NCBI GenBank assembly: GCA_009789175.1
Contig: CP046866.1
Span: forward strand, 1,984,001 to 2,048,000
Reading direction: 5' to 3'
From: Salinibaculum litoreum
GTDB taxonomy: Archaea; Halobacteriota; Halobacteria; Halobacteriales; Haloarculaceae
Length of the DNA: 64,000 nucleotides
Shown: one piece after another, positions 1 to 64,000 of the stretch
Numbering within the stretch: position 1 is the stretch's first letter
Layout: each line of letters begins with the position of its first letter
The notes under the pieces: generated by a model
Databases searched by the model: none
Seen by the model: only the letters and a program-made list of their open reading frames with translations
What the model was told of the DNA's origin: nothing
Translations under genes and position numbers: made by a program

Positions 1-985
1 ACGCCTCGGGAATGAGCGTCCGCAACGCGTGGGGCAGGTCACGGCCACCCTGCATCAACAGTTCCAGGGCGTTGTCGACGCTTGCGGTGTCGGATTGCTC
101 GGGGTCGTCGATGATGGGCTTGATTTTCTCGATATCGTCGCCGAAGGCCTCGTGGGCGATGTCCGTTTCCCGCGCCCGCATCCAGTTGATGTTGCCCTGA
201 ATCGTGTTGAACTCGCCGTTGTGGATGATGTTTCGGTACGGGTGAGCGAGGTGCCACGCGCCCAGCGTGTTCGTCGAGAAGCGTGCGTGAACGAGCGCGA
301 AAGTAGAAACGAGGCGCTCATCGCGGAGTTCGGGGTAGTACTCGTCGACCTGTTCGGCCAGCAACAGCCCTTTGTAGGCGACTGTGTCCTTATCGAGCGA
401 GACGATGTAGAAGCGGTCGTGGCCCGGCGGCTCCTGCTCTTCGACGGTGTTCTCGACGACACGGCGACCGACGTACAGCTGACGGTCGAAGTCCTCGCCG
501 GTCTTGCCCTCGCTGGAGGTGACGAAGACCTGCTGGACATCCGGCTCGGACTCGACGGCAGTCTCGCCCAGCGTCGAGTTGTCGGTTGGTACCGAGCGCC
601 AGGTGATGACGTCCAGCCCTTCCTCGGCGAGTTTCTCCTCGACGAGCGTTTTCAGCTCTGCTTTCGCCTGTTCGTCGTCGCGGGGGAGAAAGAGCGACCC
701 GACGGCATACTCGCCGGGGTCGGGAAGGTCGGCGTCGACCTCCTCGGCAAAGAATTCGTGGGGAATCTGCAGGAGAATACCCGCACCGTCGCCTGTGTTC
801 TTTTCGGCACCGGTCGTCCCGCGGTGTTCCATACACTCGACGAGGTCCAGTCCCTCCTGTACGACCCAGTTGTGTTTCTCACCGTCGAGGTCCATTACGA
901 CCCCGACGCCACAGTTCGAGCGTTCGTCCGTGGGGTCTGCAAGCCCTGCGCCGCCCGCAGTGTCCCCAGTCTGCTGCTCAGTCAT
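1..985 (-). CDS. gltB: Glutamate synthase, N-terminal amidotransferase part (partial)
   Basis: Transfers the glutamine amide to 2-oxoglutarate to give two glutamates (GOGAT ammonia assimilation). The frame is open to the left edge, so only about 328 N-terminal residues are visible. They form a class II glutamine amidotransferase (GATase_2) domain: after a 24-residue leader, Cys25 starts the CGVG motif and would be the N-terminal nucleophile after propeptide removal. Further GATase_2 motifs are EHRGTTGAEKNTGDGAG, HARFSTNT and HNGEFNT. The central and FMN-binding synthase domains must lie beyond the edge. A TATA-like CTCTTATGA (minus strand, 1010-1018) lies about 25-33 bp upstream of the ATG, so the transcript is probably leaderless. 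The family call is secure. Confidence 0.93.
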   Translation of the reverse strand, partial: MTEQQTGDTAGGAGLADPTDERSNCGVGVVMDLDGEKHNWVVQEGLDLVECMEHRGTTGAEKNTGDGAGILLQIPHEFFAEEVDADLPDPGEYAVGSLFLPRDDEQAKAELKTLVEEKLAEEGLDVITWRSVPTDNSTLGETAVESEPDVQQVFVTSSEGKTGEDFDRQLYVGRRVVENTVEEQEPPGHDRFYIVSLDKDTVAYKGLLLAEQVDEYYPELRDERLVSTFALVHARFSTNTLGAWHLAHPYRNIIHNGEFNTIQGNINWMRARETDIAHEAFGDDIEKIKPIIDDPEQSDTASVDNALELLMQGGRDLPHALRTLIPEA

Positions 986-1176
986 TCTATACCGCCTCAA
1001 GGCCTGGAATCATAAGAGGCTACTCCTGAAGGGGTCCGGGGATGTTAAACGCACATAATGGTGTATTAGGACAGTAATGTCAATATCGACATGCGCACGC
1101 GACACCCGCGAGTCAGTGTTTCCACGGGCAGGAAGCCGAGGATATTTGTAGGTTCCCCATGGCTTTGGGGACAGGT

Positions 1177-1653
1177 ATGGAGGTCATCGACGAGAAGGGT
1201 CGTGTCTTCGGCATCGTCAATGTCATCGACCTGGTGGTCGTACTCTTTTTGCTCGCTGTGGTAGCAGCGGGCACTGCACTGGTGCTGAGCGATCCCCGGC
1301 CTGAACCCCAAACAGAGTCGGTGACAGTGACAGTCCAGGCCGAGAATGTCCAGCCCTACGTGGCCGAGGCGATGCCGGAAAGCGGGACAGTCGATGGCGG
1401 GAACGTGACCAGTATCGAGAACAAGACGGTCAGGCCTGCAACGATTATTACCCAAAATGACTCGGGTGCCGCACTGGCCCGCGACCACCCCCGGCTGAAG
1501 ACCGTCGAACTCGACGTGACCGTCGAGGCCGAGCGGCGCAACGGTGACCTGTACTTTGACAACCGTCGGCTTCGCATCGGGAACGACATCGGCCTTGACT
1601 TTGGCACCGTCGTGCTCGCTGGGAACGTCACAGCGGTCGATTCCAAACGGTAG
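1177..1653 (+). CDS. Single-pass membrane protein, DUF4330-like
   Basis: 158 residues. A short charged N-terminus (MEVIDEKGRVFG) precedes one transmembrane helix at about residues 13-35, followed by an extracytoplasmic beta-rich domain with several N-x-T/S sequons. The order resembles DUF4330, a family of unknown function; that is recalled, not tested. I chose the ATG at 1177 over the one at 1159 because an AT-rich ATATTTGTA at 1142-1150 lies 27-35 bp upstream of 1177, correct for a leaderless transcript, while it would be too close to 1159. The gene converges on proS with a 15-bp gap. No enzymatic role can be inferred. Confidence 0.75.
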   Translation: MEVIDEKGRVFGIVNVIDLVVVLFLLAVVAAGTALVLSDPRPEPQTESVTVTVQAENVQPYVAEAMPESGTVDGGNVTSIENKTVRPATIITQNDSGAALARDHPRLKTVELDVTVEAERRNGDLYFDNRRLRIGNDIGLDFGTVVLAGNVTAVDSKR

Positions 1654-1668
1654 AACAGACGGGGGCTG

Positions 1669-3132
1669 TCAGTAACTCTTCGCGAAGTACGCGGTCTCTT
1701 CGGCGTCCTCACCACAGATGGCGCAGTCGTCGTGAATCGGCTCCTCCTCTCTATCGAGTGGCACCATCACGATTTCAGCGGCGATGGCATCCTTGATCGG
1801 CTCTTCGCAGTCCTCGTCACCACACCAGCCACACTTGACGTAGCCGCCGTGCTGACCGATGGTCCCGAGGATTTCCTCGCGGCTCTCGGCCTCCCGAATC
1901 TCGCCTTCCAGCGTCTCCTCGGCGCTGGCATAGAGTTTGGCGAACACCGTATCGAGGTGGTCGCGTGCCGTCTCGCCGATGTCGGCCCGCTCTTCGGTCT
2001 GGCTCTCGCCGTCCGGGCGGTGAACGAAGGTGATCTCCTCGTCTTCGACCTCGTTGGGGCCGACTTCGATGCGAACGGGGACGCCTTTCAGCTCCCACTC
2101 GTTGTATTTGAAGCCGGGGTTGCGGTTCTCGCGGTCGTCGAGGTGGACGCGTACGCCCGCCGCCTCCAGGTCCTCGGCGACTTCCTCGGCGTAGCCGACC
2201 ACGTCGTCCTTGTTGTCCTCCTGCCAGATGGGGACGATGACGACCTGCTTGGGGGCGAGTGCGGGCGGGAGCACCAGCCCCTGGTCGTCGGAGTGAGTCA
2301 TAAAGAGCGCGCCCATCGCCCGCCAGGAGAGCCCCCACGAGGTGGTGTGAGCGGTCCGCTCCTCCTCGTCTTCGTCGACGTAGGTGATGTCGAAGGCGTC
2401 CGCGAAGGAGGTCCCCAGATAGTGGGAGGTCGCACCCTGGACGGACTTGCCGTCGGGCATCAGCGCCTCGACGGTCGTGGTGGTGTGTGCGCCGGGGAAC
2501 TTGTCGTGGGGCGGCTTGCGACCCCGAAGGACGGGCATCGCCATGACATCCTCGTAAATCCGCTCGTACTGTTCGAGGCGAGTCATCGTCTCGTCCCAGG
2601 CGTCGTCCTCGTCGGCGTGAGCGGTGTGACCCTCCTGCCAGAGGAACTCCTTGGTGCGGAAGAAGGGCTTGGTCTCGGTGGCCTCCCACCGACAGACCGA
2701 ACACCACTGGTTCAACCGGAGCGGGAGGTCCCGGTGTGAGCGGGTCCACTGGGCCATGTAGGGCGCGATAATGGATTCGCTCGTGGGACGAACAGCGAGT
2801 CGCTCGTCGAGTTCGTCGTAGCCGCCCTTGGTGACCCACGCCACTTCGGGGTCGAACCCTTCCACGATGTCCTTCTCTCGTTCGAGGAAGGATTCGGGGA
2901 TGAACATCGGGAAGTAGGCGTTGCGAACGCCGGTGTCTTTGAACCAGCCGTCGAGGTGGTTCTGGATGCGCTCCCAGACGGCGTAGCCACGCGGCCGGGT
3001 GACGATGAACCCGCCCATCTCGGGGACGTAGTCGGCCAGTCCCGCCTTCTGGACGAGTTCCGCGTACCACTCGCCGGTCTCGTGTTCTTTGGATTTTGTG
3101 ATGCCGAGTTCCTGCTCGGTATCGTCGCTCAT
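1669..3132 (-). CDS. proS: Prolyl-tRNA synthetase (archaeal/eukaryotic type)
   Basis: Charges tRNA-Pro with proline. 487 residues, the usual length for the archaeal type without the bacterial editing insertion. Class II motifs are visible: the motif 2 region (RLNQWCSVCRWE...), TKEFLWQEGHTAH, the GATSHYLG segment, and a motif 3 region with WRAMGALFMTHSDDQGL. An anticodon-binding domain follows, then a C-terminal zinc-type domain with CGWCGDEDCEEP and CAICGE cysteines. ATG 3132 is preferred over the upstream in-frame codon (3153) because it gives the normal MSDDTEQELGITKS start and has a TATA-like TTTATCC 24-30 bp upstream. That element is bracketed by a 9-bp inverted repeat (separate entry). 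Confidence 0.96.
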   Translation of the reverse strand: MSDDTEQELGITKSKEHETGEWYAELVQKAGLADYVPEMGGFIVTRPRGYAVWERIQNHLDGWFKDTGVRNAYFPMFIPESFLEREKDIVEGFDPEVAWVTKGGYDELDERLAVRPTSESIIAPYMAQWTRSHRDLPLRLNQWCSVCRWEATETKPFFRTKEFLWQEGHTAHADEDDAWDETMTRLEQYERIYEDVMAMPVLRGRKPPHDKFPGAHTTTTVEALMPDGKSVQGATSHYLGTSFADAFDITYVDEDEEERTAHTTSWGLSWRAMGALFMTHSDDQGLVLPPALAPKQVVIVPIWQEDNKDDVVGYAEEVAEDLEAAGVRVHLDDRENRNPGFKYNEWELKGVPVRIEVGPNEVEDEEITFVHRPDGESQTEERADIGETARDHLDTVFAKLYASAEETLEGEIREAESREEILGTIGQHGGYVKCGWCGDEDCEEPIKDAIAAEIVMVPLDREEEPIHDDCAICGEDAEETAYFAKSY

Positions 3133-3145
3133 TGGCGGAGAGTGT

Positions 3146-3179
3146 GACGCCAAAGGATAAACGCGCTTTGTTTGGCGTC
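3146..3179 (-). promoter_or_regulatory. Inverted repeat bracketing the proS TATA element
   Basis: GACGCCAAA (3146-3154) and TTTGGCGTC (3171-3179) are perfect 9-bp inverted arms separated by 16 bp. The spacer holds the proS TATA-like element (TTTATCC on the minus strand), and the inner arm ends 14 bp before the start codon. This placement would let a bound dimer block TBP/TFB; regulation is inferred. Confidence 0.5.
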
Positions 3180-3361
3180 GGGTCGGAAGCGCCGCGTCGT
3201 CGGAAATCCCTGCCAGTTAGACAGCCCACTGCTTTTCGGTGTCGGCCATCTCCCAGAAGGCGTGTTCCAGCCGCGCACTCGTCAAGCAGTGTATCGCGAA
3301 ATGCCATCTGACTCGTACCGTCGTACTTGGAACGATAACTGGAGTGGACAGCCAGCAAACA

Positions 3362-3841
3362 TCAGACCGAGAACGGGCTCTGGTTGTCGGCCCACTCCCA
3401 GCCAGGCAGTCGAGTCTGGAACCCGGCCGCAAGCGCCGCGTCGAGGTCGTCGGCTCCCGCCGTACTTTCCGCATCGCCGTGGACGTGGACATCGGCGAAG
3501 TGGAAGGTCGCTTCCCCGAGCAATCGCAGTGGTTGCTGGCCAGCGAGCATCCCCGCGAGTTCCCGCCCCAGCAGCTCATCGATGACGAAACCGGGGTAAT
3601 CGTCATCGACATCGAGGTCCCTGAGGAGGACGACGAGGGCGGCAACGTTGACGGCGAGGTCGCCATCCGCGAAGACCGTGTCGACGGCTTCGCAATATTG
3701 GGAGTCGGTGATAGGGGCCACGTCGGTACCAAACAGGTCGCCGAGGTCGTCGCGAACGCCGTTGACCAGCGGGACAATCGTGCCGGCGCGGTCACGAACC
3801 CACTCGTGCTCGGCGGCAACGGTCGCAGGTGTGACGTGCAT
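3362..3841 (-). CDS. Haloarchaeal hypothetical protein
   Basis: 159 acidic residues with no transmembrane helix, signal peptide or motif I recognise. It starts MHVTPATVAAEHEW and ends PGWEWADNQSPFSV; the centre is probably alpha-helical. ATG 3841 is chosen over more upstream codons because a strong TATA-like element (GATATTATACC on the minus strand, about 3863-3873) lies 22-32 bp upstream, indicating a leaderless transcript, and because the upstream extension looks non-coding. It is divergent from the sensor kinase at 4017. The 230 bp between this gene and proS holds the proS promoter and no gene I can support. Confidence 0.7.
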   Translation of the reverse strand: MHVTPATVAAEHEWVRDRAGTIVPLVNGVRDDLGDLFGTDVAPITDSQYCEAVDTVFADGDLAVNVAALVVLLRDLDVDDDYPGFVIDELLGRELAGMLAGQQPLRLLGEATFHFADVHVHGDAESTAGADDLDAALAAGFQTRLPGWEWADNQSPFSV

Positions 3842-4016
3842 ATCGGAGGGAAACGGGGCGAAGGTATAATATCGCGTGGGAAAGCCCGTTGATACCTTAC
3901 AGGGTAGGGAGGATTGGTTTATAAGGAAATAGCGAAAAGGAGGGTACGACGACATCGTGGCACGGGAGAGGGCGCTGACGGGCGCAGCGACGACCCGCCA
4001 CGACCGGGAGTCCACA

Positions 4017-5429
4017 ATGGAGTATATCGAAGATATCACAGTACTGGTCGTCGACGACAGCGAGTTCTTCGCGTCGCTGGCGGCCGACCAGTTACGCAAG
4101 AACCACGATATGACCACCGCGACGGCACCTGGCGGAAAGCAGGGCCTGGAGAAACTGTCTAACCTCGACGCCGATGTGGTCGTCAGCGACTATGACATGC
4201 CCGAGATGGATGGGCTAACGTTCTACGAGCAGGTCGCTGACACACACCCCGAAATGCCTTTCATCCTGCTGACGGGGCGCTCGGACGACAACATCGCCAG
4301 CGAAGCCATCGGGATGGGCATCGATGACTACCTCCAGAAGGAGGCCGTCGCCGAACGGAACGACTTCGAGGTCCTGGCCAACCGCGTTCAGACTATCGTC
4401 AGCCAGCGGAAAGCCCGCCAAAAATACGAACTCGTCGTCGACAACACGCCCGAGAACATCGCCCAGATTCGCCGCGATGGGACGGTGCTAGCTGCGAATG
4501 AGCCACTTGCCGATACCTTCGAGACCAGTGTCTCCGCACTCGTCGGAAACAGTGTCGGAGACGTACTCCCCGAAGACATCGCCAACCGGTGGCTAGCCTA
4601 CGGTGACGACGCACTGGCGACTGGCGAGCGAGTCAGCTTCGAGAGCAGCCACGACGGCAGACATTTCCATACCCTCGCCGTCCCCGTCAGCATCGGTGGC
4701 GAGTCCGACACCGTCCAGATTATTTCGCGGGATATAACCTCCCGAGTCGAGTCCGAACAGCAACTCCGGGAGACGACCGAGCAACTCGAACTCATCAACC
4801 ACTTCGTTCGCCACGACATCCGCAACGACATCAACCTCGTCTACGCGTGGGCGGAGATGCTCAGCGAGGAAATCGACGGCGACGGCGAGGAGTATGCCGA
4901 GCGAATCGTCACGACCAGCGACCACATCGTCGAACTGACGGAGATTGCCGGGGAGTTCGTCGAGACGGTGTCAGGCAGCGGCGATCCCGAACTGGAGGCA
5001 GTGCCGCTTCGCCGGGCACTGGGTGAAGAACTGGAGAAACGCCGCGATGCCTACGAGGATGCGACCTTCCAGCTCAACGGTGAGATACCGGCTATCGATG
5101 TCCAGGCAAACGGGATGCTCTCCTCCGTGTTCCGGAACCTGCTAAACAATGCCGTCCAGCACAACGCTGCCGACGAACCACGGGTGTACATCACCGTCAC
5201 AGAGCGCGACGACCGCGTTCGGGTCGCTATCGCCGACAACGGCCCCGGAGTGCCCGACCACCAGAAAGAGGATATCTTCGGCAAGGACAAGCAGGGCGAG
5301 CAAAGTTCAGGCACCGGTATCGGCCTGTATCTCGTCTACACGCTGGTCGACCAGTACGGTGGCTCGGTCCACGTCGAAGATAGCGATGTCGGTGGGGCCC
5401 GCTTCGTCGTCGAGTTACAGACGGAGTGA
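4017..5429 (+). CDS. Response regulator-PAS-histidine kinase hybrid
   Basis: 470 residues, soluble, no transmembrane segment. Order: receiver domain (about 1-125; acidic pair D13/D14, phospho-acceptor D58 in VVSDYDMPE, T in LLTGRS, K in YLQKEA); PAS-like domain (about 140-255); HisKA-like helix with FVRHDIRND; and an HATPase_c domain with NLLNNAVQHN (N box), DNGPGVP (G1) and GTGIGLYL (G2). A receiver ahead of PAS and kinase is common in haloarchaeal signalling proteins whose output partner is encoded elsewhere. The kinase core closely resembles the kinase at 42793-43851. ATG 4017 is preferred over GTG 3957 because it begins right at the receiver fold and has a GGGAG element 7 bp upstream; a TATA-like GTTTATAAG lies at 3917-3925. 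Confidence 0.88.
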   Translation: MEYIEDITVLVVDDSEFFASLAADQLRKNHDMTTATAPGGKQGLEKLSNLDADVVVSDYDMPEMDGLTFYEQVADTHPEMPFILLTGRSDDNIASEAIGMGIDDYLQKEAVAERNDFEVLANRVQTIVSQRKARQKYELVVDNTPENIAQIRRDGTVLAANEPLADTFETSVSALVGNSVGDVLPEDIANRWLAYGDDALATGERVSFESSHDGRHFHTLAVPVSIGGESDTVQIISRDITSRVESEQQLRETTEQLELINHFVRHDIRNDINLVYAWAEMLSEEIDGDGEEYAERIVTTSDHIVELTEIAGEFVETVSGSGDPELEAVPLRRALGEELEKRRDAYEDATFQLNGEIPAIDVQANGMLSSVFRNLLNNAVQHNAADEPRVYITVTERDDRVRVAIADNGPGVPDHQKEDIFGKDKQGEQSSGTGIGLYLVYTLVDQYGGSVHVEDSDVGGARFVVELQTE

Positions 5430-5691
5430 GTCAGGAGAGTTCCGTCCCGTCGTACCAGGTTTCAGCAGGCCACTGTCGGCCCGGCTGGAGGGTTGCGAAG
5501 GGCTTTTATAACCGGGAGCATGTACGGGCAGGTACACGTCGGTTTTCCGGGCATCAGACCGTCCGGAGCTACCTGTTCCCCAGCGCGGGGATTACAAAAA
5601 CCATGACTAGAGTTACTCTTTCGTCCTATCGCACCGGCCGGGGGGCGGCCCAGAAGGGGCGTCACCGGTCTGTCGGGACATACGTTCAGCT
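5430..5691 (+). promoter_or_regulatory. Long leader/promoter region of the aCPSF1 gene
   Basis: 262 bp without a supported gene. It holds two TATA-like elements for the downstream gene: CTTTTATA at 5503-5510 and an AT-rich GATTACAAAAACC near 5590-5602. Either would give a leader of about 60-160 nt, unlike the mostly leaderless genes nearby. A small hairpin (CCCC-AGCGC-GGGG) lies between them. I see no other feature. Confidence 0.4.
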
Positions 5692-7611
5692 ATGAGTGCA
5701 GTAGACAAGCGACTTGAGGAGATGAAGGCAGAGATTTCGAACGAAGTTCCCAGTGATATCACCATCACCGAGGTGACATACGAGGGGCCGGAACTGGTCG
5801 TCTACACGCGGGACCCGAAGAAGTTCGCACAGAACGGCGACCTCATCCGACGGCTGGCGTCGCAGTTGCGCAAGCGCATCACGGTCCGACCGGACCCTGC
5901 AGCGCTGTCGACACCCGAGGCCGCCCGCGAGGAGATTCTCGGCATCATCCCGGAGGAGGCGGGTGTCACAGACCTCGATTTCCACGCCGACACCGGCGAG
6001 GTGGTCATCGAGGCAGAGAAACCCGGAATGGTCATCGGCCGTCACGGGTCGACACTCCGGGAGATTACACAGGAGGTTGGCTGGACGCCCGAAGTCGTCC
6101 GGACGCCGCCAATCGAATCCGCCACGGTCGAGAACGTCCGCAATTTCCTCAAGCAGGAACGTGACGAGCGTCGGGACATCCTCGAACGCATCGGACGGCA
6201 GATTCACCGCGAGGAGATGTCAGACGACGAGTACGTCCGCATCACCACGCTTGGCTGTTGCCGCGAGGTCGGGCGAGCATCCTTTATTCTCTCGACGCCG
6301 GAGACCCGCGTCCTCATCGATTGTGGGGACAAGCCGGGTGCCGAGGGCGAGGTGCCCTATCTGCAGGTCCCAGAGGCACTGGGTGCCGGCGCACAGAACC
6401 TCGATGCTGTCGTCCTGACTCACGCCCACCTCGACCACTCTGCGCTCATTCCGCTCCTTTTCAAGTACGGCTACGACGGCCCCATCTACACGACCGAACC
6501 CACGCGTGACCTGATGGGCCTGCTCCAGTTGGACTATCTCGACGTGGCCGCCAAGGAAGGACGGACGCCGCCGTATGACTCCGAGATGGTCCGGGAAGCA
6601 ATCAAACACACCGTCCCGCTGGAGTACGGCGATGTGACCGACATCGCCCCCGACATCAAGCTCACGCTGCACAACGCCGGGCACATCCTCGGCTCCGCTA
6701 TCTCGCATTTCCACATCGGCGACGGTCTCTACAACGTCGCTTTCTCCGGGGACATTCACTACGACGACACCCGCCTGTTCAACGGTGCCGTCAACGACTT
6801 CCCGCGGGTGGAGACGCTCGTTCTGGAGTCGACCTACGGCGGCCGCAACGACTACCAGACCGACCAGAAAGACTCCGAGCGCAAGCTGAAGAAGGTCATC
6901 AACCGGACGCTCGAACGCGACGGCAAGGTGCTCGTTCCGGCCTTCGCAGTCGGGCGCTCACAGGAGATTATGCTCGTCTTAGAGGAGGCGATGCGGGAGG
7001 GCGAGATTCCGACCGTCCCGGTGCATCTCGACGGGATGATATGGGAGGCGACAGCGATTCACTCCACCTATCCCGAGTATCTCCGTGACGAGGTTCGGGA
7101 CCGCATCTTCCACGACGACGAGAACCCCTTCCTCGCCGACCAGTTCAACCACATCGACGGCGGGGAGGAGGAACGCCAGGAGGTCGCCGACGGCGGCCCC
7201 TGTATCGTCCTCTCGACTTCGGGGATGGTCGAAGGCGGCCCCATCATGTCCTGGCTGGAACACCTCGGCGGCGACCCCGATTCGACGATGACCTTCGTCG
7301 GCTACCAGGCACAGGGGACGCTGGGCAGTCGCATCCAGAGCGGCTGGGAGGAGATTCCCGTCGGCAACGGCGGCGGCCGCGGCGATACGCTCACGCTGAA
7401 GATGGAAGTCGAGACGGTCGACGGTTTCTCCGGCCACGCCGACCGGCAAGGGCTGGAGAACTTCGTGCGGACGATGAACCCTCGCCCGGAGAAGGTCCTC
7501 TGTGTCCACGGCGACGAGTCCTCGGTTCAGGACCTCTCTTCGGCACTGTATCACGATTTCAACATGCGGACGTTCGCCCCGAAGAACCTGGAGACGTTTC
7601 GGTTCATCTAG
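5692..7611 (+). CDS. fttA: aCPSF1/FttA transcription termination ribonuclease
   Basis: Archaeal CPSF73-type beta-CASP ribonuclease that cleaves nascent RNA 3' ends and drives factor-dependent termination. 639 residues, the usual length. Domains: N-terminal KH-like region (about 1-150; GXXG-type loop VIGRHGST at 114-121), metallo-beta-lactamase domain with zinc-binding HAHLDH at 244-249 and GHILGSA, beta-CASP domain (ESTYGGRNDYQ, VPAFAVGRSQE), and the C-terminal segment with FSGHAD and CVHGDE. All expected metal ligands appear present. It stands alone on the plus strand after the kinase gene; the 262-bp leader may allow post-transcriptional control. Confidence 0.96.
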   Translation: MSAVDKRLEEMKAEISNEVPSDITITEVTYEGPELVVYTRDPKKFAQNGDLIRRLASQLRKRITVRPDPAALSTPEAAREEILGIIPEEAGVTDLDFHADTGEVVIEAEKPGMVIGRHGSTLREITQEVGWTPEVVRTPPIESATVENVRNFLKQERDERRDILERIGRQIHREEMSDDEYVRITTLGCCREVGRASFILSTPETRVLIDCGDKPGAEGEVPYLQVPEALGAGAQNLDAVVLTHAHLDHSALIPLLFKYGYDGPIYTTEPTRDLMGLLQLDYLDVAAKEGRTPPYDSEMVREAIKHTVPLEYGDVTDIAPDIKLTLHNAGHILGSAISHFHIGDGLYNVAFSGDIHYDDTRLFNGAVNDFPRVETLVLESTYGGRNDYQTDQKDSERKLKKVINRTLERDGKVLVPAFAVGRSQEIMLVLEEAMREGEIPTVPVHLDGMIWEATAIHSTYPEYLRDEVRDRIFHDDENPFLADQFNHIDGGEEERQEVADGGPCIVLSTSGMVEGGPIMSWLEHLGGDPDSTMTFVGYQAQGTLGSRIQSGWEEIPVGNGGGRGDTLTLKMEVETVDGFSGHADRQGLENFVRTMNPRPEKVLCVHGDESSVQDLSSALYHDFNMRTFAPKNLETFRFI

Positions 7612-7668
7612 ACGAGCGACTCGACTCGCCGCGCAGGTTTTTCACTCCGGGCATAGAGACCAGGGGAG

Positions 7669-7884
7669 TCACAGACCCGAAAGCGTCAGATTACGCTGGA
7701 CGTGGCTGATTTCGTCTGACGACTCGAACCCGTCGAGAGCCGCGGCGAGAGTAACTACGCGCTGAAGATTCCAAAGACCAACGGGCTGGACCTCTCCAGC
7801 ACGGACCGCCACCTCGAAATCGCTATCGGACAGGGGGTGGACATCGGCCAGACACGAAATGTCGGATAGACACCGACAGAGGAT
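7669..7884 (-). other. Start-less open frame directly after the endonuclease III stop
   Basis: In the same frame as the upstream endonuclease III gene, and directly after its TAA (7885-7887), 71 codons stay open to a TGA at 7669-7671. The translation reads like haloarchaeal protein (for example LADVHPLSDSDFEVAVRAG, then VQPVGLWNLQRVVTLAAALD) but has no ATG; the first in-frame GTG leaves 47 residues. It could be a decayed gene, a small gene with a rare start codon, or a former C-terminal extension of the endonuclease. I do not recognise it. The rest of 7612-7884 shows nothing else. Confidence 0.35.
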
Positions 7885-8712
7885 TTACTCGACGACTTCG
7901 GCAGGGTCGACGACGTCACCGGCCATCGTATCGACGCCCACCCGGTCACACAGTTCCGCCAGCGGGCAGGCCTCTGGGTCGTCCAGACAGGCGGGCTTGC
8001 GCGCCGAGCAGTACTCGCGGCCGAACTGTATCATCGCCGTATGGCCGAAGCCACATTTCTCGCCGGGCACATCGCGTTCGAGATGTTCCCGGACGGTCTC
8101 GTGGTCGGCGTCGGCCGGAGCCAGCCCCATCCGGCGAGCGATGCGATGGACGTGCGTGTCGACGGGGAAAACGCCGGCACGACCGCCAGCGAAGAGCAAC
8201 ACGCAGTCAGCGGTCTTCGGCCCGACGCCGTCAACAGAGAGGAGTGTGTCTCGCACCTCGGCAGGGTCGCCCTCGGTGACGAACGTATCGAAGGCGGCGG
8301 CCGAGCCGTACTCCACACAGACCCACTCGGCGGCCCCAATTATTTTCTCTGCCTTCTGATTGTACAGGCCCGCCGACTGGATAGTCTCGGCGAGCGTCGC
8401 GTGGTCGGCATCGGAGAGAGCGACTGCAAGGTCCTCACCGTCGTCGTATCGCTCCAGCAAGGCCTCGTGGGCGGGCTGGCTGGCCACGTCGGAGGTGTTC
8501 TGTGAGAGAATCGTCCGGACGAGACACTCGAAGCCGTCGCGCTCGCTACCGGTCGTCTCCCAGTAGGCGGCATCGCCGTCGGCTTCGATAGTCGCGCCGC
8601 CCTCGTCGGGAAACAGCATGAAATCATCGGGGTCGAGGTCTTCGTGATACAGCAGTCCGAGCGCGTCCGCGACGGCCTCTGCTCGCGTCTCAGCGTCGAT
8701 TTCCTGCCCCAT
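7885..8712 (-). CDS. Endonuclease III-family DNA glycosylase/AP lyase
   Basis: Base-excision repair enzyme of the HhH-GPD superfamily. 275 residues. The helix-hairpin-helix has VDGVGPKTAD with the lyase Lys at about 166, followed by FPVDTHVHRI with the catalytic Asp at about 185. Four C-terminal cysteines (about 235, 242, 249, 255) should bind a [4Fe-4S] cluster, but the spacing is C-x6-C-x6-C-x5-C, four residues longer in the middle than the classical C-x6-C-x2-C-x5-C. An N-terminal extension of about 60 residues precedes the catalytic fold. ATG 8712 begins MGQEIDAETRAE; the longer frame reads through the divergent promoter of 8797. Substrate range (pyrimidine damage or other) cannot be told. 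Confidence 0.85.
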   Translation of the reverse strand: MGQEIDAETRAEAVADALGLLYHEDLDPDDFMLFPDEGGATIEADGDAAYWETTGSERDGFECLVRTILSQNTSDVASQPAHEALLERYDDGEDLAVALSDADHATLAETIQSAGLYNQKAEKIIGAAEWVCVEYGSAAAFDTFVTEGDPAEVRDTLLSVDGVGPKTADCVLLFAGGRAGVFPVDTHVHRIARRMGLAPADADHETVREHLERDVPGEKCGFGHTAMIQFGREYCSARKPACLDDPEACPLAELCDRVGVDTMAGDVVDPAEVVE

Positions 8713-8763
8713 AGAGGCCTCTTCGGCTGAACAGGAATAATCCGACCGGTCGCGGCAGCCATA

Positions 8764-8796
8764 GATTGAAATGTGAATCCGGGACCACCCCTCGCC
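8764..8796 (+). promoter_or_regulatory. Pilus-cluster promoter motif, copy 1
   Basis: GAATCCGGGACCA at 8775-8787, ending 9 bp before ATG 8797. A weak TATA-like GATTGAAA lies at 8764-8771. Nearly the same sequence stands at the same place before the ATPase gene (10032) and the small membrane protein gene (13663). Confidence 0.6.
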
Positions 8797-9546
8797 ATGG
8801 ACGAGACCATCGAGGAGCGTCTCGCGGCAGTCGAGCGCGCGCTGACCGACGACGATCACGACCTCGCCGCGCTGGCCGAAGCCGGTGACCTCGCCGAGCG
8901 GGTCGAAACGCTCGAGACCGAGTGCGAGACATACGAGGACCGCATCGCGGAACTAGAAGCGGCAACCCAGGCCCTGCGTGGGTACGTGGGCAACGTCCGG
9001 GCGGTCAACGAGGATGTGCGCCAGCGCGCCGACCGCGCGCTCGAACTCGCAGAGGGCGAGCAGCCGACGGCCGGCGACGGCCACGGCGACACCGCCGACC
9101 GGACTGAAACGCGACGCGAGGAGCCAACACTGGAACTCGATGCAGGCGATGAGGCCGGCGAGATTCCTGATAGTCAGAATCAGGCCACTAACAGCGGTAC
9201 TGGTGATCGAGGGGAGTCCGGCCAGCAACCCACCCGCGATGAGAGACAGACGGGGAACTCGCCCGCGGGCGGGCAAAGTGACCACCGCGAGCGTGCCTCG
9301 ACGTGTCCGCTCTGTAATGGCGACGGGACTCCAGGTCAGTCGGACGACGCGGCTGACACAGGGAACCACCCCCTCGAGGCCGCGAGTCAACGAATGTCGA
9401 CGGCAGGAACCACATCGGAGGCAGCGAGTGACCTACTGGATGGAAGCGACCGCGAGGGAGTGCCCGACGGAGGAAGAGTCGAGCTATCGGACGATGACGG
9501 GTCCGGGGACACGGACCTGCTCCACCGGATTCGGGCGCTGCTCTGA
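8797..9546 (+). CDS. Pilus-cluster accessory protein, DUF7310-like coiled coil
   Basis: 249 residues. The first 85 are a predicted coiled coil (MDETIEERLAAVERAL..., then repeated E/L heptads), followed by a long disordered, Asp/Gly/Ser-rich region. A single CPLC motif (STCPLCNGDG, about residue 170) is the only cysteine pair, possibly a half zinc site. The C-terminus ends in a short helix (DTDLLHRIRALL). I recall this as DUF7310, found beside haloarchaeal TadA/TadC genes; the number is from memory. Its TGA overlaps the ATG of the next gene by one base, so the two are translationally coupled. It is probably a cytoplasmic partner of the pilus ATPase; the role is inferred from position only. Confidence 0.65.
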   Translation: MDETIEERLAAVERALTDDDHDLAALAEAGDLAERVETLETECETYEDRIAELEAATQALRGYVGNVRAVNEDVRQRADRALELAEGEQPTAGDGHGDTADRTETRREEPTLELDAGDEAGEIPDSQNQATNSGTGDRGESGQQPTRDERQTGNSPAGGQSDHRERASTCPLCNGDGTPGQSDDAADTGNHPLEAASQRMSTAGTTSEAASDLLDGSDREGVPDGGRVELSDDDGSGDTDLLHRIRALL

Positions 9547-9995
9547 TGCTTCGGGTGGTCCTCGCCGTCGTGCTGGCGACGGTGTTGCTCGGCATTGCGT
9601 TGCCGGTCGCCGACAGCGCCCGCGTCGCCCACGCCGACTCACAGGTTCACACCGAACTCGACCACCTCGACACGGCAGCACAGGACCTGCGGGCAGCGAG
9701 CGACCCGACCGAGCCACGTATCGACGGCGCTCACATCGAGCAGACAGTGGTCCTCCCGGGCCCGGCGTGGGGAAAAGCCAGCATCGAATGGCTTACCATT
9801 CCACCGCGGGCCGACGATACTGGCATCCGCTGGCGGGTCGCCGGCGGGACGACACAGCGACTGCGTCCCGACGTACCGCTGGTCGCACCGCCCGACGGGC
9901 TTACTCTCCGGGAGCGTGGCCGACACCGTCTGCGGCTGGAACTCCAGCGACGCGAGAAGGGTGTCGTCGTGGTCGTCACCCGGGCGGACCGGTAG
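9546..9995 (+). CDS. Membrane-anchored pilus-cluster protein, DUF7311-like
   Basis: 149 residues. An N-terminal hydrophobic helix (about 2-22, VVLAVVLATVLLGIALPVA) is followed by a short amphipathic helix and a beta-rich domain with many Arg and Pro residues. This looks like a signal-anchored extracytoplasmic protein; it lacks a clear prepilin cleavage motif. The start overlaps the stop of the previous gene (TGATG at 9544-9548). A new promoter with the shared motif follows, so these two genes form a small unit ahead of the ATPase. I recall the name DUF7311, unverified. Function unknown, presumably pilus assembly. Confidence 0.6.
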   Translation: MLRVVLAVVLATVLLGIALPVADSARVAHADSQVHTELDHLDTAAQDLRAASDPTEPRIDGAHIEQTVVLPGPAWGKASIEWLTIPPRADDTGIRWRVAGGTTQRLRPDVPLVAPPDGLTLRERGRHRLRLELQRREKGVVVVVTRADR

Positions 9996-9998
9996 CGA

Positions 9999-10031
9999 GA
10001 TTTAAGTCCGAAGCCGGGACCAGCCCGGCCC
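9999..10031 (+). promoter_or_regulatory. Pilus-cluster promoter motif, copy 2
   Basis: TATA-like GATTTAAG at 9999-10006, then GAAGCCGGGACCA at 10010-10022 (12 of 13 bases identical to copies 1 and 3), ending 9 bp before ATG 10032. It overlaps the end of no gene and lies in a 36-bp gap, so it is not explained by coding constraint. Confidence 0.65.
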
Positions 10032-11936
10032 ATGGAATCACTGCGACGGACGCTCACCGGCGGGCTGTTCGACCGCGGGGGGACCACCACGGAGTGTGGG
10101 TGTGTGACCGAGTTCGGCGACACGCGGCTCCGAGTCGATGCCTCGGACTGTCAGCATGGCGGGCGGTTGTCCAAGAGCGAACACTGCCGGGCGACGGTCA
10201 TCGAGTGTCTCACAGAGCGTGATGTGGGGGCAGTTCACGTCCACGACGCCGGCATCGAGCGAGTCTACGACGGTGACGCAGCCGCGTTGCTGGTCGCTGC
10301 CGGGCGGTTCCTGGAGGCTGTTCGGTTCCACGACGAGAGACTGGCCCAGCGTGTCCGGCAGGACCCACTCGGGGCGGCTCGTGAAGCCATCGGGCGTGCG
10401 GATGCAGTCGCCGAGGTGGCCGCCGAGACGGGACTGGCCGAGGTGACAGAAATGGCAGGCGACTACGAGCGAGCGCTCGGCCCGCTCGCTGGCCTCTCTG
10501 TCAGCGACTGGCGGGTCGACACGACGACGCCAGCGGGGAGCCGGCTGCTCGACCGGCGAGAACTCGACACCGGGTCGACAGCTCGCATCTACGAACTACC
10601 AGGCGAGCGCGACCGATACGTACTGGAGCCAGCAGGTCACGCTCTCGGAACGCCCGAGAGCGCTGTCATCGAGGCAGCGTACGACAGACTGGCAGACGGA
10701 CATATTACCGGCGGGGACCGGGCTGCTGGGCGAGCGGTCCGGGCGGTCATCGAGGCTGATGTCATCGAAACTGACGGCGATGTGCCGGTCGAGCGGATGG
10801 CAGCAGTCCTACACAAACACACACGCGGACACGGCCTGCTGACGGACCTCTTTGCCGACCCGGGAGTCTCGGACGTGTTCGTGACTGCGCCTGCGACCGA
10901 GACAACGGTGTCCGTCCGTGTCGGTGACCGACGGCTGCCGACGAACGTTCGGCTGACAGAGCGCGGCGTCGACGCTCTGGCCTCGCGGTATCGACGGGAG
11001 AGTGGCCGCGGGTTCTCCAGGGCCGACCCGACACTCGACGCGGCGACCGAGGTTGGGGAGAGGCAGGTCCGGGTCGCGGGGGTGACCGACCCGGCGAGTG
11101 ATGGCATCGGCTTTGCCTTCCGCGCTCACGACCGGGACGTGTGGACACTCCCGGCGCTGGTCGCCAACGGGACGCTCTCGGCGTCGGCCGCTGCCCTGTG
11201 TTCGCTGGCTATCGAGCGTGGCAGCGCACTCCTCGTGGCCGGCCCGCGTGGTGCGGGCAAGACTACCTTGCTCGGTGCCTTGCTGTGGGAACTTCCACCC
11301 TCAATCCGGACAGTTGTCATCGAGGACACACCGGAGCTTCCGGTCGAATCGCTGCAGACACAGGGCAGGGACATACAGGCGTTGCGCGCGGCCGACGATG
11401 AGACGTTTACGCCCGCAGAGGCGTTGCGGACCGCACTCAGACTCGGCGAGGGGGCACTCGCTGTGGGGGAAGTCCGTGGCGAGGAAGCACAGGTGCTCTA
11501 CGAGGCGATGCGCGTGGGTGCCAACGACGACGCCGTGCTGGGGACGATTCACGGCGACGAGGGCGAGGCTGTCTTCGAGCGAGTTGTGGCCGACCTCGGT
11601 GTGCCGGCCTCCTCGTTTGGTGCGACCGACCTGCTGGTGACGACTGAGCGAACGGCCGGGGGTACCCGGCGCGTCCGCTGTATCGAGGAAATCCTTGAGG
11701 GTGAGAGCGGGCAGTTTGCGACGCTGTACGAACAGGGCGAGGACGGCCTGTCGGCGAGTGGGCGCATCGACCGTGGGAACAGCCAGTTCGTCGACGGCCT
11801 CCGTGCCCCTGCCGAGTCCTACGCCGACCTTCGGGACTGTCTCGGGAAGCGAACAGACAGGCTCGCAGCACTCGCCGAGGCTGGCCGGACTGGACCCGCA
11901 GCGGTCGACGAGGACGTGCTGGAGCGCCAGCGATGA
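10032..11936 (+). CDS. PilB/TadA-type pilus assembly ATPase
   Basis: Type II/IV secretion system ATPase that powers pilin polymerisation at the membrane. 634 residues. The N-terminus holds a compact Cys/His cluster (C22, C24, C40, H42, H51, C52) that looks like a zinc site. A GspE/PilT-type N-domain follows (HKHTRGHGLLTDLFADPGVSD), then the RecA core: Walker A GPRGAGKTT at 404-412, the Asp box VVIEDTPELP, an atypical Walker B with LAVGEVRGEEA at about 476-486, and IHGDEG (His box). It has its own promoter motif and overlaps the next gene by ATGA (11933-11936). It groups with haloarchaeal pilus/archaellum-type ATPases; the exact paralogue cannot be fixed here. Confidence 0.88.
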   Translation: MESLRRTLTGGLFDRGGTTTECGCVTEFGDTRLRVDASDCQHGGRLSKSEHCRATVIECLTERDVGAVHVHDAGIERVYDGDAAALLVAAGRFLEAVRFHDERLAQRVRQDPLGAAREAIGRADAVAEVAAETGLAEVTEMAGDYERALGPLAGLSVSDWRVDTTTPAGSRLLDRRELDTGSTARIYELPGERDRYVLEPAGHALGTPESAVIEAAYDRLADGHITGGDRAAGRAVRAVIEADVIETDGDVPVERMAAVLHKHTRGHGLLTDLFADPGVSDVFVTAPATETTVSVRVGDRRLPTNVRLTERGVDALASRYRRESGRGFSRADPTLDAATEVGERQVRVAGVTDPASDGIGFAFRAHDRDVWTLPALVANGTLSASAAALCSLAIERGSALLVAGPRGAGKTTLLGALLWELPPSIRTVVIEDTPELPVESLQTQGRDIQALRAADDETFTPAEALRTALRLGEGALAVGEVRGEEAQVLYEAMRVGANDDAVLGTIHGDEGEAVFERVVADLGVPASSFGATDLLVTTERTAGGTRRVRCIEEILEGESGQFATLYEQGEDGLSASGRIDRGNSQFVDGLRAPAESYADLRDCLGKRTDRLAALAEAGRTGPAAVDEDVLERQR

Positions 11937-13630
11937 ACACCATCGAAACGCTTGCGTGCCTGTATCCGTGGGAGGTTGACCCCACCGATGACCTCCGACA
12001 GGCAGTCAGGTTCCTCGACCTCTCGGTATCGCCGGCAACCGTGCTGCGTGCTGCGAACGGCCTCGCCTTGGTTGGTGCTGGGCTGACGCTTGTGGTGGCG
12101 GTGCTGGCACCGCCACACAGTCGAGTGCTTGCGACACTGATACTGGGAGCGGTGACGGTTCTCGCACTCGCTGGGGCGCAGTCCGCACCGCACCTGCTCG
12201 CAACTGCTCGACGCGTTCGTGCACTCGGGGATGCTCCCGACCTCGTCGCCAGAGCAGTGTTGCGAATGCGCCTTGCGCCCTCGCCGGAGGCTGCAGCGGA
12301 GTTCGCCGCCAGCGCCGGTGATGGGCCACTCGCAAGGAGCCTGGCCCGCCACGTCCGGCAAGCGCACACCGGGACGACCACGGCACTCGTCTCCTTCGGC
12401 GGCGAGTGGGGCGAGTGGTTTCCGGCCCTGTCACGGTCGCTGACGCTCGTTGCTGCGGCCGGCGAGATGGGCGAGCGGGACCGCGACCGGACACTCGACC
12501 GGGCGCTGACAGTCGTACTCGATGGGACACGAAGTCAGATGCAGGCTTTTGCCGGCCGTATCGGGCGACCCGTAACTGCGCTGTATGCCTTTGGTGTCCT
12601 GTTGCCGACAGCACTGGTTGCGCTGTTGCCCGCTGCCCACGCCGTCGGAGTGGGAATTACCTCGCTGACGGTCCTGCTTGTCTATGACCTGTTGTTGCCA
12701 GGACTGTTGCTCGCGGCGTCGGTCTGGCTGCTCACACGCCGCCCGGTCACCTTCCCACCACCGAACGTCCCCCGCTCGCACCCGGATGTTCCAGACAGGA
12801 CGGCGCACGCGCTCTGTGGTGGGGTTCTCGCCGCAGGCGCTGGCGGTGCCGCCGGGTTCGTTTTCTTTCCGTCGTGGGCACCACCGGTTGCAGCCGTCGG
12901 GCTCGGTGTCGGGACAGCACTGCTCGTCTATCACCGGCCGGTGCTATCAGTCTACGAGCGGGTTCGAAGCGTCGAGGAGGGGTTGACGGACGCCCTCTCG
13001 TTCGTCGGGCGGCGGGTCGCAAACGGGCGGGCGGTCGAGGCGGCGATAGCCGAAGCAGGCGCCGAACTGTCCGGCGAGATGGCCGAGGTATTGGGAGCGA
13101 CGGCCCGCCGGCAGCAACAGCTACAGGTCGGCGTCCGCGAGGCGTTTCTCGGAGAGAGCGGGTCGCTGGCGGACATTCCGAGTCGACGGGTCCGCGGGGC
13201 CGTTGCCTTCCTCGCGCTGGCAGCCGAGGAAGGACGGCCGGCAGGGCCGGCGATACTGGCACTGGCCGACCACATCGACGAACTCCATCGCGTCGAGGAG
13301 TCCGCGCGCCACGAGCTGCAGTCGGTCTGTGGCACGCTCCAGAGCACGGGCACGCTCTTTGGCCCGCTGGTGGCTGGGTCGACAGTCGCACTCGCGGAGG
13401 GCATGGCCGTCGATGCCGCCGTCGTACCGGGAGACGCACAGTCGCTGCCCTGGCTCGGGCTGATAGTCGGCGTGTACGCACTGGCGCTGGCGGCGATTCT
13501 CCCCGCGCTGGCGACCGCGCTGGTCCGTGGATTCGACCGGGCGCTCGTGGGTGTACGGGTCGGACAGTCACTCGTGACTGCAACGGTCGTCTATCTGGTC
13601 GCCTACCAGCTAGTCGCGGGGCTGGCCTGA
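11933..13630 (+). CDS. PilC/TadC-type pilus platform membrane protein
   Basis: Polytopic inner-membrane partner of the assembly ATPase (type II secretion F-domain family). 565 residues with two similar halves, each a cytoplasmic helical bundle followed by hydrophobic helices: TM pair at about 45-85, a pair near 205-255, a pair near 290-330, and a cluster at about 475-565. The duplicated F-domain layout is normal for archaeal TadC-like proteins. The start overlaps the ATPase stop by 4 bp, which implies coupled translation and stoichiometric production. A 32-bp gap with another copy of the promoter motif separates it from the following small genes. Confidence 0.85.
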   Translation: MNTIETLACLYPWEVDPTDDLRQAVRFLDLSVSPATVLRAANGLALVGAGLTLVVAVLAPPHSRVLATLILGAVTVLALAGAQSAPHLLATARRVRALGDAPDLVARAVLRMRLAPSPEAAAEFAASAGDGPLARSLARHVRQAHTGTTTALVSFGGEWGEWFPALSRSLTLVAAAGEMGERDRDRTLDRALTVVLDGTRSQMQAFAGRIGRPVTALYAFGVLLPTALVALLPAAHAVGVGITSLTVLLVYDLLLPGLLLAASVWLLTRRPVTFPPPNVPRSHPDVPDRTAHALCGGVLAAGAGGAAGFVFFPSWAPPVAAVGLGVGTALLVYHRPVLSVYERVRSVEEGLTDALSFVGRRVANGRAVEAAIAEAGAELSGEMAEVLGATARRQQQLQVGVREAFLGESGSLADIPSRRVRGAVAFLALAAEEGRPAGPAILALADHIDELHRVEESARHELQSVCGTLQSTGTLFGPLVAGSTVALAEGMAVDAAVVPGDAQSLPWLGLIVGVYALALAAILPALATALVRGFDRALVGVRVGQSLVTATVVYLVAYQLVAGLA

Positions 13631-13631
13631 G

Positions 13632-13662
13632 CTTTATATCCGAATCCGGGACCAGACTGCCC
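13632..13662 (+). promoter_or_regulatory. Pilus-cluster promoter motif, copy 3
   Basis: Clear TATA-like CTTTATAT at 13632-13639 followed by GAATCCGGGACCA at 13642-13654, ending 8 bp before ATG 13663. The 13-mer is identical to copy 1 about 4.9 kb upstream. It marks an internal promoter separating the machinery genes from the surface-protein genes. Confidence 0.7.
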
Positions 13663-14127
13663 ATGCTCGACGCGCCGATCGAGACATGGTACGTGTGGCT
13701 GGGGCTGGGTGTCGCCAGCGTCGTCGTCGCGGGGCTGGCGCTCGCCTTGCCGACGAGTTCCCCGCCGTCGGCGATACCCGTGGCCGATGCCGTCGATGGC
13801 GTCGCGTCCAGCCCACACGAAGCCCGGACGACCGTCGAGGTCCCGGGAGAACAGATGCGTCTGGAATCGGATGCCGTCGCGGTCCGCTCCGACGGCGGGA
13901 CCGCACACGCACGGTTCACCTACGGACCGGTGACGCCGGTGGGCGACGGGCGTCTCCGCGAGGTACTGTACGGACGCCAGCCCGAAGATGTCTTCGAGAA
14001 TCGGAGACAGTTCGAGACAGCCATCTCGGCGGCACGAAACCGGACGGCGACGTGGCAGGAGACGCCGGACCGACTCGTCGTCAGTCGCGTCGAATGGAGG
14101 GATGTCGATGCGACGCTCGTCGGATAG
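13663..14127 (+). CDS. Small membrane-anchored pilus-cluster protein, DUF7283-like
   Basis: 154 residues. One transmembrane helix at about 9-31 (WYVWLGLGVASVVVAGLAL), then an extracytoplasmic domain beginning with Ser/Pro-rich sequence, rich in Arg, Asp and Val. It lies directly behind the PilC/TadC gene and overlaps the next gene by 20 bp. I recall DUF7283 through DUF7286 as the families in this haloarchaeal neighbourhood, but cannot check which number fits. The ATG at 13663 is fixed by the TATA-like/motif spacing. Probably a pilus-assembly or minor surface component; no biochemical role is visible. Confidence 0.65.
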   Translation: MLDAPIETWYVWLGLGVASVVVAGLALALPTSSPPSAIPVADAVDGVASSPHEARTTVEVPGEQMRLESDAVAVRSDGGTAHARFTYGPVTPVGDGRLREVLYGRQPEDVFENRRQFETAISAARNRTATWQETPDRLVVSRVEWRDVDATLVG

Positions 14128-14497
14128 GGGGCAAGTCGAACCACTGGCTGTACTGGCTGCGCTACTTGCGATCTCGGCAGCGCTGGTCGTCTACGCCGGC
14201 GCACTCGGCGATGCAGTACCCGAGAAGCCAGACTCAAAGACCCCACAGATGATTCATGACCGGATCCAACAGAATATCTCCTCGACCGGCGTCGTTCATC
14301 CGGGCCGACTCGGTGCATCCCTAGAGAGGGTCCCCAGCAGCTGGAGCGCAAACGCGACACTCGTCACAGAACACAATCGCTGGACGAGCGGTCCCGACCC
14401 GCCGGGCGATGCCGAGCGTGTCAGAAGTCGCGTGAGCGTGGCACTGGGACCGGACCGCATCCAGCCCGGGCAGTTCCGGGTGGTGGTCTGGCGATGA
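14108..14497 (+). CDS. Pilin-like small protein with class III-type N-terminus
   Basis: 129 residues starting MRRSSDRGQVEPLAVLAALL. The positively charged start, DRG-Q-V-E junction and following 20-residue hydrophobic helix resemble archaeal prepilins cleaved before Q (class III signal peptides), so it may be processed by a PibD-like peptidase and polymerised as a minor pilin. The remaining domain is short, with two N-x-S/T sequons. An alternative ATG lies at 14102. It overlaps the preceding gene by 20 bp and the following one by 4 bp. I recall DUF7285 for this position. No prepilin peptidase is encoded in the window. Confidence 0.6.
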   Translation: MRRSSDRGQVEPLAVLAALLAISAALVVYAGALGDAVPEKPDSKTPQMIHDRIQQNISSTGVVHPGRLGASLERVPSSWSANATLVTEHNRWTSGPDPPGDAERVRSRVSVALGPDRIQPGQFRVVVWR

Positions 14498-15309
14498 GAG
14501 CAATCAGTACGGTCCTTGACGTGGCCGTCTTCGTGTTACTGGTCGCTGCTGCCGTCGGGACGCTCGTTGTCGTTGACCCACCAGCGGAGACTGCCACCAG
14601 CGCCGACGAAACGGCGGAAGTCGTCGCAAGCAGTACGCTGTCGGTCGAGTACGAACTCCGCGGGTCGACGAGACGGACCCATGGCACGATGGGGTCACTG
14701 CTCGGTCGCGGGGCAGTCGCCGATGCGACGCTTCGGGGGTCAGCCATCTCTGAGATGAACGATGGTTACCGTGAGACGGTCCGGTCGGCAACCCGACAGA
14801 AGCTAGTCGCCCCTGAACGGACCCAACTGGAGGCTCGCTGGGAGCCGTACCCCGATGCGCCGATGCAGGGGTCGTTGGTCGTCGGGTCGGCACCACCGGA
14901 CGGCGTCGACGTGCACACTGCAACAGTGACTGTCCCCGCACCGGTACCGGAGAGCGGCGTCGTTGACGGGAGCCGACCGACCAGCTACGAACCCGTCGCG
15001 TACGCGGTGGCACAGGCCGTGGCGGACGGACTCCTGCCGTCGAATCGCGTCGATGCCTCCGTCTACCGGGAATCGCCGACTGCCACCGCCACCAGCGCCC
15101 GCTACCGGGCTATCGCCAGCGAAACGGATGTCTCAGTCGACGAACTGCTGACCCGTGGCAACGTCGATGCGGCCCACAGTCGCATAGTCGATGGCCTTGC
15201 CAGGCTATTCGCTGGGGACATGCAACGAGAGTTCGACTCTCCGGCGGAGGCGGCTGCGGCTGTCCAGACTGGCGAGGTGACAATTGTCGTCAGGCGGTGG
15301 GACGAATGA
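14494..15309 (+). CDS. Pilin-like protein with RAIS-TV N-terminus, DUF7284-like
   Basis: 271 residues. The N-terminus MRAISTVLDVAVFVLLVAA matches the haloarchaeal type IV prepilin pattern (basic residue, small residue, I/V-S-x-V, hydrophobic helix), suggesting cleavage after residue 3 and use of the helix as polymerisation stem. The large C-terminal domain is soluble and rich in Ala, Val and Thr, long for a major pilin, so a minor pilin or tip protein is more likely. It overlaps both neighbours by ATGA (14494-14497 and 15306-15309), so the three surface-protein genes are tightly coupled. Confidence 0.6.
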   Translation: MRAISTVLDVAVFVLLVAAAVGTLVVVDPPAETATSADETAEVVASSTLSVEYELRGSTRRTHGTMGSLLGRGAVADATLRGSAISEMNDGYRETVRSATRQKLVAPERTQLEARWEPYPDAPMQGSLVVGSAPPDGVDVHTATVTVPAPVPESGVVDGSRPTSYEPVAYAVAQAVADGLLPSNRVDASVYRESPTATATSARYRAIASETDVSVDELLTRGNVDAAHSRIVDGLARLFAGDMQREFDSPAEAAAAVQTGEVTIVVRRWDE

Positions 15310-18278
15310 GTGTCGCCCGCGTGCCGTTTGCTCTCGTGGGAGTTCTCCTGCTTGTCGGGAGCGCGACGTTCGCAGGGTCACTGGGTGGGCCGACAGTCAG
15401 CGAACCGGATGTCGACGGAGCAATCGACCGGACCGAATCCGCCACCCAGAGCGCCGTCCGGGACGCCGTCACGAGTGCTGCCGTCGCTGCTGCCAGAGAA
15501 CCCGTCACACTCCGGGCGGAGACGCCAACCGGGCGGACACTGGACAGGGGGTCGACGTTCCGCGACGCACTGCGGGTTCGTATCTACGTGGCCGTTCGCG
15601 ACCGTCTCAGGCAGGTCTCACACCGGCGCGGGGACGTGACCGTCAACGCCTCACTGCCGGCGACGCCGACGGCCGACCAGTTGGAACAGGCCATCGAAGG
15701 CGTTTCCGTCGAGCGTGCTGGCGACCAAGGGACCGAACTGCGGGCGACCGTCGAGAACGTGACGCTGACTGCCCGACGCCATGGGGAGGTGGTCGGCCAG
15801 CGAACTGTCTCGCCGACCGTGCAGGTCCCCGTGCCGACACTTGCAGTGCACGACAGCGTCGAAGCGTTCGAGGACCGACTCAACGCTGGTCCAGCGGAGG
15901 AAGGGCTGGGTAGCCGGCTCACCGCACAGCTATACGCGATGACGTGGACCAGGGGGTACGCCCAGTACGGCGGCGCTGCCATCTCGAATGTCGTCGCCAA
16001 CCGCCACCTGAGCCTGCTGACCAACGCCAACGTCCTCTCGATGCAACGGGAGTATTTCGGGACGAGCGACCAGCGCGGCACCGAAGTCCTCCGATGGGCG
16101 ACCGCACACACGGCGATGACCGACATGATAGAGGGGTCGAACGGGCGAGTCGCGGACTTCCTCTCACGGCTGAACGGCCACCCGCCGATAGACCAATTGC
16201 CGGCGACGATTCTCGAACGCAGCGGTGCGACGACACCCGCGACCGCCCACGACGATACCGTCACTGTCGGCGTCAACGATACCGCCGACCGGGCGTTTCT
16301 GAAGACAATCGACAGTCTGGACGCAACCATCAGGGAGACATACACTGCGAAGGTCCAACTGCGCCAGACGGTCACCGACAGGACCGACCGGGTCGTCGAG
16401 GAGCCACGCGACCCTGAAGCTGACTGGGAGTTGATAGCCAAACAGAAGGATACGGACGTGTCGGTGAGCAGTCGGTCCTCGCCGAGACCGGAACTCGACG
16501 GCCCGTGGCATCTTTTCGAGTACCACCCCCGAACAGTCACCAGGGAAACAACCATCAGGCGCACCTGGAACACCTCAAGTGGTGTGACGATGACAAAAGA
16601 AGTCCGGAAACAGCACGGTGACGTGGACGTGATACTCGCCGGACGACACGACGGTGGCCCGGCTCCGAACCGCCCTTTCCGGACGGTCCACGAACGTGGC
16701 GGTGCACTCGACGGCCCGAACCTGAAGGAGATACGGGAACGCGCCCGTGGGCGGCTCATCGGCTACCGGACCATCGACGCTCTCGCTGCCGAGGGGCTGG
16801 CCGAGAACGGCCGGACGACCACCGCAGCGGTGACTGGCAAGCGTCCCGACGGTATCTACGAGCACGTCTACGAGGATATCGCGACACTCCGCGAGGAGGT
16901 TCGGGACATCTCGTTTACCACGACACACGGGAAGCTCGCAACCTATCAGGTCAACCCGGGGCAGCGCCTCGCCAAGCGGCTCAGGGCTAGGTGGGACGAG
17001 CTCGCCGCCGTGCCGTCACGCTACGTTGCGACGCCGGACAGGGCACAGCGAAACGCCCGCATCGCGTACTTACAGCAGGTGCTCGCCGACCTCGAAGCTC
17101 GGGCGCAGAGTCACGAGAAGGGCCGGAAGAAAATCAACGATGGTCTCGATGACGAGGGGATGCGCTCGCTGGGGGAGATGGAAGAGGACTACGAAAATCA
17201 GGGCAGCGATGTGGCCACCACGCCGCTTGACCTGCCGCTGCGCGTCGAGGCAGCCCCCTCCTATCTGACGCTTAGCGAACTCGACGGCAAGCGGGTCCAG
17301 AGTCTCCCACCCGACGAGCGGACGACGCCGCTCGTGGCGCGGAACATCAACGCGTTCACGAGTCCACATGGCGAGGTCGCGGACGGCTGGGTCGAACAGC
17401 TCATCGGCCCAAAGCGGGTGCAACTCCGGGCAGCCGTCCAGACCCTGCGAACCGTCCGAGAATCCGGCGGAACTATCGATGGCAAGAAAATCGACGCAGA
17501 TGCACTGGAAGCGGAGATAAACAAGGCGCTGGGTCATCTCGCCTGGCGAGCAGAGATGCAGGTGTTGTTCCTGCACGGACACAATGGGTACAGCGAGGGG
17601 GCAATCGTCACGACAGCACTGTCGGACTGGGAAGGCACGCTCGCGCTGGCGGACGCCTGGCTGAACGGGTCGGCTGTCAGGGCAATCCAGGCAGAAGCCG
17701 AGCGGCGCTATGAGCTTACGGACGCACAGAGCGACGAACTCTGGGTCCGCCTGAAAGGAGGCACGGCAATGGCGCTGAACTCGAAACAGGCACAGCCGCC
17801 GAAACCGACGGTCAACGAGACGACCAGACAGCTCCGGACGGCCACCCGACGGTGGGCGAAAAAAGGGACCGAACAGGTGCTTGAGAAAGGCAGTAGAGTC
17901 GCAGTCGGGGTGGCGCTCAACGAGTCACTCGACCGGTTGCCCGCAGGATTACCGCTTGCACCGCCAGTGTTCCCCTGGGTCACGACCATCAACTACTGGC
18001 AGGTCCAGGTCCGTGGCGAATACACCCGATTCGTCGTCAGTGTCCCACGTGGTACGCCCGATACCCCCGGCGCGCGGTTCCGATACGTCCGAACGAACAG
18101 CACAGCGACGCTGGATGTTGACGGTGACGGAAGTGCGGAGACACTCGGACGGACAGGGCGGGTAAGCTTCCGGACACACACGAGCGTCGCCATCGCCGTT
18201 CCGCCCGGGATGCGCGGTGTCGGCGATGTCGACGGCGTCAGAGACGAGAAGTCCGGCGGGTGGCCCGAGCCAGGGTGA
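15306..18278 (+). CDS. Large surface protein of the pilus cluster, DUF7286-like
   Basis: 990 residues, by far the largest product of the cluster. An N-terminal hydrophobic helix (about 6-28, PFALVGVLLLVGSATFAGSL) can act as signal anchor. The long extracytoplasmic part has charged helical segments and N-x-S/T sequons; a further hydrophobic patch lies near residues 880-900. The C-terminus looks beta-rich, with DVDGDG and GDVDGVRDE stretches that could bind calcium. ATG 15306 overlaps the previous stop (ATGA). I recall DUF7286 for such proteins. Size, position and coupling fit an adhesin or assembly scaffold carried by the pilus, but this is inferred. Confidence 0.65.
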   Translation: MSVARVPFALVGVLLLVGSATFAGSLGGPTVSEPDVDGAIDRTESATQSAVRDAVTSAAVAAAREPVTLRAETPTGRTLDRGSTFRDALRVRIYVAVRDRLRQVSHRRGDVTVNASLPATPTADQLEQAIEGVSVERAGDQGTELRATVENVTLTARRHGEVVGQRTVSPTVQVPVPTLAVHDSVEAFEDRLNAGPAEEGLGSRLTAQLYAMTWTRGYAQYGGAAISNVVANRHLSLLTNANVLSMQREYFGTSDQRGTEVLRWATAHTAMTDMIEGSNGRVADFLSRLNGHPPIDQLPATILERSGATTPATAHDDTVTVGVNDTADRAFLKTIDSLDATIRETYTAKVQLRQTVTDRTDRVVEEPRDPEADWELIAKQKDTDVSVSSRSSPRPELDGPWHLFEYHPRTVTRETTIRRTWNTSSGVTMTKEVRKQHGDVDVILAGRHDGGPAPNRPFRTVHERGGALDGPNLKEIRERARGRLIGYRTIDALAAEGLAENGRTTTAAVTGKRPDGIYEHVYEDIATLREEVRDISFTTTHGKLATYQVNPGQRLAKRLRARWDELAAVPSRYVATPDRAQRNARIAYLQQVLADLEARAQSHEKGRKKINDGLDDEGMRSLGEMEEDYENQGSDVATTPLDLPLRVEAAPSYLTLSELDGKRVQSLPPDERTTPLVARNINAFTSPHGEVADGWVEQLIGPKRVQLRAAVQTLRTVRESGGTIDGKKIDADALEAEINKALGHLAWRAEMQVLFLHGHNGYSEGAIVTTALSDWEGTLALADAWLNGSAVRAIQAEAERRYELTDAQSDELWVRLKGGTAMALNSKQAQPPKPTVNETTRQLRTATRRWAKKGTEQVLEKGSRVAVGVALNESLDRLPAGLPLAPPVFPWVTTINYWQVQVRGEYTRFVVSVPRGTPDTPGARFRYVRTNSTATLDVDGDGSAETLGRTGRVSFRTHTSVAIAVPPGMRGVGDVDGVRDEKSGGWPEPG

Positions 18279-18357
18279 TGGAGTCTGCGGGAGCGACCGC
18301 CGGTCAGAGTTGCGGGCAAGTGACACTGACTTGTATCCGGGTGACATACGAGGGGAC

Positions 18358-18786
18358 ATGATTCGAGGTGCGGTCGACACGAGCGAGGAGGTAGACCCCA
18401 GCGGGTTGCGCGCCGCGTACGACGACCTGCTGATAACGGCACTCGACGGGACAGCTATCGACGTGGCAACAGAGGAGACCGGCGTCGACAGCGAGACGTT
18501 GACGGCACTGACCGACGGGGATTCCCCGGACCTGACACTTGAAGAGGCCGCCGGCGTACTGGCACTTGATGAGGAGTTCCCCGAGGCCGACGCCATCATC
18601 GCGGAGGCACGTGACATCCTCCTGATGGGGATGTCACAGGCGGTGCTGGACGTGGAGGCGCTGGCGTCCGGCATCGACGACGCCATGGACCCGAAGGAAC
18701 TCCAGCAGAAAATCGAGGGGCGACACCCGATGACGCTGGACGAGTACGCGCTCGTCCACGCCTACATCGAGAACAGAAAGCGGTGA
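18358..18786 (+). CDS. Haloarchaeal DUF5791-like protein
   Basis: 142 acidic residues, soluble, predicted mostly helical. The start MIRGAVDTSEEVDPSGLRAAYDDLL and end TLDEYALVHAYIENRKR fit what I remember as DUF5791, a short haloarchaeal family of unknown function; the middle (GVDSETLTALTDGDSPDLTLEEAAGVLAL) resembles a helix-turn-helix-like repeat. The gene runs into the sugar-nucleotide epimerase-like gene with an overlap or a 23-bp gap, depending on that gene's start, so they are probably one operon. A CTTGTATCC element about 25-30 bp upstream may serve as promoter. Confidence 0.65.
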   Translation: MIRGAVDTSEEVDPSGLRAAYDDLLITALDGTAIDVATEETGVDSETLTALTDGDSPDLTLEEAAGVLALDEEFPEADAIIAEARDILLMGMSQAVLDVEALASGIDDAMDPKELQQKIEGRHPMTLDEYALVHAYIENRKR

Positions 18787-18809
18787 GCGACGTGGTGGAG
18801 ACCAACCCA

Positions 18810-19706
18810 ATGCGCGTCGCAATCGTCGGCTGTGGCTACGTCGGCATCGAACTCGGCAGACAGCTCGCGTCCGACCACGAGGTGATCGGGGTCCGCCGGT
18901 CCGACGAAGGCGTCACGGCCATCGAGTCGGCCGGCTTCGAGGCCGTCCAGGCGGACCTGACCGACGCGAACGCACTCGGCGCTGTCCCGGATCCCGACGC
19001 CGTCGTCTTCGCGGCGAGTTCCGGCGGCCGCGGTGCGGACGCTGCCCGCGAGGTGTACGTCGAGGGGCAACAGACAGTCATCGACCACTTCGGCGAGCGG
19101 GAGAACGCCCCGGACCGGTATCTCTACACGTCGAGTACGGGCGTCTACGGCGACCACGGCGGCGACTGGGTCGACGAGGAGACACCACTCGACCCACAGA
19201 CCGACAAGACGGAAGTCCTCGCTGAGGCCGAACGAGTCGCGCTCGAACGCCCGGAGAAGTACAGCACGGACGGGACAGTCGCCCGCCTGGCTGGGCTGTA
19301 CGGCCCCGACCGCTATCGACTCCAGCGGTACATCGAAGGACCGGTGACCGAGGGCTACCTGAATATGGTCCATCGCGACGACGCCGCTGGGGCCGTTGCA
19401 CACCTGCTGACCGGCAGCCACGCTCGCGGTGAGGCGGTACTGGTCGTGGACGACGAACCCGTCTCGAAGTGGGAGTTTGCCGACTGGCTGGCCACACAGT
19501 GTGGCCGCGAGTCGCCGCCAAAGCAAACGAAAGACGAACGGCTGGCCGATGACTCACTGTCAGCGACGGCCCGGCGACGCATCCAGACGAGCAAGCGCTG
19601 TGCCAACGAAAAGCTCCGGGGGCTTGGCTACGAGTTCTCTTACCCGACATTCCGGGATGGGTACGAGGCTGCGATTGCGGCGTATCGTGACGAAAATGCG
19701 CCGTAA
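18810..19706 (+). CDS. Atypical NAD(P)-dependent epimerase/dehydratase-like protein
   Basis: 298 residues with an N-terminal Rossmann fold: MRVAIVGCGYVGIELGRQL carries the GxGxxG-type nucleotide motif, and YLYTSSTGVYGDHG matches the SSTxVYG segment of extended SDR proteins. The usual catalytic YxxxK is not evident, so it fits the YeeZ-like atypical branch. Two starts are possible: GTG 18783, overlapping the upstream stop, and ATG 18810. I chose 18810 because the Rossmann motif begins there and a GGTGGAG element lies about 9 bp upstream. Substrate unknown. Confidence 0.78.
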   Translation: MRVAIVGCGYVGIELGRQLASDHEVIGVRRSDEGVTAIESAGFEAVQADLTDANALGAVPDPDAVVFAASSGGRGADAAREVYVEGQQTVIDHFGERENAPDRYLYTSSTGVYGDHGGDWVDEETPLDPQTDKTEVLAEAERVALERPEKYSTDGTVARLAGLYGPDRYRLQRYIEGPVTEGYLNMVHRDDAAGAVAHLLTGSHARGEAVLVVDDEPVSKWEFADWLATQCGRESPPKQTKDERLADDSLSATARRRIQTSKRCANEKLRGLGYEFSYPTFRDGYEAAIAAYRDENAP

Positions 19707-19784
19707 GAGGCCCCACGATACTGTATTCGGGTAGTATGCCGAGAGGGGAACGTATTTTTGTCTGCACATCGACCAGTAGTGCAC

Positions 19785-20966
19785 ATGGTATCTGCCGACG
19801 CCGGCAGCGTGGGCCTCCAGGCCGATGTCGAGAGCGTCTCGGGGTTCATCAACGCGAACCCGCTGCTTGCAGTCGGCATCCTCGTGGTTGCCTTTCTGGT
19901 CATTGCACTCGTGGCGTACGCTATCCGCCGTGTCAGGCGTTCTGACGGACAGACACTGGCCAGCGTCCTCGCTAGCCATGACGAAATCGAGGTGTTGATG
20001 CACCCCAACCCCGACCCGGACGCGATGTCGGCAGCGATGGCCGTGCAGGCGATGGCCAACGAGGTCGGGACCGAGGCAGCGATTCATTACCCAGGGCAGA
20101 TTCGTCACCAGGAAAACCGGGCCTTCGAGACGGTTCTCGACCTCGATTTCGACCGCATCGAGTCCGAGGCCGACCTCTCGGGCGCGCCGGTCGTACTGGT
20201 CGACCACAACGAGCCACGTGGATTCTCCGGGGCCGAGAGCGTCGACCCGATTGTAGTCGTCGACCATCACCCCGGCGGCGGGACAGGAACCGAGTTCACC
20301 GACGTGCGGACCGACGCGGGGGCCTGTGCGAGCATCTTCGCGGAGTACTTCCGGGTAATGGGCTGGCAGCCCGGCGACCCGGAGGAAGAGGAGGACAGCG
20401 AGGTGACAGTTCTCTCGCCGGAGCTTGCGACCGGCCTCCTCTATGGCATCCAGTCGGATACGAAGTCACTGACGAAAGGCTGTTCCACCATAGAGTTCGA
20501 CGCAGCGGCGTATCTCTATCCCGGCGTCGACCAGAGCCGGCTGGACCGTATCGCAAACCCCGAGGTCGACGCTGAAGTACTCGACACGAAGGCGACGGCC
20601 ATCCGTAGCCGGGATGTCCGCAACGCCTTCGCGGTCAGCGACGTGGGAACGGTCTCGAACGTGGACGCGATTCCACAGGCCGCGGACGAACTGCTCCGAC
20701 TCGAAGGAGTCACGGCGGTGGTCGTCCTCGGTGACGACGAGGAGACGATTCACCTCTCGGGGCGCTCACGCGACGACCGCGTCCACATGGGCAAGGCCCT
20801 GCGGTCCGTCGTCGAGGATATCCCCATGGCCGGTGCAGGCGGGCACGCCCGCATGGGCGGGGGCCAGCTCTCGGTCGACCACATGGAGGGAATCGGCCCC
20901 GGTGACGGAATGGACCGCGACCAACTCCAGCAGCGACTGTTCGACGCGATGAACGGGGACATCTAG
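19785..20966 (+). CDS. Membrane-anchored DHH/DHHA1 phosphoesterase
   Basis: 393 residues. One transmembrane helix at about 28-48 anchors a cytoplasmic DHH phosphoesterase. Motifs: HPNPDPDAM (motif I), VLVDHNEP (motif II), VVVDHHPGG (the DHH-type motif III) and the C-terminal DHHA1 signature GAGGHARMGGGQ. DHH proteins of this kind degrade nano-RNA, pAp or cyclic dinucleotides; with a membrane anchor it resembles GdpP-type c-di-AMP phosphodiesterases, though no PAS or GGDEF domain is present. TATA-like CGTATTTTTG at 19751-19760 is placed for a leaderless transcript from ATG 19785. Next in line are an aldo/keto reductase and, convergent, a zinc finger gene. Confidence 0.85.
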   Translation: MVSADAGSVGLQADVESVSGFINANPLLAVGILVVAFLVIALVAYAIRRVRRSDGQTLASVLASHDEIEVLMHPNPDPDAMSAAMAVQAMANEVGTEAAIHYPGQIRHQENRAFETVLDLDFDRIESEADLSGAPVVLVDHNEPRGFSGAESVDPIVVVDHHPGGGTGTEFTDVRTDAGACASIFAEYFRVMGWQPGDPEEEEDSEVTVLSPELATGLLYGIQSDTKSLTKGCSTIEFDAAAYLYPGVDQSRLDRIANPEVDAEVLDTKATAIRSRDVRNAFAVSDVGTVSNVDAIPQAADELLRLEGVTAVVVLGDDEETIHLSGRSRDDRVHMGKALRSVVEDIPMAGAGGHARMGGGQLSVDHMEGIGPGDGMDRDQLQQRLFDAMNGDI

Positions 20967-20995
20967 TTTTTCCGTCGGGGCCCCGAAGCCGGTGT

Positions 20996-22084
20996 ATGGC
21001 AACCCGCGAGGCGACCTGGAATTACCGGGACCGCTTTACCGACGACTTCGCCCGCACGTACTTTCGCTCGTTTGACGACTGTGTCGTCTCCAGCATCGGC
21101 GTCGGTACCTACCTCGGCGACCCGACCGACGAGGCCGACGAAGCCTACCACGAGGCCATCGTCGAGGCGCTCGAATCGGGAATCAACGTCGTCGACACGG
21201 CCATCAACTACCGCTGTCAGCGCAGCGAGCGCGTCGTCGGCGAGGCAATCGGAGACGCGGCTGTCGACCGTGAGGAACTGCTGGTAGCGACCAAAGGCGG
21301 GTTTCTCCCCTTCGACGGCTCCCGGCCCGGGAACGCGGGCCGGTACATCAAAGAGGAGTTCATCGACTCCGGACTGGTCGACCCCGACGACCTGGTCAGC
21401 GGGCAACACTGTATCGCGCCGGGCTTTCTGGACACCCAGCTTGACTGGTCGCTGTCGAACCTGGGCGTCGATACCATCGACCTCTACTACGTCCACAATC
21501 CCGAGACACAGCTACAGACCAACAGCCGGGAGGAGGTCTACGACCAGCTCGAAGCGGCCTTCACCCGGCTCGAAGAGCGGGCCGCCGCGGGCGACATCAA
21601 TCACTACGGCGTGGCGACCTGGGACGCACTGCGAGTGCGCAAAGACCAGGGCCAGCATCTCGCGCTTCCGGACATCGTCGAGCGGGCGCGGGCGGCCTCC
21701 GACGCCGCGGGGACGACAGCGACCCACCTCCGGGCGATTCAGCTCCCGTTCAACGTCTTCATGGCTGATGCCTTTACCGTCGAGTCACACGAGACGCCCG
21801 AGGGCGAGAAAAGCGCCCTGTGGTTCGCCAACGACGCCGGACTCGACGTGTTCACGAGCGCGAGCATCATGCAGGGCAGACTCGCCGACGAGATGCCCGG
21901 CGAGGTCGAAGCGCGCCTCGACGGCGACACGCGGGCACAGCGGGCCATCAATTTCGCCCGCAGCGCCCCCGGCGTCACCTCGTCGCTGGTGGGGATGGGG
22001 TCGCCAGACCACGTCGGCGAAAACGTCGCGGCGGGGACACACGAACCGATGGGATCACAGGCCTTCGACACCGTCTTCGAGTGA
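20996..22084 (+). CDS. Aldo/keto reductase
   Basis: NAD(P)H-dependent oxidoreductase with a TIM-barrel fold. 362 residues. The catalytic tetrad is visible: Asp and Tyr in NVVDTAINYRCQRSE, Lys in LLVATKGGF, His in DLYYVHNPE. The C-terminal cofactor-binding part includes APGVTSSLVGMGSPDHVGEN. It follows the DHH gene by 29 bp on the same strand and could be cotranscribed. The physiological substrate is unknown; the family covers sugar, aldehyde and ketone reductions. Confidence 0.9.
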   Translation: MATREATWNYRDRFTDDFARTYFRSFDDCVVSSIGVGTYLGDPTDEADEAYHEAIVEALESGINVVDTAINYRCQRSERVVGEAIGDAAVDREELLVATKGGFLPFDGSRPGNAGRYIKEEFIDSGLVDPDDLVSGQHCIAPGFLDTQLDWSLSNLGVDTIDLYYVHNPETQLQTNSREEVYDQLEAAFTRLEERAAAGDINHYGVATWDALRVRKDQGQHLALPDIVERARAASDAAGTTATHLRAIQLPFNVFMADAFTVESHETPEGEKSALWFANDAGLDVFTSASIMQGRLADEMPGEVEARLDGDTRAQRAINFARSAPGVTSSLVGMGSPDHVGENVAAGTHEPMGSQAFDTVFE

Positions 22085-22094
22085 GGCGCGGGCA

Positions 22095-22265
22095 CTACCC
22101 GATTTGTGTCCACTCGCCGCCACACGATGGGCAGACGCGTACCTTCCCGAGTTCGTCGGGGTCGTTGCGCGTGTCCAGTTCGTCCCCACAGTCGGCACAG
22201 GTCAGACGCTCGTAGGTGTCCTTTTCGATGTCGCCCGAGCGTAGTCCCTTCCTGACGGATGGCAT
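22095..22265 (-). CDS. HVO_0758-type small zinc finger protein
   Basis: 56 residues with two knuckles, CADCGDE and CPSCGGEW, giving a C4 zinc ribbon. The sequence MPSVRKGLRSGDIEKDTYERLTC is characteristic of the haloarchaeal HVO_0758 family of small zinc finger proteins (recalled). The neighbours agree: from memory the Haloferax homologue also sits beside an aldo/keto reductase and a DHH protein. It is convergent with the reductase (10-bp gap). Molecular role unknown; such proteins may bind nucleic acid or protein partners. ATG 22265 is the start that gives the compact domain. Confidence 0.85.
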   Translation of the reverse strand: MPSVRKGLRSGDIEKDTYERLTCADCGDELDTRNDPDELGKVRVCPSCGGEWTQIG

Positions 22266-22369
22266 AGATATCACTACGACAGCAACCGTCAAAAGAGCGG
22301 TGGCGGTTGGGCCGTGGCGCTGCCTGTGGGACCGGAGGCTTTTTCGGCGACTGGTCGAAGAAGCCGCCA

Positions 22370-23464
22370 ATGGAGTACGTCCAGGAGCGGGTGACGACGC
22401 TGCATGACTTCGGCGACGCCGCCCCCGACGCGCCGACCGACCGGGCGACGGTCGTGGTCCCGATGACCGAGCGCGACCACGCCAGCCTCGCTGCCGAACG
22501 CGTCCTCTCGACGCTTGCCAGGGTCGACCCCGAACGGGTCGTCATCGCGCTCCGGGCAACCCCCGACGCCGTCGCAGACGTGGTAACGTGGGTCGAGGGG
22601 TTCGACATCACTGCCGAGATTCTGTGGTGTACCGCCCCACGCGTCGAAGACCGGCTGGCTGAAATCGGTCTCGACGGCGAGACCGGCAAGGGCCGGGACG
22701 TGTGGTTGGCCCTGGGAGTCGCGGCGAGTTCGGAGTACGTCGTCGTCCACGACGCCGACGCGAAGACCTACTCCCCGGAACACGTCCCCAAACTGCTCTT
22801 TCCGCTGGCGAACGGGCACGGGTTCTCGAAAGGGTACTACGCCCGCGTCGAGAACGACCACCTCTATGGCCGTCTCTTCCGACTGTTCTATACACCGCTT
22901 GTAAGCGCTCTCGCCACAGCGCACGACGACCCCATCGTCGACTACTTCGGCGCGTTTCGCTACGGGCTGGCTGGCGAGTTCGCGGTCACCGGCGACCTGG
23001 CCCGCGAACTGCGCGCACAGCGCGGGTGGGGACTGGAAGTCGGGACGCTCGGCGAGGCCTACCGTCTCGTCGACTTCGAGGGGTCCGCACAGGTCGACCT
23101 GGGCGTCCACGAACACGACCATCGCTCGGTCGGCGGGCCACAGGGGCTCGGTGACATGTGTCGTGAAGTCGGGGACGCGCTCTTTCAGGCACTGGCCGAT
23201 GCCGGCCTCGAACCCGACTACGACGCCCTCGCCGAGCGGTATCGCGAGCAGGGCCGCCGACTCGTCGAGCAATATGCCGCCGACGCTGCCTTCAACGGGC
23301 TGACCCACGACCGCGGGAACGAACACGAGCAAGTCGAGACCTACGCCGACGCCATCGCATCACCCGGCGAGGACCGCCGCCTGCCGAGTTGGCGGGACGC
23401 CCCGCTCGACCCGAGTGAGGTAGCGATGCTGTCCCGGGAAGCGATTGCTGACGCTGTCGAGTGA
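22370..23464 (+). CDS. GT81-like glycosyltransferase (glucosyl-3-phosphoglycerate synthase-like)
   Basis: 364 residues with a GT-A fold. Motifs: VVVPMTERD (start of the nucleotide-sugar fold), GKGRDVWLALG, the DxD motif in VVHDADAKTYSP, GFSKGYYARVEND and WGLEVGTLGEAY. These resemble glucosyl-3-phosphoglycerate synthases, which transfer a sugar from an NDP donor to 3-phosphoglycerate on the way to the compatible solute glucosylglycerate. No phosphatase partner is nearby, so the acceptor is uncertain. The start at ATG 22370 gives MEYVQERVTTLHDF; the longer frame upstream runs into the divergent zinc finger promoter. Confidence 0.8.
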   Translation: MEYVQERVTTLHDFGDAAPDAPTDRATVVVPMTERDHASLAAERVLSTLARVDPERVVIALRATPDAVADVVTWVEGFDITAEILWCTAPRVEDRLAEIGLDGETGKGRDVWLALGVAASSEYVVVHDADAKTYSPEHVPKLLFPLANGHGFSKGYYARVENDHLYGRLFRLFYTPLVSALATAHDDPIVDYFGAFRYGLAGEFAVTGDLARELRAQRGWGLEVGTLGEAYRLVDFEGSAQVDLGVHEHDHRSVGGPQGLGDMCREVGDALFQALADAGLEPDYDALAERYREQGRRLVEQYAADAAFNGLTHDRGNEHEQVETYADAIASPGEDRRLPSWRDAPLDPSEVAMLSREAIADAVE

Positions 23465-23558
23465 TGGGACCATGACCGTCGTCGAGCCGTCGGTCGGAGC
23501 AGGCAGTGCGGCCGACTGACACAGCGACCACCAATCTGAAGGCATCGGACAGAAGGCT

Positions 23559-24041
23559 ATGCACATGGACCTCTCGGCAGACGACATCGCAGGCGTGGTC
23601 GGCCTCTTCGGCGGGCTGACGCGGGCGGAACTCGGCGAAGCACTGGCCGAACTCGCCTTCAAGCGTGGCGAGGACCACGACCCAGCGGCCTTCGCCGAAG
23701 ACATCGATGCCGCCGTCCGGTCGTATCATCTCATCGCTATCGACCCCGACGACGCGAGCCTCGATACGGATCTTCTCGTGGTCGGGCCAGTCGCGTTCCC
23801 GGCACTCCCAGATGGCGCGACCGACCTGCCACACATCCTCGACATCGAGACGCGCTCTGTCGACCGCGAGAAGGCTGCCCGTGCGGCAGAGACACGGCTG
23901 CGGGCGGACGCCAGCGCGGCGGTCGACGCCGGCAACGACGAGCGAATCGAGGAACTACTGGACGTAAGCTACGAACTGGAGGCCTGGGGCAACGTCGACC
24001 TCGGCACGACCAGGGACCGACTTGACGCCGCCGGCGAGTGA
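23559..24041 (+). CDS. Haloarchaeal DUF7109-like protein
   Basis: 160 residues, acidic, soluble, helical. The start MHMDLSADDIAGVVGLFGGLTRAELGEAL looks like a winged-helix or HTH-like N-terminus and the rest is amphipathic helix with Asp/Ala-rich segments. I recall this as DUF7109, unverified. An alternative ATG is at 23565 (MDLSADD). It lies 94 bp downstream of the glycosyltransferase and 55 bp upstream of the Nudix gene. No function can be read from the sequence. Confidence 0.6.
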   Translation: MHMDLSADDIAGVVGLFGGLTRAELGEALAELAFKRGEDHDPAAFAEDIDAAVRSYHLIAIDPDDASLDTDLLVVGPVAFPALPDGATDLPHILDIETRSVDREKAARAAETRLRADASAAVDAGNDERIEELLDVSYELEAWGNVDLGTTRDRLDAAGE

Positions 24042-24064
24042 GGAGACGCCGGTGCCGAGCGCGC

Positions 24065-24072
24065 AATATAAG
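24065..24072 (+). promoter_or_regulatory. TATA-like element of the Nudix gene
   Basis: AATATAAG sits 25-32 bp upstream of ATG 24097, placing the transcription start at or next to the start codon. This supports 24097 over the in-frame upstream start at 24022. Confidence 0.6.
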
Positions 24073-24096
24073 ATTCTCTGGGCCATCGGTGCATGT

Positions 24097-24696
24097 ATGG
24101 ACCTGTCGGGGGTGCGACGACACGAACCGACGACCGTGACCGACCAGGAGCGGGAGGCCGCGGTCATCGCACCCATTCTGGAGCGGGACGGCGAGCCATC
24201 TATCCTCTTTACCAAGCGCGCCGACCACCTCTCGGACCACCCCGGACAGATGAGCTTCCCCGGCGGCGGCCGCGAACCCGAAGACGACGGCCTCTGGGCG
24301 ACCGCACTCCGGGAGGCCAACGAGGAAATCGGCCTCGACCCCGCTGAGGCCGACCGCGTGGGCCGACTGGACGATATCCGGACCGTGACGCGGTACTCGG
24401 TACGGCCCTACGTCGCCGAGATTCCCGACCGCGAGTACGAGCCCTGTGACGGCGAAGTGGCCGAAATCGCCGTCCTCTCGCTGTCGGCGCTGACCGACCT
24501 CGACAACTACGAGAGCGAGCGCCGGGACCACCCCTATTACGGCGATATCCGCCTGCATTTCTTCTACGTCGACGGCTACACCGTCTGGGGTGCGACCGCG
24601 CGGATGCTCGTCCAGTTGCTCGAACTCGCCACCGACTGGGTGATGCCACCCGAAGTGGACCGCGTCGTCGATCCCGACGCCGAGTACCCGGTCTAG
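24097..24696 (+). CDS. Nudix hydrolase, CoA pyrophosphatase type
   Basis: 199 residues. The Nudix box GGGREPEDDGLWATALREANEEIGL (written here as GGGREPEDDGL then WATALREANEEIGL) has the metal-binding REANEE core, preceded by LSDHPGQMSFPGG, which matches the LLTxRSxxxxxxxGxVxFPGG UPF0035 extension of CoA/acyl-CoA pyrophosphatases (NudL-like). It would clip CoA-type or other nucleoside diphosphate derivatives; the substrate is inferred. It converges on the CNNM/CBS gene with a 4-bp overlap of the 3' ends. Confidence 0.88.
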   Translation: MDLSGVRRHEPTTVTDQEREAAVIAPILERDGEPSILFTKRADHLSDHPGQMSFPGGGREPEDDGLWATALREANEEIGLDPAEADRVGRLDDIRTVTRYSVRPYVAEIPDREYEPCDGEVAEIAVLSLSALTDLDNYESERRDHPYYGDIRLHFFYVDGYTVWGATARMLVQLLELATDWVMPPEVDRVVDPDAEYPV

Positions 24697-25775
24697 GTCC
24701 GTGCGCTGTCGAGGTCGAACTCGTCGTCGAGCGGGTCCTGTAGTTCCCCCGTAATCTCCTCGAAGGCATCAGTGGCTGTCACGAGACCGACGACCCGACG
24801 TTCATCGACGACCAGCGCGAGTTCCTGATTTTCGGCCTGGAACCGGTCGATGAGGTCACTGACGGTCATCTCGGGGTCGACAGTTACAGGCTGTTCTGCG
24901 ACGACAGCGAGGTCGGGTGTCCCCGATGTCTCACCCAACTGACGAAGCAGTGCCGGCGTGTAGACGATACCCTCGAAGGCATCGATGTCGTCGCCGACGA
25001 GCGGGAACCGGGAGTGGGGCGACGCCCGCATGCGCTCGACGTTCGTCTCCCAGTCCTCGGCCGTCGAGAGGGCGACGATCTCCTCGCGGCCGACCATGAT
25101 GTCCGCGACAGTCTGCTCGCCGATGTCGAGCGCGTTGATGATCTCCTGTCGGCGTTCGGCTGGCAGGTCAGCACTGTCCAGCGTCTCACTCATCGCCTGT
25201 CGGAGTTCCGCACGGGACTCGATGGAGTCGACCTCGGTTTCGAGCCACGCACCGGTCATTTCGACGCCAAAGAGTGCGAGCGTCCACTTGGCGACGGTGT
25301 CGCCAATCGTGATGACCGGCGAGATGAGCCACGCGAACCAGTACAGCGGCGTCGCCCCGTACCGGCAGACGAACTTCGTGCGTTCGACGCCGAGATACGT
25401 CGGCGTCTGCTCGCCGTGGGTCAGGTGGACGAGATTGATGATCACGAAGGCGAGGATGCCCCCGGCACCGGCCGAGGCCAGCACCGACGTGCCAAACAGC
25501 GGTTCGAACAGCACAACGAGGGCGGGTTCGGCGACGATACCGACCGCGATGCTGGAGGCGGTGATGCCGACCTGGCAACTCGTCAGGTAGATTTCGAGGT
25601 CGTCGGTCATCTCCCAGGCCCGACGCAGGCCGGGGGCGTCGAACTCCGACTCGGGGTACTGTCTGGCGCGGGTAAGCGCGAACTCGATGGCGACGAAAAA
25701 GGCATTGGCGAGGATGAGCGCCACCCCCACGACCAGACGGACGGCAATCTCCGGCGTCTGCATGGCAGCGGCCAT
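24693..25775 (-). CDS. CNNM/CorC-type membrane protein with CBS pair
   Basis: 360 residues. The N-terminal CNNM (DUF21) domain has four hydrophobic segments (about 7-31, 64-90, 98-120 and 135-155), with the typical ANAFFVAIEFALTRAR, TSCQVGITASSIAVG and HLTHGEQTPTYLGVER sequences. The cytoplasmic part has two CBS domains (about 210-330), including VGREEIVALSTAED and VVDERRVVGLVTATDAFEEI. Members export or regulate magnesium, sometimes with cobalt. A CorC_HlyC C-terminal domain is missing, so the protein is short. ATG 25775 or 25763 could be the start. The much longer frame (to 27065) is antisense to the oxidoreductase gene. Confidence 0.85.
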   Translation of the reverse strand: MAAAMQTPEIAVRLVVGVALILANAFFVAIEFALTRARQYPESEFDAPGLRRAWEMTDDLEIYLTSCQVGITASSIAVGIVAEPALVVLFEPLFGTSVLASAGAGGILAFVIINLVHLTHGEQTPTYLGVERTKFVCRYGATPLYWFAWLISPVITIGDTVAKWTLALFGVEMTGAWLETEVDSIESRAELRQAMSETLDSADLPAERRQEIINALDIGEQTVADIMVGREEIVALSTAEDWETNVERMRASPHSRFPLVGDDIDAFEGIVYTPALLRQLGETSGTPDLAVVAEQPVTVDPEMTVSDLIDRFQAENQELALVVDERRVVGLVTATDAFEEITGELQDPLDDEFDLDSART

Positions 25776-25964
25776 GTGCGGATGCCTGTGTGGCCGGCTA
25801 CGAAAAGGCGACGGAACGACAAACGGTACCATTTTGCCGACACAGGGCCCACAGAATCCAACGGATGACCACCGCGATACCGCCCGAGATGGGCACTGAT
25901 GGCGCAACACGCAAGCCCGCTGTCGGCGACACTGCTCGCAGGCTGGGCGGTATTCGCAGTTGAG

Positions 25965-27128
25965 ATGACCGAGTGCGTCGCTGTTGTCGGTGCCGGTGCG
26001 GTGGGCCTTTCGACGGCATGGGAACTCGCCAATCGCGGTGTCGACGTGACCTGTTATGACCGGAGTGAGCCTGGCAGCGGTGCGACCGGGAACGCGGCAG
26101 GATTGTGCTACGACGCTTACGTCGAACACACCGACGCCGCGCTGGCTACCCGCTCGCTGGAGCGGTTCCGCGAGTGGGGCGTGCTGACGGCGTGTCCGTA
26201 CGTCTGGGTGGCCCGCGAGGACGCAAGGAGCGAAGCGACTGCGTCCTCGAATAAAGCGAACGGCACCGCCGTGAGCAGCGAAGCGACTGCGTCCTCGAAT
26301 CACGCAGCAGCGGCCGTCCGCGAGCACGCCAAGCGGATGGCCGAACGCGGCCGGGAGGTATCGCTGTCCACCCCAGGGGAACTGGCCGACCGGTTCCCCG
26401 CACTCGAAACGGAGCATCTCGCCGTCGGAGCCGTCGCGGAAAACGCCGGCTACGTCGACGCCAGCGTGTTCGTCGACGAACTCACAGAGCGGGCACGGGC
26501 GGCCGGCGTGACCCTCCGGACGGACTGTCCAGTCGAAGTGACAGCCGAGCCTGCAGTCGAGACGGATTCGGGGGTCGACAGACCCGACGCGGTGGTCGTC
26601 GCCGCGGGCGTCCACACGCGTCCTCTCCTCGCGGAGGCGGGCGTCAACCTCGCGCTCGGGACCTACCGCGCGCAGGCGCTGGAGACCGAAGCCATCGAAG
26701 GGGAGCCACCCATTTTCTACGACGCCAGCGAGCAGTTCTACCTGCGCCCCGCCGGCGACGGCCTGCTGGCCGGCAACGGCGCGCACGCCTACGACGGCGA
26801 CCCCGACGAGTTCGACCCCAGCGCCGACCCCGCGTTCCTCGACGAGACGCGGGACCGCATCGCGTCTGCACTCGGCGAACAACCTGACGTGGCCCGGTCG
26901 TGGGCTGGTCTCTGTACCGCGACGCCGGACCGGGACCCGCTCGTAGGGGCGTGTGCCCCCGGACTCTACGTCGCTGCCGGGTGGCACGGCCACGGCTTCA
27001 TGCGCGCGCCGGCAATCGGAGACCGACTCGCAAAAGAGGTGTGTGGCGGGGAGGGCATCGACCACTTCGACCCGACCCGGTTCGACGGCGACGAACCGAT
27101 AGACCTGCCGGGTGGAATCGTCGACTAG
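25965..27128 (+). CDS. FAD-dependent oxidoreductase (DAO family) with internal insertion
   Basis: 387 residues. N-terminal FAD-binding Rossmann motif VAVVGAGAVGLSTAWELANRG; GSGATGNAAGLCYDAY resembles the Gly/Ser loop after the nucleotide motif in glycine oxidase/D-amino acid dehydrogenase-like flavoproteins; the C-terminus has the second FAD contact TPDRDPLVG...YVAAGWHGHGFMRAPAIG. It probably oxidises an amine or amino acid; the substrate is unknown. Residues 85-115 are a Ser/Ala/Asn-rich insertion with the repeated octapeptide SEATASSN at 89-96 and 105-112, coded by an exact 24-bp repeat with a hairpin (separate entry). The reading frame is intact. The gene overlaps the convergent Hsp20 gene by 4 bp. 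Confidence 0.82.
   Translation: MTECVAVVGAGAVGLSTAWELANRGVDVTCYDRSEPGSGATGNAAGLCYDAYVEHTDAALATRSLERFREWGVLTACPYVWVAREDARSEATASSNKANGTAVSSEATASSNHAAAAVREHAKRMAERGREVSLSTPGELADRFPALETEHLAVGAVAENAGYVDASVFVDELTERARAAGVTLRTDCPVEVTAEPAVETDSGVDRPDAVVVAAGVHTRPLLAEAGVNLALGTYRAQALETEAIEGEPPIFYDASEQFYLRPAGDGLLAGNGAHAYDGDPDEFDPSADPAFLDETRDRIASALGEQPDVARSWAGLCTATPDRDPLVGACAPGLYVAAGWHGHGFMRAPAIGDRLAKEVCGGEGIDHFDPTRFDGDEPIDLPGGIVD
26217..26300 (+). repeat. Hairpin plus exact 24-bp direct repeat inside the oxidoreductase gene
   Basis: A 24-bp sequence beginning AGCGAAGCGACTGCGTCCTC occurs at 26229-26252 and again at 26277-26300 (period 48, preserving frame). The first copy lies in an inverted repeat: GAGGACGCA at 26217-26225 pairs with TGCGTCCTC at 26240-26248 around a 14-nt loop. 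The segment adds a low-complexity loop to the protein and looks like a short repeat element that inserted in frame. Confidence 0.75.
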
Positions 27129-27634
27129 TCCTCGCCGTCGGTCGACTCGTCGTCGTCCACGTCGGCAGCCTCGGCCGGTTCGCCTTCCTCGGTGGCATCG
27201 CCACGCGCAGCAGTCTCGTCGCTGGTGGCCTGCTCGGCCGCCGCGTCGTCTGCACGCTCCGGTTCGACTTTCGGAATCTCGACCTGAAGTGTGCCGTTGT
27301 CCTTCAGCGTCGCCGACGCACCGTCGGGGTCGACGGTGGCTTCCTCGGGCAGGGCAACCGAGCCATCGAGCGTGAGCCCACGGCCGGGGAAGCGCATCTC
27401 GAAGCCCTCGCGGAACTCCCGGAAGCGGTCGATACGGGCGAAGACAGTGCCGTCCTCGAAACGGACCTGCACGTCGCCCGCCTCCGCGCTTGGGGCGTCG
27501 AAGACCGCGAGGTAGGCATCGTCGCTTTCGAGCAGGTCCGCGGCCAGGGGTCGCTGTTCCTGCGTGCGGCCGACCGCGCGACCGACCGACTCGACGATGG
27601 CGTCGCCGACGGACTCACCGAGTTCCCGAATCAT
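27125..27634 (-). CDS. Hsp20/alpha-crystallin-family protein
   Basis: 169 residues. After a helical start (MIRELGESVGDAIVESVGRAVG) comes a beta-sandwich alpha-crystallin domain at about 38-120: AYLAVFDAPSAEAGDVQVRFEDGTVFARI, then GRGLTLDGSVALPEEATVDPDGASATLKDNGTLQVEIPK, which matches the P(E)-x-DxxxxxAxxxxGxLxVxIPK end of the small heat-shock fold. The last 45 residues are a disordered acidic tail. It may act as an ATP-independent holdase. Its ATG overlaps the stop of the upstream 52-residue zinc protein (27631-27634), so both are probably one transcript. Confidence 0.8.
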   Translation of the reverse strand: MIRELGESVGDAIVESVGRAVGRTQEQRPLAADLLESDDAYLAVFDAPSAEAGDVQVRFEDGTVFARIDRFREFREGFEMRFPGRGLTLDGSVALPEEATVDPDGASATLKDNGTLQVEIPKVEPERADDAAAEQATSDETAARGDATEEGEPAEAADVDDDESTDGED

Positions 27635-27789
27635 AGCTCGATTTCCTCCAGGCAGTCTGTGCCGCCGCAGTACGGGCAGTTGAAATCGGCCACGCCGACG
27701 CTGTCGGACATATCGTAGGTGTAGTGCATCTCGAACATGTCGAGTTCACACCCGTCGTCGGTACAGGCGACTTCCAGGGTGGCTGGCAT
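27631..27789 (-). CDS. Small zinc-ribbon-like protein, DUF7559-like
   Basis: 52 residues (MPATLEVACTDDGCELDMFEMH..., ending CPYCGGTDCLEEIEL). Two cysteine pairs, C-x4-C and C-x2-C with a further Cys, suggest a zinc-bound ribbon. I recall DUF7559 for this haloarchaeal family. It is the first gene of a two-gene unit with Hsp20, with the 4-bp ATGA overlap typical of coupling. The in-frame extension upstream (to 28200) reads through the structured intergenic element and is not credible. Function unknown. Confidence 0.72.
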   Translation of the reverse strand: MPATLEVACTDDGCELDMFEMHYTYDMSDSVGVADFNCPYCGGTDCLEEIEL

Positions 27790-27878
27790 ATCCGACTGTT
27801 GGAGCGGAACCGACAAGAATGGTCCGCCTTCGAGGAGGAGTGAATGGGGTTCTGAGCGGGAAAACAGCAGTCGTGTTG

Positions 27879-28047
27879 AACAGCAAGAAAGCCCCGAGAA
27901 CCCCTTTCGGACCCACCCTTGCTGATTGATCAACCGAGCGGGGTGGGACTGAAAGGGGCGAGTGGCTACGCGAACCCCGCCGACGCAAGCACCTACTGGA
28001 GCGCAGCGAGGCGCGGGAGCGTAGCCACTCGGGGCTTTCTTGCTGTT
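27879..28047. ncRNA. Candidate structured element: nested inverted repeats forming a three-way junction
   Basis: Three nested helices are visible. Closing stem: AACAGCAAGAAAGCCCCGAG at 27879-27898 is perfectly complementary to 28028-28047 (20 bp). Inside lie two hairpins: arm B, CCCCTTTCGGACCCACCC at 27901-27918 against GGGTGGGACTGAAAGGGG at 27941-27958 (15 of 18 pairs), whose loop holds the palindrome TTGATCAA; and arm C, CGAGTGGCTACG at 27959-27970 against CGTAGCCACTCG at 28020-28031 (12 bp), with an inner CCCGC/GCGGG helix. It reads as structure on either strand, so orientation is undetermined. It may be a non-coding RNA or a non-autonomous mobile repeat. I could not test copy number. Confidence 0.55.
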
Positions 28048-28079
28048 TCCATCGGTAGTTCTGACGCTATCACGCCGAG

Positions 28080-28121
28080 CACCCTGACCAGCAACAGGAA
28101 CCACTCCTGAGGGTGTCAGAC
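28080..28121. repeat. Imperfect direct repeat, left of the lipoprotein gene
   Basis: Starts CACCCTGACCA, contains CCACTCCT, ends GTCAGAC. The same three blocks in the same order, closer together, occur at 28868-28894. AACGGTTCT follows at 28122-28130. Confidence 0.5.
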
Positions 28122-28221
28122 AACGGTTCTCATACCTGCTCTCTGCTCCCTCGATATGCTCAATACAGGACGCGGTCGATACGGAGAAAGCACTTACCAA
28201 TGCTCTCGGAATCGTCTATCG

Positions 28222-28764
28222 ATGAGGCTCGCCCGCTATGGTCTCCTGCTGTGTTGTATCCTCGTCGCTGGCTGCATCACTGGTGGTCCCACGGGAACCG
28301 GTGTGTCCCCAACCACGACAGCGACACCATCACAAGCATCTCCGGCTTCGACGACGGCCCCAACACCCTATCCCGAACCGACTCCAGTGACCGAACTGGC
28401 GTCCACTGAAGTCACGTGTGATGAGTCTCTGTCCGTGAGCTTCTGGAACGGTTGGACGCAGAACAGCGTGCGGGTGAGCTACTACCTTCCTGCAAACACG
28501 AGCATCCTTCTGGTAACGTACATTGACGGGACCGTCCAGAGTGCCACTATCCGGAAAAATACCCACGATGATGGTATCCACGCTGATGGTGATAAATTGC
28601 TTTTACAGAACGCCCTCTCAGGGGTGCATACCGTCAGAACCGTCGTCTATCAGGATTCCAATGGTGATGGACAGTTCGAAAAGGGCGTTGATTCGCCCTG
28701 TCAGGTTGCTGGCGAAGTGGTGCAAGCTGGACCAACGCGGATGAACTTCAGCAACATCGGGTAA
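28222..28764 (+). CDS. Secreted lipoprotein, DUF7282-like C-terminus
   Basis: 180 residues. The N-terminus MRLARYGLLLCCILVAGC ends in a lipobox (LVAG-C18), so the mature protein should be lipid-anchored on the cell surface by the Sec route. A Thr/Pro/Ser-rich linker (about 20-60) leads to a compact domain. Its end, SGVHTVRTVVYQDSNGDGQFEKG, resembles the repeat end of haloarchaeal DUF7282 surface proteins and includes a calcium-loop-like DSNGDGQFE. Base and codon use are clearly AT-richer than the neighbours. The gene lies between imperfect direct repeats, which suggests recent acquisition. The longer in-frame start at 28156 lacks a signal sequence. Confidence 0.7.
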   Translation: MRLARYGLLLCCILVAGCITGGPTGTGVSPTTTATPSQASPASTTAPTPYPEPTPVTELASTEVTCDESLSVSFWNGWTQNSVRVSYYLPANTSILLVTYIDGTVQSATIRKNTHDDGIHADGDKLLLQNALSGVHTVRTVVYQDSNGDGQFEKGVDSPCQVAGEVVQAGPTRMNFSNIG

Positions 28765-28867
28765 GCAGTGCTCGCTTTTAGAGATATTTGGTAATTTGAC
28801 AGTCTTAGTGAGTGGGTTATTTATCTCCCACAGTCTGAAATCAACCACCTTGGGAACGGTTCTATGA

Positions 28868-28894
28868 CACCCTGACCACTCCTAGCAGTCAGAC
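28868..28894. repeat. Imperfect direct repeat, right of the lipoprotein gene
   Basis: CACCCTGACCACTCCTAGCA continuing to GTCAGAC; it shares the 11-mer CACCCTGACCA, the 8-mer CCACTCCT and the 7-mer GTCAGAC with 28080-28121. AACGGTTCT precedes it at 28855-28863. The AT-rich 28765-28927 spacer holds no gene; a GTGGG/CCCAC hairpin at 28812-28831 may be a terminator. Confidence 0.5.
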
Positions 28895-28927
28895 ACGGTT
28901 TTACGCGTCGAGCGAGTATCCGAGTCC

Positions 28928-30646
28928 ATGACTGACCCGGCGGCACTCTCCGTAACAATCGTGGACGGCTACGTGGACGAGCCGGCCCACTTCGGCGTCC
29001 CGCCGTACATCTCGACGTATCCGCGCTACGTCGCCGGCGCGCTCGTTGACGCTGGCGTCCCCCGCGAACAGATCACCTACCACACCATCGACGCACTCCG
29101 CGAACAGCGCCAGCGCTGGCAGGATGTCGACGACGCCGACCTCATGGTCTACGTCGGCGGGATGACCGTCCCCGGCAAGTACGTCGGCGGCACCCCCGCC
29201 GAACCCGACGAGGTGCGGGAACTCGCCTGGACCGCAAGCGGCACGACGCTGATGGGCGGCCCCGTCCGCTTCGGCGTCGGCGACGAAAACGCCGGCGCAC
29301 AGGACATGGAACGCGACGACCTCGATTACGATTTCGTCGCCAAAGGCGACGTGGAGGCCGCGGCCTACGACCTCGTCCACGGCGGCATGGAGGGCTTTGG
29401 CGACCGCATGCGTGACAACGACGAAATCTCGCGATGGGCCAGGAAGGGAGCGTTCGTCGTCGAGCAACACCCCAACCACCCCGAGTATCTCATCTGCGAG
29501 ATGGAGACCTCACGTGGGTGTCCGTACCGCTGTTCGTTTTGTACCGAGCCACTCTACGGCGCGGACCCGACCTTCCGCTCGCCCGACTCCGTGGTCGGAG
29601 AGGTCGACGCCCTCTCTGATTACGGTGCAGCCCACTTCCGACTCGGACGGCAGGCCGACATCCTCGCCTACGGCGGCGACGGCGAGGCACCGAACCCCGA
29701 TGCGCTCCGGGAACTCTACAGCGGCATCCGTGACGTGGTGCCGGACTTGGGGACGCTGCACCTGGACAACATGAACCCCATCACCATCGTCAAATGGCCC
29801 GAGAAATCCCGGGAGGGGATTCGCATTATCGCCGAACACAACACGCCCGGCGATACGGCAGCGTTCGGACTGGAGTCGGCGGACCCGCTCGTCCAGGAGG
29901 AGAACAACCTCAACGTCTCCGCCGAGGAGTGTCTGAAAGCCGTCCGCATCGTCAACGAGGAGGCCGGGTGGCGTCCGGGTGGTCCCGACGACCCACGCTC
30001 GACCAGTGACGCGGAGAGCGACCGCCTGCCCAAACTGTTGCCGGGCATCAACCTCGTCCACGGCCTCAAGGGCGAGCGCGAGGAGACCTTCGAACACAAC
30101 CGCCAGTTCCTCCAGCAGGTCTACGACGAGGGGCTGATGCTCCGGCGGGTGAACATCCGGCAGGTGATGGCCTTCGAGGGCACCGAGATGTCCGAGACCG
30201 GTGCGGAGATTGCCCACGACCACAAAAAGCAGTTCAAGCAGTACAAACGCGAGGTTCGTGAGGAGATAGACAACCCGATGCTCCAACGGCTGGCGCCGCC
30301 GGGCACAGTGTTAGAAAACGTCCACCTCGAATACCACCAGGACGGCAAGACGTTCGGCCGCCAGCTTGGCACCTATCCGCTGCTGGTGGGGATTCCCGGC
30401 GAACGCGAACTGGGGCGGGCCATCGACGTGGCCGTCACCGACCACGGTTACCGGTCGGTGACCGGCGTTCCCTACCCGCTGGATGTCAACCGGGCGTCGA
30501 TGGACGAACTCACCGCGCTTCCCGGCGTCGGCAAGCAGACGGCGGGCAACATCGTCGTCGAGCGGCCCTACGACTCCGTCGGAGAGGTCGGCGAGGAGAG
30601 TCTGACACGCTTTGCGACGGCGAGCAGCCCGGAAGGGGCGGACTAA
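28928..30646 (+). CDS. Radical SAM protein with C-terminal helix-hairpin-helix
   Basis: 572 residues. An N-terminal Rossmann-like domain (about 8-190; VTIVDGYVDEPAHFG, LMVYVGGMTVPGKYVGG) resembles the B12-binding-like fold of the radical SAM/B12-binding group, without the DxHxxG cobalamin motif. The radical SAM barrel follows, with CPYRCSFC giving C198-x3-C202-x2-C205. A TRAM-like region (PGTVLENVHLEYHQDGKTFGRQLGTYPLLVGIP; here quoted from PGTVLENV to LVGIP) precedes a final helix-hairpin-helix: DVNRASMDELTALPGVGKQTA. That suggests nucleic acid contact, possibly RNA. TATA-like GGTTTTACG lies about 30 bp upstream. Substrate unknown. Confidence 0.85.
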   Translation: MTDPAALSVTIVDGYVDEPAHFGVPPYISTYPRYVAGALVDAGVPREQITYHTIDALREQRQRWQDVDDADLMVYVGGMTVPGKYVGGTPAEPDEVRELAWTASGTTLMGGPVRFGVGDENAGAQDMERDDLDYDFVAKGDVEAAAYDLVHGGMEGFGDRMRDNDEISRWARKGAFVVEQHPNHPEYLICEMETSRGCPYRCSFCTEPLYGADPTFRSPDSVVGEVDALSDYGAAHFRLGRQADILAYGGDGEAPNPDALRELYSGIRDVVPDLGTLHLDNMNPITIVKWPEKSREGIRIIAEHNTPGDTAAFGLESADPLVQEENNLNVSAEECLKAVRIVNEEAGWRPGGPDDPRSTSDAESDRLPKLLPGINLVHGLKGEREETFEHNRQFLQQVYDEGLMLRRVNIRQVMAFEGTEMSETGAEIAHDHKKQFKQYKREVREEIDNPMLQRLAPPGTVLENVHLEYHQDGKTFGRQLGTYPLLVGIPGERELGRAIDVAVTDHGYRSVTGVPYPLDVNRASMDELTALPGVGKQTAGNIVVERPYDSVGEVGEESLTRFATASSPEGAD

Positions 30647-30825
30647 CCCGTAAACTCGCGAAGCGTTTCGATATCGCGGTCCGTCCGGCAGAACTCCGAG
30701 AGGTTGCGGTGTTCCTCACAGTCCGGACAGCGGAAGTCCGCGTCGGGGGCAGGAAGGTCACTCGGCGTGGCTTCCCAGGCTTTCAGGCACTCGGGACAGC
30801 GCAGTTGGACAAACGCCTCGTGCAT
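30643..30825 (-). CDS. Small zinc-ribbon protein, DUF7836-like
   Basis: 60 residues with CPECLKAWEATPSD and CPDCEEHRNLSEFC: two CxxC knuckles forming a zinc ribbon, plus a further Cys. I recall DUF7836 for this haloarchaeal family. The 3' end overlaps the convergent radical SAM gene by 4 bp. An AT-rich AAATATTTGACC (minus strand, about 30850-30862) 25-37 bp upstream supports a leaderless start at 30825. Function unknown. Confidence 0.72.
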   Translation of the reverse strand: MHEAFVQLRCPECLKAWEATPSDLPAPDADFRCPDCEEHRNLSEFCRTDRDIETLREFTG

Positions 30826-30931
30826 ATCCGGTTGTGGGACCGCGGTCGGTCAAATATTTTCTGTGGACTCCCAGCTGGCGGGACCGCACAGAACAGAAGG
30901 TACTTTTGCGCGCTGTCGGAATCTCAGGGCG

Positions 30932-32773
30932 ATGAGTCACCGCCGCGAAGTCAGCGTCGTCCTCCCCGCGTACAACGAGGAGGCGACGCTGCGCGAGACC
31001 GTGACGGTGACGCTGGACCGTCTCGCGGCGTTCCTGCCGGCAAACAGCTACGAGGTCATCGTCGCCGAGGACGGCTGTGACGACCGCACGCCCGAGATTG
31101 CCGACGAACTCGCTGCCGAGTACGAGGCGGTCCGGCACGTCCACAGTGACGAGCGACTCGGGCGAGGCGGCGCGTTAGAGTACGCCTTCCGGGAAGCCGA
31201 GGGGGAGACGCTGGTCTATTTCGATACGGACCTCGCGACTGACATGCAACATCTCGAAGAGCTAGTCGAGAGCGTCCGCTCGGGGGAGTACGACGTGGCG
31301 ACAGGGTCACGGTGGCTCCCGGACAGCGAGGCCGACCGACCGGCGAAACGTGGCGTGCCGAGCATGGGCTACAACCGGCTGGTACGGCTGTTTTTGCGCT
31401 CCGAGGTCAAAGACCACCAGTGTGGGTTCAAGGCCTTCGACCGCGAGGCGCTTCTGGCGCTGCTCGATGATGTCGAGGACGACCACTGGTTCTGGGACAC
31501 CGAAGTGCTGGTCCGTGCCCAGCGGGCGGGCTATCGCATCAGGGAGTTCCCGGTCGAGTGGACGCCGAAAGGCGACTCGAAGGTCGATATCATCCGTGAC
31601 GTGTTCGGGATGGGCAGCCAGATACTCCGGACGTGGTGGCAACTCTCCGTGAGTCCGCGCATCACGCGGCCGGTGAGTCTGGCCGCGGGGACGCTGCTGG
31701 TGGTGGTCGCGCTGGCGTTGATGACAGTCTATCTCGACCCGGAGTCGGTACTGGACGCCATCGCGGGCGCGGACCCGGCACTGATAGTGCTCGCCGGCGT
31801 GGTCTACCTGCTATCGTGGCCGCTGCGTGGCTCGCGGTATCAGCACATCCTCGGACGGCTTGGCCATCCCAGTGACCTGTGGTTCATGACCGGTGCGGTC
31901 TTCATCAGTCAGACCGGTAATCTCGTCTTCCCGGCGCGGGCCGGTGACGCCGTGCGTGCCTACGTCGTGAAAGCACGACGGGACGTGCCGTACCCGACGG
32001 GGTTTGCCTCGCTGGCCATCGAGCGGGTGTTCGACCTGCTTGCCATAACGGTCCTGGGCGGGACAGTCCTGGTCGGGCTGGTGCTCACGGGTGGGACCGA
32101 AGAGGTCGCGTCGGCCATCGCTGCTGACATCGGCACGGTCGCTATCGGCGGCGAGACGGTCGACCCCGCGGCAGCGGCACAGACTGCGCTGCGCGTGGCC
32201 GCCGCTGTCGGTGCCGGTGCCATCGCGCTGGTGGCAATCATCATCTTCAACGCCCGGCGGGAGACGGACCTGATTCGCCCGGCGCTCGCACGACTGAGTT
32301 CCGACTCCTACGCCGACTACGTCGCCGGCATCATCGAGCAGTTCGTCGTCGATGTCCAGACCGTGGTCAGCGAACGGGGCGCGTTCGCCTCCGTCGGCGG
32401 GAACAGCCTGCTCATCTGGACACTCGACGTGGTGACCGCCATCGTCGTCTTCGCTGCCTTCGGCGCGGACGTGACACTCTCACTCGTCGCCGTCGGCTTC
32501 TTCGCGGTCAGCGTCGGCAACCTGGCGAAGGTGTTGCCACTCTCACCGGGTGGCATCGGTCTCTACGAGGGTGCATTTACGCTCATCGTCGTCGGTCTGA
32601 CCGCCTCGCCGCTTTTGACCGCGGCGACGGTGCTTGCCATCTCGATTGTCGACCACGCGGTCAAAAACGTCGTGACGATACTGGGTGGCATCGTGGCGAT
32701 GGCATGGCTGAACGTCTCGCTGACCAGCGCCGTTGAGCACAGCCAGGATATCGACGCCGAAGCGCCCGAATGA
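30932..32773 (+). CDS. aglD: AglD-like glycosyltransferase-flippase fusion
   Basis: 613 residues. An N-terminal GT2 domain (about 1-240: VSVVLPAYNEEATLRETV, EDGCDDRTPEIA, DTDLATD with the DxD motif, QCGFKAFDREALLALL) is fused to a C-terminal LPG-synthase/flippase-like membrane domain of about eight helices (about 245-600) with YLLSWPLRGSRYQHIL, FPARAGDAVRAYVVKA and PLSPGGIGLYEGAFTL. This is the architecture of Haloferax AglD, which charges dolichol phosphate with the final mannose of the S-layer N-glycan. The symbol rests on architecture, not on an alignment. TATA-like TACTTTTGCG lies 22-31 bp upstream of ATG 30932. Confidence 0.85.
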   Translation: MSHRREVSVVLPAYNEEATLRETVTVTLDRLAAFLPANSYEVIVAEDGCDDRTPEIADELAAEYEAVRHVHSDERLGRGGALEYAFREAEGETLVYFDTDLATDMQHLEELVESVRSGEYDVATGSRWLPDSEADRPAKRGVPSMGYNRLVRLFLRSEVKDHQCGFKAFDREALLALLDDVEDDHWFWDTEVLVRAQRAGYRIREFPVEWTPKGDSKVDIIRDVFGMGSQILRTWWQLSVSPRITRPVSLAAGTLLVVVALALMTVYLDPESVLDAIAGADPALIVLAGVVYLLSWPLRGSRYQHILGRLGHPSDLWFMTGAVFISQTGNLVFPARAGDAVRAYVVKARRDVPYPTGFASLAIERVFDLLAITVLGGTVLVGLVLTGGTEEVASAIAADIGTVAIGGETVDPAAAAQTALRVAAAVGAGAIALVAIIIFNARRETDLIRPALARLSSDSYADYVAGIIEQFVVDVQTVVSERGAFASVGGNSLLIWTLDVVTAIVVFAAFGADVTLSLVAVGFFAVSVGNLAKVLPLSPGGIGLYEGAFTLIVVGLTASPLLTAATVLAISIVDHAVKNVVTILGGIVAMAWLNVSLTSAVEHSQDIDAEAPE

Positions 32774-32894
32774 GAACACAGCCGGACGACGACCCAGCCC
32801 ATGGCAGGGTGGACCATATTTGAACTGGTCGACAGGAATAGCAAAATCGAGGGTTTTACGCCGTCTGATACGTCTCGTGCAGGACGTTCCAAAG

Positions 32895-32904
32895 TTTTTA
32901 AATA
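32895..32904 (+). promoter_or_regulatory. TATA box of the TFB gene
   Basis: TTTTTAAATA, the best-matched TATA box in this part, lies about 82-91 bp upstream of ATG 32986. It implies a 5' leader of roughly 55-65 nt, longer than for most genes here. The rest of the 212-bp gap holds no gene. Confidence 0.6.
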
Positions 32905-32985
32905 CGTTTCGGGAGAATCCGTTCACATCGACTAATTCCCGGGATTTTTCAGGAGCGACCTGCCCGGCCAGCATCCGTCCCCACT

Positions 32986-33948
32986 ATGAGCGACTCACAG
33001 ACCCGAACACGTAACCGCGAACAAGAAGAGACAGAAGACCAATCAGCCGGCCTCTCCTGCCCGGAGTGTGGCGGCAGCGTCGTCGCTGACGACGAACACG
33101 GCGAGACAGTCTGTACCGACTGTGGCCTCGTCGTCGAGGAGGACTCCGTCGACCGCGGCCCCGAGTGGCGCGCGTTCGACTCCAAGGAGAAAGACGAGAA
33201 GTCCCGCGTCGGTGCCCCGACCACGAACATGATGCACGACAAGGGGCTGTCGACGAACATCGACTGGCGGGACAAGGACGCCTACGGCAACTCCCTGTCC
33301 TCGACCCAGCGCAAGAAGATGCAGCGCCTGCGCAAGTGGAACGAGCGCTTCCGGACCCGCGACAGCAAGGAGCGCAACCTCAAGCAGGCACTCGGCGAAA
33401 TCGACCGGATGGCATCCGCGCTCGGCCTGCCCGAGAACGTCCGCGAGACGGCTTCTGTCATCTATCGCCGGGCACTCGACGAGGACCTGCTCCCCGGCCG
33501 CTCCATCGAGGGCGTCTCGACGGCCTCGGTCTACGCCGCCGCACGACAGGCAGGCGTGCCCCGCAGCCTCGACGAGATTACGGACGTCTCCCGCGTCGAG
33601 AAAAGCGAGATTGCCCGCACGTACCGCTACGTGGTCCGCGAACTCGGACTGGAGGTCAAGCCTGCAGACCCCGAGAGCTACGTGCCCCGGTTTGCCTCCT
33701 CGCTGGAACTCTCCGAGGAGTCCGAACGGCGCGCCCGGCAGTTGCTCCAGAACGCCAAGGAAAAGGGCGTCCACTCGGGCAAGTCGCCGGTCGGCCTCGC
33801 CGCAGCAGCGGTCTATGCGGCCGCACTCCTGACCAACGAGAAGACGACCCAGGCTGCCGTCAGCGAGGTCGCCGATATCTCCGAGGTCACCATCCGGAAC
33901 CGCTATCACGAACTGCTCGAAGCAGAGCAAGACCTGCCCGTCGCCTGA
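32986..33948 (+). CDS. tfb: Transcription initiation factor IIB (TFB)
   Basis: Bridges TBP-bound DNA and RNA polymerase at promoters. 320 residues. Zinc ribbon CPECGGSVVADDEHGETVCTDCG (cysteines 25, 28, 43, 46; shown here as CPECGG and CTDCG), B-reader/linker region with VDRGPEWRAF, and two cyclin-fold repeats (about 115-210 and 215-310), each with a typical LGLPENVRETA or LELSEESERRA start and the DNA-recognition helix TIRNRYHELLE at the end. Haloarchaea carry several TFB paralogues, and this one cannot be assigned to a numbered copy from the sequence alone. Confidence 0.97.
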   Translation: MSDSQTRTRNREQEETEDQSAGLSCPECGGSVVADDEHGETVCTDCGLVVEEDSVDRGPEWRAFDSKEKDEKSRVGAPTTNMMHDKGLSTNIDWRDKDAYGNSLSSTQRKKMQRLRKWNERFRTRDSKERNLKQALGEIDRMASALGLPENVRETASVIYRRALDEDLLPGRSIEGVSTASVYAAARQAGVPRSLDEITDVSRVEKSEIARTYRYVVRELGLEVKPADPESYVPRFASSLELSEESERRARQLLQNAKEKGVHSGKSPVGLAAAAVYAAALLTNEKTTQAAVSEVADISEVTIRNRYHELLEAEQDLPVA

Positions 33949-34047
33949 GGACCGAATCGGACGCGGGCAACCGAATTCCCGGCAAGTGGAATCAGCGCTG
34001 ATAACTGAGTAGTCATTTTTAATCCGACGGAGAGCCCTCTCCCGCGT

Positions 34048-34956
34048 ATGGCTTCAGATTCACAGGGTTCGGTCGGGGATGCCGGGTATCCCGGGGAGGG
34101 TGAGGAACTATCCAAAAGCGACCTCGGGACTGCTGTCGACGAGCTGTTGCGCGCCTCGGAGAACGTCTCCGAAAGCTCACAGCAGATTAGCGGACTGGCT
34201 CAAGACCAGAGCAAAAACATGCAGGAGGTGGCGGGCGAGGTATCGAATCTCAGCGCCACTGTCGAGGAGGTCGCCTCCAGCGCCAACCAGGTCAAGGCCG
34301 TCAGCAACGACGCCCGTGCACTCGCCAACCAGGGCCGGGAAATCGCCGACGACGCTATCGACGCGATGGAAGCTGTCGACGCAGCAAACACCGAAGTCTC
34401 GCAGGATATTCGAGACCTCCGCAGCAGCATCGACGAAATCGATGAGATAGTCGAAGTCATCAACGATATCGCCGACCAGACCAACATGCTCGCACTGAAC
34501 GCCTCCATCGAGGCCGCCCGCGCCGGTGAAGCGGGTGAGGGCTTTGCGGTCGTCGCAGACGAGGTCAAAAGCCTCGCCGAGGAGTCACAGGAAAACGCCG
34601 CCGAGATAGAGACGCTGGTCTCGAACATCAAGGCCGATACCGAAGATACCGTCGAGAGCATCGAGGGGGCAAACGAACAGGTCGAGGAGGGTATCCAGCA
34701 GGTCGACGAAGCCGTCGACATTCTCCACCGCATCGACGAAGCAGTCTCCGAGGCCGCAAGCGGCGCAGAGGAAGTCGCCGCCGCCACGGACGACCAGGCG
34801 TCCTCGACCGAACAGGTCGCCAGCATGGTCGACGAGACCGCCGAGAACGCCGAGGAAGTCGCCGAGGAAATCGAGCAGATTGCAGCCGCCAACGAACAGC
34901 AGACCGCCAAAATCAACGAGATTCGCTCTCTCGTCGACCAGTTGGACCTGGACTAA
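34048..34956 (+). CDS. Soluble methyl-accepting transducer
   Basis: 302 residues without transmembrane helix, HAMP or recognised sensor domain. Nearly the whole protein is the antiparallel coiled coil of a chemotaxis receptor signalling domain, with the hairpin tip IADQTNMLALNASIEAARAG followed by GEGFAVVADEVKSLAEES, which binds CheA/CheW. Gln/Glu pairs suited to methylation flank the tip. The first 35 residues are polar and disordered. It could relay signals from a separate sensor or act as a cytoplasmic Htr. AT-rich CATTTTTAATC lies 25-34 bp upstream of ATG 34048, giving a leaderless transcript. Confidence 0.9.
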   Translation: MASDSQGSVGDAGYPGEGEELSKSDLGTAVDELLRASENVSESSQQISGLAQDQSKNMQEVAGEVSNLSATVEEVASSANQVKAVSNDARALANQGREIADDAIDAMEAVDAANTEVSQDIRDLRSSIDEIDEIVEVINDIADQTNMLALNASIEAARAGEAGEGFAVVADEVKSLAEESQENAAEIETLVSNIKADTEDTVESIEGANEQVEEGIQQVDEAVDILHRIDEAVSEAASGAEEVAAATDDQASSTEQVASMVDETAENAEEVAEEIEQIAAANEQQTAKINEIRSLVDQLDLD

Positions 34957-35019
34957 CTGACAGGCAGTGGCCCGAGCGCCACGAGGTACACTTTTGGAAC
35001 GGCAGGCGGTAGCTGTGGT

Positions 35020-35706
35020 ATGGATTTCGAGGAGTTCGTGCTGGCGGCATCGACGGCCGATTTGGCCGACGAGCCGGCGGCGCGGGACCACGCCGACTGC
35101 GTCGAGTTTCGGATGGACCTCGCCGAGGAGCCGCTGGCGACGCTTCGCAGCTACAACGGCGGCCTCCCGCTTTTGGTGACCAACCGGGCGGAGTGGGAAG
35201 GCGGGGAGGCGCCTGACACACGCGAGCGACTGGATGCGCTCATGACTGCCATCGAGACTCCGCTTGTCGAGGCAATCGACCTCGAACTCGCGGCGCTGGA
35301 GTCGGGTGACGCGGAGCGCGTCCGCGAGCACGCCCGCACGCACGACGTGACTGTCGTGGTCTCCACCCACGACTTCGAGACGACGCCTGCACCCGAGGAG
35401 CTGCGAGGGCTGCTCTCACGGACCTGCGAGCACGGTGACGTGGGCAAACTTGCGGTCACAGCCGAGTCACGGAGGGACGTGCTCGACCTGCTGTCCGTGA
35501 CTGACGAACTGACGGGCCAGGGCGAGCGGGTCGCGACGATGGCCATGGGCGAAGCCGGGCGGCACTCGCGGGCGGTCGCACCGCTGTACGGGTCACGCAT
35601 CGGCTACGCCCCGGTCGACCCCGCGGAGGCGACGGCACCGGGACAGTACGACCTGGCGACACTCGCGGAACTGGTCGCGGACCTCAAAGGCGGTGCGGAA
35701 GTTTAA
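35020..35706 (+). CDS. aroD: Type I 3-dehydroquinate dehydratase
   Basis: Dehydrates 3-dehydroquinate to 3-dehydroshikimate, third step of the shikimate pathway. 228 residues, a single TIM-barrel domain. The Schiff-base Lys143 lies in GDVGKLAV and the catalytic His117 in VVSTHDFE; CVEFRMDL is the conserved substrate-binding strand. It heads a group of aromatic amino acid genes (DHQ synthase II at 36207, ADH synthase at 38470, trp genes at 39360). TATA-like ACACTTTTGG lies about 25-33 bp upstream. Confidence 0.94.
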   Translation: MDFEEFVLAASTADLADEPAARDHADCVEFRMDLAEEPLATLRSYNGGLPLLVTNRAEWEGGEAPDTRERLDALMTAIETPLVEAIDLELAALESGDAERVREHARTHDVTVVVSTHDFETTPAPEELRGLLSRTCEHGDVGKLAVTAESRRDVLDLLSVTDELTGQGERVATMAMGEAGRHSRAVAPLYGSRIGYAPVDPAEATAPGQYDLATLAELVADLKGGAEV

Positions 35707-35733
35707 ACACAGGTAACACCCCGACTCTAGAGC

Positions 35734-36171
35734 ATGGGAACCCGGTCCTCAGAAAGTGCGGGCAAGAGTCCAGTGATAGCCGCGGTGTTGGCTGTCCTGT
35801 ACCCGGGGCTGGGGCATGTCTATCTGCGACGGTGGGGCCGGGCGCTGCTGTGGTTCGGCCTCATCATCGCCACTATCGTCGCCCTCGTGCCGGAGGCAGC
35901 GATGCCGACGACACTCTCGGTCGACGCGATTCTCGAAGCACAGGCGGCCATTCCGACACACGTCGCAGCACTCGCGCTTGGACTCTCCATCGTCAGTGTT
36001 ATCGACGCGTACTGGATTGCCGCACAGACCGGCACGAACGGACAGCCACAGACGGCGGATTCCGGGGCCGAGACGGCTGCTCGCTCGTGTCCGAACTGCG
36101 GGAAGGACCTCGACGAGGATATCGACTTCTGTCACTGGTGTACGACCGAACTCGACGACTACGAGCAGTAA
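35734..36171 (+). CDS. Membrane protein with C-terminal zinc ribbon, DUF7575-like
   Basis: 145 residues. Three hydrophobic segments (about 14-30, 36-55, 75-95; the first with VLAVLYPGLGHVYLRRWGRAL, a TM2-like motif) precede a C-terminal zinc ribbon CPNCGKDLDEDIDFCHWC. I recall DUF7575 for such proteins. TATA-like GTTTAAACA at 35701-35709 overlaps the aroD stop codon and is placed for a leaderless start, so the gene has its own promoter within the aroD end. It converges on the DHQ synthase gene with a 35-bp gap. Function unknown. Confidence 0.75.
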   Translation: MGTRSSESAGKSPVIAAVLAVLYPGLGHVYLRRWGRALLWFGLIIATIVALVPEAAMPTTLSVDAILEAQAAIPTHVAALALGLSIVSVIDAYWIAAQTGTNGQPQTADSGAETAARSCPNCGKDLDEDIDFCHWCTTELDDYEQ

Positions 36172-36206
36172 GTGACCGAACGGCCCAACGACTGAGACGC
36201 GGGCGA

Positions 36207-37382
36207 TTATTTCTCGATGATGCTCTCTTCGACGGCTTCACCGAAGTGACGGGCAGTGTCCTCGTAGTAGACCAGAATTTCGTCGCCGGCTTCGAGGTCG
36301 GTCACAGCCGTCCGGCCCTGGGGGGTGCTGACCTTGATGGTCTCGGCGTTTTGGAGGAGCGTCTCGATGCGGTCGGTCCCGTCCTCGGTCTCCAGTTCGG
36401 CCTCGACACGGAACATGGGCCGTTTCTCGATTTTCGCCCGGCCGACGATGGCCTCGCGGGTGTTGCCGTCGGTGTCGACCACCTGCACTTCGGTCCCCGA
36501 CCCGACCTCCGAGAGATACGTCGTCTCGCCGCCGGGCGTCCGGAGGTAGGCGTGGACAGCCCCGGCGTTGACCCGGAACGGGCGGGAGGCGACGTAGGGC
36601 GATTCGGCCGTCTCGGCGTGGACGAAAAAGAGCCCACGGCTCATCGAGCCGACGAGCATCCCCTCGTCGTGGTCCAGCATCGTCCCGGTGTCGATGCAGA
36701 CGCGGTCGGCCGACCCCGTCCGTTCGACGGCGGTCACCTCGGCGTATTGTAACTCCAGGGTCTCCCGGTCGACGGCATCGCGAACCTCGACGGTGTCACG
36801 AATCTCGTCGGGGTCGTCCGTATCGAGCAAGACGGCATCAGCGCCGAGTTCCAGCGTCTCGTAGGCAGTCCGGGCTTCCTCGGCGGACTGGACGCCGGCG
36901 ACGAGGGAGGTCTCCTCGCCGATGCGGGCGATGAGGTTTTCCAGGGGGATAATCTGCCAGTCCTCGCCGATGACGATGGTGAAATCGGACTCGTCGGCGA
37001 CGGCCTCGGCGAAGGCCTCGTAGTCTTCGTCCATGATGCGGACGTACCCACCCTTCGGGCCGGCGCTGTCCTGGCGAAGCGCAGAGAGGTCGGCAGAGCC
37101 GGAGAAGTCAGTCGGCAGGGAGACGGTGCCGTCGCCCTCGCCGTGTTTGCCCACGATAGTCGCGTCAGCCTCGGAGCCGTCGGATTCGGCTTCCATGACG
37201 TGGACGTCGTCGCCGGCGAACGCCGCGACGTTGACATCGCCGAGTTCGCGGACGCGGGGGGCGTCCTCCTGGTCGACGAGTACCCAGTCGACGCCGGCCT
37301 CCAGCCCGGCGGTTATGCGGCGCTTACGGTCTTCCCAGTCGCCGACTTCGTCGTCGGCTTTCAGCCAGACGGAGCGTGTCAT
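36207..37382 (-). CDS. 3-Dehydroquinate synthase II
   Basis: Archaeal NAD-dependent enzyme that deaminates and cyclises 2-amino-3,7-dideoxy-D-threo-hept-6-ulosonate to 3-dehydroquinate, replacing bacterial AroB. 391 residues, the usual length. Recognisable stretches: MTRSVWLKADDEVGDWEDRK at the start, DFTIVIGEDWQIIPLENLIA, SMSRGLFFVHAETAESPYVA, RPFRVNAGAVHAYLRTPGG and the C-terminal ILVYYEDTARHFGEAVEE. Its substrate is made by the aldolase-like enzyme at 38470-39276. The leader contains a strong hairpin 46-68 bp upstream of the start (separate entry). Confidence 0.94.
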   Translation of the reverse strand: MTRSVWLKADDEVGDWEDRKRRITAGLEAGVDWVLVDQEDAPRVRELGDVNVAAFAGDDVHVMEAESDGSEADATIVGKHGEGDGTVSLPTDFSGSADLSALRQDSAGPKGGYVRIMDEDYEAFAEAVADESDFTIVIGEDWQIIPLENLIARIGEETSLVAGVQSAEEARTAYETLELGADAVLLDTDDPDEIRDTVEVRDAVDRETLELQYAEVTAVERTGSADRVCIDTGTMLDHDEGMLVGSMSRGLFFVHAETAESPYVASRPFRVNAGAVHAYLRTPGGETTYLSEVGSGTEVQVVDTDGNTREAIVGRAKIEKRPMFRVEAELETEDGTDRIETLLQNAETIKVSTPQGRTAVTDLEAGDEILVYYEDTARHFGEAVEESIIEK

Positions 37383-37676
37383 GTGAACACGCTGGATTCC
37401 GGGTGGCTTGAGTGTGGCGGATGCATCCGACCGCGTTCGGCACGCGGTCGAACACCTGCGTCCGGCACCCGAGTGAGGGGAACCAGTCTGGTCTCACCGG
37501 CTGGCCGGGCACAGGTTCGACTCCTATGCGAGGACGACCGCGGACCGGGAGCCAGTAACCACAGATGCCGGTACCTGAGCAGGTCGAGGTGGCACAAAGC
37601 CAGCAACGACCCGTAACCACCCGACAGCAACGGTATCTCAGGTGGCTAAAACAGCCATTTGCGCCTCGAATACACT
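37383..37676. other. Gene-free divergent region between DHQ synthase II and an HTH gene
   Basis: About 290 bp (330 with the HTH promoter) without a supported gene. It holds the hairpin at 37428-37450, a weaker GTGAG/CTCAC stem near 37474-37496, and a stretch GGTTCGACTCC near 37512-37522 that resembles a tRNA T-loop but has no acceptor or anticodon partner. It may include the leader of the DHQ synthase transcript or a small RNA; neither is shown. Confidence 0.4.
37428..37450 (-). promoter_or_regulatory. Hairpin in the DHQ synthase II leader
   Basis: CGACCGCG (37428-37435) and CGCGGTCG (37443-37450) form a perfect 8-bp stem around a 7-nt loop, 46-68 bp upstream of the start codon. It may be an RNA regulatory hairpin or an operator; I see no clear TATA element for this gene. 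Confidence 0.4.
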
Positions 37677-37712
37677 CATTATAGTCTACAGTGTAGCTGG
37701 TAGTAGCTGGTA
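37677..37712 (+). promoter_or_regulatory. Promoter with palindrome and tandem repeat before the HTH gene
   Basis: TATA-like CATTATAG at 37677-37684, then the interrupted palindrome CTACA-G-TGTAG at 37686-37696, then two perfect tandem copies of GTAGCTGGTA at 37693-37702 and 37703-37712, the second ending on the A of the start codon. The layout suits an autoregulatory operator. Confidence 0.5.
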
Positions 37713-38458
37713 TGAGTTCGATATTTCCGCTGCGGGAGTCGGTGTCGCTGGGCGACAGTCGCGAGCCGCGGCTGGTCGACATCGACGACGACGTGGCCGA
37801 CGACGTGTTCGAGGCACTGTCCTCGGCGACGACCAGACAGATGTTCTCGGCGCTGCATAAGACACCCCAGACCGCTTCCGACCTCGCCGAAGTGACCGAC
37901 ACCTCCGTCCAGAACGCACAGTATCATCTGGAGAAACTCGTCGATGCCGACCTCATCGAGGTGGTCGACACATGGTACTCAGAGCGCGGGACGGAGATGA
38001 AAGTGTACGCGCCAACCGACGAGGCGCTGGTTCTCTTTGCAGGCAACGACGAACAGTCCGCACTGCGCTCGCTACTGGAACGCGTCGTCGGAGCTATCGC
38101 CCTGCTTTTGCCGGCGAGTGCCGCCGTCGGGTGGCTCGCCCGGCGGTTCGAGCCGTCCGGTCAGCCAGGCGATGGCGGCGTCAGCAATCCCGCTGGTGGT
38201 CCGGTAGCGAGTAACGGAACGGGGCCAACGCCGACGCCGGACGGTGGCGTCGATATCCTCGGTAACGAGACAGTACAGGAGCCACTTAACACGACAGTGG
38301 GGAACGCGACAACACCGACACCGACGCCGGAGAACGCCACGACTGCGGCCGACGTGGCAAGCGCAGGCCTCGACCCTGCCGTCCTCGCCGGCCTTGCCTT
38401 CCTCTTTGGTGGCCTGTTCATCGTCTCGCTCTTTGGCGTCTGGTACCTGCGGCAGTAA
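37712..38458 (+). CDS. Membrane-anchored winged-helix regulator (ArsR-like)
   Basis: 248 residues. An N-terminal winged helix (about 30-105: VFEALSSATTRQMFSALHKTPQTASDLAEVTDTSVQNAQYHLEKL, quoted in part as TSVQNAQYHLEKL for the recognition helix) is followed by two hydrophobic segments: about 125-142 (VVGAIALLLPASAAVGWLA) and the C-terminal 226-246. Between them lies a Pro/Thr/Asn-rich linker with several N-x-T sequons, so that part is probably outside and glycosylated. A membrane-tethered regulator could sense an envelope signal. It stands between two early aromatic pathway genes, and its promoter carries operator-like repeats. Confidence 0.82.
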   Translation: MSSIFPLRESVSLGDSREPRLVDIDDDVADDVFEALSSATTRQMFSALHKTPQTASDLAEVTDTSVQNAQYHLEKLVDADLIEVVDTWYSERGTEMKVYAPTDEALVLFAGNDEQSALRSLLERVVGAIALLLPASAAVGWLARRFEPSGQPGDGGVSNPAGGPVASNGTGPTPTPDGGVDILGNETVQEPLNTTVGNATTPTPTPENATTAADVASAGLDPAVLAGLAFLFGGLFIVSLFGVWYLRQ

Positions 38459-38469
38459 AACGGTAACCG

Positions 38470-39276
38470 TCAGACTTCTGCAGCCAGTCCCGCCCGCTCG
38501 ATGGCCTCGCGAGCGGTTGCGTCGTCGTGAATGACGGCTGCGATGGCCTGCGTGATGGCACCTGGGTCGTCGTGCTGGAAGATGGAGCGCCCCATCGAGA
38601 CGCCGGCAGCGCCGGCATCCATCGCGCCGCGGACCATCGCCAGCGTCTCCTCGTCGGTGCCCTTCGAGCCACCCGCAATCACGACCGGCAGGCGGGTCGA
38701 CTCGACGACGTGTTCGAAGGTGTCCGGAGTCCCGGAGTAGGCGGTCTTGACGACATCAGCGCCGAGTTCTTCACCGAGACGGACAGCGTGGCCGAGGTCC
38801 TCGGCGAAGCTCTCGGGGTTGTCCTCGCGTACATCGTGGCCACGGGCATAGGTCATCGCCAGTACGGGAATGCCGTACTCGGTGGCCTGGCTGGTGAGTT
38901 CGCCAAGCTGGGAAATCTGGTCGGGTTCGTAGTCAGAGCCGACGTTGATATGAAAGGAGACGGCATCGGCACCCGCACGGATAGCATCCTGGACGGTACC
39001 CGTGAGTCGCTTGTCGTTTTCGTCGGGTCCGATAGACGTAGAGCCGTTGAGGTGAACAATATAGCCCGCACCGTTTTTGTTTTCGTGGACGCGGTCGGCG
39101 ATACCTTTCTGAGTGAGAACGGAATCCGCACCACCCTGCGTCACTGCGTCGATTGTCGATTCGATATTTTTGAGCCCTTTGATGGCCCCCAGTGTTATAC
39201 CGTGGTCCATCGGGACAATGAGGTAGCGCCCCCCTGTCCCGATACGTGTCAGTCGTTCGGATTTCCCTGCGCTCAT
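38470..39276 (-). CDS. 2-Amino-3,7-dideoxy-D-threo-hept-6-ulosonate (ADH) synthase
   Basis: First step of the archaeal DHQ pathway: condenses L-aspartate semialdehyde with a 6-deoxy-5-ketofructose phosphate in a transaldolase-like reaction. 268 residues, DhnA/class I aldolase TIM barrel. Typical segments are RYLIVPMDHGITLGAIKGL, ADSVLTQKGIAD, DVVKTAYSGTPDTF (Schiff-base Lys) and LPVVIAGGSKGTDEETL. Pairing with DHQ synthase II nearby favours ADH synthase over a fructose-bisphosphate aldolase. ATG 39276 is supported by a TATA-like ACATAATCG (minus strand) 22-30 bp upstream. It lies downstream of trpA on the same strand but has its own promoter. Confidence 0.92.
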   Translation of the reverse strand: MSAGKSERLTRIGTGGRYLIVPMDHGITLGAIKGLKNIESTIDAVTQGGADSVLTQKGIADRVHENKNGAGYIVHLNGSTSIGPDENDKRLTGTVQDAIRAGADAVSFHINVGSDYEPDQISQLGELTSQATEYGIPVLAMTYARGHDVREDNPESFAEDLGHAVRLGEELGADVVKTAYSGTPDTFEHVVESTRLPVVIAGGSKGTDEETLAMVRGAMDAGAAGVSMGRSIFQHDDPGAITQAIAAVIHDDATAREAIERAGLAAEV

Positions 39277-39359
39277 TGTGGGACACTGTGGCAAGTACGA
39301 TTATGTGCGTTCCGGTTGCGGCCGGGACTGTGCATCGATGTCCGGGACAGCATCGGGAC

Positions 39360-40184
39360 TCACTCCACCCGGGGCCGGTCACCGGCCCCACGGAGAGCAC
39401 CCTGTTTCAGCTCCCGGGCTTTGTCTTCGAGTCGCTGTGCAACCTCCTCAGTCGCGTCGTCGTTCTCATGGCCCTCCGCGACGATGTCGACGAGTGCGGA
39501 GCCGACGATGATGCCGTCGGCACCGGCTGAAACGATGCGCTCGGCGTGGTCGCCGCTTTTGATGCCGAACCCAACGGCCTTTGGCACGTCCCAGTCCTCG
39601 ATGCGGGCAAGCGAGCGTTCCGTGTAATCGCTCACTTCGTCACGGGCGCCCGTGGTACCGAGCCGTGCCTGGACATAGACGTAGCCCGAGACCTGCTCGC
39701 GCATGCGTTCGAGGCGCTCGCCCTCCGTCGTCGGGGCGACGATGAAGACGAGGTCGAGTCCGAACTCGTCACAGGCGTCACGGAGCGGACCGGCCTCCTC
39801 GGCGGGCAGGTCGGGGACGACGAAACCGGAGAGTCCGACTTCGGCTGCCTTCCGTACGAAGGGTCTGGGACCCTGTTCGTCGCCGTACTGGTAGATGAGG
39901 TTGTAGTAGGTCATACAGACCAGAGGCACGTCCACGTCGAGGTCCGCGACGAACTCGAAGTACCGGTCGACGGTCATGCCCGCCTCCAGTGCACGGACGA
40001 TGGCCTCCTGAATGGTCGACCCCTCGGCGATGGGCTCGGAGAATGGCAGGCCGAGTTCGATGGCATCGGCCCCGCCCCGGGCGAGCGCCTCGACGTACGC
40101 CAGCGAGGACTCGTAATCGGGGTCCCCGGCAGCGAGATACGGAACGAACGCCGGCTCGTCGGCGAAGGACGCTTCGAGGCTCAC
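39360..40184 (-). CDS. trpA: Tryptophan synthase alpha subunit
   Basis: Cleaves indole-3-glycerol phosphate to indole and glyceraldehyde 3-phosphate; the indole channels to TrpB. 274 residues, TIM barrel. Conserved segments: [35 protein letters not shown] (catalytic Glu in IELG), [23 protein letters not shown] (catalytic Asp in PDLP), [16 protein letters not shown] and [11 protein letters not shown]. It is the last gene of trpCBA and overlaps trpB by 4 bp. Confidence 0.96.
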
Positions 40185-41428
40185 AGCGCACCACCACCGA
40201 CTTCCCGGAAAATGCTCATATCGGGCGCAATCGAGAGGTCCCGTTCCATGGTCTCCTCGATGACGGTTTCGAGGTCCTTGTCGCCCCGGCCGGAGACGTT
40301 GACGACGACGGTGTCGCCGAGTTCGTCGTGGTGTTCTTCGAGGTATCCAAAGGCGTGTGCCGTCTCCAGGGCGGGGATGACGCCTTCGTCCTGGGAGAGG
40401 CGATGGAAGGCTTCGAGGGCAACGTCGTCGTCGACGTTGACCGGGTCGACGCGCCCGGAGTCGACGAGATGGGCCAGTTCCGGCCCGACACCGGCGTAAT
40501 CCAGCCCCGCCGAGACGCTGTGGGACTCCATAATCTGGCCGTCCGTGTCCTGGAGCACCTTCGTCCGAGCGCCGTGTAACACACCCTCCTCGCCGGTGGA
40601 CAGCGACGCCGAGTTGGGGGCGACGCCCGCTTCCTCGTCGACCGACAGCGAGGAGCCACCCGCCTCGACGGCGTAGAGGTCGACAGCCGAATCGTCCACA
40701 AAGTGATGGAACGTCCCCATCGTGTTCGACCCGCCGCCGGCACAGGCAAGCACGGCGTCGGGGAGGGTCCCGGCCTGTTCCTGTATCTGTTCGCGGGCCT
40801 CCTCGGAGATGAGCGCCTGGAAGTCCCGAACCATCGACGGGAACGGAGCGGGACCGACGACCGACCCGATGACGTAGTGGGTGTTCTCGACAGTGGTCGC
40901 CCAGTCACGCATCGTCTCGCTGATGGCTTCCTTGAGCGTTCCGCGACCGGTCGTTACAGGGTTGACCTCGGCACCGTTGATGCGGATGCGGAAGACGTTG
41001 GGGCGCTGGCGGGCGATATCTGTCTCGCCCATGTAAATCACGCAGGGCATATCCAGATGGGCGGCAGCCATCGCCGTCGCGGTGCCGTGCTGGCCGGCAC
41101 CTGTCTCTGCGATAATGCGTTCCTTGCCCATGTACTTCGCCAGCAGAACCTGACCGAGCGCGTTGTTGAGTTTGTGTGCGCCACCGTGGAGCAGGTCCTC
41201 CCGTTTGAGATAGACATCCGTGTCGTACCGGGCGGAGAGCTGTTCGGCGTACTGGAGCGGGGTCGGCCGGCCGCCGAAGTCACGCATCCGCTGGCGGAAC
41301 TCGTCGATAAATCCGTCCTCGTTGTTTAGAACGTACCGCTCGTAGGCGTCTGTCAGTTCCTCGATTGCCGGCATCAACGCTTCCGGCACGTACTGTCCGC
41401 CGTAATCACCGAATTTGCTCGTGCTCAT
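40181..41428 (-). CDS. trpB: Tryptophan synthase beta subunit (TrpB1 type)
   Basis: PLP enzyme joining indole and serine into tryptophan. 415 residues. PLP-binding Lys86 in [15 protein letters not shown], catalytic Glu in AETGAGQHG, phosphate-binding GGGSNTMG, and C-terminal [11 protein letters not shown]. The classical TrpB1 length and its overlap with trpA indicate that it works in the alpha-beta complex. It overlaps both neighbours by 4 bp, so trpC, trpB and trpA are translationally coupled. Confidence 0.97.
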
Positions 41429-42204
41429 TGTTGTGTGAGTGCTCTGGTGTTCTCTTCGACACCGCTTGTGTCTCCATCCGCGTCCCGGGAGAGGTCCATG
41501 ATGGCCGACCCGACAAGCAAGGCGTCGGCACCGGCCTCGCGCATCCGCGTTACGTCCTCGCCATCGGATATGCCACTTTCCGCTATCAACGTGGCGCTTC
41601 CCGGCACGGCGTCGCTCACCCGCTCGAAGGTCCCGAGGTCGACCGCCAGTTGGCCGAGGTCGCGGTTGTTGATGCCGATGATGTCGGCACCGGCCGCGAC
41701 GGCCGCCTCGACTTCCGCCTCGGTGTGGGTCTCGACCAATACCTGAAAGCCGCGTTCGCGTGCGGCCTCAAGCAGTCCCGCCAGGTCGTCGACGAAGCGA
41801 GCGATGAGCAAGATGACATCTGCCTCGACCGTATCGAGTTGCTCCTCGCGCAGGATGAAGTCCTTCCGCAGGACGGGCACGTCGACGGCCTCGCGGACCG
41901 CCCGCAGGTCCTCGGGAGTGCCGCCGAAATGGTCGGGTTCGGTGAGCACCGACAGCGCCGTCGCGCCGCCGTCGACCATCCCCTCGGCGAGTGCAACGGG
42001 GTCCTCGCGGCGCTTGCCCTCCGTCGTCGGACTCGTCGGCTTGATTTCGGCAATAACTGGCACCCGGCCGTCGGCTTCGGCCCGCTCGATGGCTGCCGGC
42101 AACGAGCGCGCGTCAACGTCGACACGCTCCCCGCCAGCGCCTCGCTCCCGGGCACTCTCCAGTATCGACTGGACTGCCGGTGCCAGCGCCTCAGTGTCGT
42201 TCAT
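41425..42204 (-). CDS. trpC: Indole-3-glycerol-phosphate synthase
   Basis: Cyclises carboxyphenylamino-deoxyribulose phosphate to indole-3-glycerol phosphate. 259 residues, TIM barrel. Motifs: [17 protein letters not shown] (substrate and catalytic Lys), [27 protein letters not shown] (catalytic Lys), [13 protein letters not shown] and [13 protein letters not shown]. It is the first gene of trpCBA. The TATA-like CTTTTGTA (minus strand, 42230-42237) lies 26-33 bp upstream of the ATG, so the operon is probably leaderless, with a palindrome over the start. trpD, E, F and G are not in the window. Confidence 0.95.
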
Positions 42205-42212
42205 TAATGAAC
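42199..42212 (-). promoter_or_regulatory. 14-bp perfect palindrome over the trpC start codon
   Basis: GTTCATTAATGAAC is its own reverse complement and covers the trpC ATG (42202-42204) and predicted transcription start. A repressor bound here would block initiation of trpCBA. Binding is inferred from position only. Confidence 0.5.
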
Positions 42213-42302
42213 ACTAATGGACAGAGATGTACAAAAGGCTTGCGACACCGGCCACCAGCGGGGGACACCAATGTTCAAGGGCGGGAGGCTCGACCTACCG
42301 AC

Positions 42303-42758
42303 ATGAACGAGGACGCCGGCATCTACGCCCGGGAGTCGCCGTATCTCGACCGGTACATCCAGCTCGGCATCGCACAGAGCCGCGTCATCTCTGTGTCGTT
42401 TCCCGCGACACCCGACGAGACGGGCGACCACGAGTTGCTCGACCGCATCGAGAGTTACCTGCAGGGCGCAGAAGACGACTTCCGGGACGTGACGGTGGCG
42501 CTGACGGTGCCGACCGACCGGCGCAAGGTGCTCGAACAGCTCCGGGACCTCCGCTATGGCACGCAGGCCACCGTCAAGGAACTCGCGGGGATGACGCCCG
42601 GACTGGACCCCGAGGAGGAAGACGACCACGCGCTCGTCCGCGAGGCCCTGGCTGCCAATCCCGCCCCACTACTGATTCCCGACCACCGCATCCGTGACGG
42701 CCCCAGCGCCGCACCCGCGCCGGTCGAGCAGAAACTCCGGTCGCTGGAAGGGCTCTGA
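42303..42758 (+). CDS. MGMT/ATL-family protein lacking the acceptor cysteine
   Basis: 151 residues. The C-terminal half follows the DNA-binding domain of O6-alkylguanine-DNA alkyltransferases, with RYGTQATVKELAG and the active-site segment ANPAPLLIPDHRI, where the usual PCHR reads PDHR (D127 in place of Cys). It cannot accept an alkyl group, so it may act like alkyltransferase-like (ATL) proteins, which flag lesions for nucleotide excision repair, or have another DNA-linked role. ATLs usually carry Trp or Ala there; Asp is unusual. It is divergent from trpC across a 98-bp promoter region. Confidence 0.8.
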   Translation: MNEDAGIYARESPYLDRYIQLGIAQSRVISVSFPATPDETGDHELLDRIESYLQGAEDDFRDVTVALTVPTDRRKVLEQLRDLRYGTQATVKELAGMTPGLDPEEEDDHALVREALAANPAPLLIPDHRIRDGPSAAPAPVEQKLRSLEGL

Positions 42759-42792
42759 GGGAGGTCGTCACCCGAGAAGCCCCCGGATTCGG

Positions 42793-43851
42793 TCACGCCG
42801 ACTCGTCAGCCAGTTCGGGGAGCTGGACTACGAAGACTGTCCCGGTCGGGTCGTTGTCTTCGGCCCACACGTCACCGCCGTACTGGCTGACCAGCGTGTA
42901 GACGAGATAGAGTCCAATCCCCGTACCGGGACTGTCGAGCCCTTTTTCGCCTTTCCCGAAGATCGTCTCTTTCTGGTCGTCGGGAATTCCGGGGCCGTTG
43001 TCGGCAATCCGGACTTCGACGCTCCCGTCCCGTTGCTCACAGGTGACTTCGACGACTGGCGTGTCTTTGTCGTTGTGCTGGACAGCGTTGTTCAGCAGAT
43101 TCCGGAACACCGAGCTGAGCATACTGTTGGCGGCCACCTGAACGTCGGGCAGTGACTCAGGAACGACGAACTCGGCGTCCGGGAACGACTCTTCACGGAG
43201 CGACAGTTCGGTCTCGAGGACAGAGCAGACAGGCGTGGGCTCGACGCTCAGCTCCCCCTCGGAGACGACCGTCTCCGCGTAGTCGCGTGCGATTTCAGTC
43301 AGCTCGACGATATGCTCGCCGCCGTTGAGAATCTTGTCGAATGCGTCCTGCCCCTCGTCATCGACGTGTTTCCGGAGGACTTCCAGCCAGCCAAGCATGA
43401 CCGACAGGTCGTTGCGGATGTCGTGACGGACAATGCGATTCAGCATCTCCAGTTCCTGTTCGCGGCGCTTTTGCTCCGTAATATCCGTCGAGATACCGAC
43501 GGCTTCGGTCACCTCACCGTTCCGGTCCCGGATGACGACCTGTCGGTTCAACACCCACCGGACCGAGCCGTCCGGGCGAACGACGCGGGCCTCGTAGGAC
43601 TGGCTGGGGAATCGCGGTTCCGAGTCCTCGATGTGCGCCCGGACGCGGGCACGATCCTCGGGGTGCGTTACCTCGAGCAGTTTTGTGATATCGTCTTTGA
43701 CTTCCTCGGACGGGATTCCCCAGACCCCCTCGAACCCATCGCTGAGATAGTCGAACTTGCCGGGTTCCGTTGCGGTCCAGAGTGCAACGCCGTCCAACTG
43801 GTCGAACAGGGACCGGAAATCCCGACTCTGCCCGAGTGAAGAGTTACCCAT
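42793..43851 (-). CDS. PAS-domain histidine kinase
   Basis: 352 residues, soluble. A PAS fold (about 10-130: LFDQLDGVALWTATEP, VTHPEDRARVRAHIEDS, YEARVVRPDGSVRWV, VGISTDITEQKRREQ) is followed by a HisKA-like helix with LNRIVRHDIRNDLSVMLGW and HATPase_c with NLLNNAVQHN, DNGPGIPDDQKE and GTGIGLYLVYTL. ATG 43851 is chosen over GTG 43857 because TATA-like CATATAAAAC (43872-43881, read on the minus strand) is placed for a leaderless start. The core resembles the kinase at 4017, suggesting duplication and loss or gain of the receiver. No response regulator gene is adjacent. Confidence 0.88.
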   Translation of the reverse strand: MGNSSLGQSRDFRSLFDQLDGVALWTATEPGKFDYLSDGFEGVWGIPSEEVKDDITKLLEVTHPEDRARVRAHIEDSEPRFPSQSYEARVVRPDGSVRWVLNRQVVIRDRNGEVTEAVGISTDITEQKRREQELEMLNRIVRHDIRNDLSVMLGWLEVLRKHVDDEGQDAFDKILNGGEHIVELTEIARDYAETVVSEGELSVEPTPVCSVLETELSLREESFPDAEFVVPESLPDVQVAANSMLSSVFRNLLNNAVQHNDKDTPVVEVTCEQRDGSVEVRIADNGPGIPDDQKETIFGKGEKGLDSPGTGIGLYLVYTLVSQYGGDVWAEDNDPTGTVFVVQLPELADESA

Positions 43852-43930
43852 ACGCACATGTTAGGAAGGTTCATATAAAACCGGCATGGCCCCTGACTGC
43901 CCAGTCGCGGGCAGTGTGTCGCCTGTCGGC

Positions 43931-44872
43931 TCAGAGGCGCCCGGCACCGATACCCTCGTGGACGACAAACTCCAGTGCGTTGACCAGGTAATGGGCGACG
44001 ACGACCACCAGGAGACTCCCAGAAACGATGTAGCCGGCAGCCAACACGAAGCCCAGGGTCCCGGTGACGGCGATGCCGACCCGACCCTGTGCGCCGTGGC
44101 CGAGTGCGAATGCCGCCGAGGAGAACATTGCCAGCAGCCACGGCGAGACGTTGAACCCGGCCGCGGGGACGCCAATCAGGGCCGCCCGGAAGAGGAGTTC
44201 CTCCACGCCGGCGATGATGGGCAGGATACCCCCCAGCAAGAGGAGCCACCCGCCGGCGCTGTCGGGTGCGAGCATCCCCCGGAGCGTCTCGTCGTAGGTT
44301 GCGCCCACAGCGTCGGCGATGTTCGCAGCGAGTTCGTTGCCGAACCACAGCAAAACGCCGAATACGGCACCGACCAGCAACGCAAGCGACGGTTCCGCGA
44401 CCCGACCACCGGCGAGGCCCAGTGCCGATGCGGGTATCTCGTAGTACCACGCCCCGACGGCGACGATAGCGCCGAACAATCCCTGGGTCAGGGCGACGTT
44501 GGCCAGTAGGGCACCGGTCGTCAGTTCTCGGTCAGCATGGCTATCGACGGCAGCACTATCCGAGGAGTCGAGGTCAGCCGGCGGGGCGTCCGGTGACCGG
44601 GCGTCGGCCGTCGCAACTGCGTCGGCGTTGCCCGTAATCGAGACGGTTCCGCCGTCCGTCGGTCGTCCCTCGGACGGTGGCTCTGCGGCTGTCTGCTCCG
44701 TATTCGAATCCCACTCGTCCGCCTCGTCTACCGCCTCGGCCGTCACAGCGGAATCGTCGCTGTCGGGGAGTGCAGGCGGGTCCTCGACGGCGCGCTGTGA
44801 GAGGCGTGCGAGGCCGAGAAGAAGACAGAGGACGACGAGGGTGAGACCCGAAAACGAGACCCACCCGGGCAC
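43931..44872 (-). CDS. CPBP-family intramembrane metalloprotease
   Basis: 313 residues. A first helix (about 5-25), a long acidic, Ser/Asp-rich loop (30-118), then about seven transmembrane helices. CPBP/Abi motifs are present: EELLFRAALIG (EExxxR), FALGHG and HYLVNALEF (HxxxN/B), the expected glutamates and histidines of the CaaX/bacteriocin-processing fold. Substrate unknown. The gene starts 3 bp after the LonB stop, so the two membrane proteases may be cotranscribed with LonB first. Confidence 0.87.
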   Translation of the reverse strand: MPGWVSFSGLTLVVLCLLLGLARLSQRAVEDPPALPDSDDSAVTAEAVDEADEWDSNTEQTAAEPPSEGRPTDGGTVSITGNADAVATADARSPDAPPADLDSSDSAAVDSHADRELTTGALLANVALTQGLFGAIVAVGAWYYEIPASALGLAGGRVAEPSLALLVGAVFGVLLWFGNELAANIADAVGATYDETLRGMLAPDSAGGWLLLLGGILPIIAGVEELLFRAALIGVPAAGFNVSPWLLAMFSSAAFALGHGAQGRVGIAVTGTLGFVLAAGYIVSGSLLVVVVAHYLVNALEFVVHEGIGAGRL

Positions 44873-44875
44873 GCG

Positions 44876-46978
44876 TTACTGGGGAGTTGGCGAGCCTGAC
44901 CCGCGGCCCACGTCGTGTTCAAGTGCCGAGCCGGTGATGGATTTCAGCCGCGAGACCAGCGAGTCCGTGTCGGTCTCGCCGGAGAGTGCGACTTCGAGCA
45001 CCTCCGAGATGTGGCTGACGGGGATGATTTCGATCATCTCCTCGTACTCCTCTTCGATCATCACGTCCTGCTCGTTGGCTTTGGGAATGATGACCTGGTC
45101 GAGGCCGGACTTGGCAGCGGCCTCGATTTTGTGGGTGACACCGCCGACAGGCAACACGTCGCCACGGACCGACAGCGAGCCGGTCATGGCGAGGTTCTGC
45201 TTGACGGGCACCTCCTCGAGTGCCGAGATGACAGCCGTCGCGACGGTAATCGAGGCGGAGTCGCCGTCGACGCCGCCCTCACCGACCTGGACGAACTGGA
45301 TGTGAACGTCCTTCTCGGAGATGTCCTCGTCCGAGAACTTCTTGATGATAGCCGAGACGTTCATCACGGCTTCTTCGGCCATCTCCTGCAACTGGCCGGT
45401 TGCGATGACCTCGCCGGGGCCCTGACTCGGAGTCACTTCGGCCATCACGGGCAGGACGATACCGCTGTCCTCGCCCATGACCGCGAGTCCGTTGACCCGG
45501 CCGGCCACGTCACCGTCGGAGACGGTGAGTTCGTAGTCCTTGCGGCGCTCGATGTAGTTGTCCGCGAGCTGTTGCTCGATGGAGCGCGAGCGGTTTTTCG
45601 CCTCCAGCACGTCCTCGCGTTCGGTGAACTCCTTGTCCTGGGCGCGGGCGATGTCGCCGGCGACCCGGACCAGCCCACCGAGGTCACGCAGTTCCAGCGT
45701 CAGGTGTTCCTTGCGGCCGGAACGGCGCTGGGCTTCGAGGATGACCTCTTCCATGGCCTCCTTGCTGAAGTGTGGCAGGCGGCCGTCTTTCTCGACTTCC
45801 TGGGCGACGAAGCGGGCGTACTTCCGGCGCATCTCGGGCGTGTCGTCGATGGTGTCGTCCATGTACACCTCGTAGCCGTAGCCCTTGATACGGGAGCGCA
45901 GCGCCGGGTGCATGTTCTCCATGGCGTCGAGGTTCCCCGCAGCGACCATCACGAAGTCACAGGGAACGGGCTCGGTCTGGACCATCGCACCCGAGGAGCG
46001 CTCGGACTGGCCCGTAATCGAGAACTCGCCCTCCTGGATGGCCGTCATCAGCTTCTGCTGGCTGCGGATATCGAGCGTGTTGATCTCGTCGATGAACAGC
46101 ACGCCCTTGTTGGCCTTGTGGATAGCACCAGCCTCGACGCGGTCGTGGCTGGGCGTCTCCATCCCGCCGGACTGGAAGGGGTCGTGGCGAACGTCACCGA
46201 GCAGTGCGCCGGCGTGTGCGCCGGTGGCCTCTTCGAAGGGGGCGGTCTGCTGGTCACCGCGGCTGACCAGCAGGTTCGGAATCATCGCGTCGCTGCCCCG
46301 CGACCCATAGCGGAAGGCGAGATAGATGACACCGGCCGCAAGGATGCCCAGCAGAATCTGCTGGACGATGATGAGGGAGTACCCGATGACGATGGCGATA
46401 ATAATCCACATCAGGAAGTTGCGCATCTGGTTGCGCTTGCGGGCCTCCTCTTTGTGTGCTTGGACAATCTGTTCGCCCTTGCCTGCGGGCACCGTCCTGA
46501 CCTTCGGCTCGTTGCCGTCGTCGGGGTTGTGATAGACCAGAACGTCCTGTAGCTCCTCTTTCGGAAGGAGTTGACTCATCGCTTTGGCCAGCATCGACTT
46601 GCCGGTCCCCGGCGAGCCGATCATCATCACGTGGCGGCGCTGTTTGGCCGCCTTCTTGACGATGTCCCGGGCGTTGTCCTGCCCGATGACCTGATCGACC
46701 AGCCGGTCGGGCACCTCGATGCCCGCCGACGACTCGATCTGCAGGCCGCCGAGCAGGTCATCCTCGGCTTCCTCCTCGACTTCCACTCCGGCCTCGACTA
46801 CCACATCACTGCCGAGTTCCGGCTGGCCGTCGTCCTCGACCTCCTCGGTCGAGTCGGACGCCGGCTGCTCGATGTCGGGGGCCTCGTGCTCGTCCCCGTC
46901 GGGGTCGTCCTCGCGGACGGCCTCACCGACATCGGAGTCGGACTCCGGAGCGTCGTCTGTTTCTATATTGTCACTCAT
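44876..46978 (-). CDS. lonB: Membrane-bound ATP-dependent LonB protease
   Basis: Archaeal essential AAA+ protease of the cytoplasmic membrane. 700 residues. An acidic, disordered N-terminus (1-80), Walker A GSPGTGKS at 121-128, two membrane helices inserted in the ATPase at about 187-223 (characteristic of LonB), Walker [10 protein letters not shown], sensor and lid regions, then the S16 protease domain with the Ser574-Lys617 dyad (GDSASIT and [10 protein letters not shown]). It controls levels of membrane-linked and regulatory proteins, including carotenoid synthesis enzymes in Haloferax. ATG 46978 gives the usual start; a TATA-like AAGTATATC lies on the minus strand at 47019-47027. Confidence 0.95.
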
Positions 46979-47147
46979 GCAAACGTTGCTAACACCTGTA
47001 TGCAAGGTCTGTCGACTGATATACTTTCTCCCCTCAGTCAACCTTGCCAATCCGTCTAATCGACAGACGGCGTCGTTATCTGTCGATACTCGTCACCCTG
47101 ATTCCCGAGCCATCGGGTTTATCAAAGCACCACCCCAGTCGGAAACC

Positions 47148-47675
47148 ATGCAGACCATTCGCGGCTTCCTGGTGGGACGGTTCCAGCCGTTCCACGACGG
47201 CCACAGGCAACTGGTCGAGGCCATCGCCGACGAGGTGGACGAACTCGTCATCGGTATCGGGAGCGCCGGCGACTCGCATAGCGTTCACAATCCATTCACA
47301 GCAGGCGAACGCATCATGATGATAACGAAGACGCTCGAATCGCTCGACATCACCACGTACGTCGTACCCATCGAGGACCTCAACCGCAACTCCGTCTGGG
47401 TCAGCCACGTCGAGAGCATGTCTCCACGGTTCGATATCGCCTACTCGAACAATCCGCTGGTCAACCGGCTCTTCGAAGAGGCCGGCGTGGAAGTCAAACA
47501 GACCGGGATGTTCAACCGCGAGGAGCTGAAGGGAAGCGAAATCCGCGACCTGATGGTCGACGGTGGCGACTGGCGCTCGTACGTCCCGGAACCCGTCGCC
47601 GAGACGATCGACGAGATAGCAGGCATCCAGCGCATCCAGACTGTCAGTCAGCTCGACAGCCCTTCGGAGGACTAG
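47148..47675 (+). CDS. nadM: Nicotinamide-nucleotide adenylyltransferase
   Basis: Makes NAD from NMN and ATP. 175 residues, the archaeal NadM type. HIGH-like motif GRFQPFHDGH at 11-20, IGIGSAGDSHSVHNPF, GERIMMI and the second nucleotide motif FNREELKGSEIRDLM (ISGTxIR equivalent). TATA-like GGTTTATCAAAG at about 47116-47127 is placed for a leaderless ATG at 47148. It converges on a CinA-family gene with a 17-bp gap; that enzyme acts on the same nucleotide pool. Confidence 0.94.
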   Translation: MQTIRGFLVGRFQPFHDGHRQLVEAIADEVDELVIGIGSAGDSHSVHNPFTAGERIMMITKTLESLDITTYVVPIEDLNRNSVWVSHVESMSPRFDIAYSNNPLVNRLFEEAGVEVKQTGMFNREELKGSEIRDLMVDGGDWRSYVPEPVAETIDEIAGIQRIQTVSQLDSPSED

Positions 47676-47692
47676 CCCACCGGGCCCCGGGG

Positions 47693-48205
47693 CTACCCCT
47701 GGATGGCTTCCAGGAGGTCTGCCAGCGCCTGGCGCGCGAATCGTTCCTTCCGTTCCGTTCGCGTCCCGTCGAACTCGTAGCGTGCTACGGAGACCGACGA
47801 CGATCCGGTCCCCCACGAGCCAGCGTATGCGACAGCGACGAAGATAGTCCCGACTGGTTTCTCGGGCGTGTCCCCGCTGGGTCCCGCGATGCCCGTCGTC
47901 GCCACACCCCAGGTCGCGTCTGCGGTATCACGGACCCCGCGTGCCATCTCGCGGGCGACGGACGCCGAGACCGCACCGTCGGCATCAAGCGACTCGCGAG
48001 TGACCGCGAGCAGGTCCTGTTTGGCGTCGTTCGAGTACGTCACCACCGACCGGTCGAAGTAGTCACTCGACCCCGGAACGTCGGTCAGCAGCGACCCGAC
48101 GAGACCGCCCGTACACGACTCGGCGACGGCAACCGTGCTGTCCGTCTCACGGAGGGCATCACCGACTCGCTGCTCGACTGGCGCACCCTCGTCGCTGTCT
48201 GGCAT
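47693..48205 (-). CDS. CinA-family nicotinamide-nucleotide amidohydrolase
   Basis: 170 residues, the CinA C-terminal (PncC) domain alone. Motifs: VAVAESCTGGLVGSLLTDVPGSS, VVTYSNDAKQDLL, and TTGIAGPSGDTPEKPVGTIFVA. The family deamidates NMN to nicotinate mononucleotide, recycling NMN released for example by NAD-dependent reactions. It is convergent to the NMN adenylyltransferase gene. The distal COG1058 domain of full-length CinA is missing, as in many archaea. Confidence 0.9.
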   Translation of the reverse strand: MPDSDEGAPVEQRVGDALRETDSTVAVAESCTGGLVGSLLTDVPGSSDYFDRSVVTYSNDAKQDLLAVTRESLDADGAVSASVAREMARGVRDTADATWGVATTGIAGPSGDTPEKPVGTIFVAVAYAGSWGTGSSSVSVARYEFDGTRTERKERFARQALADLLEAIQG

Positions 48206-48308
48206 GTGTCATCCTGCGGGCGACGAGCAGATGAAATCACTGGTCGCGACACCCATGTCGACCGAGGACTCGGGAACATACAAGTCCGTCTCGACCGAAG
48301 CAGCCGGC

Positions 48309-49109
48309 ATGATTACGCTGAGTTCGGACTTCGGGACGCCGTATCCGGCGGCGATGAAAGGCGTCCTCCTCCAGCACACCGATACCAGACTGGTCGACGT
48401 GGCCCACGACTTCCCTCGACAGGACGTTCGCGCGACTGCATTCTGGCTGCGGGAGGTGTTACCCTACTTCCCGCCGGCGACCCATCTCGTCGTCGTCGAC
48501 CCCAGCGTCGGCACCGACCGCGAAGCCATCGTGGTACGGACCGGCGGCCACGCGCTGGTCGCACCGGACAACGGCGTCGCCCTGCCGGTCGCCCGCAGGC
48601 TGGGCGACCCCGAGGTGTTCACCGTCAGCTACGAGCAGGACGACCCGACTGGCGAGGCCGACACGACGGTCGGCTGGCCGCCGAACCCGGACAGTTCGAC
48701 GTTCCACGGACGAGACGTGTTCGCGCCCACAGCCGCTCACATTCACGAGCGTGGAATCGCGTCCTTCCAGGAGGACCCCGCCATCGACCCGACCGAGGAG
48801 TACGTCGACCTCACCTTCCCCGAGGCGAGCGTCGACGAGGAGGAGGCCGTCGGCGAAGTGCTCGCCATCGATGGCTTCGGGAACGTCATCACGAACGTGC
48901 CGGGGCGAGTGTTGGCCGACCGGTGGGGTGAGAGCATCCGCGTCAACGGCGTCTGGGCCTCCGCACAACAGGCCTACGCCGCCGTCGACGAGGGCCATCG
49001 CGTGGTCACCGTCGGCAGCCACGGCAACGTCGAACTATCGGTCAACCAGGGTCGCGGCGACGACGCCTTCGGAGTCGAAGTCGGTCAACGTGTTCGTGTG
49101 GCGCTGTAA
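48309..49109 (+). CDS. S-adenosyl-L-methionine hydrolase (DUF62/SAM hydroxide adenosyltransferase)
   Basis: 266 residues. It follows the fluorinase/DUF62 fold: MITLSSDFGTPYPAAMKG, HDFPRQDVRATAFWL, VVVDPSVGTDREAIVVRTGG, APDNGV and a C-terminal IDGFGNVITNVPG domain. These archaeal enzymes split S-adenosylmethionine with water to adenosine and methionine; the conserved Asp/Arg/His set seems present, not the halogenase loop. ATG 48309 is chosen because MITLSSDFG is the normal start and an AT-rich ACATACAAG lies about 27-35 bp upstream. Upstream codons read through the CinA promoter. Confidence 0.88.
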   Translation: MITLSSDFGTPYPAAMKGVLLQHTDTRLVDVAHDFPRQDVRATAFWLREVLPYFPPATHLVVVDPSVGTDREAIVVRTGGHALVAPDNGVALPVARRLGDPEVFTVSYEQDDPTGEADTTVGWPPNPDSSTFHGRDVFAPTAAHIHERGIASFQEDPAIDPTEEYVDLTFPEASVDEEEAVGEVLAIDGFGNVITNVPGRVLADRWGESIRVNGVWASAQQAYAAVDEGHRVVTVGSHGNVELSVNQGRGDDAFGVEVGQRVRVAL

Positions 49110-49180
49110 TCGGGCCTGTACCGCTGCATCCCCGCGAGCTATCTCAATCAACAGCAGGGAGTTTCGCTGCGGCCAGATTC

Positions 49181-49196
49181 TTTAGGCCCGCCAAAA
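49181..49196 (+). promoter_or_regulatory. Second, weaker DtxR-type box
   Basis: TTTAGGCCCGCCAAAA matches 13 of 16 positions of the perfect palindrome at 49218-49233, with centres 37 bp apart. It may be a secondary metalloregulator site. Confidence 0.4.
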
Positions 49197-49217
49197 AACC
49201 GAACCACTTTTCAACCA

Positions 49218-49233
49218 TTTAGGCTAGCCTAAA
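49218..49233 (+). promoter_or_regulatory. DtxR/IdeR-type palindrome
   Basis: TTTAGGCTAGCCTAAA is a perfect 16-bp palindrome ending 4 bp before ATG 49238. Its TTAGG-CTA-CCTAA core resembles metal-dependent DtxR/IdeR/MntR-family operators, so iron or manganese repression of the downstream gene is likely. It overlaps the likely transcription start. Confidence 0.65.
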
Positions 49234-49237
49234 ACAT

Positions 49238-51709
49238 ATGCAGCAGACACGACGGACGCTGTTGAAAGCGGGTATGACTGCAACTGTCGTCGGTCTCGCA
49301 GGCTGTGCGGGGTCGAACGACGACGAAACGACGGAGTCGGCCGAGACCGAGTCAACTCCCACGCCGGGTGAGGGAGACACCGACGATACCGGCAACGAGG
49401 AGCCGACGGGCGCACCACTGTCGGCTGAGACGGCCGTGGCGGCACGCTGGAACGTCCTCCGGGCGCGGCTCTGGGACGCAGTGGCACTGGGACGGGCCGA
49501 GAAGACCGCCGCCGGTGCTCGTGTTGCCGGAGAGCTCTTCGAGGACTTCGAGGGGATGGAAGGGGAGTACGGTGCCCACGAGATGCTCGAAGAGACCGAC
49601 GAGGACGCGTACGGTTCCTTCGAGGGCGGGCTCTCGGACCTGGAGTCCGCGCTGCGGGACGACGACATCGACACCGCTGTCGATGCGGCGTCCTCGGCCG
49701 ACGGCGCGCTCCGGGACGCACAGGCATCGCTGACGACTGGTCGAGTCGCACAGGCGCTGACACTGCAGACGCTCGGTGCGCGTGCAGCCACGGCCGAAGT
49801 GCTCGCCGGCGCTGACATGTCCGACGCGGCCGCCGACGTTGCCGGGGCGACGCTGTCGGCCTTCGAGGATGCGACCGTTCACGACACCATCGAGGAGGCA
49901 GACGGCGACGCGTACGAGGCCTTCGAGACGGCACTGTCCGACCTCGAATCTGCCGCCGAGAGCGGCGACGCTGACGGCGTGACCACGGCCGCCCGAGACG
50001 CGCTGTCGGCCGCAGTCGCCGGTTCTTACGCCGTCGTGGAGACCGACGGCATCGCGGGTGTCGGGCACCTCGCGGCGATGGGGTCCCGCGGCCACGATAC
50101 GATGGCGCTGTACTCACTCGGTGGCCCGTCGACTGACTTCGCCCACGCCGCCGGGTTGACGCTGTATCGCACCCGTGCGTACGACAGCCACTGGGTTGCC
50201 GCCGAAGGCGACAGTGACACCGCGGAGACGATGGCCGGCGACATCTTCGCTCACTTCGAGGGGGCACAGGCTCACGAAGCGCTGGAAGAGGCCGACCACG
50301 AAGCATACGAGGGTTTCGAGTCCGGACTCGACGCACTGTCGACGGCCATCAGCAACGGCGACAGCAGCGGCGTCGACAGTGCAGTCGACACCGTCGACTC
50401 CACTCTCGTCACCGGTATCGAAGCACTCACCACGGAAACGCAGGCGGCACTGCTCCAGGCAGGGTTCTTCCGGGCGCGTCTCGCTGACGCCCGTCTCCTG
50501 TACGACCGCGGACAGCACGGCGTGGCCAGCGACGTGGCAGGGGCGCTGTTCCAGCGTTTCGAGGCCGACGAACTCGGCTTCCACGAGACGCTAGAGGACA
50601 CCGACGAGGACCTCTACCATCGTTTCGAGGAGGAGCATCTGGTCCCGCTGGTCGACGCGATGGCAAACGGCAACGATAGCGCCGTCGACACCCACTACAG
50701 CGGTGCCCAGCAGGCGCTCCTCGACTTCGAGGCGACACACAGCGCGACACTCGCCAGCCCATCGGAAGCCGTCTACATGACCGGGCAAACCTTCGACGCT
50801 GCCGGGCTGGCGGCGCTCGGAGAGGCAAGCGCGGCAGAAACCGTCGTCAGCGACGCCTTCGGGCACTTCGAGAGCGGTGCTGCCGGCTTCCACGAAGCGC
50901 TGGAGGAGGCCGACCACGAGGCCTACGAAACCTTCGAGGCCAAACTCGGGGAGGTGCGGACGGCTGCTAGCGAGGAAGGCGACGTCTACACCGCGACGAG
51001 CGAGTTCAACACTTCGGGTCTGTCAGCGGCATACACCATCGTGAACGCAGCAGGCGGGACATACGGCACCGCGGCGGCCGACATCGTCGGCGACGTGTTC
51101 GCCACCTTCGAGAACGCGGCCGTCCACGAGCAACTCGAAGAGGGCGACAACGCGACCTACGAAGCGTTCGAAGACACGCTCTCCGAGTACCAGACAGCGC
51201 TGTCCGACGGCGGGGACGTGCCCGGCACTGCAGCAGCCTTCGACCGCGCGACCACGCGAGCGCTCTTCGCCGCGTCCGGTGCCATCGAGGACGCCCCGGT
51301 CGACGCCGAAGGTGGACGGGATACCGAAACGCCCGACCTCTCTGGCGGGCCAAACGTCGTCGAAGGGGTCCCCGACGAGGCCGACCACGTCGTCGATATG
51401 CAGGCCGTCGCGTTCGAACCCGAGTCGCTGACCGTCTCGGTCGGCGACACCGTCGCCTGGGAACACGCTGCCGGCGAGCCACACTCTGTCACTGCCTACG
51501 AAGCGAACATCCCCGAGGATGCGGAGTACTGGGCCTCCGGCGGCTTCGAGGGCGAACAGGCCGCCCGCGAGGGCTGGGAGAACGGCGAGGGCGCTGTCCA
51601 GGCCGGGCAGTCCTACGTCCACACCTTCGAGACGGCTGGGACTCACGAGTACTTCTGTATCCCGCACGAGGCTGGCCAGATGGTCGGCGAAATCGTCGTC
51701 GAGGAGTAG
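49238..51709 (+). CDS. Tat-exported six-repeat DUF5059-like lipoprotein with cupredoxin domain
   Basis: 823 residues. The N-terminus MQQTRRTLLKAGMTATVVG, with Arg-Arg and a lipobox (GLAG-C23), indicates Tat export and lipid anchoring. After an acidic Thr-rich linker, six helical modules each carry an FExF...HExLEExDxxxYExFE motif, with the His-Glu at about 114 (the second has HD at 215), 346, 449, 552 and 630. The final 110 residues are a plastocyanin/halocyanin-like domain with type I copper ligands H749, C807, H810 and M815. I recall DUF5059 for the modules. The DtxR boxes upstream suggest metal-regulated expression, so a periplasm-facing electron-transfer or metal-uptake role is possible. 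Confidence 0.82.
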   Translation: MQQTRRTLLKAGMTATVVGLAGCAGSNDDETTESAETESTPTPGEGDTDDTGNEEPTGAPLSAETAVAARWNVLRARLWDAVALGRAEKTAAGARVAGELFEDFEGMEGEYGAHEMLEETDEDAYGSFEGGLSDLESALRDDDIDTAVDAASSADGALRDAQASLTTGRVAQALTLQTLGARAATAEVLAGADMSDAAADVAGATLSAFEDATVHDTIEEADGDAYEAFETALSDLESAAESGDADGVTTAARDALSAAVAGSYAVVETDGIAGVGHLAAMGSRGHDTMALYSLGGPSTDFAHAAGLTLYRTRAYDSHWVAAEGDSDTAETMAGDIFAHFEGAQAHEALEEADHEAYEGFESGLDALSTAISNGDSSGVDSAVDTVDSTLVTGIEALTTETQAALLQAGFFRARLADARLLYDRGQHGVASDVAGALFQRFEADELGFHETLEDTDEDLYHRFEEEHLVPLVDAMANGNDSAVDTHYSGAQQALLDFEATHSATLASPSEAVYMTGQTFDAAGLAALGEASAAETVVSDAFGHFESGAAGFHEALEEADHEAYETFEAKLGEVRTAASEEGDVYTATSEFNTSGLSAAYTIVNAAGGTYGTAAADIVGDVFATFENAAVHEQLEEGDNATYEAFEDTLSEYQTALSDGGDVPGTAAAFDRATTRALFAASGAIEDAPVDAEGGRDTETPDLSGGPNVVEGVPDEADHVVDMQAVAFEPESLTVSVGDTVAWEHAAGEPHSVTAYEANIPEDAEYWASGGFEGEQAAREGWENGEGAVQAGQSYVHTFETAGTHEYFCIPHEAGQMVGEIVVEE

Positions 51710-51733
51710 CTGTATCGGTGTGGGGCGGGGGAA

Positions 51734-52360
51734 TTACTGTGCGGCTTCCCGGATGCGGTCCAGTACCTCGCGGCGGTCTCCACCCGGCTGAGCCGTGAGT
51801 GACAGCGCCGTCCGGCCGTCGACGCGGTCGACTGCCGTCGCGAGGTCCTCCAGCGGGTAGATACCGCCGCCCATGGCGAAACTCCCCTCGGTTGCCCAGA
51901 TGGCCGCCCACACGCGAACTGCAAGTGCGGGAGTGGCACCCGATGCGTCGATTGCCCCGGCATTCAGGGGGTAGCCCGCGTCGAACTGGAAGGCTTTCGC
52001 AGTCCTGCGTCCGCGCAGGCGAAGGTCCTGCGAGCCCGTTCGCTGTACGTCACGGAGGCCGTCCTCGGCGAGACTCGACTCGAACTCCCGGCTGGCGTAT
52101 TTCGCGGCGATACCCAGCAACCGGTCGGTCGTCTTATCGCCCGGCGGCGGCCGGCTGAAGGAGAGTCCAGTCGTAAAGACCGCCCGCGGTGACTGGTCGA
52201 CACTGGTAGGCATCAACGGCTGGACCCGCTCGCGGAACGCGGGGCGCTCGTAGACGGCATTCAGGGCCTCGACGGTCACGAAGCGGTTCTCGAAAGCCGT
52301 CTCGGTCCACTCCTCGACGCGCTCCCACGGCTCGGTCTCGATAGTCGGCGCAGTCTGCAC
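51734..52360 (-). CDS. Haloarchaeal hypothetical protein
   Basis: 208 residues, soluble, no motif I recognise. It starts MQTAPTIETEPWERVEEWTETAFENRFV and has a conserved-looking middle (VFTTGLSFSRPPPGDKTTDRLLGIAAKYASREFESSLAEDGL, of which TGLSFSRPPPGDKTTDRLLG is a good marker). The end is helical. It is convergent with the cupredoxin gene (24-bp gap) and lies 79 bp downstream of the start of no other gene on its strand. Nothing in the context suggests a function. Confidence 0.65.
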   Translation of the reverse strand: MQTAPTIETEPWERVEEWTETAFENRFVTVEALNAVYERPAFRERVQPLMPTSVDQSPRAVFTTGLSFSRPPPGDKTTDRLLGIAAKYASREFESSLAEDGLRDVQRTGSQDLRLRGRRTAKAFQFDAGYPLNAGAIDASGATPALAVRVWAAIWATEGSFAMGGGIYPLEDLATAVDRVDGRTALSLTAQPGGDRREVLDRIREAAQ

Positions 52361-52439
52361 ACGCTACAGTCGGGGCTCCCGGACCGTTACTGCAGTGGGC
52401 AAAAAAATGGGGTTCAGAATGCGCGGACGACCAGCGGCG

Positions 52440-54029
52440 TTACTCGGCGCTGATGACGTCGTCGATGCGGACGATCATCGTCGCGGCCTCGTTGGCGGAC
52501 TCCAGCGCCTCGTGTTTGACTGCGGCGGGGTCGAGGACACCGTGGTCGACGGGGTCGTCGATGACGCCGCTCTGTCCCTCGGAGATGATGCCCGCGCGGC
52601 CGGTCTCCTCGTGTTCGGCGCGCAGGTCGACCAGCGCGTCGATGGGGTCCATGCCGGTGTTCTCCGCGAGCGTGCGGGGAAGCACGTCGATGGCGTCGGC
52701 GAAGGATTCGACGGCCAGCTGCTTGCGGCCCTCGATACCGGCCGAGGCCTCGCGGATGGCGTCCGCGATGGCGATTTCGGTCGCACCGGCACCGGCGACG
52801 ACGCCGCCCTTGTCGAGTGCGGCGGTGACGACATCGAGTGCGTCACGCAGGGCGCGTTCGAGTTCGTCGACGACGTGTTCGGTGCCGCCGCGGGCGAAGA
52901 CGGTGACGGCCTCGGCGGCCGGGCCACCCTCGATGAAGACGAGTTCCTCGTCGCCGTATTTCTCGACGCTGACCTCGCCGGCTTCGCCGAGGTCGTCGGC
53001 CTCGAGCGTGTCGACGGAGCCGACACGGCTCGTGTCCGTCGCAGAGCAGATGGACTTGGCATCGTCGTCGCCGAGACTCTCGAAGGCGAGAATGCCCCGC
53101 TCGGCGAGATAGGTGCCGACGCGGTCCTCCATGCTGCCGGTGATGAAGACGACGTTGGCACCGACCTCGTCCAGTGCCTCCGCGTAGGCGCGCAGTTCGG
53201 ACTCCTCGGCCTCGATGGCCGCGTTGAGCTGGTCGACGTTGGAGACGTTGTACTCCGCGTCGATGTTGCTCTCGCTGACTTCGAGGTCGGCGTCGACGAC
53301 TGCGATGGAGGCGTCTGAGACCGTCCGCGGGCTCTCGGCGCTGACGGGCTCCTCGTCGATGATGACGCCCTCGACGAGTTCGGTCGCGCTGGAGGCTGCG
53401 CCGGTCTGGGCGTGGATGGTGATGTTCTCGCGGTCGACGCCCTTCTCGCGGTCGCCGTCGACGTGACGGACCGCGTCGACGACGGTCTCGGCGAGGGCCT
53501 CGGCGGCCACGTCGCCGGTGCCCTTGCCGGTCATGCTGGATTCCGCGACCTGCAGGAGCTGGTCGTCGTCGAGGTCGCCAGCGAGCGTCGCGTCGTCGAT
53601 GGTCTCACGGGCGATGTCGGCGGCCTCGTGATAGCCCTCGACGATAGTCGTCGGGTGGACATCGTCCTCGAGCAGGTTCTCGGCCTTGCTGAGGAGTTCG
53701 CCCGCGAGCACCGCAGCCGTCGTGGTGCCGTCGCCGACCTCTTCTTCCTGGGTCTCGGCGACCTCGCTGAGCATCTGTGCGGCGGGGTGTTCGATGTCCA
53801 TCTCGTCGAGGATGGTCGCACCGTCGTTCGTGATGACCACGTCACCGCCGTCGGAGACGAGCATCTTGTCCATTCCGCGGGGACCCAGTGTCGTGCGTAC
53901 CGACTCGCTTACCGCTTTGCCGGCTGTGATGTTCGACGACTGGGCGTCTTCCCCACTCGTACGCTCCGAATCCTCGCTGAGAATGAACATGGGCTGTCCT
54001 CCCATGCGTCGCTGGCCAGATTGAGACAT
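52440..54029 (-). CDS. Thermosome subunit (group II chaperonin)
   Basis: ATP-dependent protein-folding chamber subunit. 529 residues. Equatorial ATP-binding motifs [23 protein letters not shown] and [15 protein letters not shown], apical and intermediate domains, then [15 protein letters not shown] and the equatorial C-terminus [13 protein letters not shown]. The protein ends in RIDDVISAE, without the Gly/Met-rich (GGM) tail of many haloarchaeal thermosome subunits, so it may be a minor subunit type. TATA box CTTTATATAG (minus strand, 54065-54074) is the strongest in its neighbourhood. It is divergent from the amidohydrolase-like gene. Confidence 0.95.
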
Positions 54030-54064
54030 GATTGAGTTCCTCGTTTCATCTGTGGTTTGTGGTT

Positions 54065-54074
54065 CTATATAAAG
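54065..54074 (-). promoter_or_regulatory. TATA box of the thermosome gene
   Basis: CTTTATATAG on the minus strand, 36-45 bp upstream of ATG 54029, giving a leader of about 10 nt. Good match to haloarchaeal TATA boxes; heat-shock control is plausible from the gene's function but not shown by the sequence. Confidence 0.65.
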
Positions 54075-54158
54075 GTTACTACTCGGGCGGCAAATACGCG
54101 GCCCGCATCCGGCGCCGTCGGGGGGGATTTATTAGGTCGCTGTGCAATTTGCCGATAG

Positions 54159-54965
54159 ATGCTCGAACTGGAGCATGGGTTCAGGGTCGTCGATGTCCAT
54201 CTGGAACTGGAACCGGACGAGACGAAGCGTCGTCGGGCAATCAGCGACCCGGAACAGGTCGAGCGCGAACTCCACCAGGCAGGCATCGTGCGCGCACTGG
54301 TCTTTCCCGGTGAGCGTGAGGGGAGTTACGTGAAAGCCAACAACGCCGTTGCCAGGGAAAGCGTTGGCCGCCCGTTCGTCGCACTGGCCCGCATCAACGG
54401 CGCACGCGACCCCGGGGAAAGTCTGAGCTCCCGGCTCCGGAACGTCACGGCCTCGCGGGGCGAGGACCACACCACCCCCGAAGATATCGAACAGTACGCC
54501 TACGACGACCGCTTTGCGGGGTTCAAACTCCACCCTACCGTCGACGGACTCCCCGACGAGGAGGTGCTGGCCGAACTCGAGACACGCGGGCTGCCGGTGC
54601 TCACCTACGGCGGGCACGGCTTTCCGCCGTCGGCCATCGCGGACACCCTGCTGTCGTATGACTTCCCGCTGGTCGTCTCGCATTTCGGCGGCCAGCCCCT
54701 GGACGAGACAATGATGCACGAGACTATCGACCTGCTCGACAGCGCCGACGAGTGCTATCTCGACACCAGTTTCGTCCGCAAGCGGGACCCGCTTGAGCGG
54801 GCCGTCATGGAACATCCCGACCGGGTGCTCTTTGGCAGCGGCGCACCTGCTGCCCACCCGAACGTCGCCATCATGGAGATTCTCACACTCGACGTGCCCG
54901 AGGACGCGATGCGGAAAGTGTTCAGCAAAAACGCCGCCCGCGTCGTCGAGGAACTCGCACCGTAA
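54159..54965 (+). CDS. Amidohydrolase-family protein with altered metal motifs
   Basis: 268 residues, TIM barrel of the Amidohydro_2 type. Segments: VVDVHLELEPDE where DxHxH is expected (here DVHLE), GFKLHPTVDGLPDEEVL, LPVLTYGGHGFPPS, FPLVVSHFGGQPLDE, CYLDTSFV and RVLFGSGAPAAHPN where the family usually has FGSD. Two metal ligands thus seem replaced (His to Glu; Asp to Gly), while the central His residues remain. The protein may bind one metal or be non-catalytic. TATA-like GATTTATTAG lies about 24-33 bp upstream. It is divergent from the thermosome gene. Confidence 0.8.
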   Translation: MLELEHGFRVVDVHLELEPDETKRRRAISDPEQVERELHQAGIVRALVFPGEREGSYVKANNAVARESVGRPFVALARINGARDPGESLSSRLRNVTASRGEDHTTPEDIEQYAYDDRFAGFKLHPTVDGLPDEEVLAELETRGLPVLTYGGHGFPPSAIADTLLSYDFPLVVSHFGGQPLDETMMHETIDLLDSADECYLDTSFVRKRDPLERAVMEHPDRVLFGSGAPAAHPNVAIMEILTLDVPEDAMRKVFSKNAARVVEELAP

Positions 54966-54979
54966 CGCCGCGAACCCGC

Positions 54980-55882
54980 TCACCGCCAGTCGTAGACGGT
55001 CACGGGCCGGTCAGTGCGGGCAGAGCGGCCACGGGGATTGCGCCGTACCGTCCGGTCGAGACGACGCGCCACCAGCCCGTCTTTGACACCACGGACGATG
55101 TTCGTGGTCACGTCCCGACCGGTCCCCAGCCACCGCGAGGGCTGGGCCTCGCCGCCGAGGACAGCCCGGAGTTGAGCAACGCCGTCGGACCCGGCGTGGC
55201 CAAACAGGCGACGGACGACGGTCGGACGAGCGCCGTAGTTTTTCACCAGCCGGTAGGCCAGCGAGCGATACTTCCAGCCCCAGTCGGTCTCGGCCGAGCC
55301 GCCGTCGGTCCCCACGTCGCGGTACACCGCCATCTCGTCGTCCCAGCGGACGGCGTAGTCCATGGCAGCCAGCCGGTGGGCCATGTCGCGAGCGCCGCCG
55401 ATATCGAGGTACTCGTCGAACCCGTCGAGTTCGTCCAGGGGCTCACGGCGGAAGGCGACGTTCCCACCGTTGAAATATGTCACGTCCCGCCCGGCGATGG
55501 TACGGGTCTCTTCGTCCTCGGTTGCCAACCCGGCAGCCAGTTGTGTGTTCGTCGGACCGGTGACCACATCGGCCTCGGCGAGTCCGTCGGTGACGGCCTC
55601 AACCCACGGCTCTGTCACCGAGAGCGTCTGGTTGACCAGGGCCACCACGTCGCCGGTGGAGTGGTTGATGCCGGCGTTGCGCGTCGCGTTGATGGTCCGG
55701 TCGGCCAACTCGACCAACACGTCGACATCGCCACGGTCCTGAATCATCCCGGTGGTTCCGTCCGCCGATGGGCCGTTGACCACGATAACCTCGGCCGCTG
55801 GGACGTACTCGGCGAGTGCGTCTAAACAGTCCGCAAGTTCGTCCCGGGCATTGAGTGTCGGGACGACCACCGAGATATCCAT
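54980..55882 (-). CDS. Family 2 glycosyltransferase
   Basis: 300 residues with one GT-A domain: ISVVVPTLNARDELADCLD, EVIVVNGPSADGT, TINATRNAGINHSTGDVVALVNQT (where the acidic DxD of the fold reads VNQT, an unusual substitution), TYFNGGNVAFRREPLDELDGFDE, and the tail KNYGARP. The C-terminal 80 residues are basic and may contact the membrane. ATG 55882 is chosen over 55897 because an AT-rich ACTTTTTTAG (minus strand) lies 25-34 bp upstream. The AglD-like gene is far away, so the target glycan is unknown. Confidence 0.82.
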   Translation of the reverse strand: MDISVVVPTLNARDELADCLDALAEYVPAAEVIVVNGPSADGTTGMIQDRGDVDVLVELADRTINATRNAGINHSTGDVVALVNQTLSVTEPWVEAVTDGLAEADVVTGPTNTQLAAGLATEDEETRTIAGRDVTYFNGGNVAFRREPLDELDGFDEYLDIGGARDMAHRLAAMDYAVRWDDEMAVYRDVGTDGGSAETDWGWKYRSLAYRLVKNYGARPTVVRRLFGHAGSDGVAQLRAVLGGEAQPSRWLGTGRDVTTNIVRGVKDGLVARRLDRTVRRNPRGRSARTDRPVTVYDWR

Positions 55883-55932
55883 ACCCACCGGTAGCACACT
55901 CGAGACCTAAAAAAGTCGCGGGCTACCGCGTG

Positions 55933-56634
55933 TCACACCCGCGCGTCCCAGTAGGAGACGGAAGCGAGGCGGTCGCCGATGACCGTCGAGCCGATAGTGG
56001 TGTCGAGGCGGCGAAACGCCGAGGCGATGCCGCCGGGAATCTGCCGGTAGAAGCCGTATGGGAAAATCCAGTCGTGTTCGGCACCGGCCAAATCGAGGTT
56101 CGTATCCCGCAGGAGACGTTTGACCTCCGTCCCGGAGTACAGGCGTGAGCCCATCGGAAGCATCCAGTTGTACAGCGAACGCGTCGAGAAGCGGTTGAAC
56201 GTATCGAAAAACACCTGTTCACGGGAGACCCGCCGCATCTCCCGCAGGAAGTCCCGCGGCGTGTCCGCGAGGTGGAAAAACCGCATCGCGAAGACGGTAT
56301 CGAAGTGGTTGTCAGGGAAGGGGAGTCGGCCGGCGTCGCCACGCATCAACTCGACGCCGGAGACGCCGAGTTCGTCGGCCTTCTGGCGGCCCTGCTGGAG
56401 CATCGGCGTCGAGATGTCAAGCCCGACGACGTTTGCCCCCTCGGCAGCGAGCATGGCCGTAAAGCGTCCCGTGCCACAGGCGATTTCCAGAATCTCCTTG
56501 TCCTCGATGGGACCGATCGCATCCAGCACCGCCCTCTTCTCCCGGTCGTCGATGAGCCGACCGCCACCGGAGAACCGCTTGTCCTCGTAGGCCTCCGCTA
56601 CGTCGTCGGCCTGGTACCACTCCTGACCTTTCAC
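55933..56634 (-). CDS. Class I SAM-dependent methyltransferase
   Basis: 233 residues with a Methyltransf_11-type fold: motif I EILEIACGTGRFTAML, motif II VVGLDISTPMLQQGR, and GDAGRLPFPDNHFDTVFAMRFFHL. The last third is a lid-like region. Homology begins at VKGQEWYQADDVAEAY, so I take the GTG at 56634, supported by a TATA-like GATAAAACG (56657-56665, read on the minus strand) 24-32 bp upstream; the frame upstream to 56715 is not conserved-looking. It follows the glycosyltransferase in the same direction (50-bp gap). Substrate unknown. Confidence 0.82.
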   Translation of the reverse strand: MKGQEWYQADDVAEAYEDKRFSGGGRLIDDREKRAVLDAIGPIEDKEILEIACGTGRFTAMLAAEGANVVGLDISTPMLQQGRQKADELGVSGVELMRGDAGRLPFPDNHFDTVFAMRFFHLADTPRDFLREMRRVSREQVFFDTFNRFSTRSLYNWMLPMGSRLYSGTEVKRLLRDTNLDLAGAEHDWIFPYGFYRQIPGGIASAFRRLDTTIGSTVIGDRLASVSYWDARV

Positions 56635-56814
56635 GCTCGATTGCTGTCTCCCGGGGGATAAAACGCTATTGACTCCGTGCGCTGCCGCGCTGGGAACCAC
56701 AGCCACGTCGTCCACGTCGCGCTGTTTAAGGACGGTTATACAGGATTAAGATGTCGCAACAATTGGTAGTATTAGTAGCCAAGTTTTACCTTTAGTCCGC
56801 AGAGAAGCGCACAT

Positions 56815-57081
56815 ATGAGCACGAGAATCGGTGAAAGCAGTGATGAACTCCCGTCGGCAGAATTCGAACAGCGGCTGCGTGACCTTCCGCCGAGTGCGAA
56901 ACTCATCGCGAAGGTACTGGAGACCGAGGCACCGCTCTCGCAGGGCGAACTGGCAGACGAGTCGCGGTTGCCCGACCGGACGGTCCGGTACGCCCTGAAC
57001 AGACTCGAAGAGGAGAGTCTGGTCACGTCCCGTTACAGTTTCCACGATGCGCGCAAACAGGTGTATGCACTGACGCAGTGA
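56815..57081 (+). CDS. Small winged-helix regulator (MarR-like)
   Basis: 88 residues. The winged-helix fold runs from LPPSAKLIAKVLETEAPLSQGELADESRLPDRTVRYALNRLEEESLV (the recognition helix is LPDRTVRYALNRLEEE) to SRYSFHDARKQVYALTQ, a likely wing. Its end overlaps the start of the metallo-beta-lactamase gene by GTGA (57078-57081), so the pair forms one transcript and the regulator may control it. The AT-rich 56760-56800 region upstream holds the promoter. Confidence 0.85.
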   Translation: MSTRIGESSDELPSAEFEQRLRDLPPSAKLIAKVLETEAPLSQGELADESRLPDRTVRYALNRLEEESLVTSRYSFHDARKQVYALTQ

Positions 57082-57851
57082 CAACACGACAGTACTCCCT
57101 TCCCGCCGAGACGCGCGCACCGACCGGCCGAACACACGCCTACACCGTCGGTGAGACCGACCGGCTTCTCGTCGACCCAGCCACGCTCACCGACGACCTG
57201 GCAACGGCGCTGGAAACGGGCGAGGTTGCCCACGTCGCCGTTACCCACCACCACCCCGACCACGTCGGCGGTGTCGCCGCCTGCGCCCGCGAGTTCGACC
57301 TGACCGTCTGGGCGCGGGCCGGCCGAACTGACGGGTTTACAGCCGCGACTGGTGTCGCTCCCGACCGGACGTTCACACCCGGCGACGTGCTGCCCGCTGG
57401 TGACGGCATCCCCGTGGTCGACACACCTGGCCACGCTCCGGAACACGTCGCCTTCGAGGCTGCAGACGGCTTCGTCGCCGGCGACCTCGCCGTCGCCAAG
57501 GGGTCCGTCGTCGTCGGCGCACCGGAGGGCGATATGCGCGCCTACCTGACCAGCCTCCGGCGCGTTGTGGCCCGGGCCCCCCAGCGACTGTACCCGGGCC
57601 ACGGGCCGACCATCGAAGACCCGACTGCGACCTGTAAACGCCTGCTCGGCCATCGTCTCGACCGCGAGAGCCACATCGCGGCTGCCGTCGAAGACGGTGC
57701 GACCACACTCGATAGCATTCTCGATGCCGCCTACGAGAAGGACCTCACCGGGGTCCGTGACCTCGCCCGTGCGACCGTCGTCGCCCACCTCGAAAAGCTG
57801 GCCGTCGAGGGGCGGGTCCGCTGGGACGGCGAACGCGCGCGGCCTGTCTGA
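57078..57851 (+). CDS. MBL-fold metallo-hydrolase (LACTB2-like)
   Basis: 257 residues. The metallo-beta-lactamase motif THHHPDHVGG, then DTPGHAPEHVAFE and LYPGHGP, give the expected set of zinc-binding His and Asp residues; a C-terminal winged helix (ILDAAYEKDLTGVRDLARATVVAHLEKLAVEGRV, quoted in part as VAHLEKLAVEGRVRW) is as in LACTB2 RNA-cleaving or related hydrolases. The start is GTG 57078, overlapping the regulator stop, so translation is coupled. Activity (thioester, RNA or other ester hydrolysis) is unknown. Confidence 0.86.
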   Translation: MTTRQYSLPAETRAPTGRTHAYTVGETDRLLVDPATLTDDLATALETGEVAHVAVTHHHPDHVGGVAACAREFDLTVWARAGRTDGFTAATGVAPDRTFTPGDVLPAGDGIPVVDTPGHAPEHVAFEAADGFVAGDLAVAKGSVVVGAPEGDMRAYLTSLRRVVARAPQRLYPGHGPTIEDPTATCKRLLGHRLDRESHIAAAVEDGATTLDSILDAAYEKDLTGVRDLARATVVAHLEKLAVEGRVRWDGERARPV

Positions 57852-57860
57852 GACCGCCGC

Positions 57861-58844
57861 TCAGAGGTCGGTGTACTCGCCCTCGACAATCACCATCGGG
57901 CCGTCGATTTCGATGGTCCGTTCGTCGGCCTCCTCCCCGAGTGCCGACTCGATGGTCTCGCGGTCGTCGACAGCGTCGGCATCGGCATATCGGACCGCAA
58001 CCGAGGCCGTCAGGTCGTTCCCGTCGACCGCCGAACTGCCCGCATAACCGAGTACGTCCGAGTCGAGGTCGGTATCCTCCATCTGCGTGTAATCGGTGTT
58101 TGACTCCCCTTCCAGCACGTCGCCGTCGGCGTTGAACACGGTACCGGCGTATCCGCGACTGGGAAGCGCACTCTGGAGGTCGTCGAACGCGGAGTACTCG
58201 GCGGCGAGCCGTGACTCCCCGCTGGCGGCGTCGATATGTGCTTTCACTCGGGCTGTCGAATCAGTGACGAGTGGGGAATCGTCCGTTGCCCAGAGGACAG
58301 CCTCGTCGGAGGCTGCGACCGTCAAAGCACCGTCGAGATAGAGTGTATACCCGTGGTACTCCTCGACGCGCTCGGCATCCTCGTTGGCGGCTTCGATGCG
58401 AGCAGGCTCGAAGTCGCCTTCGACCACACGGGTGCCGTTGATGAGATGGAAGTGGTCGGTGCCTGCCCCCTCCGCATTCGGGCTGGTAAGTCCGACGGAC
58501 TCGGCTCCCATGCTGACGAACCCAATCGAGACGCCCCACTGAATCAGGACCGTCGCGAGTGCGTCGCTCTGGATACGCTCGTTTTCCTGTGAGCCCTCGC
58601 CGTCGTCGCTCCTGAGCGTCTCACCCGCAACCGAGGCAGCGTACATCTTGCTGTCGGACTGTGTCATCCCCTGCCCGACCCACTTGTTGTACGGTGCCGT
58701 TTCGCCGTCGCTGACTGACCCCGACTCCTCGGACCCCGTCACCGAAGACTCGACATCCGAGAGGATGTCCGAACAGCCCGCAAGCGCCGTCGCTGTCAGT
58801 CCACTCGTCGCCCCTGCGACCCGCATAAACTGTCGCCTGTCCAT
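57861..58844 (-). CDS. Tat-exported lipoprotein of unknown function
   Basis: 327 residues. MDRRQFMRVAGATSGLTATA with Arg-Arg and a lipobox (LAG-C24) indicates Tat export and lipid anchoring. The rest is an acidic, soluble domain with two similar-looking halves of beta structure (GYTLYLDGALTVAASDEAVL and SALPSRGYAGTVFNADGDVL). No enzymatic motif is seen. AT-rich TTTTTTGAAAC (minus strand) lies 22-32 bp upstream of ATG 58844, so a leaderless start is likely. It converges on the MBL gene with 9 bp between the two. Confidence 0.7.
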   Translation of the reverse strand: MDRRQFMRVAGATSGLTATALAGCSDILSDVESSVTGSEESGSVSDGETAPYNKWVGQGMTQSDSKMYAASVAGETLRSDDGEGSQENERIQSDALATVLIQWGVSIGFVSMGAESVGLTSPNAEGAGTDHFHLINGTRVVEGDFEPARIEAANEDAERVEEYHGYTLYLDGALTVAASDEAVLWATDDSPLVTDSTARVKAHIDAASGESRLAAEYSAFDDLQSALPSRGYAGTVFNADGDVLEGESNTDYTQMEDTDLDSDVLGYAGSSAVDGNDLTASVAVRYADADAVDDRETIESALGEEADERTIEIDGPMVIVEGEYTDL

Positions 58845-58956
58845 GATGGGAGACCCTGGCCCGAGTTTCAAAAAAGTACTCAAACAGACGTATTATGCCA
58901 CCCGGGGCCCGGTAATAACAGCTTTAATCCGGTTTCGGTGACGAGATGGTATTGCA

Positions 58957-59337
58957 ATGAAAACACAAGATAGTGCAACATCGTCGGAAACATCGCTGAC
59001 CACACTCCAGTGGCTTGCAATCGCATTAGTCGTCGTGACCGGCGTGTTACACCTGTTTGCCGGAATCGTCGAGGGGCGGCCGCCAGTGGCGCTTGCCGGT
59101 GCCGGGTACGCCGGTGCGCTTGTCCTCTTCGTGATGAACTACCGCCGGCGGCTGCTCTATCTCGTCGGGGTTCCCTACACCGCCGTGCAGATTCCGCTCT
59201 GGCTGGTGGTCAAATCGGAGTACGGGGTCGTCGACTACGTCGACAAGGCGGTACAGGTCGTGTTGATTGTGGTGTTGCTCTATCTGTACCTGGGCTCCTC
59301 GGCGGACGCAGGCAGAGACACGGTAGCGATGGACTGA
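58957..59337 (+). CDS. Small polytopic membrane protein, DUF7475-like
   Basis: 126 residues with four hydrophobic segments (about 17-36, 45-62, 66-86, 97-113). The fourth ends in VVLLYLYLGSSADAG. I recall DUF7475 for this haloarchaeal family. AT-rich GCTTTAATC at 58921-58929 is placed 28-36 bp upstream of ATG 58957. It is divergent from the Tat lipoprotein gene and lies 98 bp ahead of a cysteine-cluster gene. Function unknown. Confidence 0.7.
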   Translation: MKTQDSATSSETSLTTLQWLAIALVVVTGVLHLFAGIVEGRPPVALAGAGYAGALVLFVMNYRRRLLYLVGVPYTAVQIPLWLVVKSEYGVVDYVDKAVQVVLIVVLLYLYLGSSADAGRDTVAMD

Positions 59338-59435
59338 AACGGAAGGGGTACCAGCCGGGCGGGAGTGTCTTCGAGAAATTGTGCTGTGTCAGCGGTCCCC
59401 GACGGCCTTTTGCCGTTGCTCGCGTATGCTCTCCC

Positions 59436-60200
59436 GTGGAGAGTCTCGAATCGGAACTCCAGCGGGCACGCGACCTCTCGGTGAGCGTGCTGGCCGACGC
59501 CATCGAGTCCATCGGCTTCGAGTGCACTCGCTGTGGGGCCTGCTGCAAGGCCGAAACCTGCGGTGGGGGCGAGGACGGCGAGTCCGGTAACAGCGAAACC
59601 GACCCCCATACGGCCACTATCTTTCCCGACGAGATACGGACCATCCAGGAGAGTGGAGACTACGACTTCCGGGATGTCGCCCGGCCGATGCCCTACGGCC
59701 TCACCGAGGGCGACAACGGCCCGGAAGGCGAGACCTTCGAGTGGGCGCTCCAGACCGACGACTGCGGGGACTGTACCTTCTACGAGGAGACGACGACCGA
59801 CGAGGGAGTCCAGGGTGCCTGCACTGTCCACGAGGACCGTCCGCTGGTCTGTCAGACCTACCCGTTCAGCGTCGCGCTGGGCGGGACCAGCCAGCCGATG
59901 GGTGAAGCCGTCGACAGCGCGGGGCCGGCGGTCTCGGGGACAGAAGGAACCGACGAGGACGAGTCCGCCGACAGCGACGGGCTCGTCCGCGCCCACGAAT
60001 GCGAGGGGCTGGGCCGGGATATCTCACGGGCTGAGGCCGAGCAGTTAGCCGACGCGCTCAAAGAGCGCGCCATCCGAGAGCTAGAGGAGGCCATCGCCGT
60101 CCGGGACGGCTACGAGCCGGTCGAAACCAGCCCCGGAGAGGTCGTCGTACACGACTCTGAAGGCACGAAACGGCCCGACGGAACGCCAATGAACCGGTGA
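59436..60200 (+). CDS. YkgJ-family cysteine-cluster protein
   Basis: 254 residues. The N-terminal motif CTRCGACCKAE, a second CGDCTFYEE segment and CTVHEDRPLVCQTYPFSV match the YkgJ/Fe-S (or zinc) cluster domain (CxxCxxCC...C...CxxYP). Acidic low-complexity stretches separate the halves. The start is GTG 59436 (VESLESELQRARDL), as no ATG lies near the domain; a short hairpin ACGGC-CTTTT-GCCGT precedes it. Some relatives are thought to bind iron-sulfur clusters; no partner is obvious here. Confidence 0.82.
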   Translation: MESLESELQRARDLSVSVLADAIESIGFECTRCGACCKAETCGGGEDGESGNSETDPHTATIFPDEIRTIQESGDYDFRDVARPMPYGLTEGDNGPEGETFEWALQTDDCGDCTFYEETTTDEGVQGACTVHEDRPLVCQTYPFSVALGGTSQPMGEAVDSAGPAVSGTEGTDEDESADSDGLVRAHECEGLGRDISRAEAEQLADALKERAIRELEEAIAVRDGYEPVETSPGEVVVHDSEGTKRPDGTPMNR

Positions 60201-60280
60201 CGACCCCAAACGGAGAGACAACTGCCTGACAGCAACCGACGCAGGCGGTTTTTTGTCCCCCGCACACATCTCCTCAGCCG

Positions 60281-60862
60281 ATGACCGTCCGGGAGGTCGC
60301 CACCAGGGCCTACAGGGAGGGCATACCCGCGCTGGCGGCCAGCGCTGTCGGTGGCTTGCTTGCCGGCGTCGTTCTCGGGTCGATGGATGCGGAGTTCCGG
60401 GCCGTCCCCGGCTTGCTCGTGTTGGTGCCGGCACTGCTTGCCACCCGGGGGAACGTCTATGGCTCGCTTGGTGCCCGTGTCGCCACCGGGCTTCACCAGG
60501 GCCTTGTCGACCCATCAGTGCGCGACGCCGACCCTCGACTCTTTCGGGCCGTCGCCGCCGCCGTCCTCAACGGCCTGATCGCGAGTACCTTCGCGGCGCT
60601 CGTTGCCTTCGCGATTCTCGGGGCGATTGGCGCCGGCCCGGCACCACTGTCGATGCTGGTCGCCATCGCGATACTCGCCGGCATCCTCTCCGGGGTCGTC
60701 CTCTCGGGGCTTGTCGTCGTGGTCGTCTTCGCCGGCTATCGGCGGGGGTACAACCCGGATACGCTCGTGGGGCCGCTCGTGACCACTGCCGGCGACGTCT
60801 TCGGTGTCGCATTCCTGTTGCTCGCAGTGAGAATCGTCCTCGCGGCGGCGGGTGTCGGATAG
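60281..60862 (+). CDS. MgtE/SLC41-type half carrier (first)
   Basis: 193 residues with five or six hydrophobic helices and no cytoplasmic CBS or N domain. The conserved LVPALLATRGNVYGSLGARVATGLH segment matches the core of MgtE/SLC41 magnesium carriers (P-x-x-x-x-x-x-GN-x-G). It is directly followed, without a gap, by a second similar protein (60863), so they probably form a heterodimer equal to one duplicated SLC41 protein. AT-rich GGTTTTTTGTCC lies about 25-35 bp upstream. Transport of Mg or another divalent cation is inferred. Confidence 0.8.
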   Translation: MTVREVATRAYREGIPALAASAVGGLLAGVVLGSMDAEFRAVPGLLVLVPALLATRGNVYGSLGARVATGLHQGLVDPSVRDADPRLFRAVAAAVLNGLIASTFAALVAFAILGAIGAGPAPLSMLVAIAILAGILSGVVLSGLVVVVVFAGYRRGYNPDTLVGPLVTTAGDVFGVAFLLLAVRIVLAAAGVG

Positions 60863-61420
60863 ATGCAGACTGACTGGACAGTCCGGGCGATAACGCGGGC
60901 GATGCTCCCCGTGTTGCTCGCGTTGACCCTGGTCGAAATCGGCAGCGGCCTCGTGTTAGGCAGTTTCGAGAAGGAGTTGCTGCGCTCGCCGTCGCTACTC
61001 GTGCTGGTTCCGGTGACCATCGGGACGGCGGGCAACCTCGGGAGCATCCTCGCGGCCCGGCTCTCGACGGCGTTTCACCTCGGGACGCTCTCGTTCGACC
61101 CGACCGACGAGACGCTGGCGGGCAACGCGGTCGCGACGGTCGCGCTCTCGGCGACGGTGTTCCCGCTCATCGGTCTCGGTGCGTGGGTGCTGGCCGAACT
61201 GACGACCGGGGCACGGCTCTCGCCCGCCACTGTCGTGGTGGTCGCGGTACTGAGTGGGCTGGTACTGTCGGTGCTTGCAGTGACGGTCACCGTCATCGCT
61301 ACCTACGCGGCCTATCGGTTCGAACTCGACCCCGACGATGTCGTGATTCCCGCGGTGACGAACGTCTGTGACGTGCTGGGCGTCGTGGTTCTTTTCCTCG
61401 TCGTGGGGCTGATCTTATAA
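60863..61420 (+). CDS. MgtE/SLC41-type half carrier (second)
   Basis: 185 residues, five or six helices. VLVPVTIGTAGNLGSILAARLSTAFHLG is the MgtE/SLC41 core again (VPxxxGTxGN). It starts one base after the stop of its paralogue, so the two are cotranscribed and probably assemble together. The two proteins are clearly related but not identical. The lack of regulatory cytoplasmic domains suggests that control of flux lies elsewhere. Confidence 0.8.
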   Translation: MQTDWTVRAITRAMLPVLLALTLVEIGSGLVLGSFEKELLRSPSLLVLVPVTIGTAGNLGSILAARLSTAFHLGTLSFDPTDETLAGNAVATVALSATVFPLIGLGAWVLAELTTGARLSPATVVVVAVLSGLVLSVLAVTVTVIATYAAYRFELDPDDVVIPAVTNVCDVLGVVVLFLVVGLIL

Positions 61421-61475
61421 ACACCCGAAGCTGTACGGCGTGATAGTTGTCACCACAGAGGCGTAGGTGTAGACG

Positions 61476-61691
61476 ATGAGTAGCAGATTGCGTGAGGAGA
61501 TTCCACGCGCGCTGTCCGAACACGGGCCGGCGACCGGCCCGGAACTGGCAGCGGAACTCGGCGTGCATCCGGGGACAGTCGAGCGCTATTGCAGGCAGCT
61601 GCAGGCGGCCGGTCGGATTCGACAGGGCACAGGCGGGCAGTACATCGTCGACGGCACACGCGGCAACGGACACAGAGTCGCCTCGGACTGA
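61476..61691 (+). CDS. Small winged-helix/HTH protein
   Basis: 71 residues, mainly one helix-turn-helix: LREEIPRALSEHGPATGPELAAELGVHPGTVERYCRQLQAAGRI, with the recognition helix HPGTVERYCRQL, and a short wing GTGGQYIV. Probably a DNA-binding regulator. It lies 55 bp behind the half carriers on the same strand and might control them; it converges on the CBS-MaoC gene with 1 bp between ends. No clear TATA element is seen. Confidence 0.75.
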   Translation: MSSRLREEIPRALSEHGPATGPELAAELGVHPGTVERYCRQLQAAGRIRQGTGGQYIVDGTRGNGHRVASD

Positions 61692-61692
61692 A

Positions 61693-62586
61693 CTATTCGG
61701 TGGGGATAGCGTCGGCGATAACCGCAGCCTCGCCGTCGATAACCGTCTCGCCATCGCTGCGGGAGACCTGCGTCGAGAGTCGGAAGCGGTTCTTGCCGAT
61801 GTGCTCGACGACCTCACACTCTGCGGTGACTCTCTCGCCGAGCGGAACCGGCCCGAGGTAGCTGACTTCCTGTGAGAGATAGATAACCATCCCGGGCAGG
61901 CGCGCGAGCGCGGAACTGACGATGCCGACCACGAGCGTGCCGTGGGCGATACGACCCCCGAAGCGGGAGGATTCTGCGAACTCCTCGTCCATGTGCAGGC
62001 GGTTCGTGTCGCCGCTGGCCTCGGCGAAGGCCTCGACGTCCTCCTCGGAGATGACCTTCGAGAAGCGTACCGTATCGCCGACGTCGATACTCTCCTCGTT
62101 GCCGAGATACTCGAACTCCCAGTCGTCGCGCTCGTAGGCGGTGTCGACACGGACGCTCGTGCGCTCGCGCTCCTCGTCGGGTTCCTCGTCCCTGCCCATC
62201 CGAATCAGATGCGGGAGATACGTCGCCAGGTCTGTCGTCGTGACGATGCCGGCCACCTCGCCCCCGTCGAGGACGGGCAGGCGCTTGATGTTGTGCTCGC
62301 GCATCGACTCCGCCGCCTCCTCGATGGGCGCGTCGGCGTCGACGGTAATCAGCGGTTCTCCCATCACGTCCGCCACGGCCGTCGTCTCCGTATCGTACCC
62401 CTCGGAGACGACCTGTGAGACGTCGACGTCAGTCATGATACCGACGGGACTACCGTTCTCACAGACGACCAGCGAGCCGATGTGCTCCTCGAACAACTGC
62501 GTTGCAGCCTCCCGAACTGTCGCTGTGGGCCGAATCGTCTGGACGGGGGTGTGCATGACCTCCTCGACAGCGATGGGCTCTATCAT
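61693..62586 (-). CDS. CBS pair-MaoC hydratase fusion
   Basis: 297 residues. Two CBS domains (about 1-130; VEEVMHTPVQTIRPTATVREAA, VGIMTDVDV, MREHNIKRLPVLDGGEVAGIVTTTDLA) are fused to a MaoC-like hot-dog domain (about 160-297) with the hydratase signature FAEASGDTNRLHMDEEFAESSRFGGRIAHGTLV (D...H motif), then QVSYLGPVPLGERVTAECEV. It would act on acyl-CoA hydration or a related step, with the CBS pair sensing adenylates. ATG 62586 is preferred over a TTG further upstream. Uncommon fusion. Confidence 0.85.
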   Translation of the reverse strand: MIEPIAVEEVMHTPVQTIRPTATVREAATQLFEEHIGSLVVCENGSPVGIMTDVDVSQVVSEGYDTETTAVADVMGEPLITVDADAPIEEAAESMREHNIKRLPVLDGGEVAGIVTTTDLATYLPHLIRMGRDEEPDEERERTSVRVDTAYERDDWEFEYLGNEESIDVGDTVRFSKVISEEDVEAFAEASGDTNRLHMDEEFAESSRFGGRIAHGTLVVGIVSSALARLPGMVIYLSQEVSYLGPVPLGERVTAECEVVEHIGKNRFRLSTQVSRSDGETVIDGEAAVIADAIPTE

Positions 62587-62752
62587 CACCGGAGAGTCGT
62601 CCGCCGGACTAATCAAATCCCTGCTTGTGTTCGCTGACTGAAATCCTTCATACCGATAATAAGCAATTGTGACCCATACTGTCGCCTATCAATCGATGAA
62701 GCCAGTCAGTCCCTCGGGTAGCAGCGTTTGTCAGGGAGCGTAGCCGCCGGTA

Positions 62753-63160
62753 TCAGGTGTCGACTGGCTGTCCGCCTTCGGTCGGTGGTGCCACGTGGTC
62801 GATGAACTCCTCGACGGACGGTTCCTCGACATGGACACGGACCGTGATGGCGCCGAGTTCGCCGGGGTCGTCCGCGACGAAGTTGACGACATCCTCGAAG
62901 GCTGCCTGCTTTTTCAGCTGGAACGAGAAGCTATCGCCCCGTCGTTCGTCGAAGAAGACACCGCGTGCGGTGTCGAGAATCTCCTGGCGGTGGAGACACT
63001 CCGAGAAGTGTTCGAAGTCGTGAACACTCGCGCGGAGTTCGCCGTGCTCCAGGTCCGGCTCGGCGGCCGGGAAAACCGCCGTAATGGCGTCTGCCACGCG
63101 GTCGGTCACCTCGGTATCGTACACCGGTGCCGTAATCTCGGCGTCGATGCTGTATATCAT
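62753..63160 (-). CDS. UPF0201-family RNA-binding-type protein
   Basis: 135 residues, the conserved archaeal UPF0201 family: MIYSIDAEITAPVYDTEVTDRVADAITAVFPAAE, ELRASVHDFEHFSECLHRQEILDTARGVFF and LKKQAAFEDVVNFVADDPGELGAITVRVH (shown in fragments here by key ends VFPAAE, ARGVFF, ITVRVH). It overlaps the UPF0200 kinase gene by 4 bp (63157-63160), an arrangement common in archaea, which suggests joint function, perhaps in nucleotide or RNA metabolism. Function not established. Confidence 0.87.
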   Translation of the reverse strand: MIYSIDAEITAPVYDTEVTDRVADAITAVFPAAEPDLEHGELRASVHDFEHFSECLHRQEILDTARGVFFDERRGDSFSFQLKKQAAFEDVVNFVADDPGELGAITVRVHVEEPSVEEFIDHVAPPTEGGQPVDT

Positions 63161-63720
63161 CGGTCGACTGCCGCTTTGCCGTCGGTCAACAGCGTGCGAA
63201 CGCGGTCGTGAAACGACGCCAGTGAGTCGGTGTTCTCGATGGTCAGGTCCGCGGCCTCCATGGCCTCGCCCATCCCGAAGCCGAGTTCGCGCTCGTCGCG
63301 CTCGGCGAGGGACTCACCGCCTTCTTCGGCGCTTGCGTCCCGACCGCGCAAGTCGAGTCGCTCGGCCCGTGTCTCGAACGGTGCTTCGATGCTCACGAGC
63401 AGGAAGTCGTCGCCGAAAGCGTCCGCGAAGCGGTCGACCTCGGTGTCCGAACGGATACCGTCGATGAGGACGGTGTCGCTGTCTTCGCGGTGGTCCTCGA
63501 TGAGCGGGAGCGAGCGCTCCGCGATAGCGCCGGGACCGTTCTCCTCGCGGAGTGCCTGTGCGACTTCCCCGTGCTGTGTCGCTGGGTCCAGTCCGCGGTC
63601 GCGACACTCCGCTCGGATGACATCGCCCATGGTCACGACCGGGATGTCCAGTTCGCGTGCGACGGTCGCGGCCTCGCTTTTGCCGCTGCCCGGGAGGCCG
63701 ACGATACCGATAACGTTCAT
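63157..63720 (-). CDS. UPF0200-family nucleotide kinase-like protein
   Basis: 187 residues with a P-loop MNVIGIVGLPGSGKSEAATV and a kinase-like fold (GDVIRAEC, LIDGIRSDTEVDRF, ERLDLRGRDASAEEG lid region). The family resembles dephospho-CoA kinase and adenylate-type kinases, but the substrate is unknown. It is the upstream gene of the UPF0200/UPF0201 pair and has an AT-rich GCTTTTGACGG (minus strand) 25-35 bp upstream of ATG 63720. Confidence 0.88.
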   Translation of the reverse strand: MNVIGIVGLPGSGKSEAATVARELDIPVVTMGDVIRAECRDRGLDPATQHGEVAQALREENGPGAIAERSLPLIEDHREDSDTVLIDGIRSDTEVDRFADAFGDDFLLVSIEAPFETRAERLDLRGRDASAEEGGESLAERDERELGFGMGEAMEAADLTIENTDSLASFHDRVRTLLTDGKAAVDR

Positions 63721-63760
63721 AGTGACCTCCTTGGCCGGAAGCCGTCAAAAGCACTGCGTC

Positions 63761-64000
63761 TCAGAAGAGGACGGCGACGAAGGCCACAGCCGCCAGGAGC
63801 ACAAAGAGCACCGAGACGCCAGCGACGAAGTAACGCCGCGGGCCGACAAACTCGGTTTCGGGGTCGAGGAAGAAATCCGAGGGGGTCATGGTGAACCCAC
63901 CACCGACCAGCGAGACGCCGAGCAACAACAGCAACGGGCCAAGGATAGGGTCGGTTCCCGCCGCGAGAGCAGCCCCCAGTGTGATGGCCCCGGCCAGAAA
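63761..64000 (-). CDS. Membrane protein, 5' part cut by the right edge
   Basis: The minus-strand frame is open from the right edge to TGA at 63761-63763. The visible 79 residues hold three hydrophobic segments (FLAGAITLGAALAAG, GPLLLLLGVSLVGGGF, FVAGVSVLFVLLAAVAFVAV), the last two separated by FFLDPETEFVGPRRY. An ATG at 63889 would give a 42-residue one-helix protein, but continuity upstream favours a longer protein. Not recognised. Confidence 0.55.
   Translation of the reverse strand, partial: FLAGAITLGAALAAGTDPILGPLLLLLGVSLVGGGFTMTPSDFFLDPETEFVGPRRYFVAGVSVLFVLLAAVAFVAVLF

Follow-up and report, generated by a model that had tools for sequence, protein, structure and literature searches.

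A folded intergenic element of Salinibaculum litoreum is probably a reduced copy of a MITE-like, multi-hairpin repeat of Halobacteriales

Introduction

ISH2 is a haloarchaeal MITE mobilized by ISH8, and further MITEs have been described from Halobacterium (MITEHsal1 and MITEHsal2, the latter 411-413 bp long with target duplications of 8 or 6 bp; PMC10264941) and from Haloquadratum, which has five families (PMC3119063). The repeat that we report here shares with haloarchaeal MITEs its short length, absence of genes, in one class of copies inverted ends in common with an IS and target duplications, and, putatively, movement in trans, but differs in its order-wide core, its two or three covarying hairpins and its at least two unrelated end types. 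A multi-hairpin core of order-wide range is not described in the texts on haloarchaeal MITEs, with MITEHsal2 compared by description only. Haloarchaeal IS6-family elements have the same outer ends, GGYRGTGTTTAGTT, and the same 8-bp target duplication as one subclass of the repeat; however, they are ~700 bp long with a transposase gene, whereas the repeat has none and the copy analyzed here is without GGYRGTGTTTAGTT ends.

Other palindromic repeats invite the same comparison. REP/BIME/REPIN sequences with their RAYT partners are also intergenic, palindromic and abundant, with inverted hairpin modules and tandem derivatives; in the present repeat the modules are much longer, one class has target duplications and the genome of our copy has no Y1 transposase. 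Like the PATE and SMR elements of Haloquadratum, the repeat is without transposase, is palindromic or has inverted ends, and is numerous in a haloarchaeon (PMC3119063). PATEs, as derivatives of IS605, have near-terminal palindromes like those of IS605 and no inverted ends (PMC3119063), while our copy has inverted ends. SMRs lack a target duplication and prefer other mobile elements as targets (PMC3119063), whereas the repeat has duplications in one class of relatives, none being seen for our copy, and sits between genes.

The repeat fits best under MITE-like elements, as a new type with multiple hairpins. We found no description of it in the open-access papers that we searched, which is not proof of its absence from the literature. 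If this reading is true, most sampled haloarchaeal genomes hold an unnamed structured repeat, often beside promoters, that accounts for much folded intergenic DNA and warns against labeling such folds ncRNAs. It would also supply markers of recent transposition, and its almost free sequence change alongside strict pairing, an unusual combination, would be directly testable in genetically tractable haloarchaea.

Results and discussion

Anatomy of the window copy

The window is the whole stretch of DNA that was analyzed, 64,000 nucleotides of S. litoreum (contig CP046866.1, positions 1,984,001 to 2,048,000). The original prediction placed in it a 165-nt element, without an ORF on either strand, that folds as a three-way junction in an AT-richer patch and could be a non-coding RNA or a mobile element. 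The fold is present as described, a 20-bp stem around two hairpins, in an element of 169 nt. The intergenic patch is indeed AT-richer (58% G+C against 64.7% for the window), which is not true of the element itself (63%). Taken literally, an open frame does cross the element, a 189-codon frame on the minus strand (27631-28200), of which the coding part is only the 52-aa DUF7559 gene starting at 27789; the 169 nt contain no plausible coding frame of their own, and hence no transposase gene. The features are:

27631..27789, minus strand: zinc-ribbon gene (DUF7559, 52 aa)
27879..28047, no strand assigned: whole structured element, an asymmetric copy in the order end - A - B - end (fold z -10.7; CM R1 match)
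27879..27895, plus strand: left end repeat AACAGCAAGAAAGCCCC, which with 27896-27898 makes one side of the 20-bp closing stem (inverted pair)
27896..27900, no strand assigned: site of the second hairpin cassette B' in symmetric relatives, absent here (comparison with L023, L035, L048 and others)
27901..27959, no strand assigned: central palindrome A, CCCCTTTCGGACCCACC ... GGGTGGGACTGAAAGGGGC, with TTGATCAA in the loop (fold)
27960..28030, plus strand: hairpin B, with a 12-bp hypervariable outer stem GAGTGGCTACGC/GCGTAGCCACTC and a conserved inner part with AAGCACC and GCGCAGCGAG (alignment, pair counts)
28031..28047, minus strand: right end repeat GGGGCTTTCTTGCTGTT, the perfect inverse of the left end (inverted pair)
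28222..28764, plus strand: lipoprotein-like gene with lipobox LVAGC, without a Pfam family

On both strands the closing stem (27879-27898 with 28028-28047, a perfect inverted pair that is longer in relatives) surrounds hairpins A and B. The fold energies of the two strands are -120.4 and -117.6 kcal/mol, compared with about -72 kcal/mol for shuffles (z = -10.7 and -10.3), and none of 200 shuffles was equally good. A chance fold or a local inverted duplication without relatives deserves next to no credence: this z-score stands against it, the order-wide homologues with compensatory changes presented below refute it, and the searches left nothing in its favor.

An order-wide repeat family

In its usual, symmetric form the repeat consists of an end repeat AACAGCCAGAAAGCCCC, hairpin B', palindrome A (GCCCCTTTCAGTCCCACCC...GGGTGGGACTGAAAGGGGC), hairpin B and the inverted end repeat. 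Palindrome A is the most conserved module among relatives, and the left end motif of the window copy also bounds copies in other genomes. Lacking B', the window copy forms a three-way instead of a four-way junction, so the junction originally predicted is a reduced form of a structure that usually has a fourth arm. The CM R1 match (G000:C1:2011945-2012040, E 9e-21) spans its A arm and hairpin B. In the same genome, blastn found a second copy that has these parts arranged symmetrically (G000:C1:2999617-2999877), and the covariance model a third, degenerate place (C1:2620127).

Matches at E <= 1e-5 occur in 95 of 146 genomes of the same taxonomic family. Across the order, 204 of 293 sampled genomes and 67 of 88 genera match the B-hairpin covariance model at E <= 1e-6, with at most 13 candidates scored per genome, so that copy numbers are lower bounds. 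No match fell outside the order among 197 genomes sampled from the phylum, all 28 positives lying within it. Carriers include Haloarcula, Haloarchaeobius, Halorussus, Haloglomus and Haloparvum, and the repeat is also found on plasmids of Natrinema, Halobaculum, Natribaculum and others; the phage records searched gave no match. The phrase GGGTGGGACTGAAAGGGG, pointed out in the original prediction, does recur in many haloarchaeal intergenic regions, and with multiple intergenic copies dispersed through the order the element is not the local curiosity that it might have proved to be.

Variants of the usual form were also observed. Head-to-tail arrays of the end unit alone, with a period of ~45-54 bp and up to five copies, occur at one element edge (L057:6599-7311, L083:530-905, L060:5659-5899, L098:4159-4608). 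Extra hairpins are nested inside B cassettes in L032, L043, L051, L181 (for example CGAAAGACGCGGAGCGTCTTTCG), L192 and others, and bring some elements to over 400 bp.

Covariation and exchange of hairpin cassettes

Compensatory base changes, which had been proposed as a check, are abundant in relatives of hairpin B. Among 204 distinct B cassettes, the outer stem reaches at least 8 Watson-Crick pairs out of 12 in 189, which comprise 128 different 12-nt sequences, and the arms of a copy match each other at 10.8 of 12 positions compared with 5.7 for arms of other copies. When 68 cassettes are aligned, each of the 12 outer pairs has changed on both sides, and pairing is retained in 98.2% of cells. 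For the hairpin as a whole, these cassettes give a covariation score of 0.592, compared with 0.169 when shuffled and at most 0.102 for slid structures; the tallies count sequences and not events, and related cassettes are not independent.

Such strong covariation could be attributed to a structured ncRNA or RNA element, transcribed and with its junction selected as RNA. The same reading is favored by the stability of both strands relative to shuffles and by the tolerance of G.T over A.C on one strand: read outward from A, the outer-stem mismatches are G.T in 40 and A.C in 9 distinct cases, whatever the direction of the neighboring gene. This excess, however, tracks the orientation of the hairpin and not that of the gene, remaining 8 to 1 even at sites that readthrough could reach on the opposite strand only, and G.T makes up merely ~2% of outer-stem pairs. 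In addition, B' and B face opposite ways within one element, many copies are located after the end of one gene and before the promoter of the next, and derivatives with mismatched stems have multiplied in one genome (G032, below). Rfam contains no family that matches at gathering score; the weak miRNA models returned at a relaxed threshold, far below their cut-offs, were dismissed as chance matches. We therefore regard an RNA role as decidedly unlikely, the ncRNA half of the original proposal having gained no positive support beyond the structure itself. The G.T excess hints instead at selection on one single strand of each hairpin rather than on one RNA across the element, which simple hitch-hiking does not predict. 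We infer that the folds act as DNA hairpins or cruciforms rather than as RNA.

Orthologous sites reveal how the core changes. At the site shared by L071 and L124, whose flanks are 90% identical, both hairpin cassettes differ around an unchanged A and between unchanged ends, and at the L139/L142 site the entire element is inverted. The core is modular, with cassettes B' and B swapped as whole units between fixed frame sequences. The simplest cause of these within-site changes is recombination between copies, by which cassettes would probably be replaced; inheritance of both arms in one cassette, together with some selection or repair for complementarity, could then yield stems that are variable and still paired. 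A more elaborate possibility is that exchange recognizes structure (site-specific or ssDNA-based) and that one-strand selection keeps the cassettes folded, giving archaea of the whole order a system of folded, mutually exchangeable DNA cassettes on different transposon ends, as opposed to an ordinary MITE reshuffled by homologous recombination. We consider this quite unlikely. The outermost inverted repeats of L139/L142, GGAACNACTGTGT and ACACAGTNGTTC, possibly represent a third end type.

Two classes of mobile copies

In a first class, found mainly in two genera, the ends continue past GAAAGCCCC for 39 bp, as far as GGYRGTGTTTAGTT, and a perfect direct repeat of 8 bp lies on either side. Direct repeats of at least 8 bp at matching distances flank 11 of 75 elements, compared with 1.25 expected from a swapped-flank permutation, and six of the 11 are exact with ends 39-40 bp outside GAAAGCCCC. 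Further perfect 8-bp duplications occur in L174, L194, L196 and L181, with two more in L208, so that at least a dozen relatives have a target-site duplication. At the L036 site, AGCAGTGCG occurs once in G024, while in G011 the element has a copy of GCAGTGCG on each side. The 14-bp ends GGYRGTGTTTAGTT of this subclass (L028, L035, L181 and others) are also those of an intact 696-bp IS6-family element (L209), which lies on a Haloarcula plasmid. Because the outermost 14 bp are IS6 ends and insertions duplicate 8 bp, the enzyme in this lineage would most likely be an IS6-family transposase. An IS4-type transposase (DDE_Tnp_1) near an IS6-like end in L199 was rejected as the parent, since ~530 bp of other sequence lies between them and the end is that of IS6.

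The first class is numerous in G032, an incomplete 2.2-Mb genome (loci L174-L198, L206-L208) in which several copies are internal-deletion derivatives. This genome has 84 exact GGYRGTGTTTAGTT ends, compared with none for the reversed control pattern, and this is a recent burst. Several of its copies read as the left part of one hairpin joined to the right part of another, and these have multiplied with mismatched stems, from which it follows that hairpin pairing is probably dispensable for IS6-type movement.

The repeat resembles REPINs (PMC3116915) in its inverted pairs of hairpins, its tandem arrays of ends and its strand-specific mismatches, and it could in principle belong to a REP/REPIN-type system moved through single-stranded hairpins by a Y1 (HUH) transposase (RAYT or IS200/IS605 TnpA). 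We found no Y1_Tnp domain (PF01797) in the genome of the window copy, the 8-bp target duplications and IS6 ends indicate a different mechanism, and in Archaea the IS200 subclass is the only one of TnpAY1 found (PMC6006769). A system of this type is very improbable.

Copies of the second class have no IS6 ends and are flanked by CTAG 40-59 bp outside the frame. The motif is found at 22 of 87 start-side and 13 of 63 stop-side flanks, where ~0.7 and ~0.5 are expected (~25-30 times background). A role for CTAG as a promoter motif was ruled out by its enrichment on stop-codon sides too. Joined-flank searches in 20 genomes of the genus Haloarcula found that some species carry an element at the L094 and L095 sites and that others have the empty site. 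For L095, the sequence is GACGCAC-CTCG-GACGG in G016 and GACGCAC-CTAG-element-CTAG-GCGGCGG in G028, which is consistent with a 4-bp duplication and is not proof of one, CTAG being palindromic and the empty sequence differing. CTAG would mark insertion of this class by a second, different enzyme.

Taken together, the family extends through the order with multiple dispersed copies, its hairpins are conserved with compensatory changes, one class has target duplications and IS6 ends, and sites occur both empty and filled; along with the inverted ends, these observations support the mobile half of the original proposal. We consider it likely that the window element belongs to a non-autonomous, MITE-like mobile repeat of Halobacteriales with a multi-hairpin core, and is an old copy of it with a single cassette. 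Transposases encoded elsewhere would act on the inverted ends of these gene-free elements and insert them between genes, usually a short way upstream of a promoter. Several points count against this explanation. The window copy has no recognized target duplication, no GGYRGTGTTTAGTT IS6 end and no CTAG in its flanks. IS6 ends are found mainly in two genera. Deep covariation is not required of plain MITEs, so the hairpins need an extra explanation, and so does the excess of G.T over A.C mismatches, with its hint of selection on one single strand. Since it lacks the IS6 end, the window copy was not filed as an IS6 MITE. Genes for IS6-type transposases, with variant ends, are present in the same genome. 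The copy resembles the CTAG class more than the IS6-end class, and it presumably moved like its relatives. GTTCTGA, the only word that its flanks share, was rejected as its target duplication, as the distances are unequal and the chance expectation is ~0.2 by our own estimate.

Position relative to genes

Start-facing ends lie 85-99 bp from the start codon in 44 of 128 cases. The left GAAAGCCCC edge of the window copy is 97 bp from the start codon of the zinc-ribbon gene, and its right edge 182 bp from that of the lipoprotein gene. In archaea, a position ~50 bp upstream of the start codon is just outside the basal promoter. Class 1 insertions, with arms of ~40 bp, would fall at about this position.

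This placement raises the possibility of a domesticated DNA-structure element, a promoter boundary or insulator in which cruciforms part transcription units and selection keeps the stems paired. The sharp distance to start codons fits such a role, as do the location of the L094 and L095 sites between back-to-back promoters, the presence of copies by similar genes in several genera and the preservation of pairing over large divergence. A preference for divergent promoters was nevertheless rejected, the gene-orientation classes of filled and other intergenic regions being alike (p = 0.20), and the distance could result from insertion just outside the promoter. Orthologous genes in congeners at other loci also do without the element. 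An insulator role, which is compatible with a mobile origin, is on balance unlikely.

At the window site, the sister species G142 and the relatives L151 and L153 have the same zinc-ribbon gene without the element, next to an adjacent gene that differs from that in the window. The zinc-ribbon gene of L151 and L153 stands back to back with the radical-SAM gene, with no lipoprotein gene in between, so that the element and the lipoprotein gene both belong to a lineage-specific insert. In the window and in L150, L151, L153 and L154, the DUF7559 zinc-ribbon gene directly precedes an Hsp20 gene. Degenerate direct repeats (ACCCTGACCA..CCACTCCT..GTCAGACA.CGGTT; 28086-28132 and 28851-28900) stand on either side of the lipoprotein gene, which is also flanked by inverted repeats (28110-28132/28851-28873). 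Finally, a CTCCTAG within 28878-28928, ~45 bp upstream of the radical-SAM start and with no adjacent element, resembles the edges of CTAG-class elements and is possibly the scar of a lost copy.
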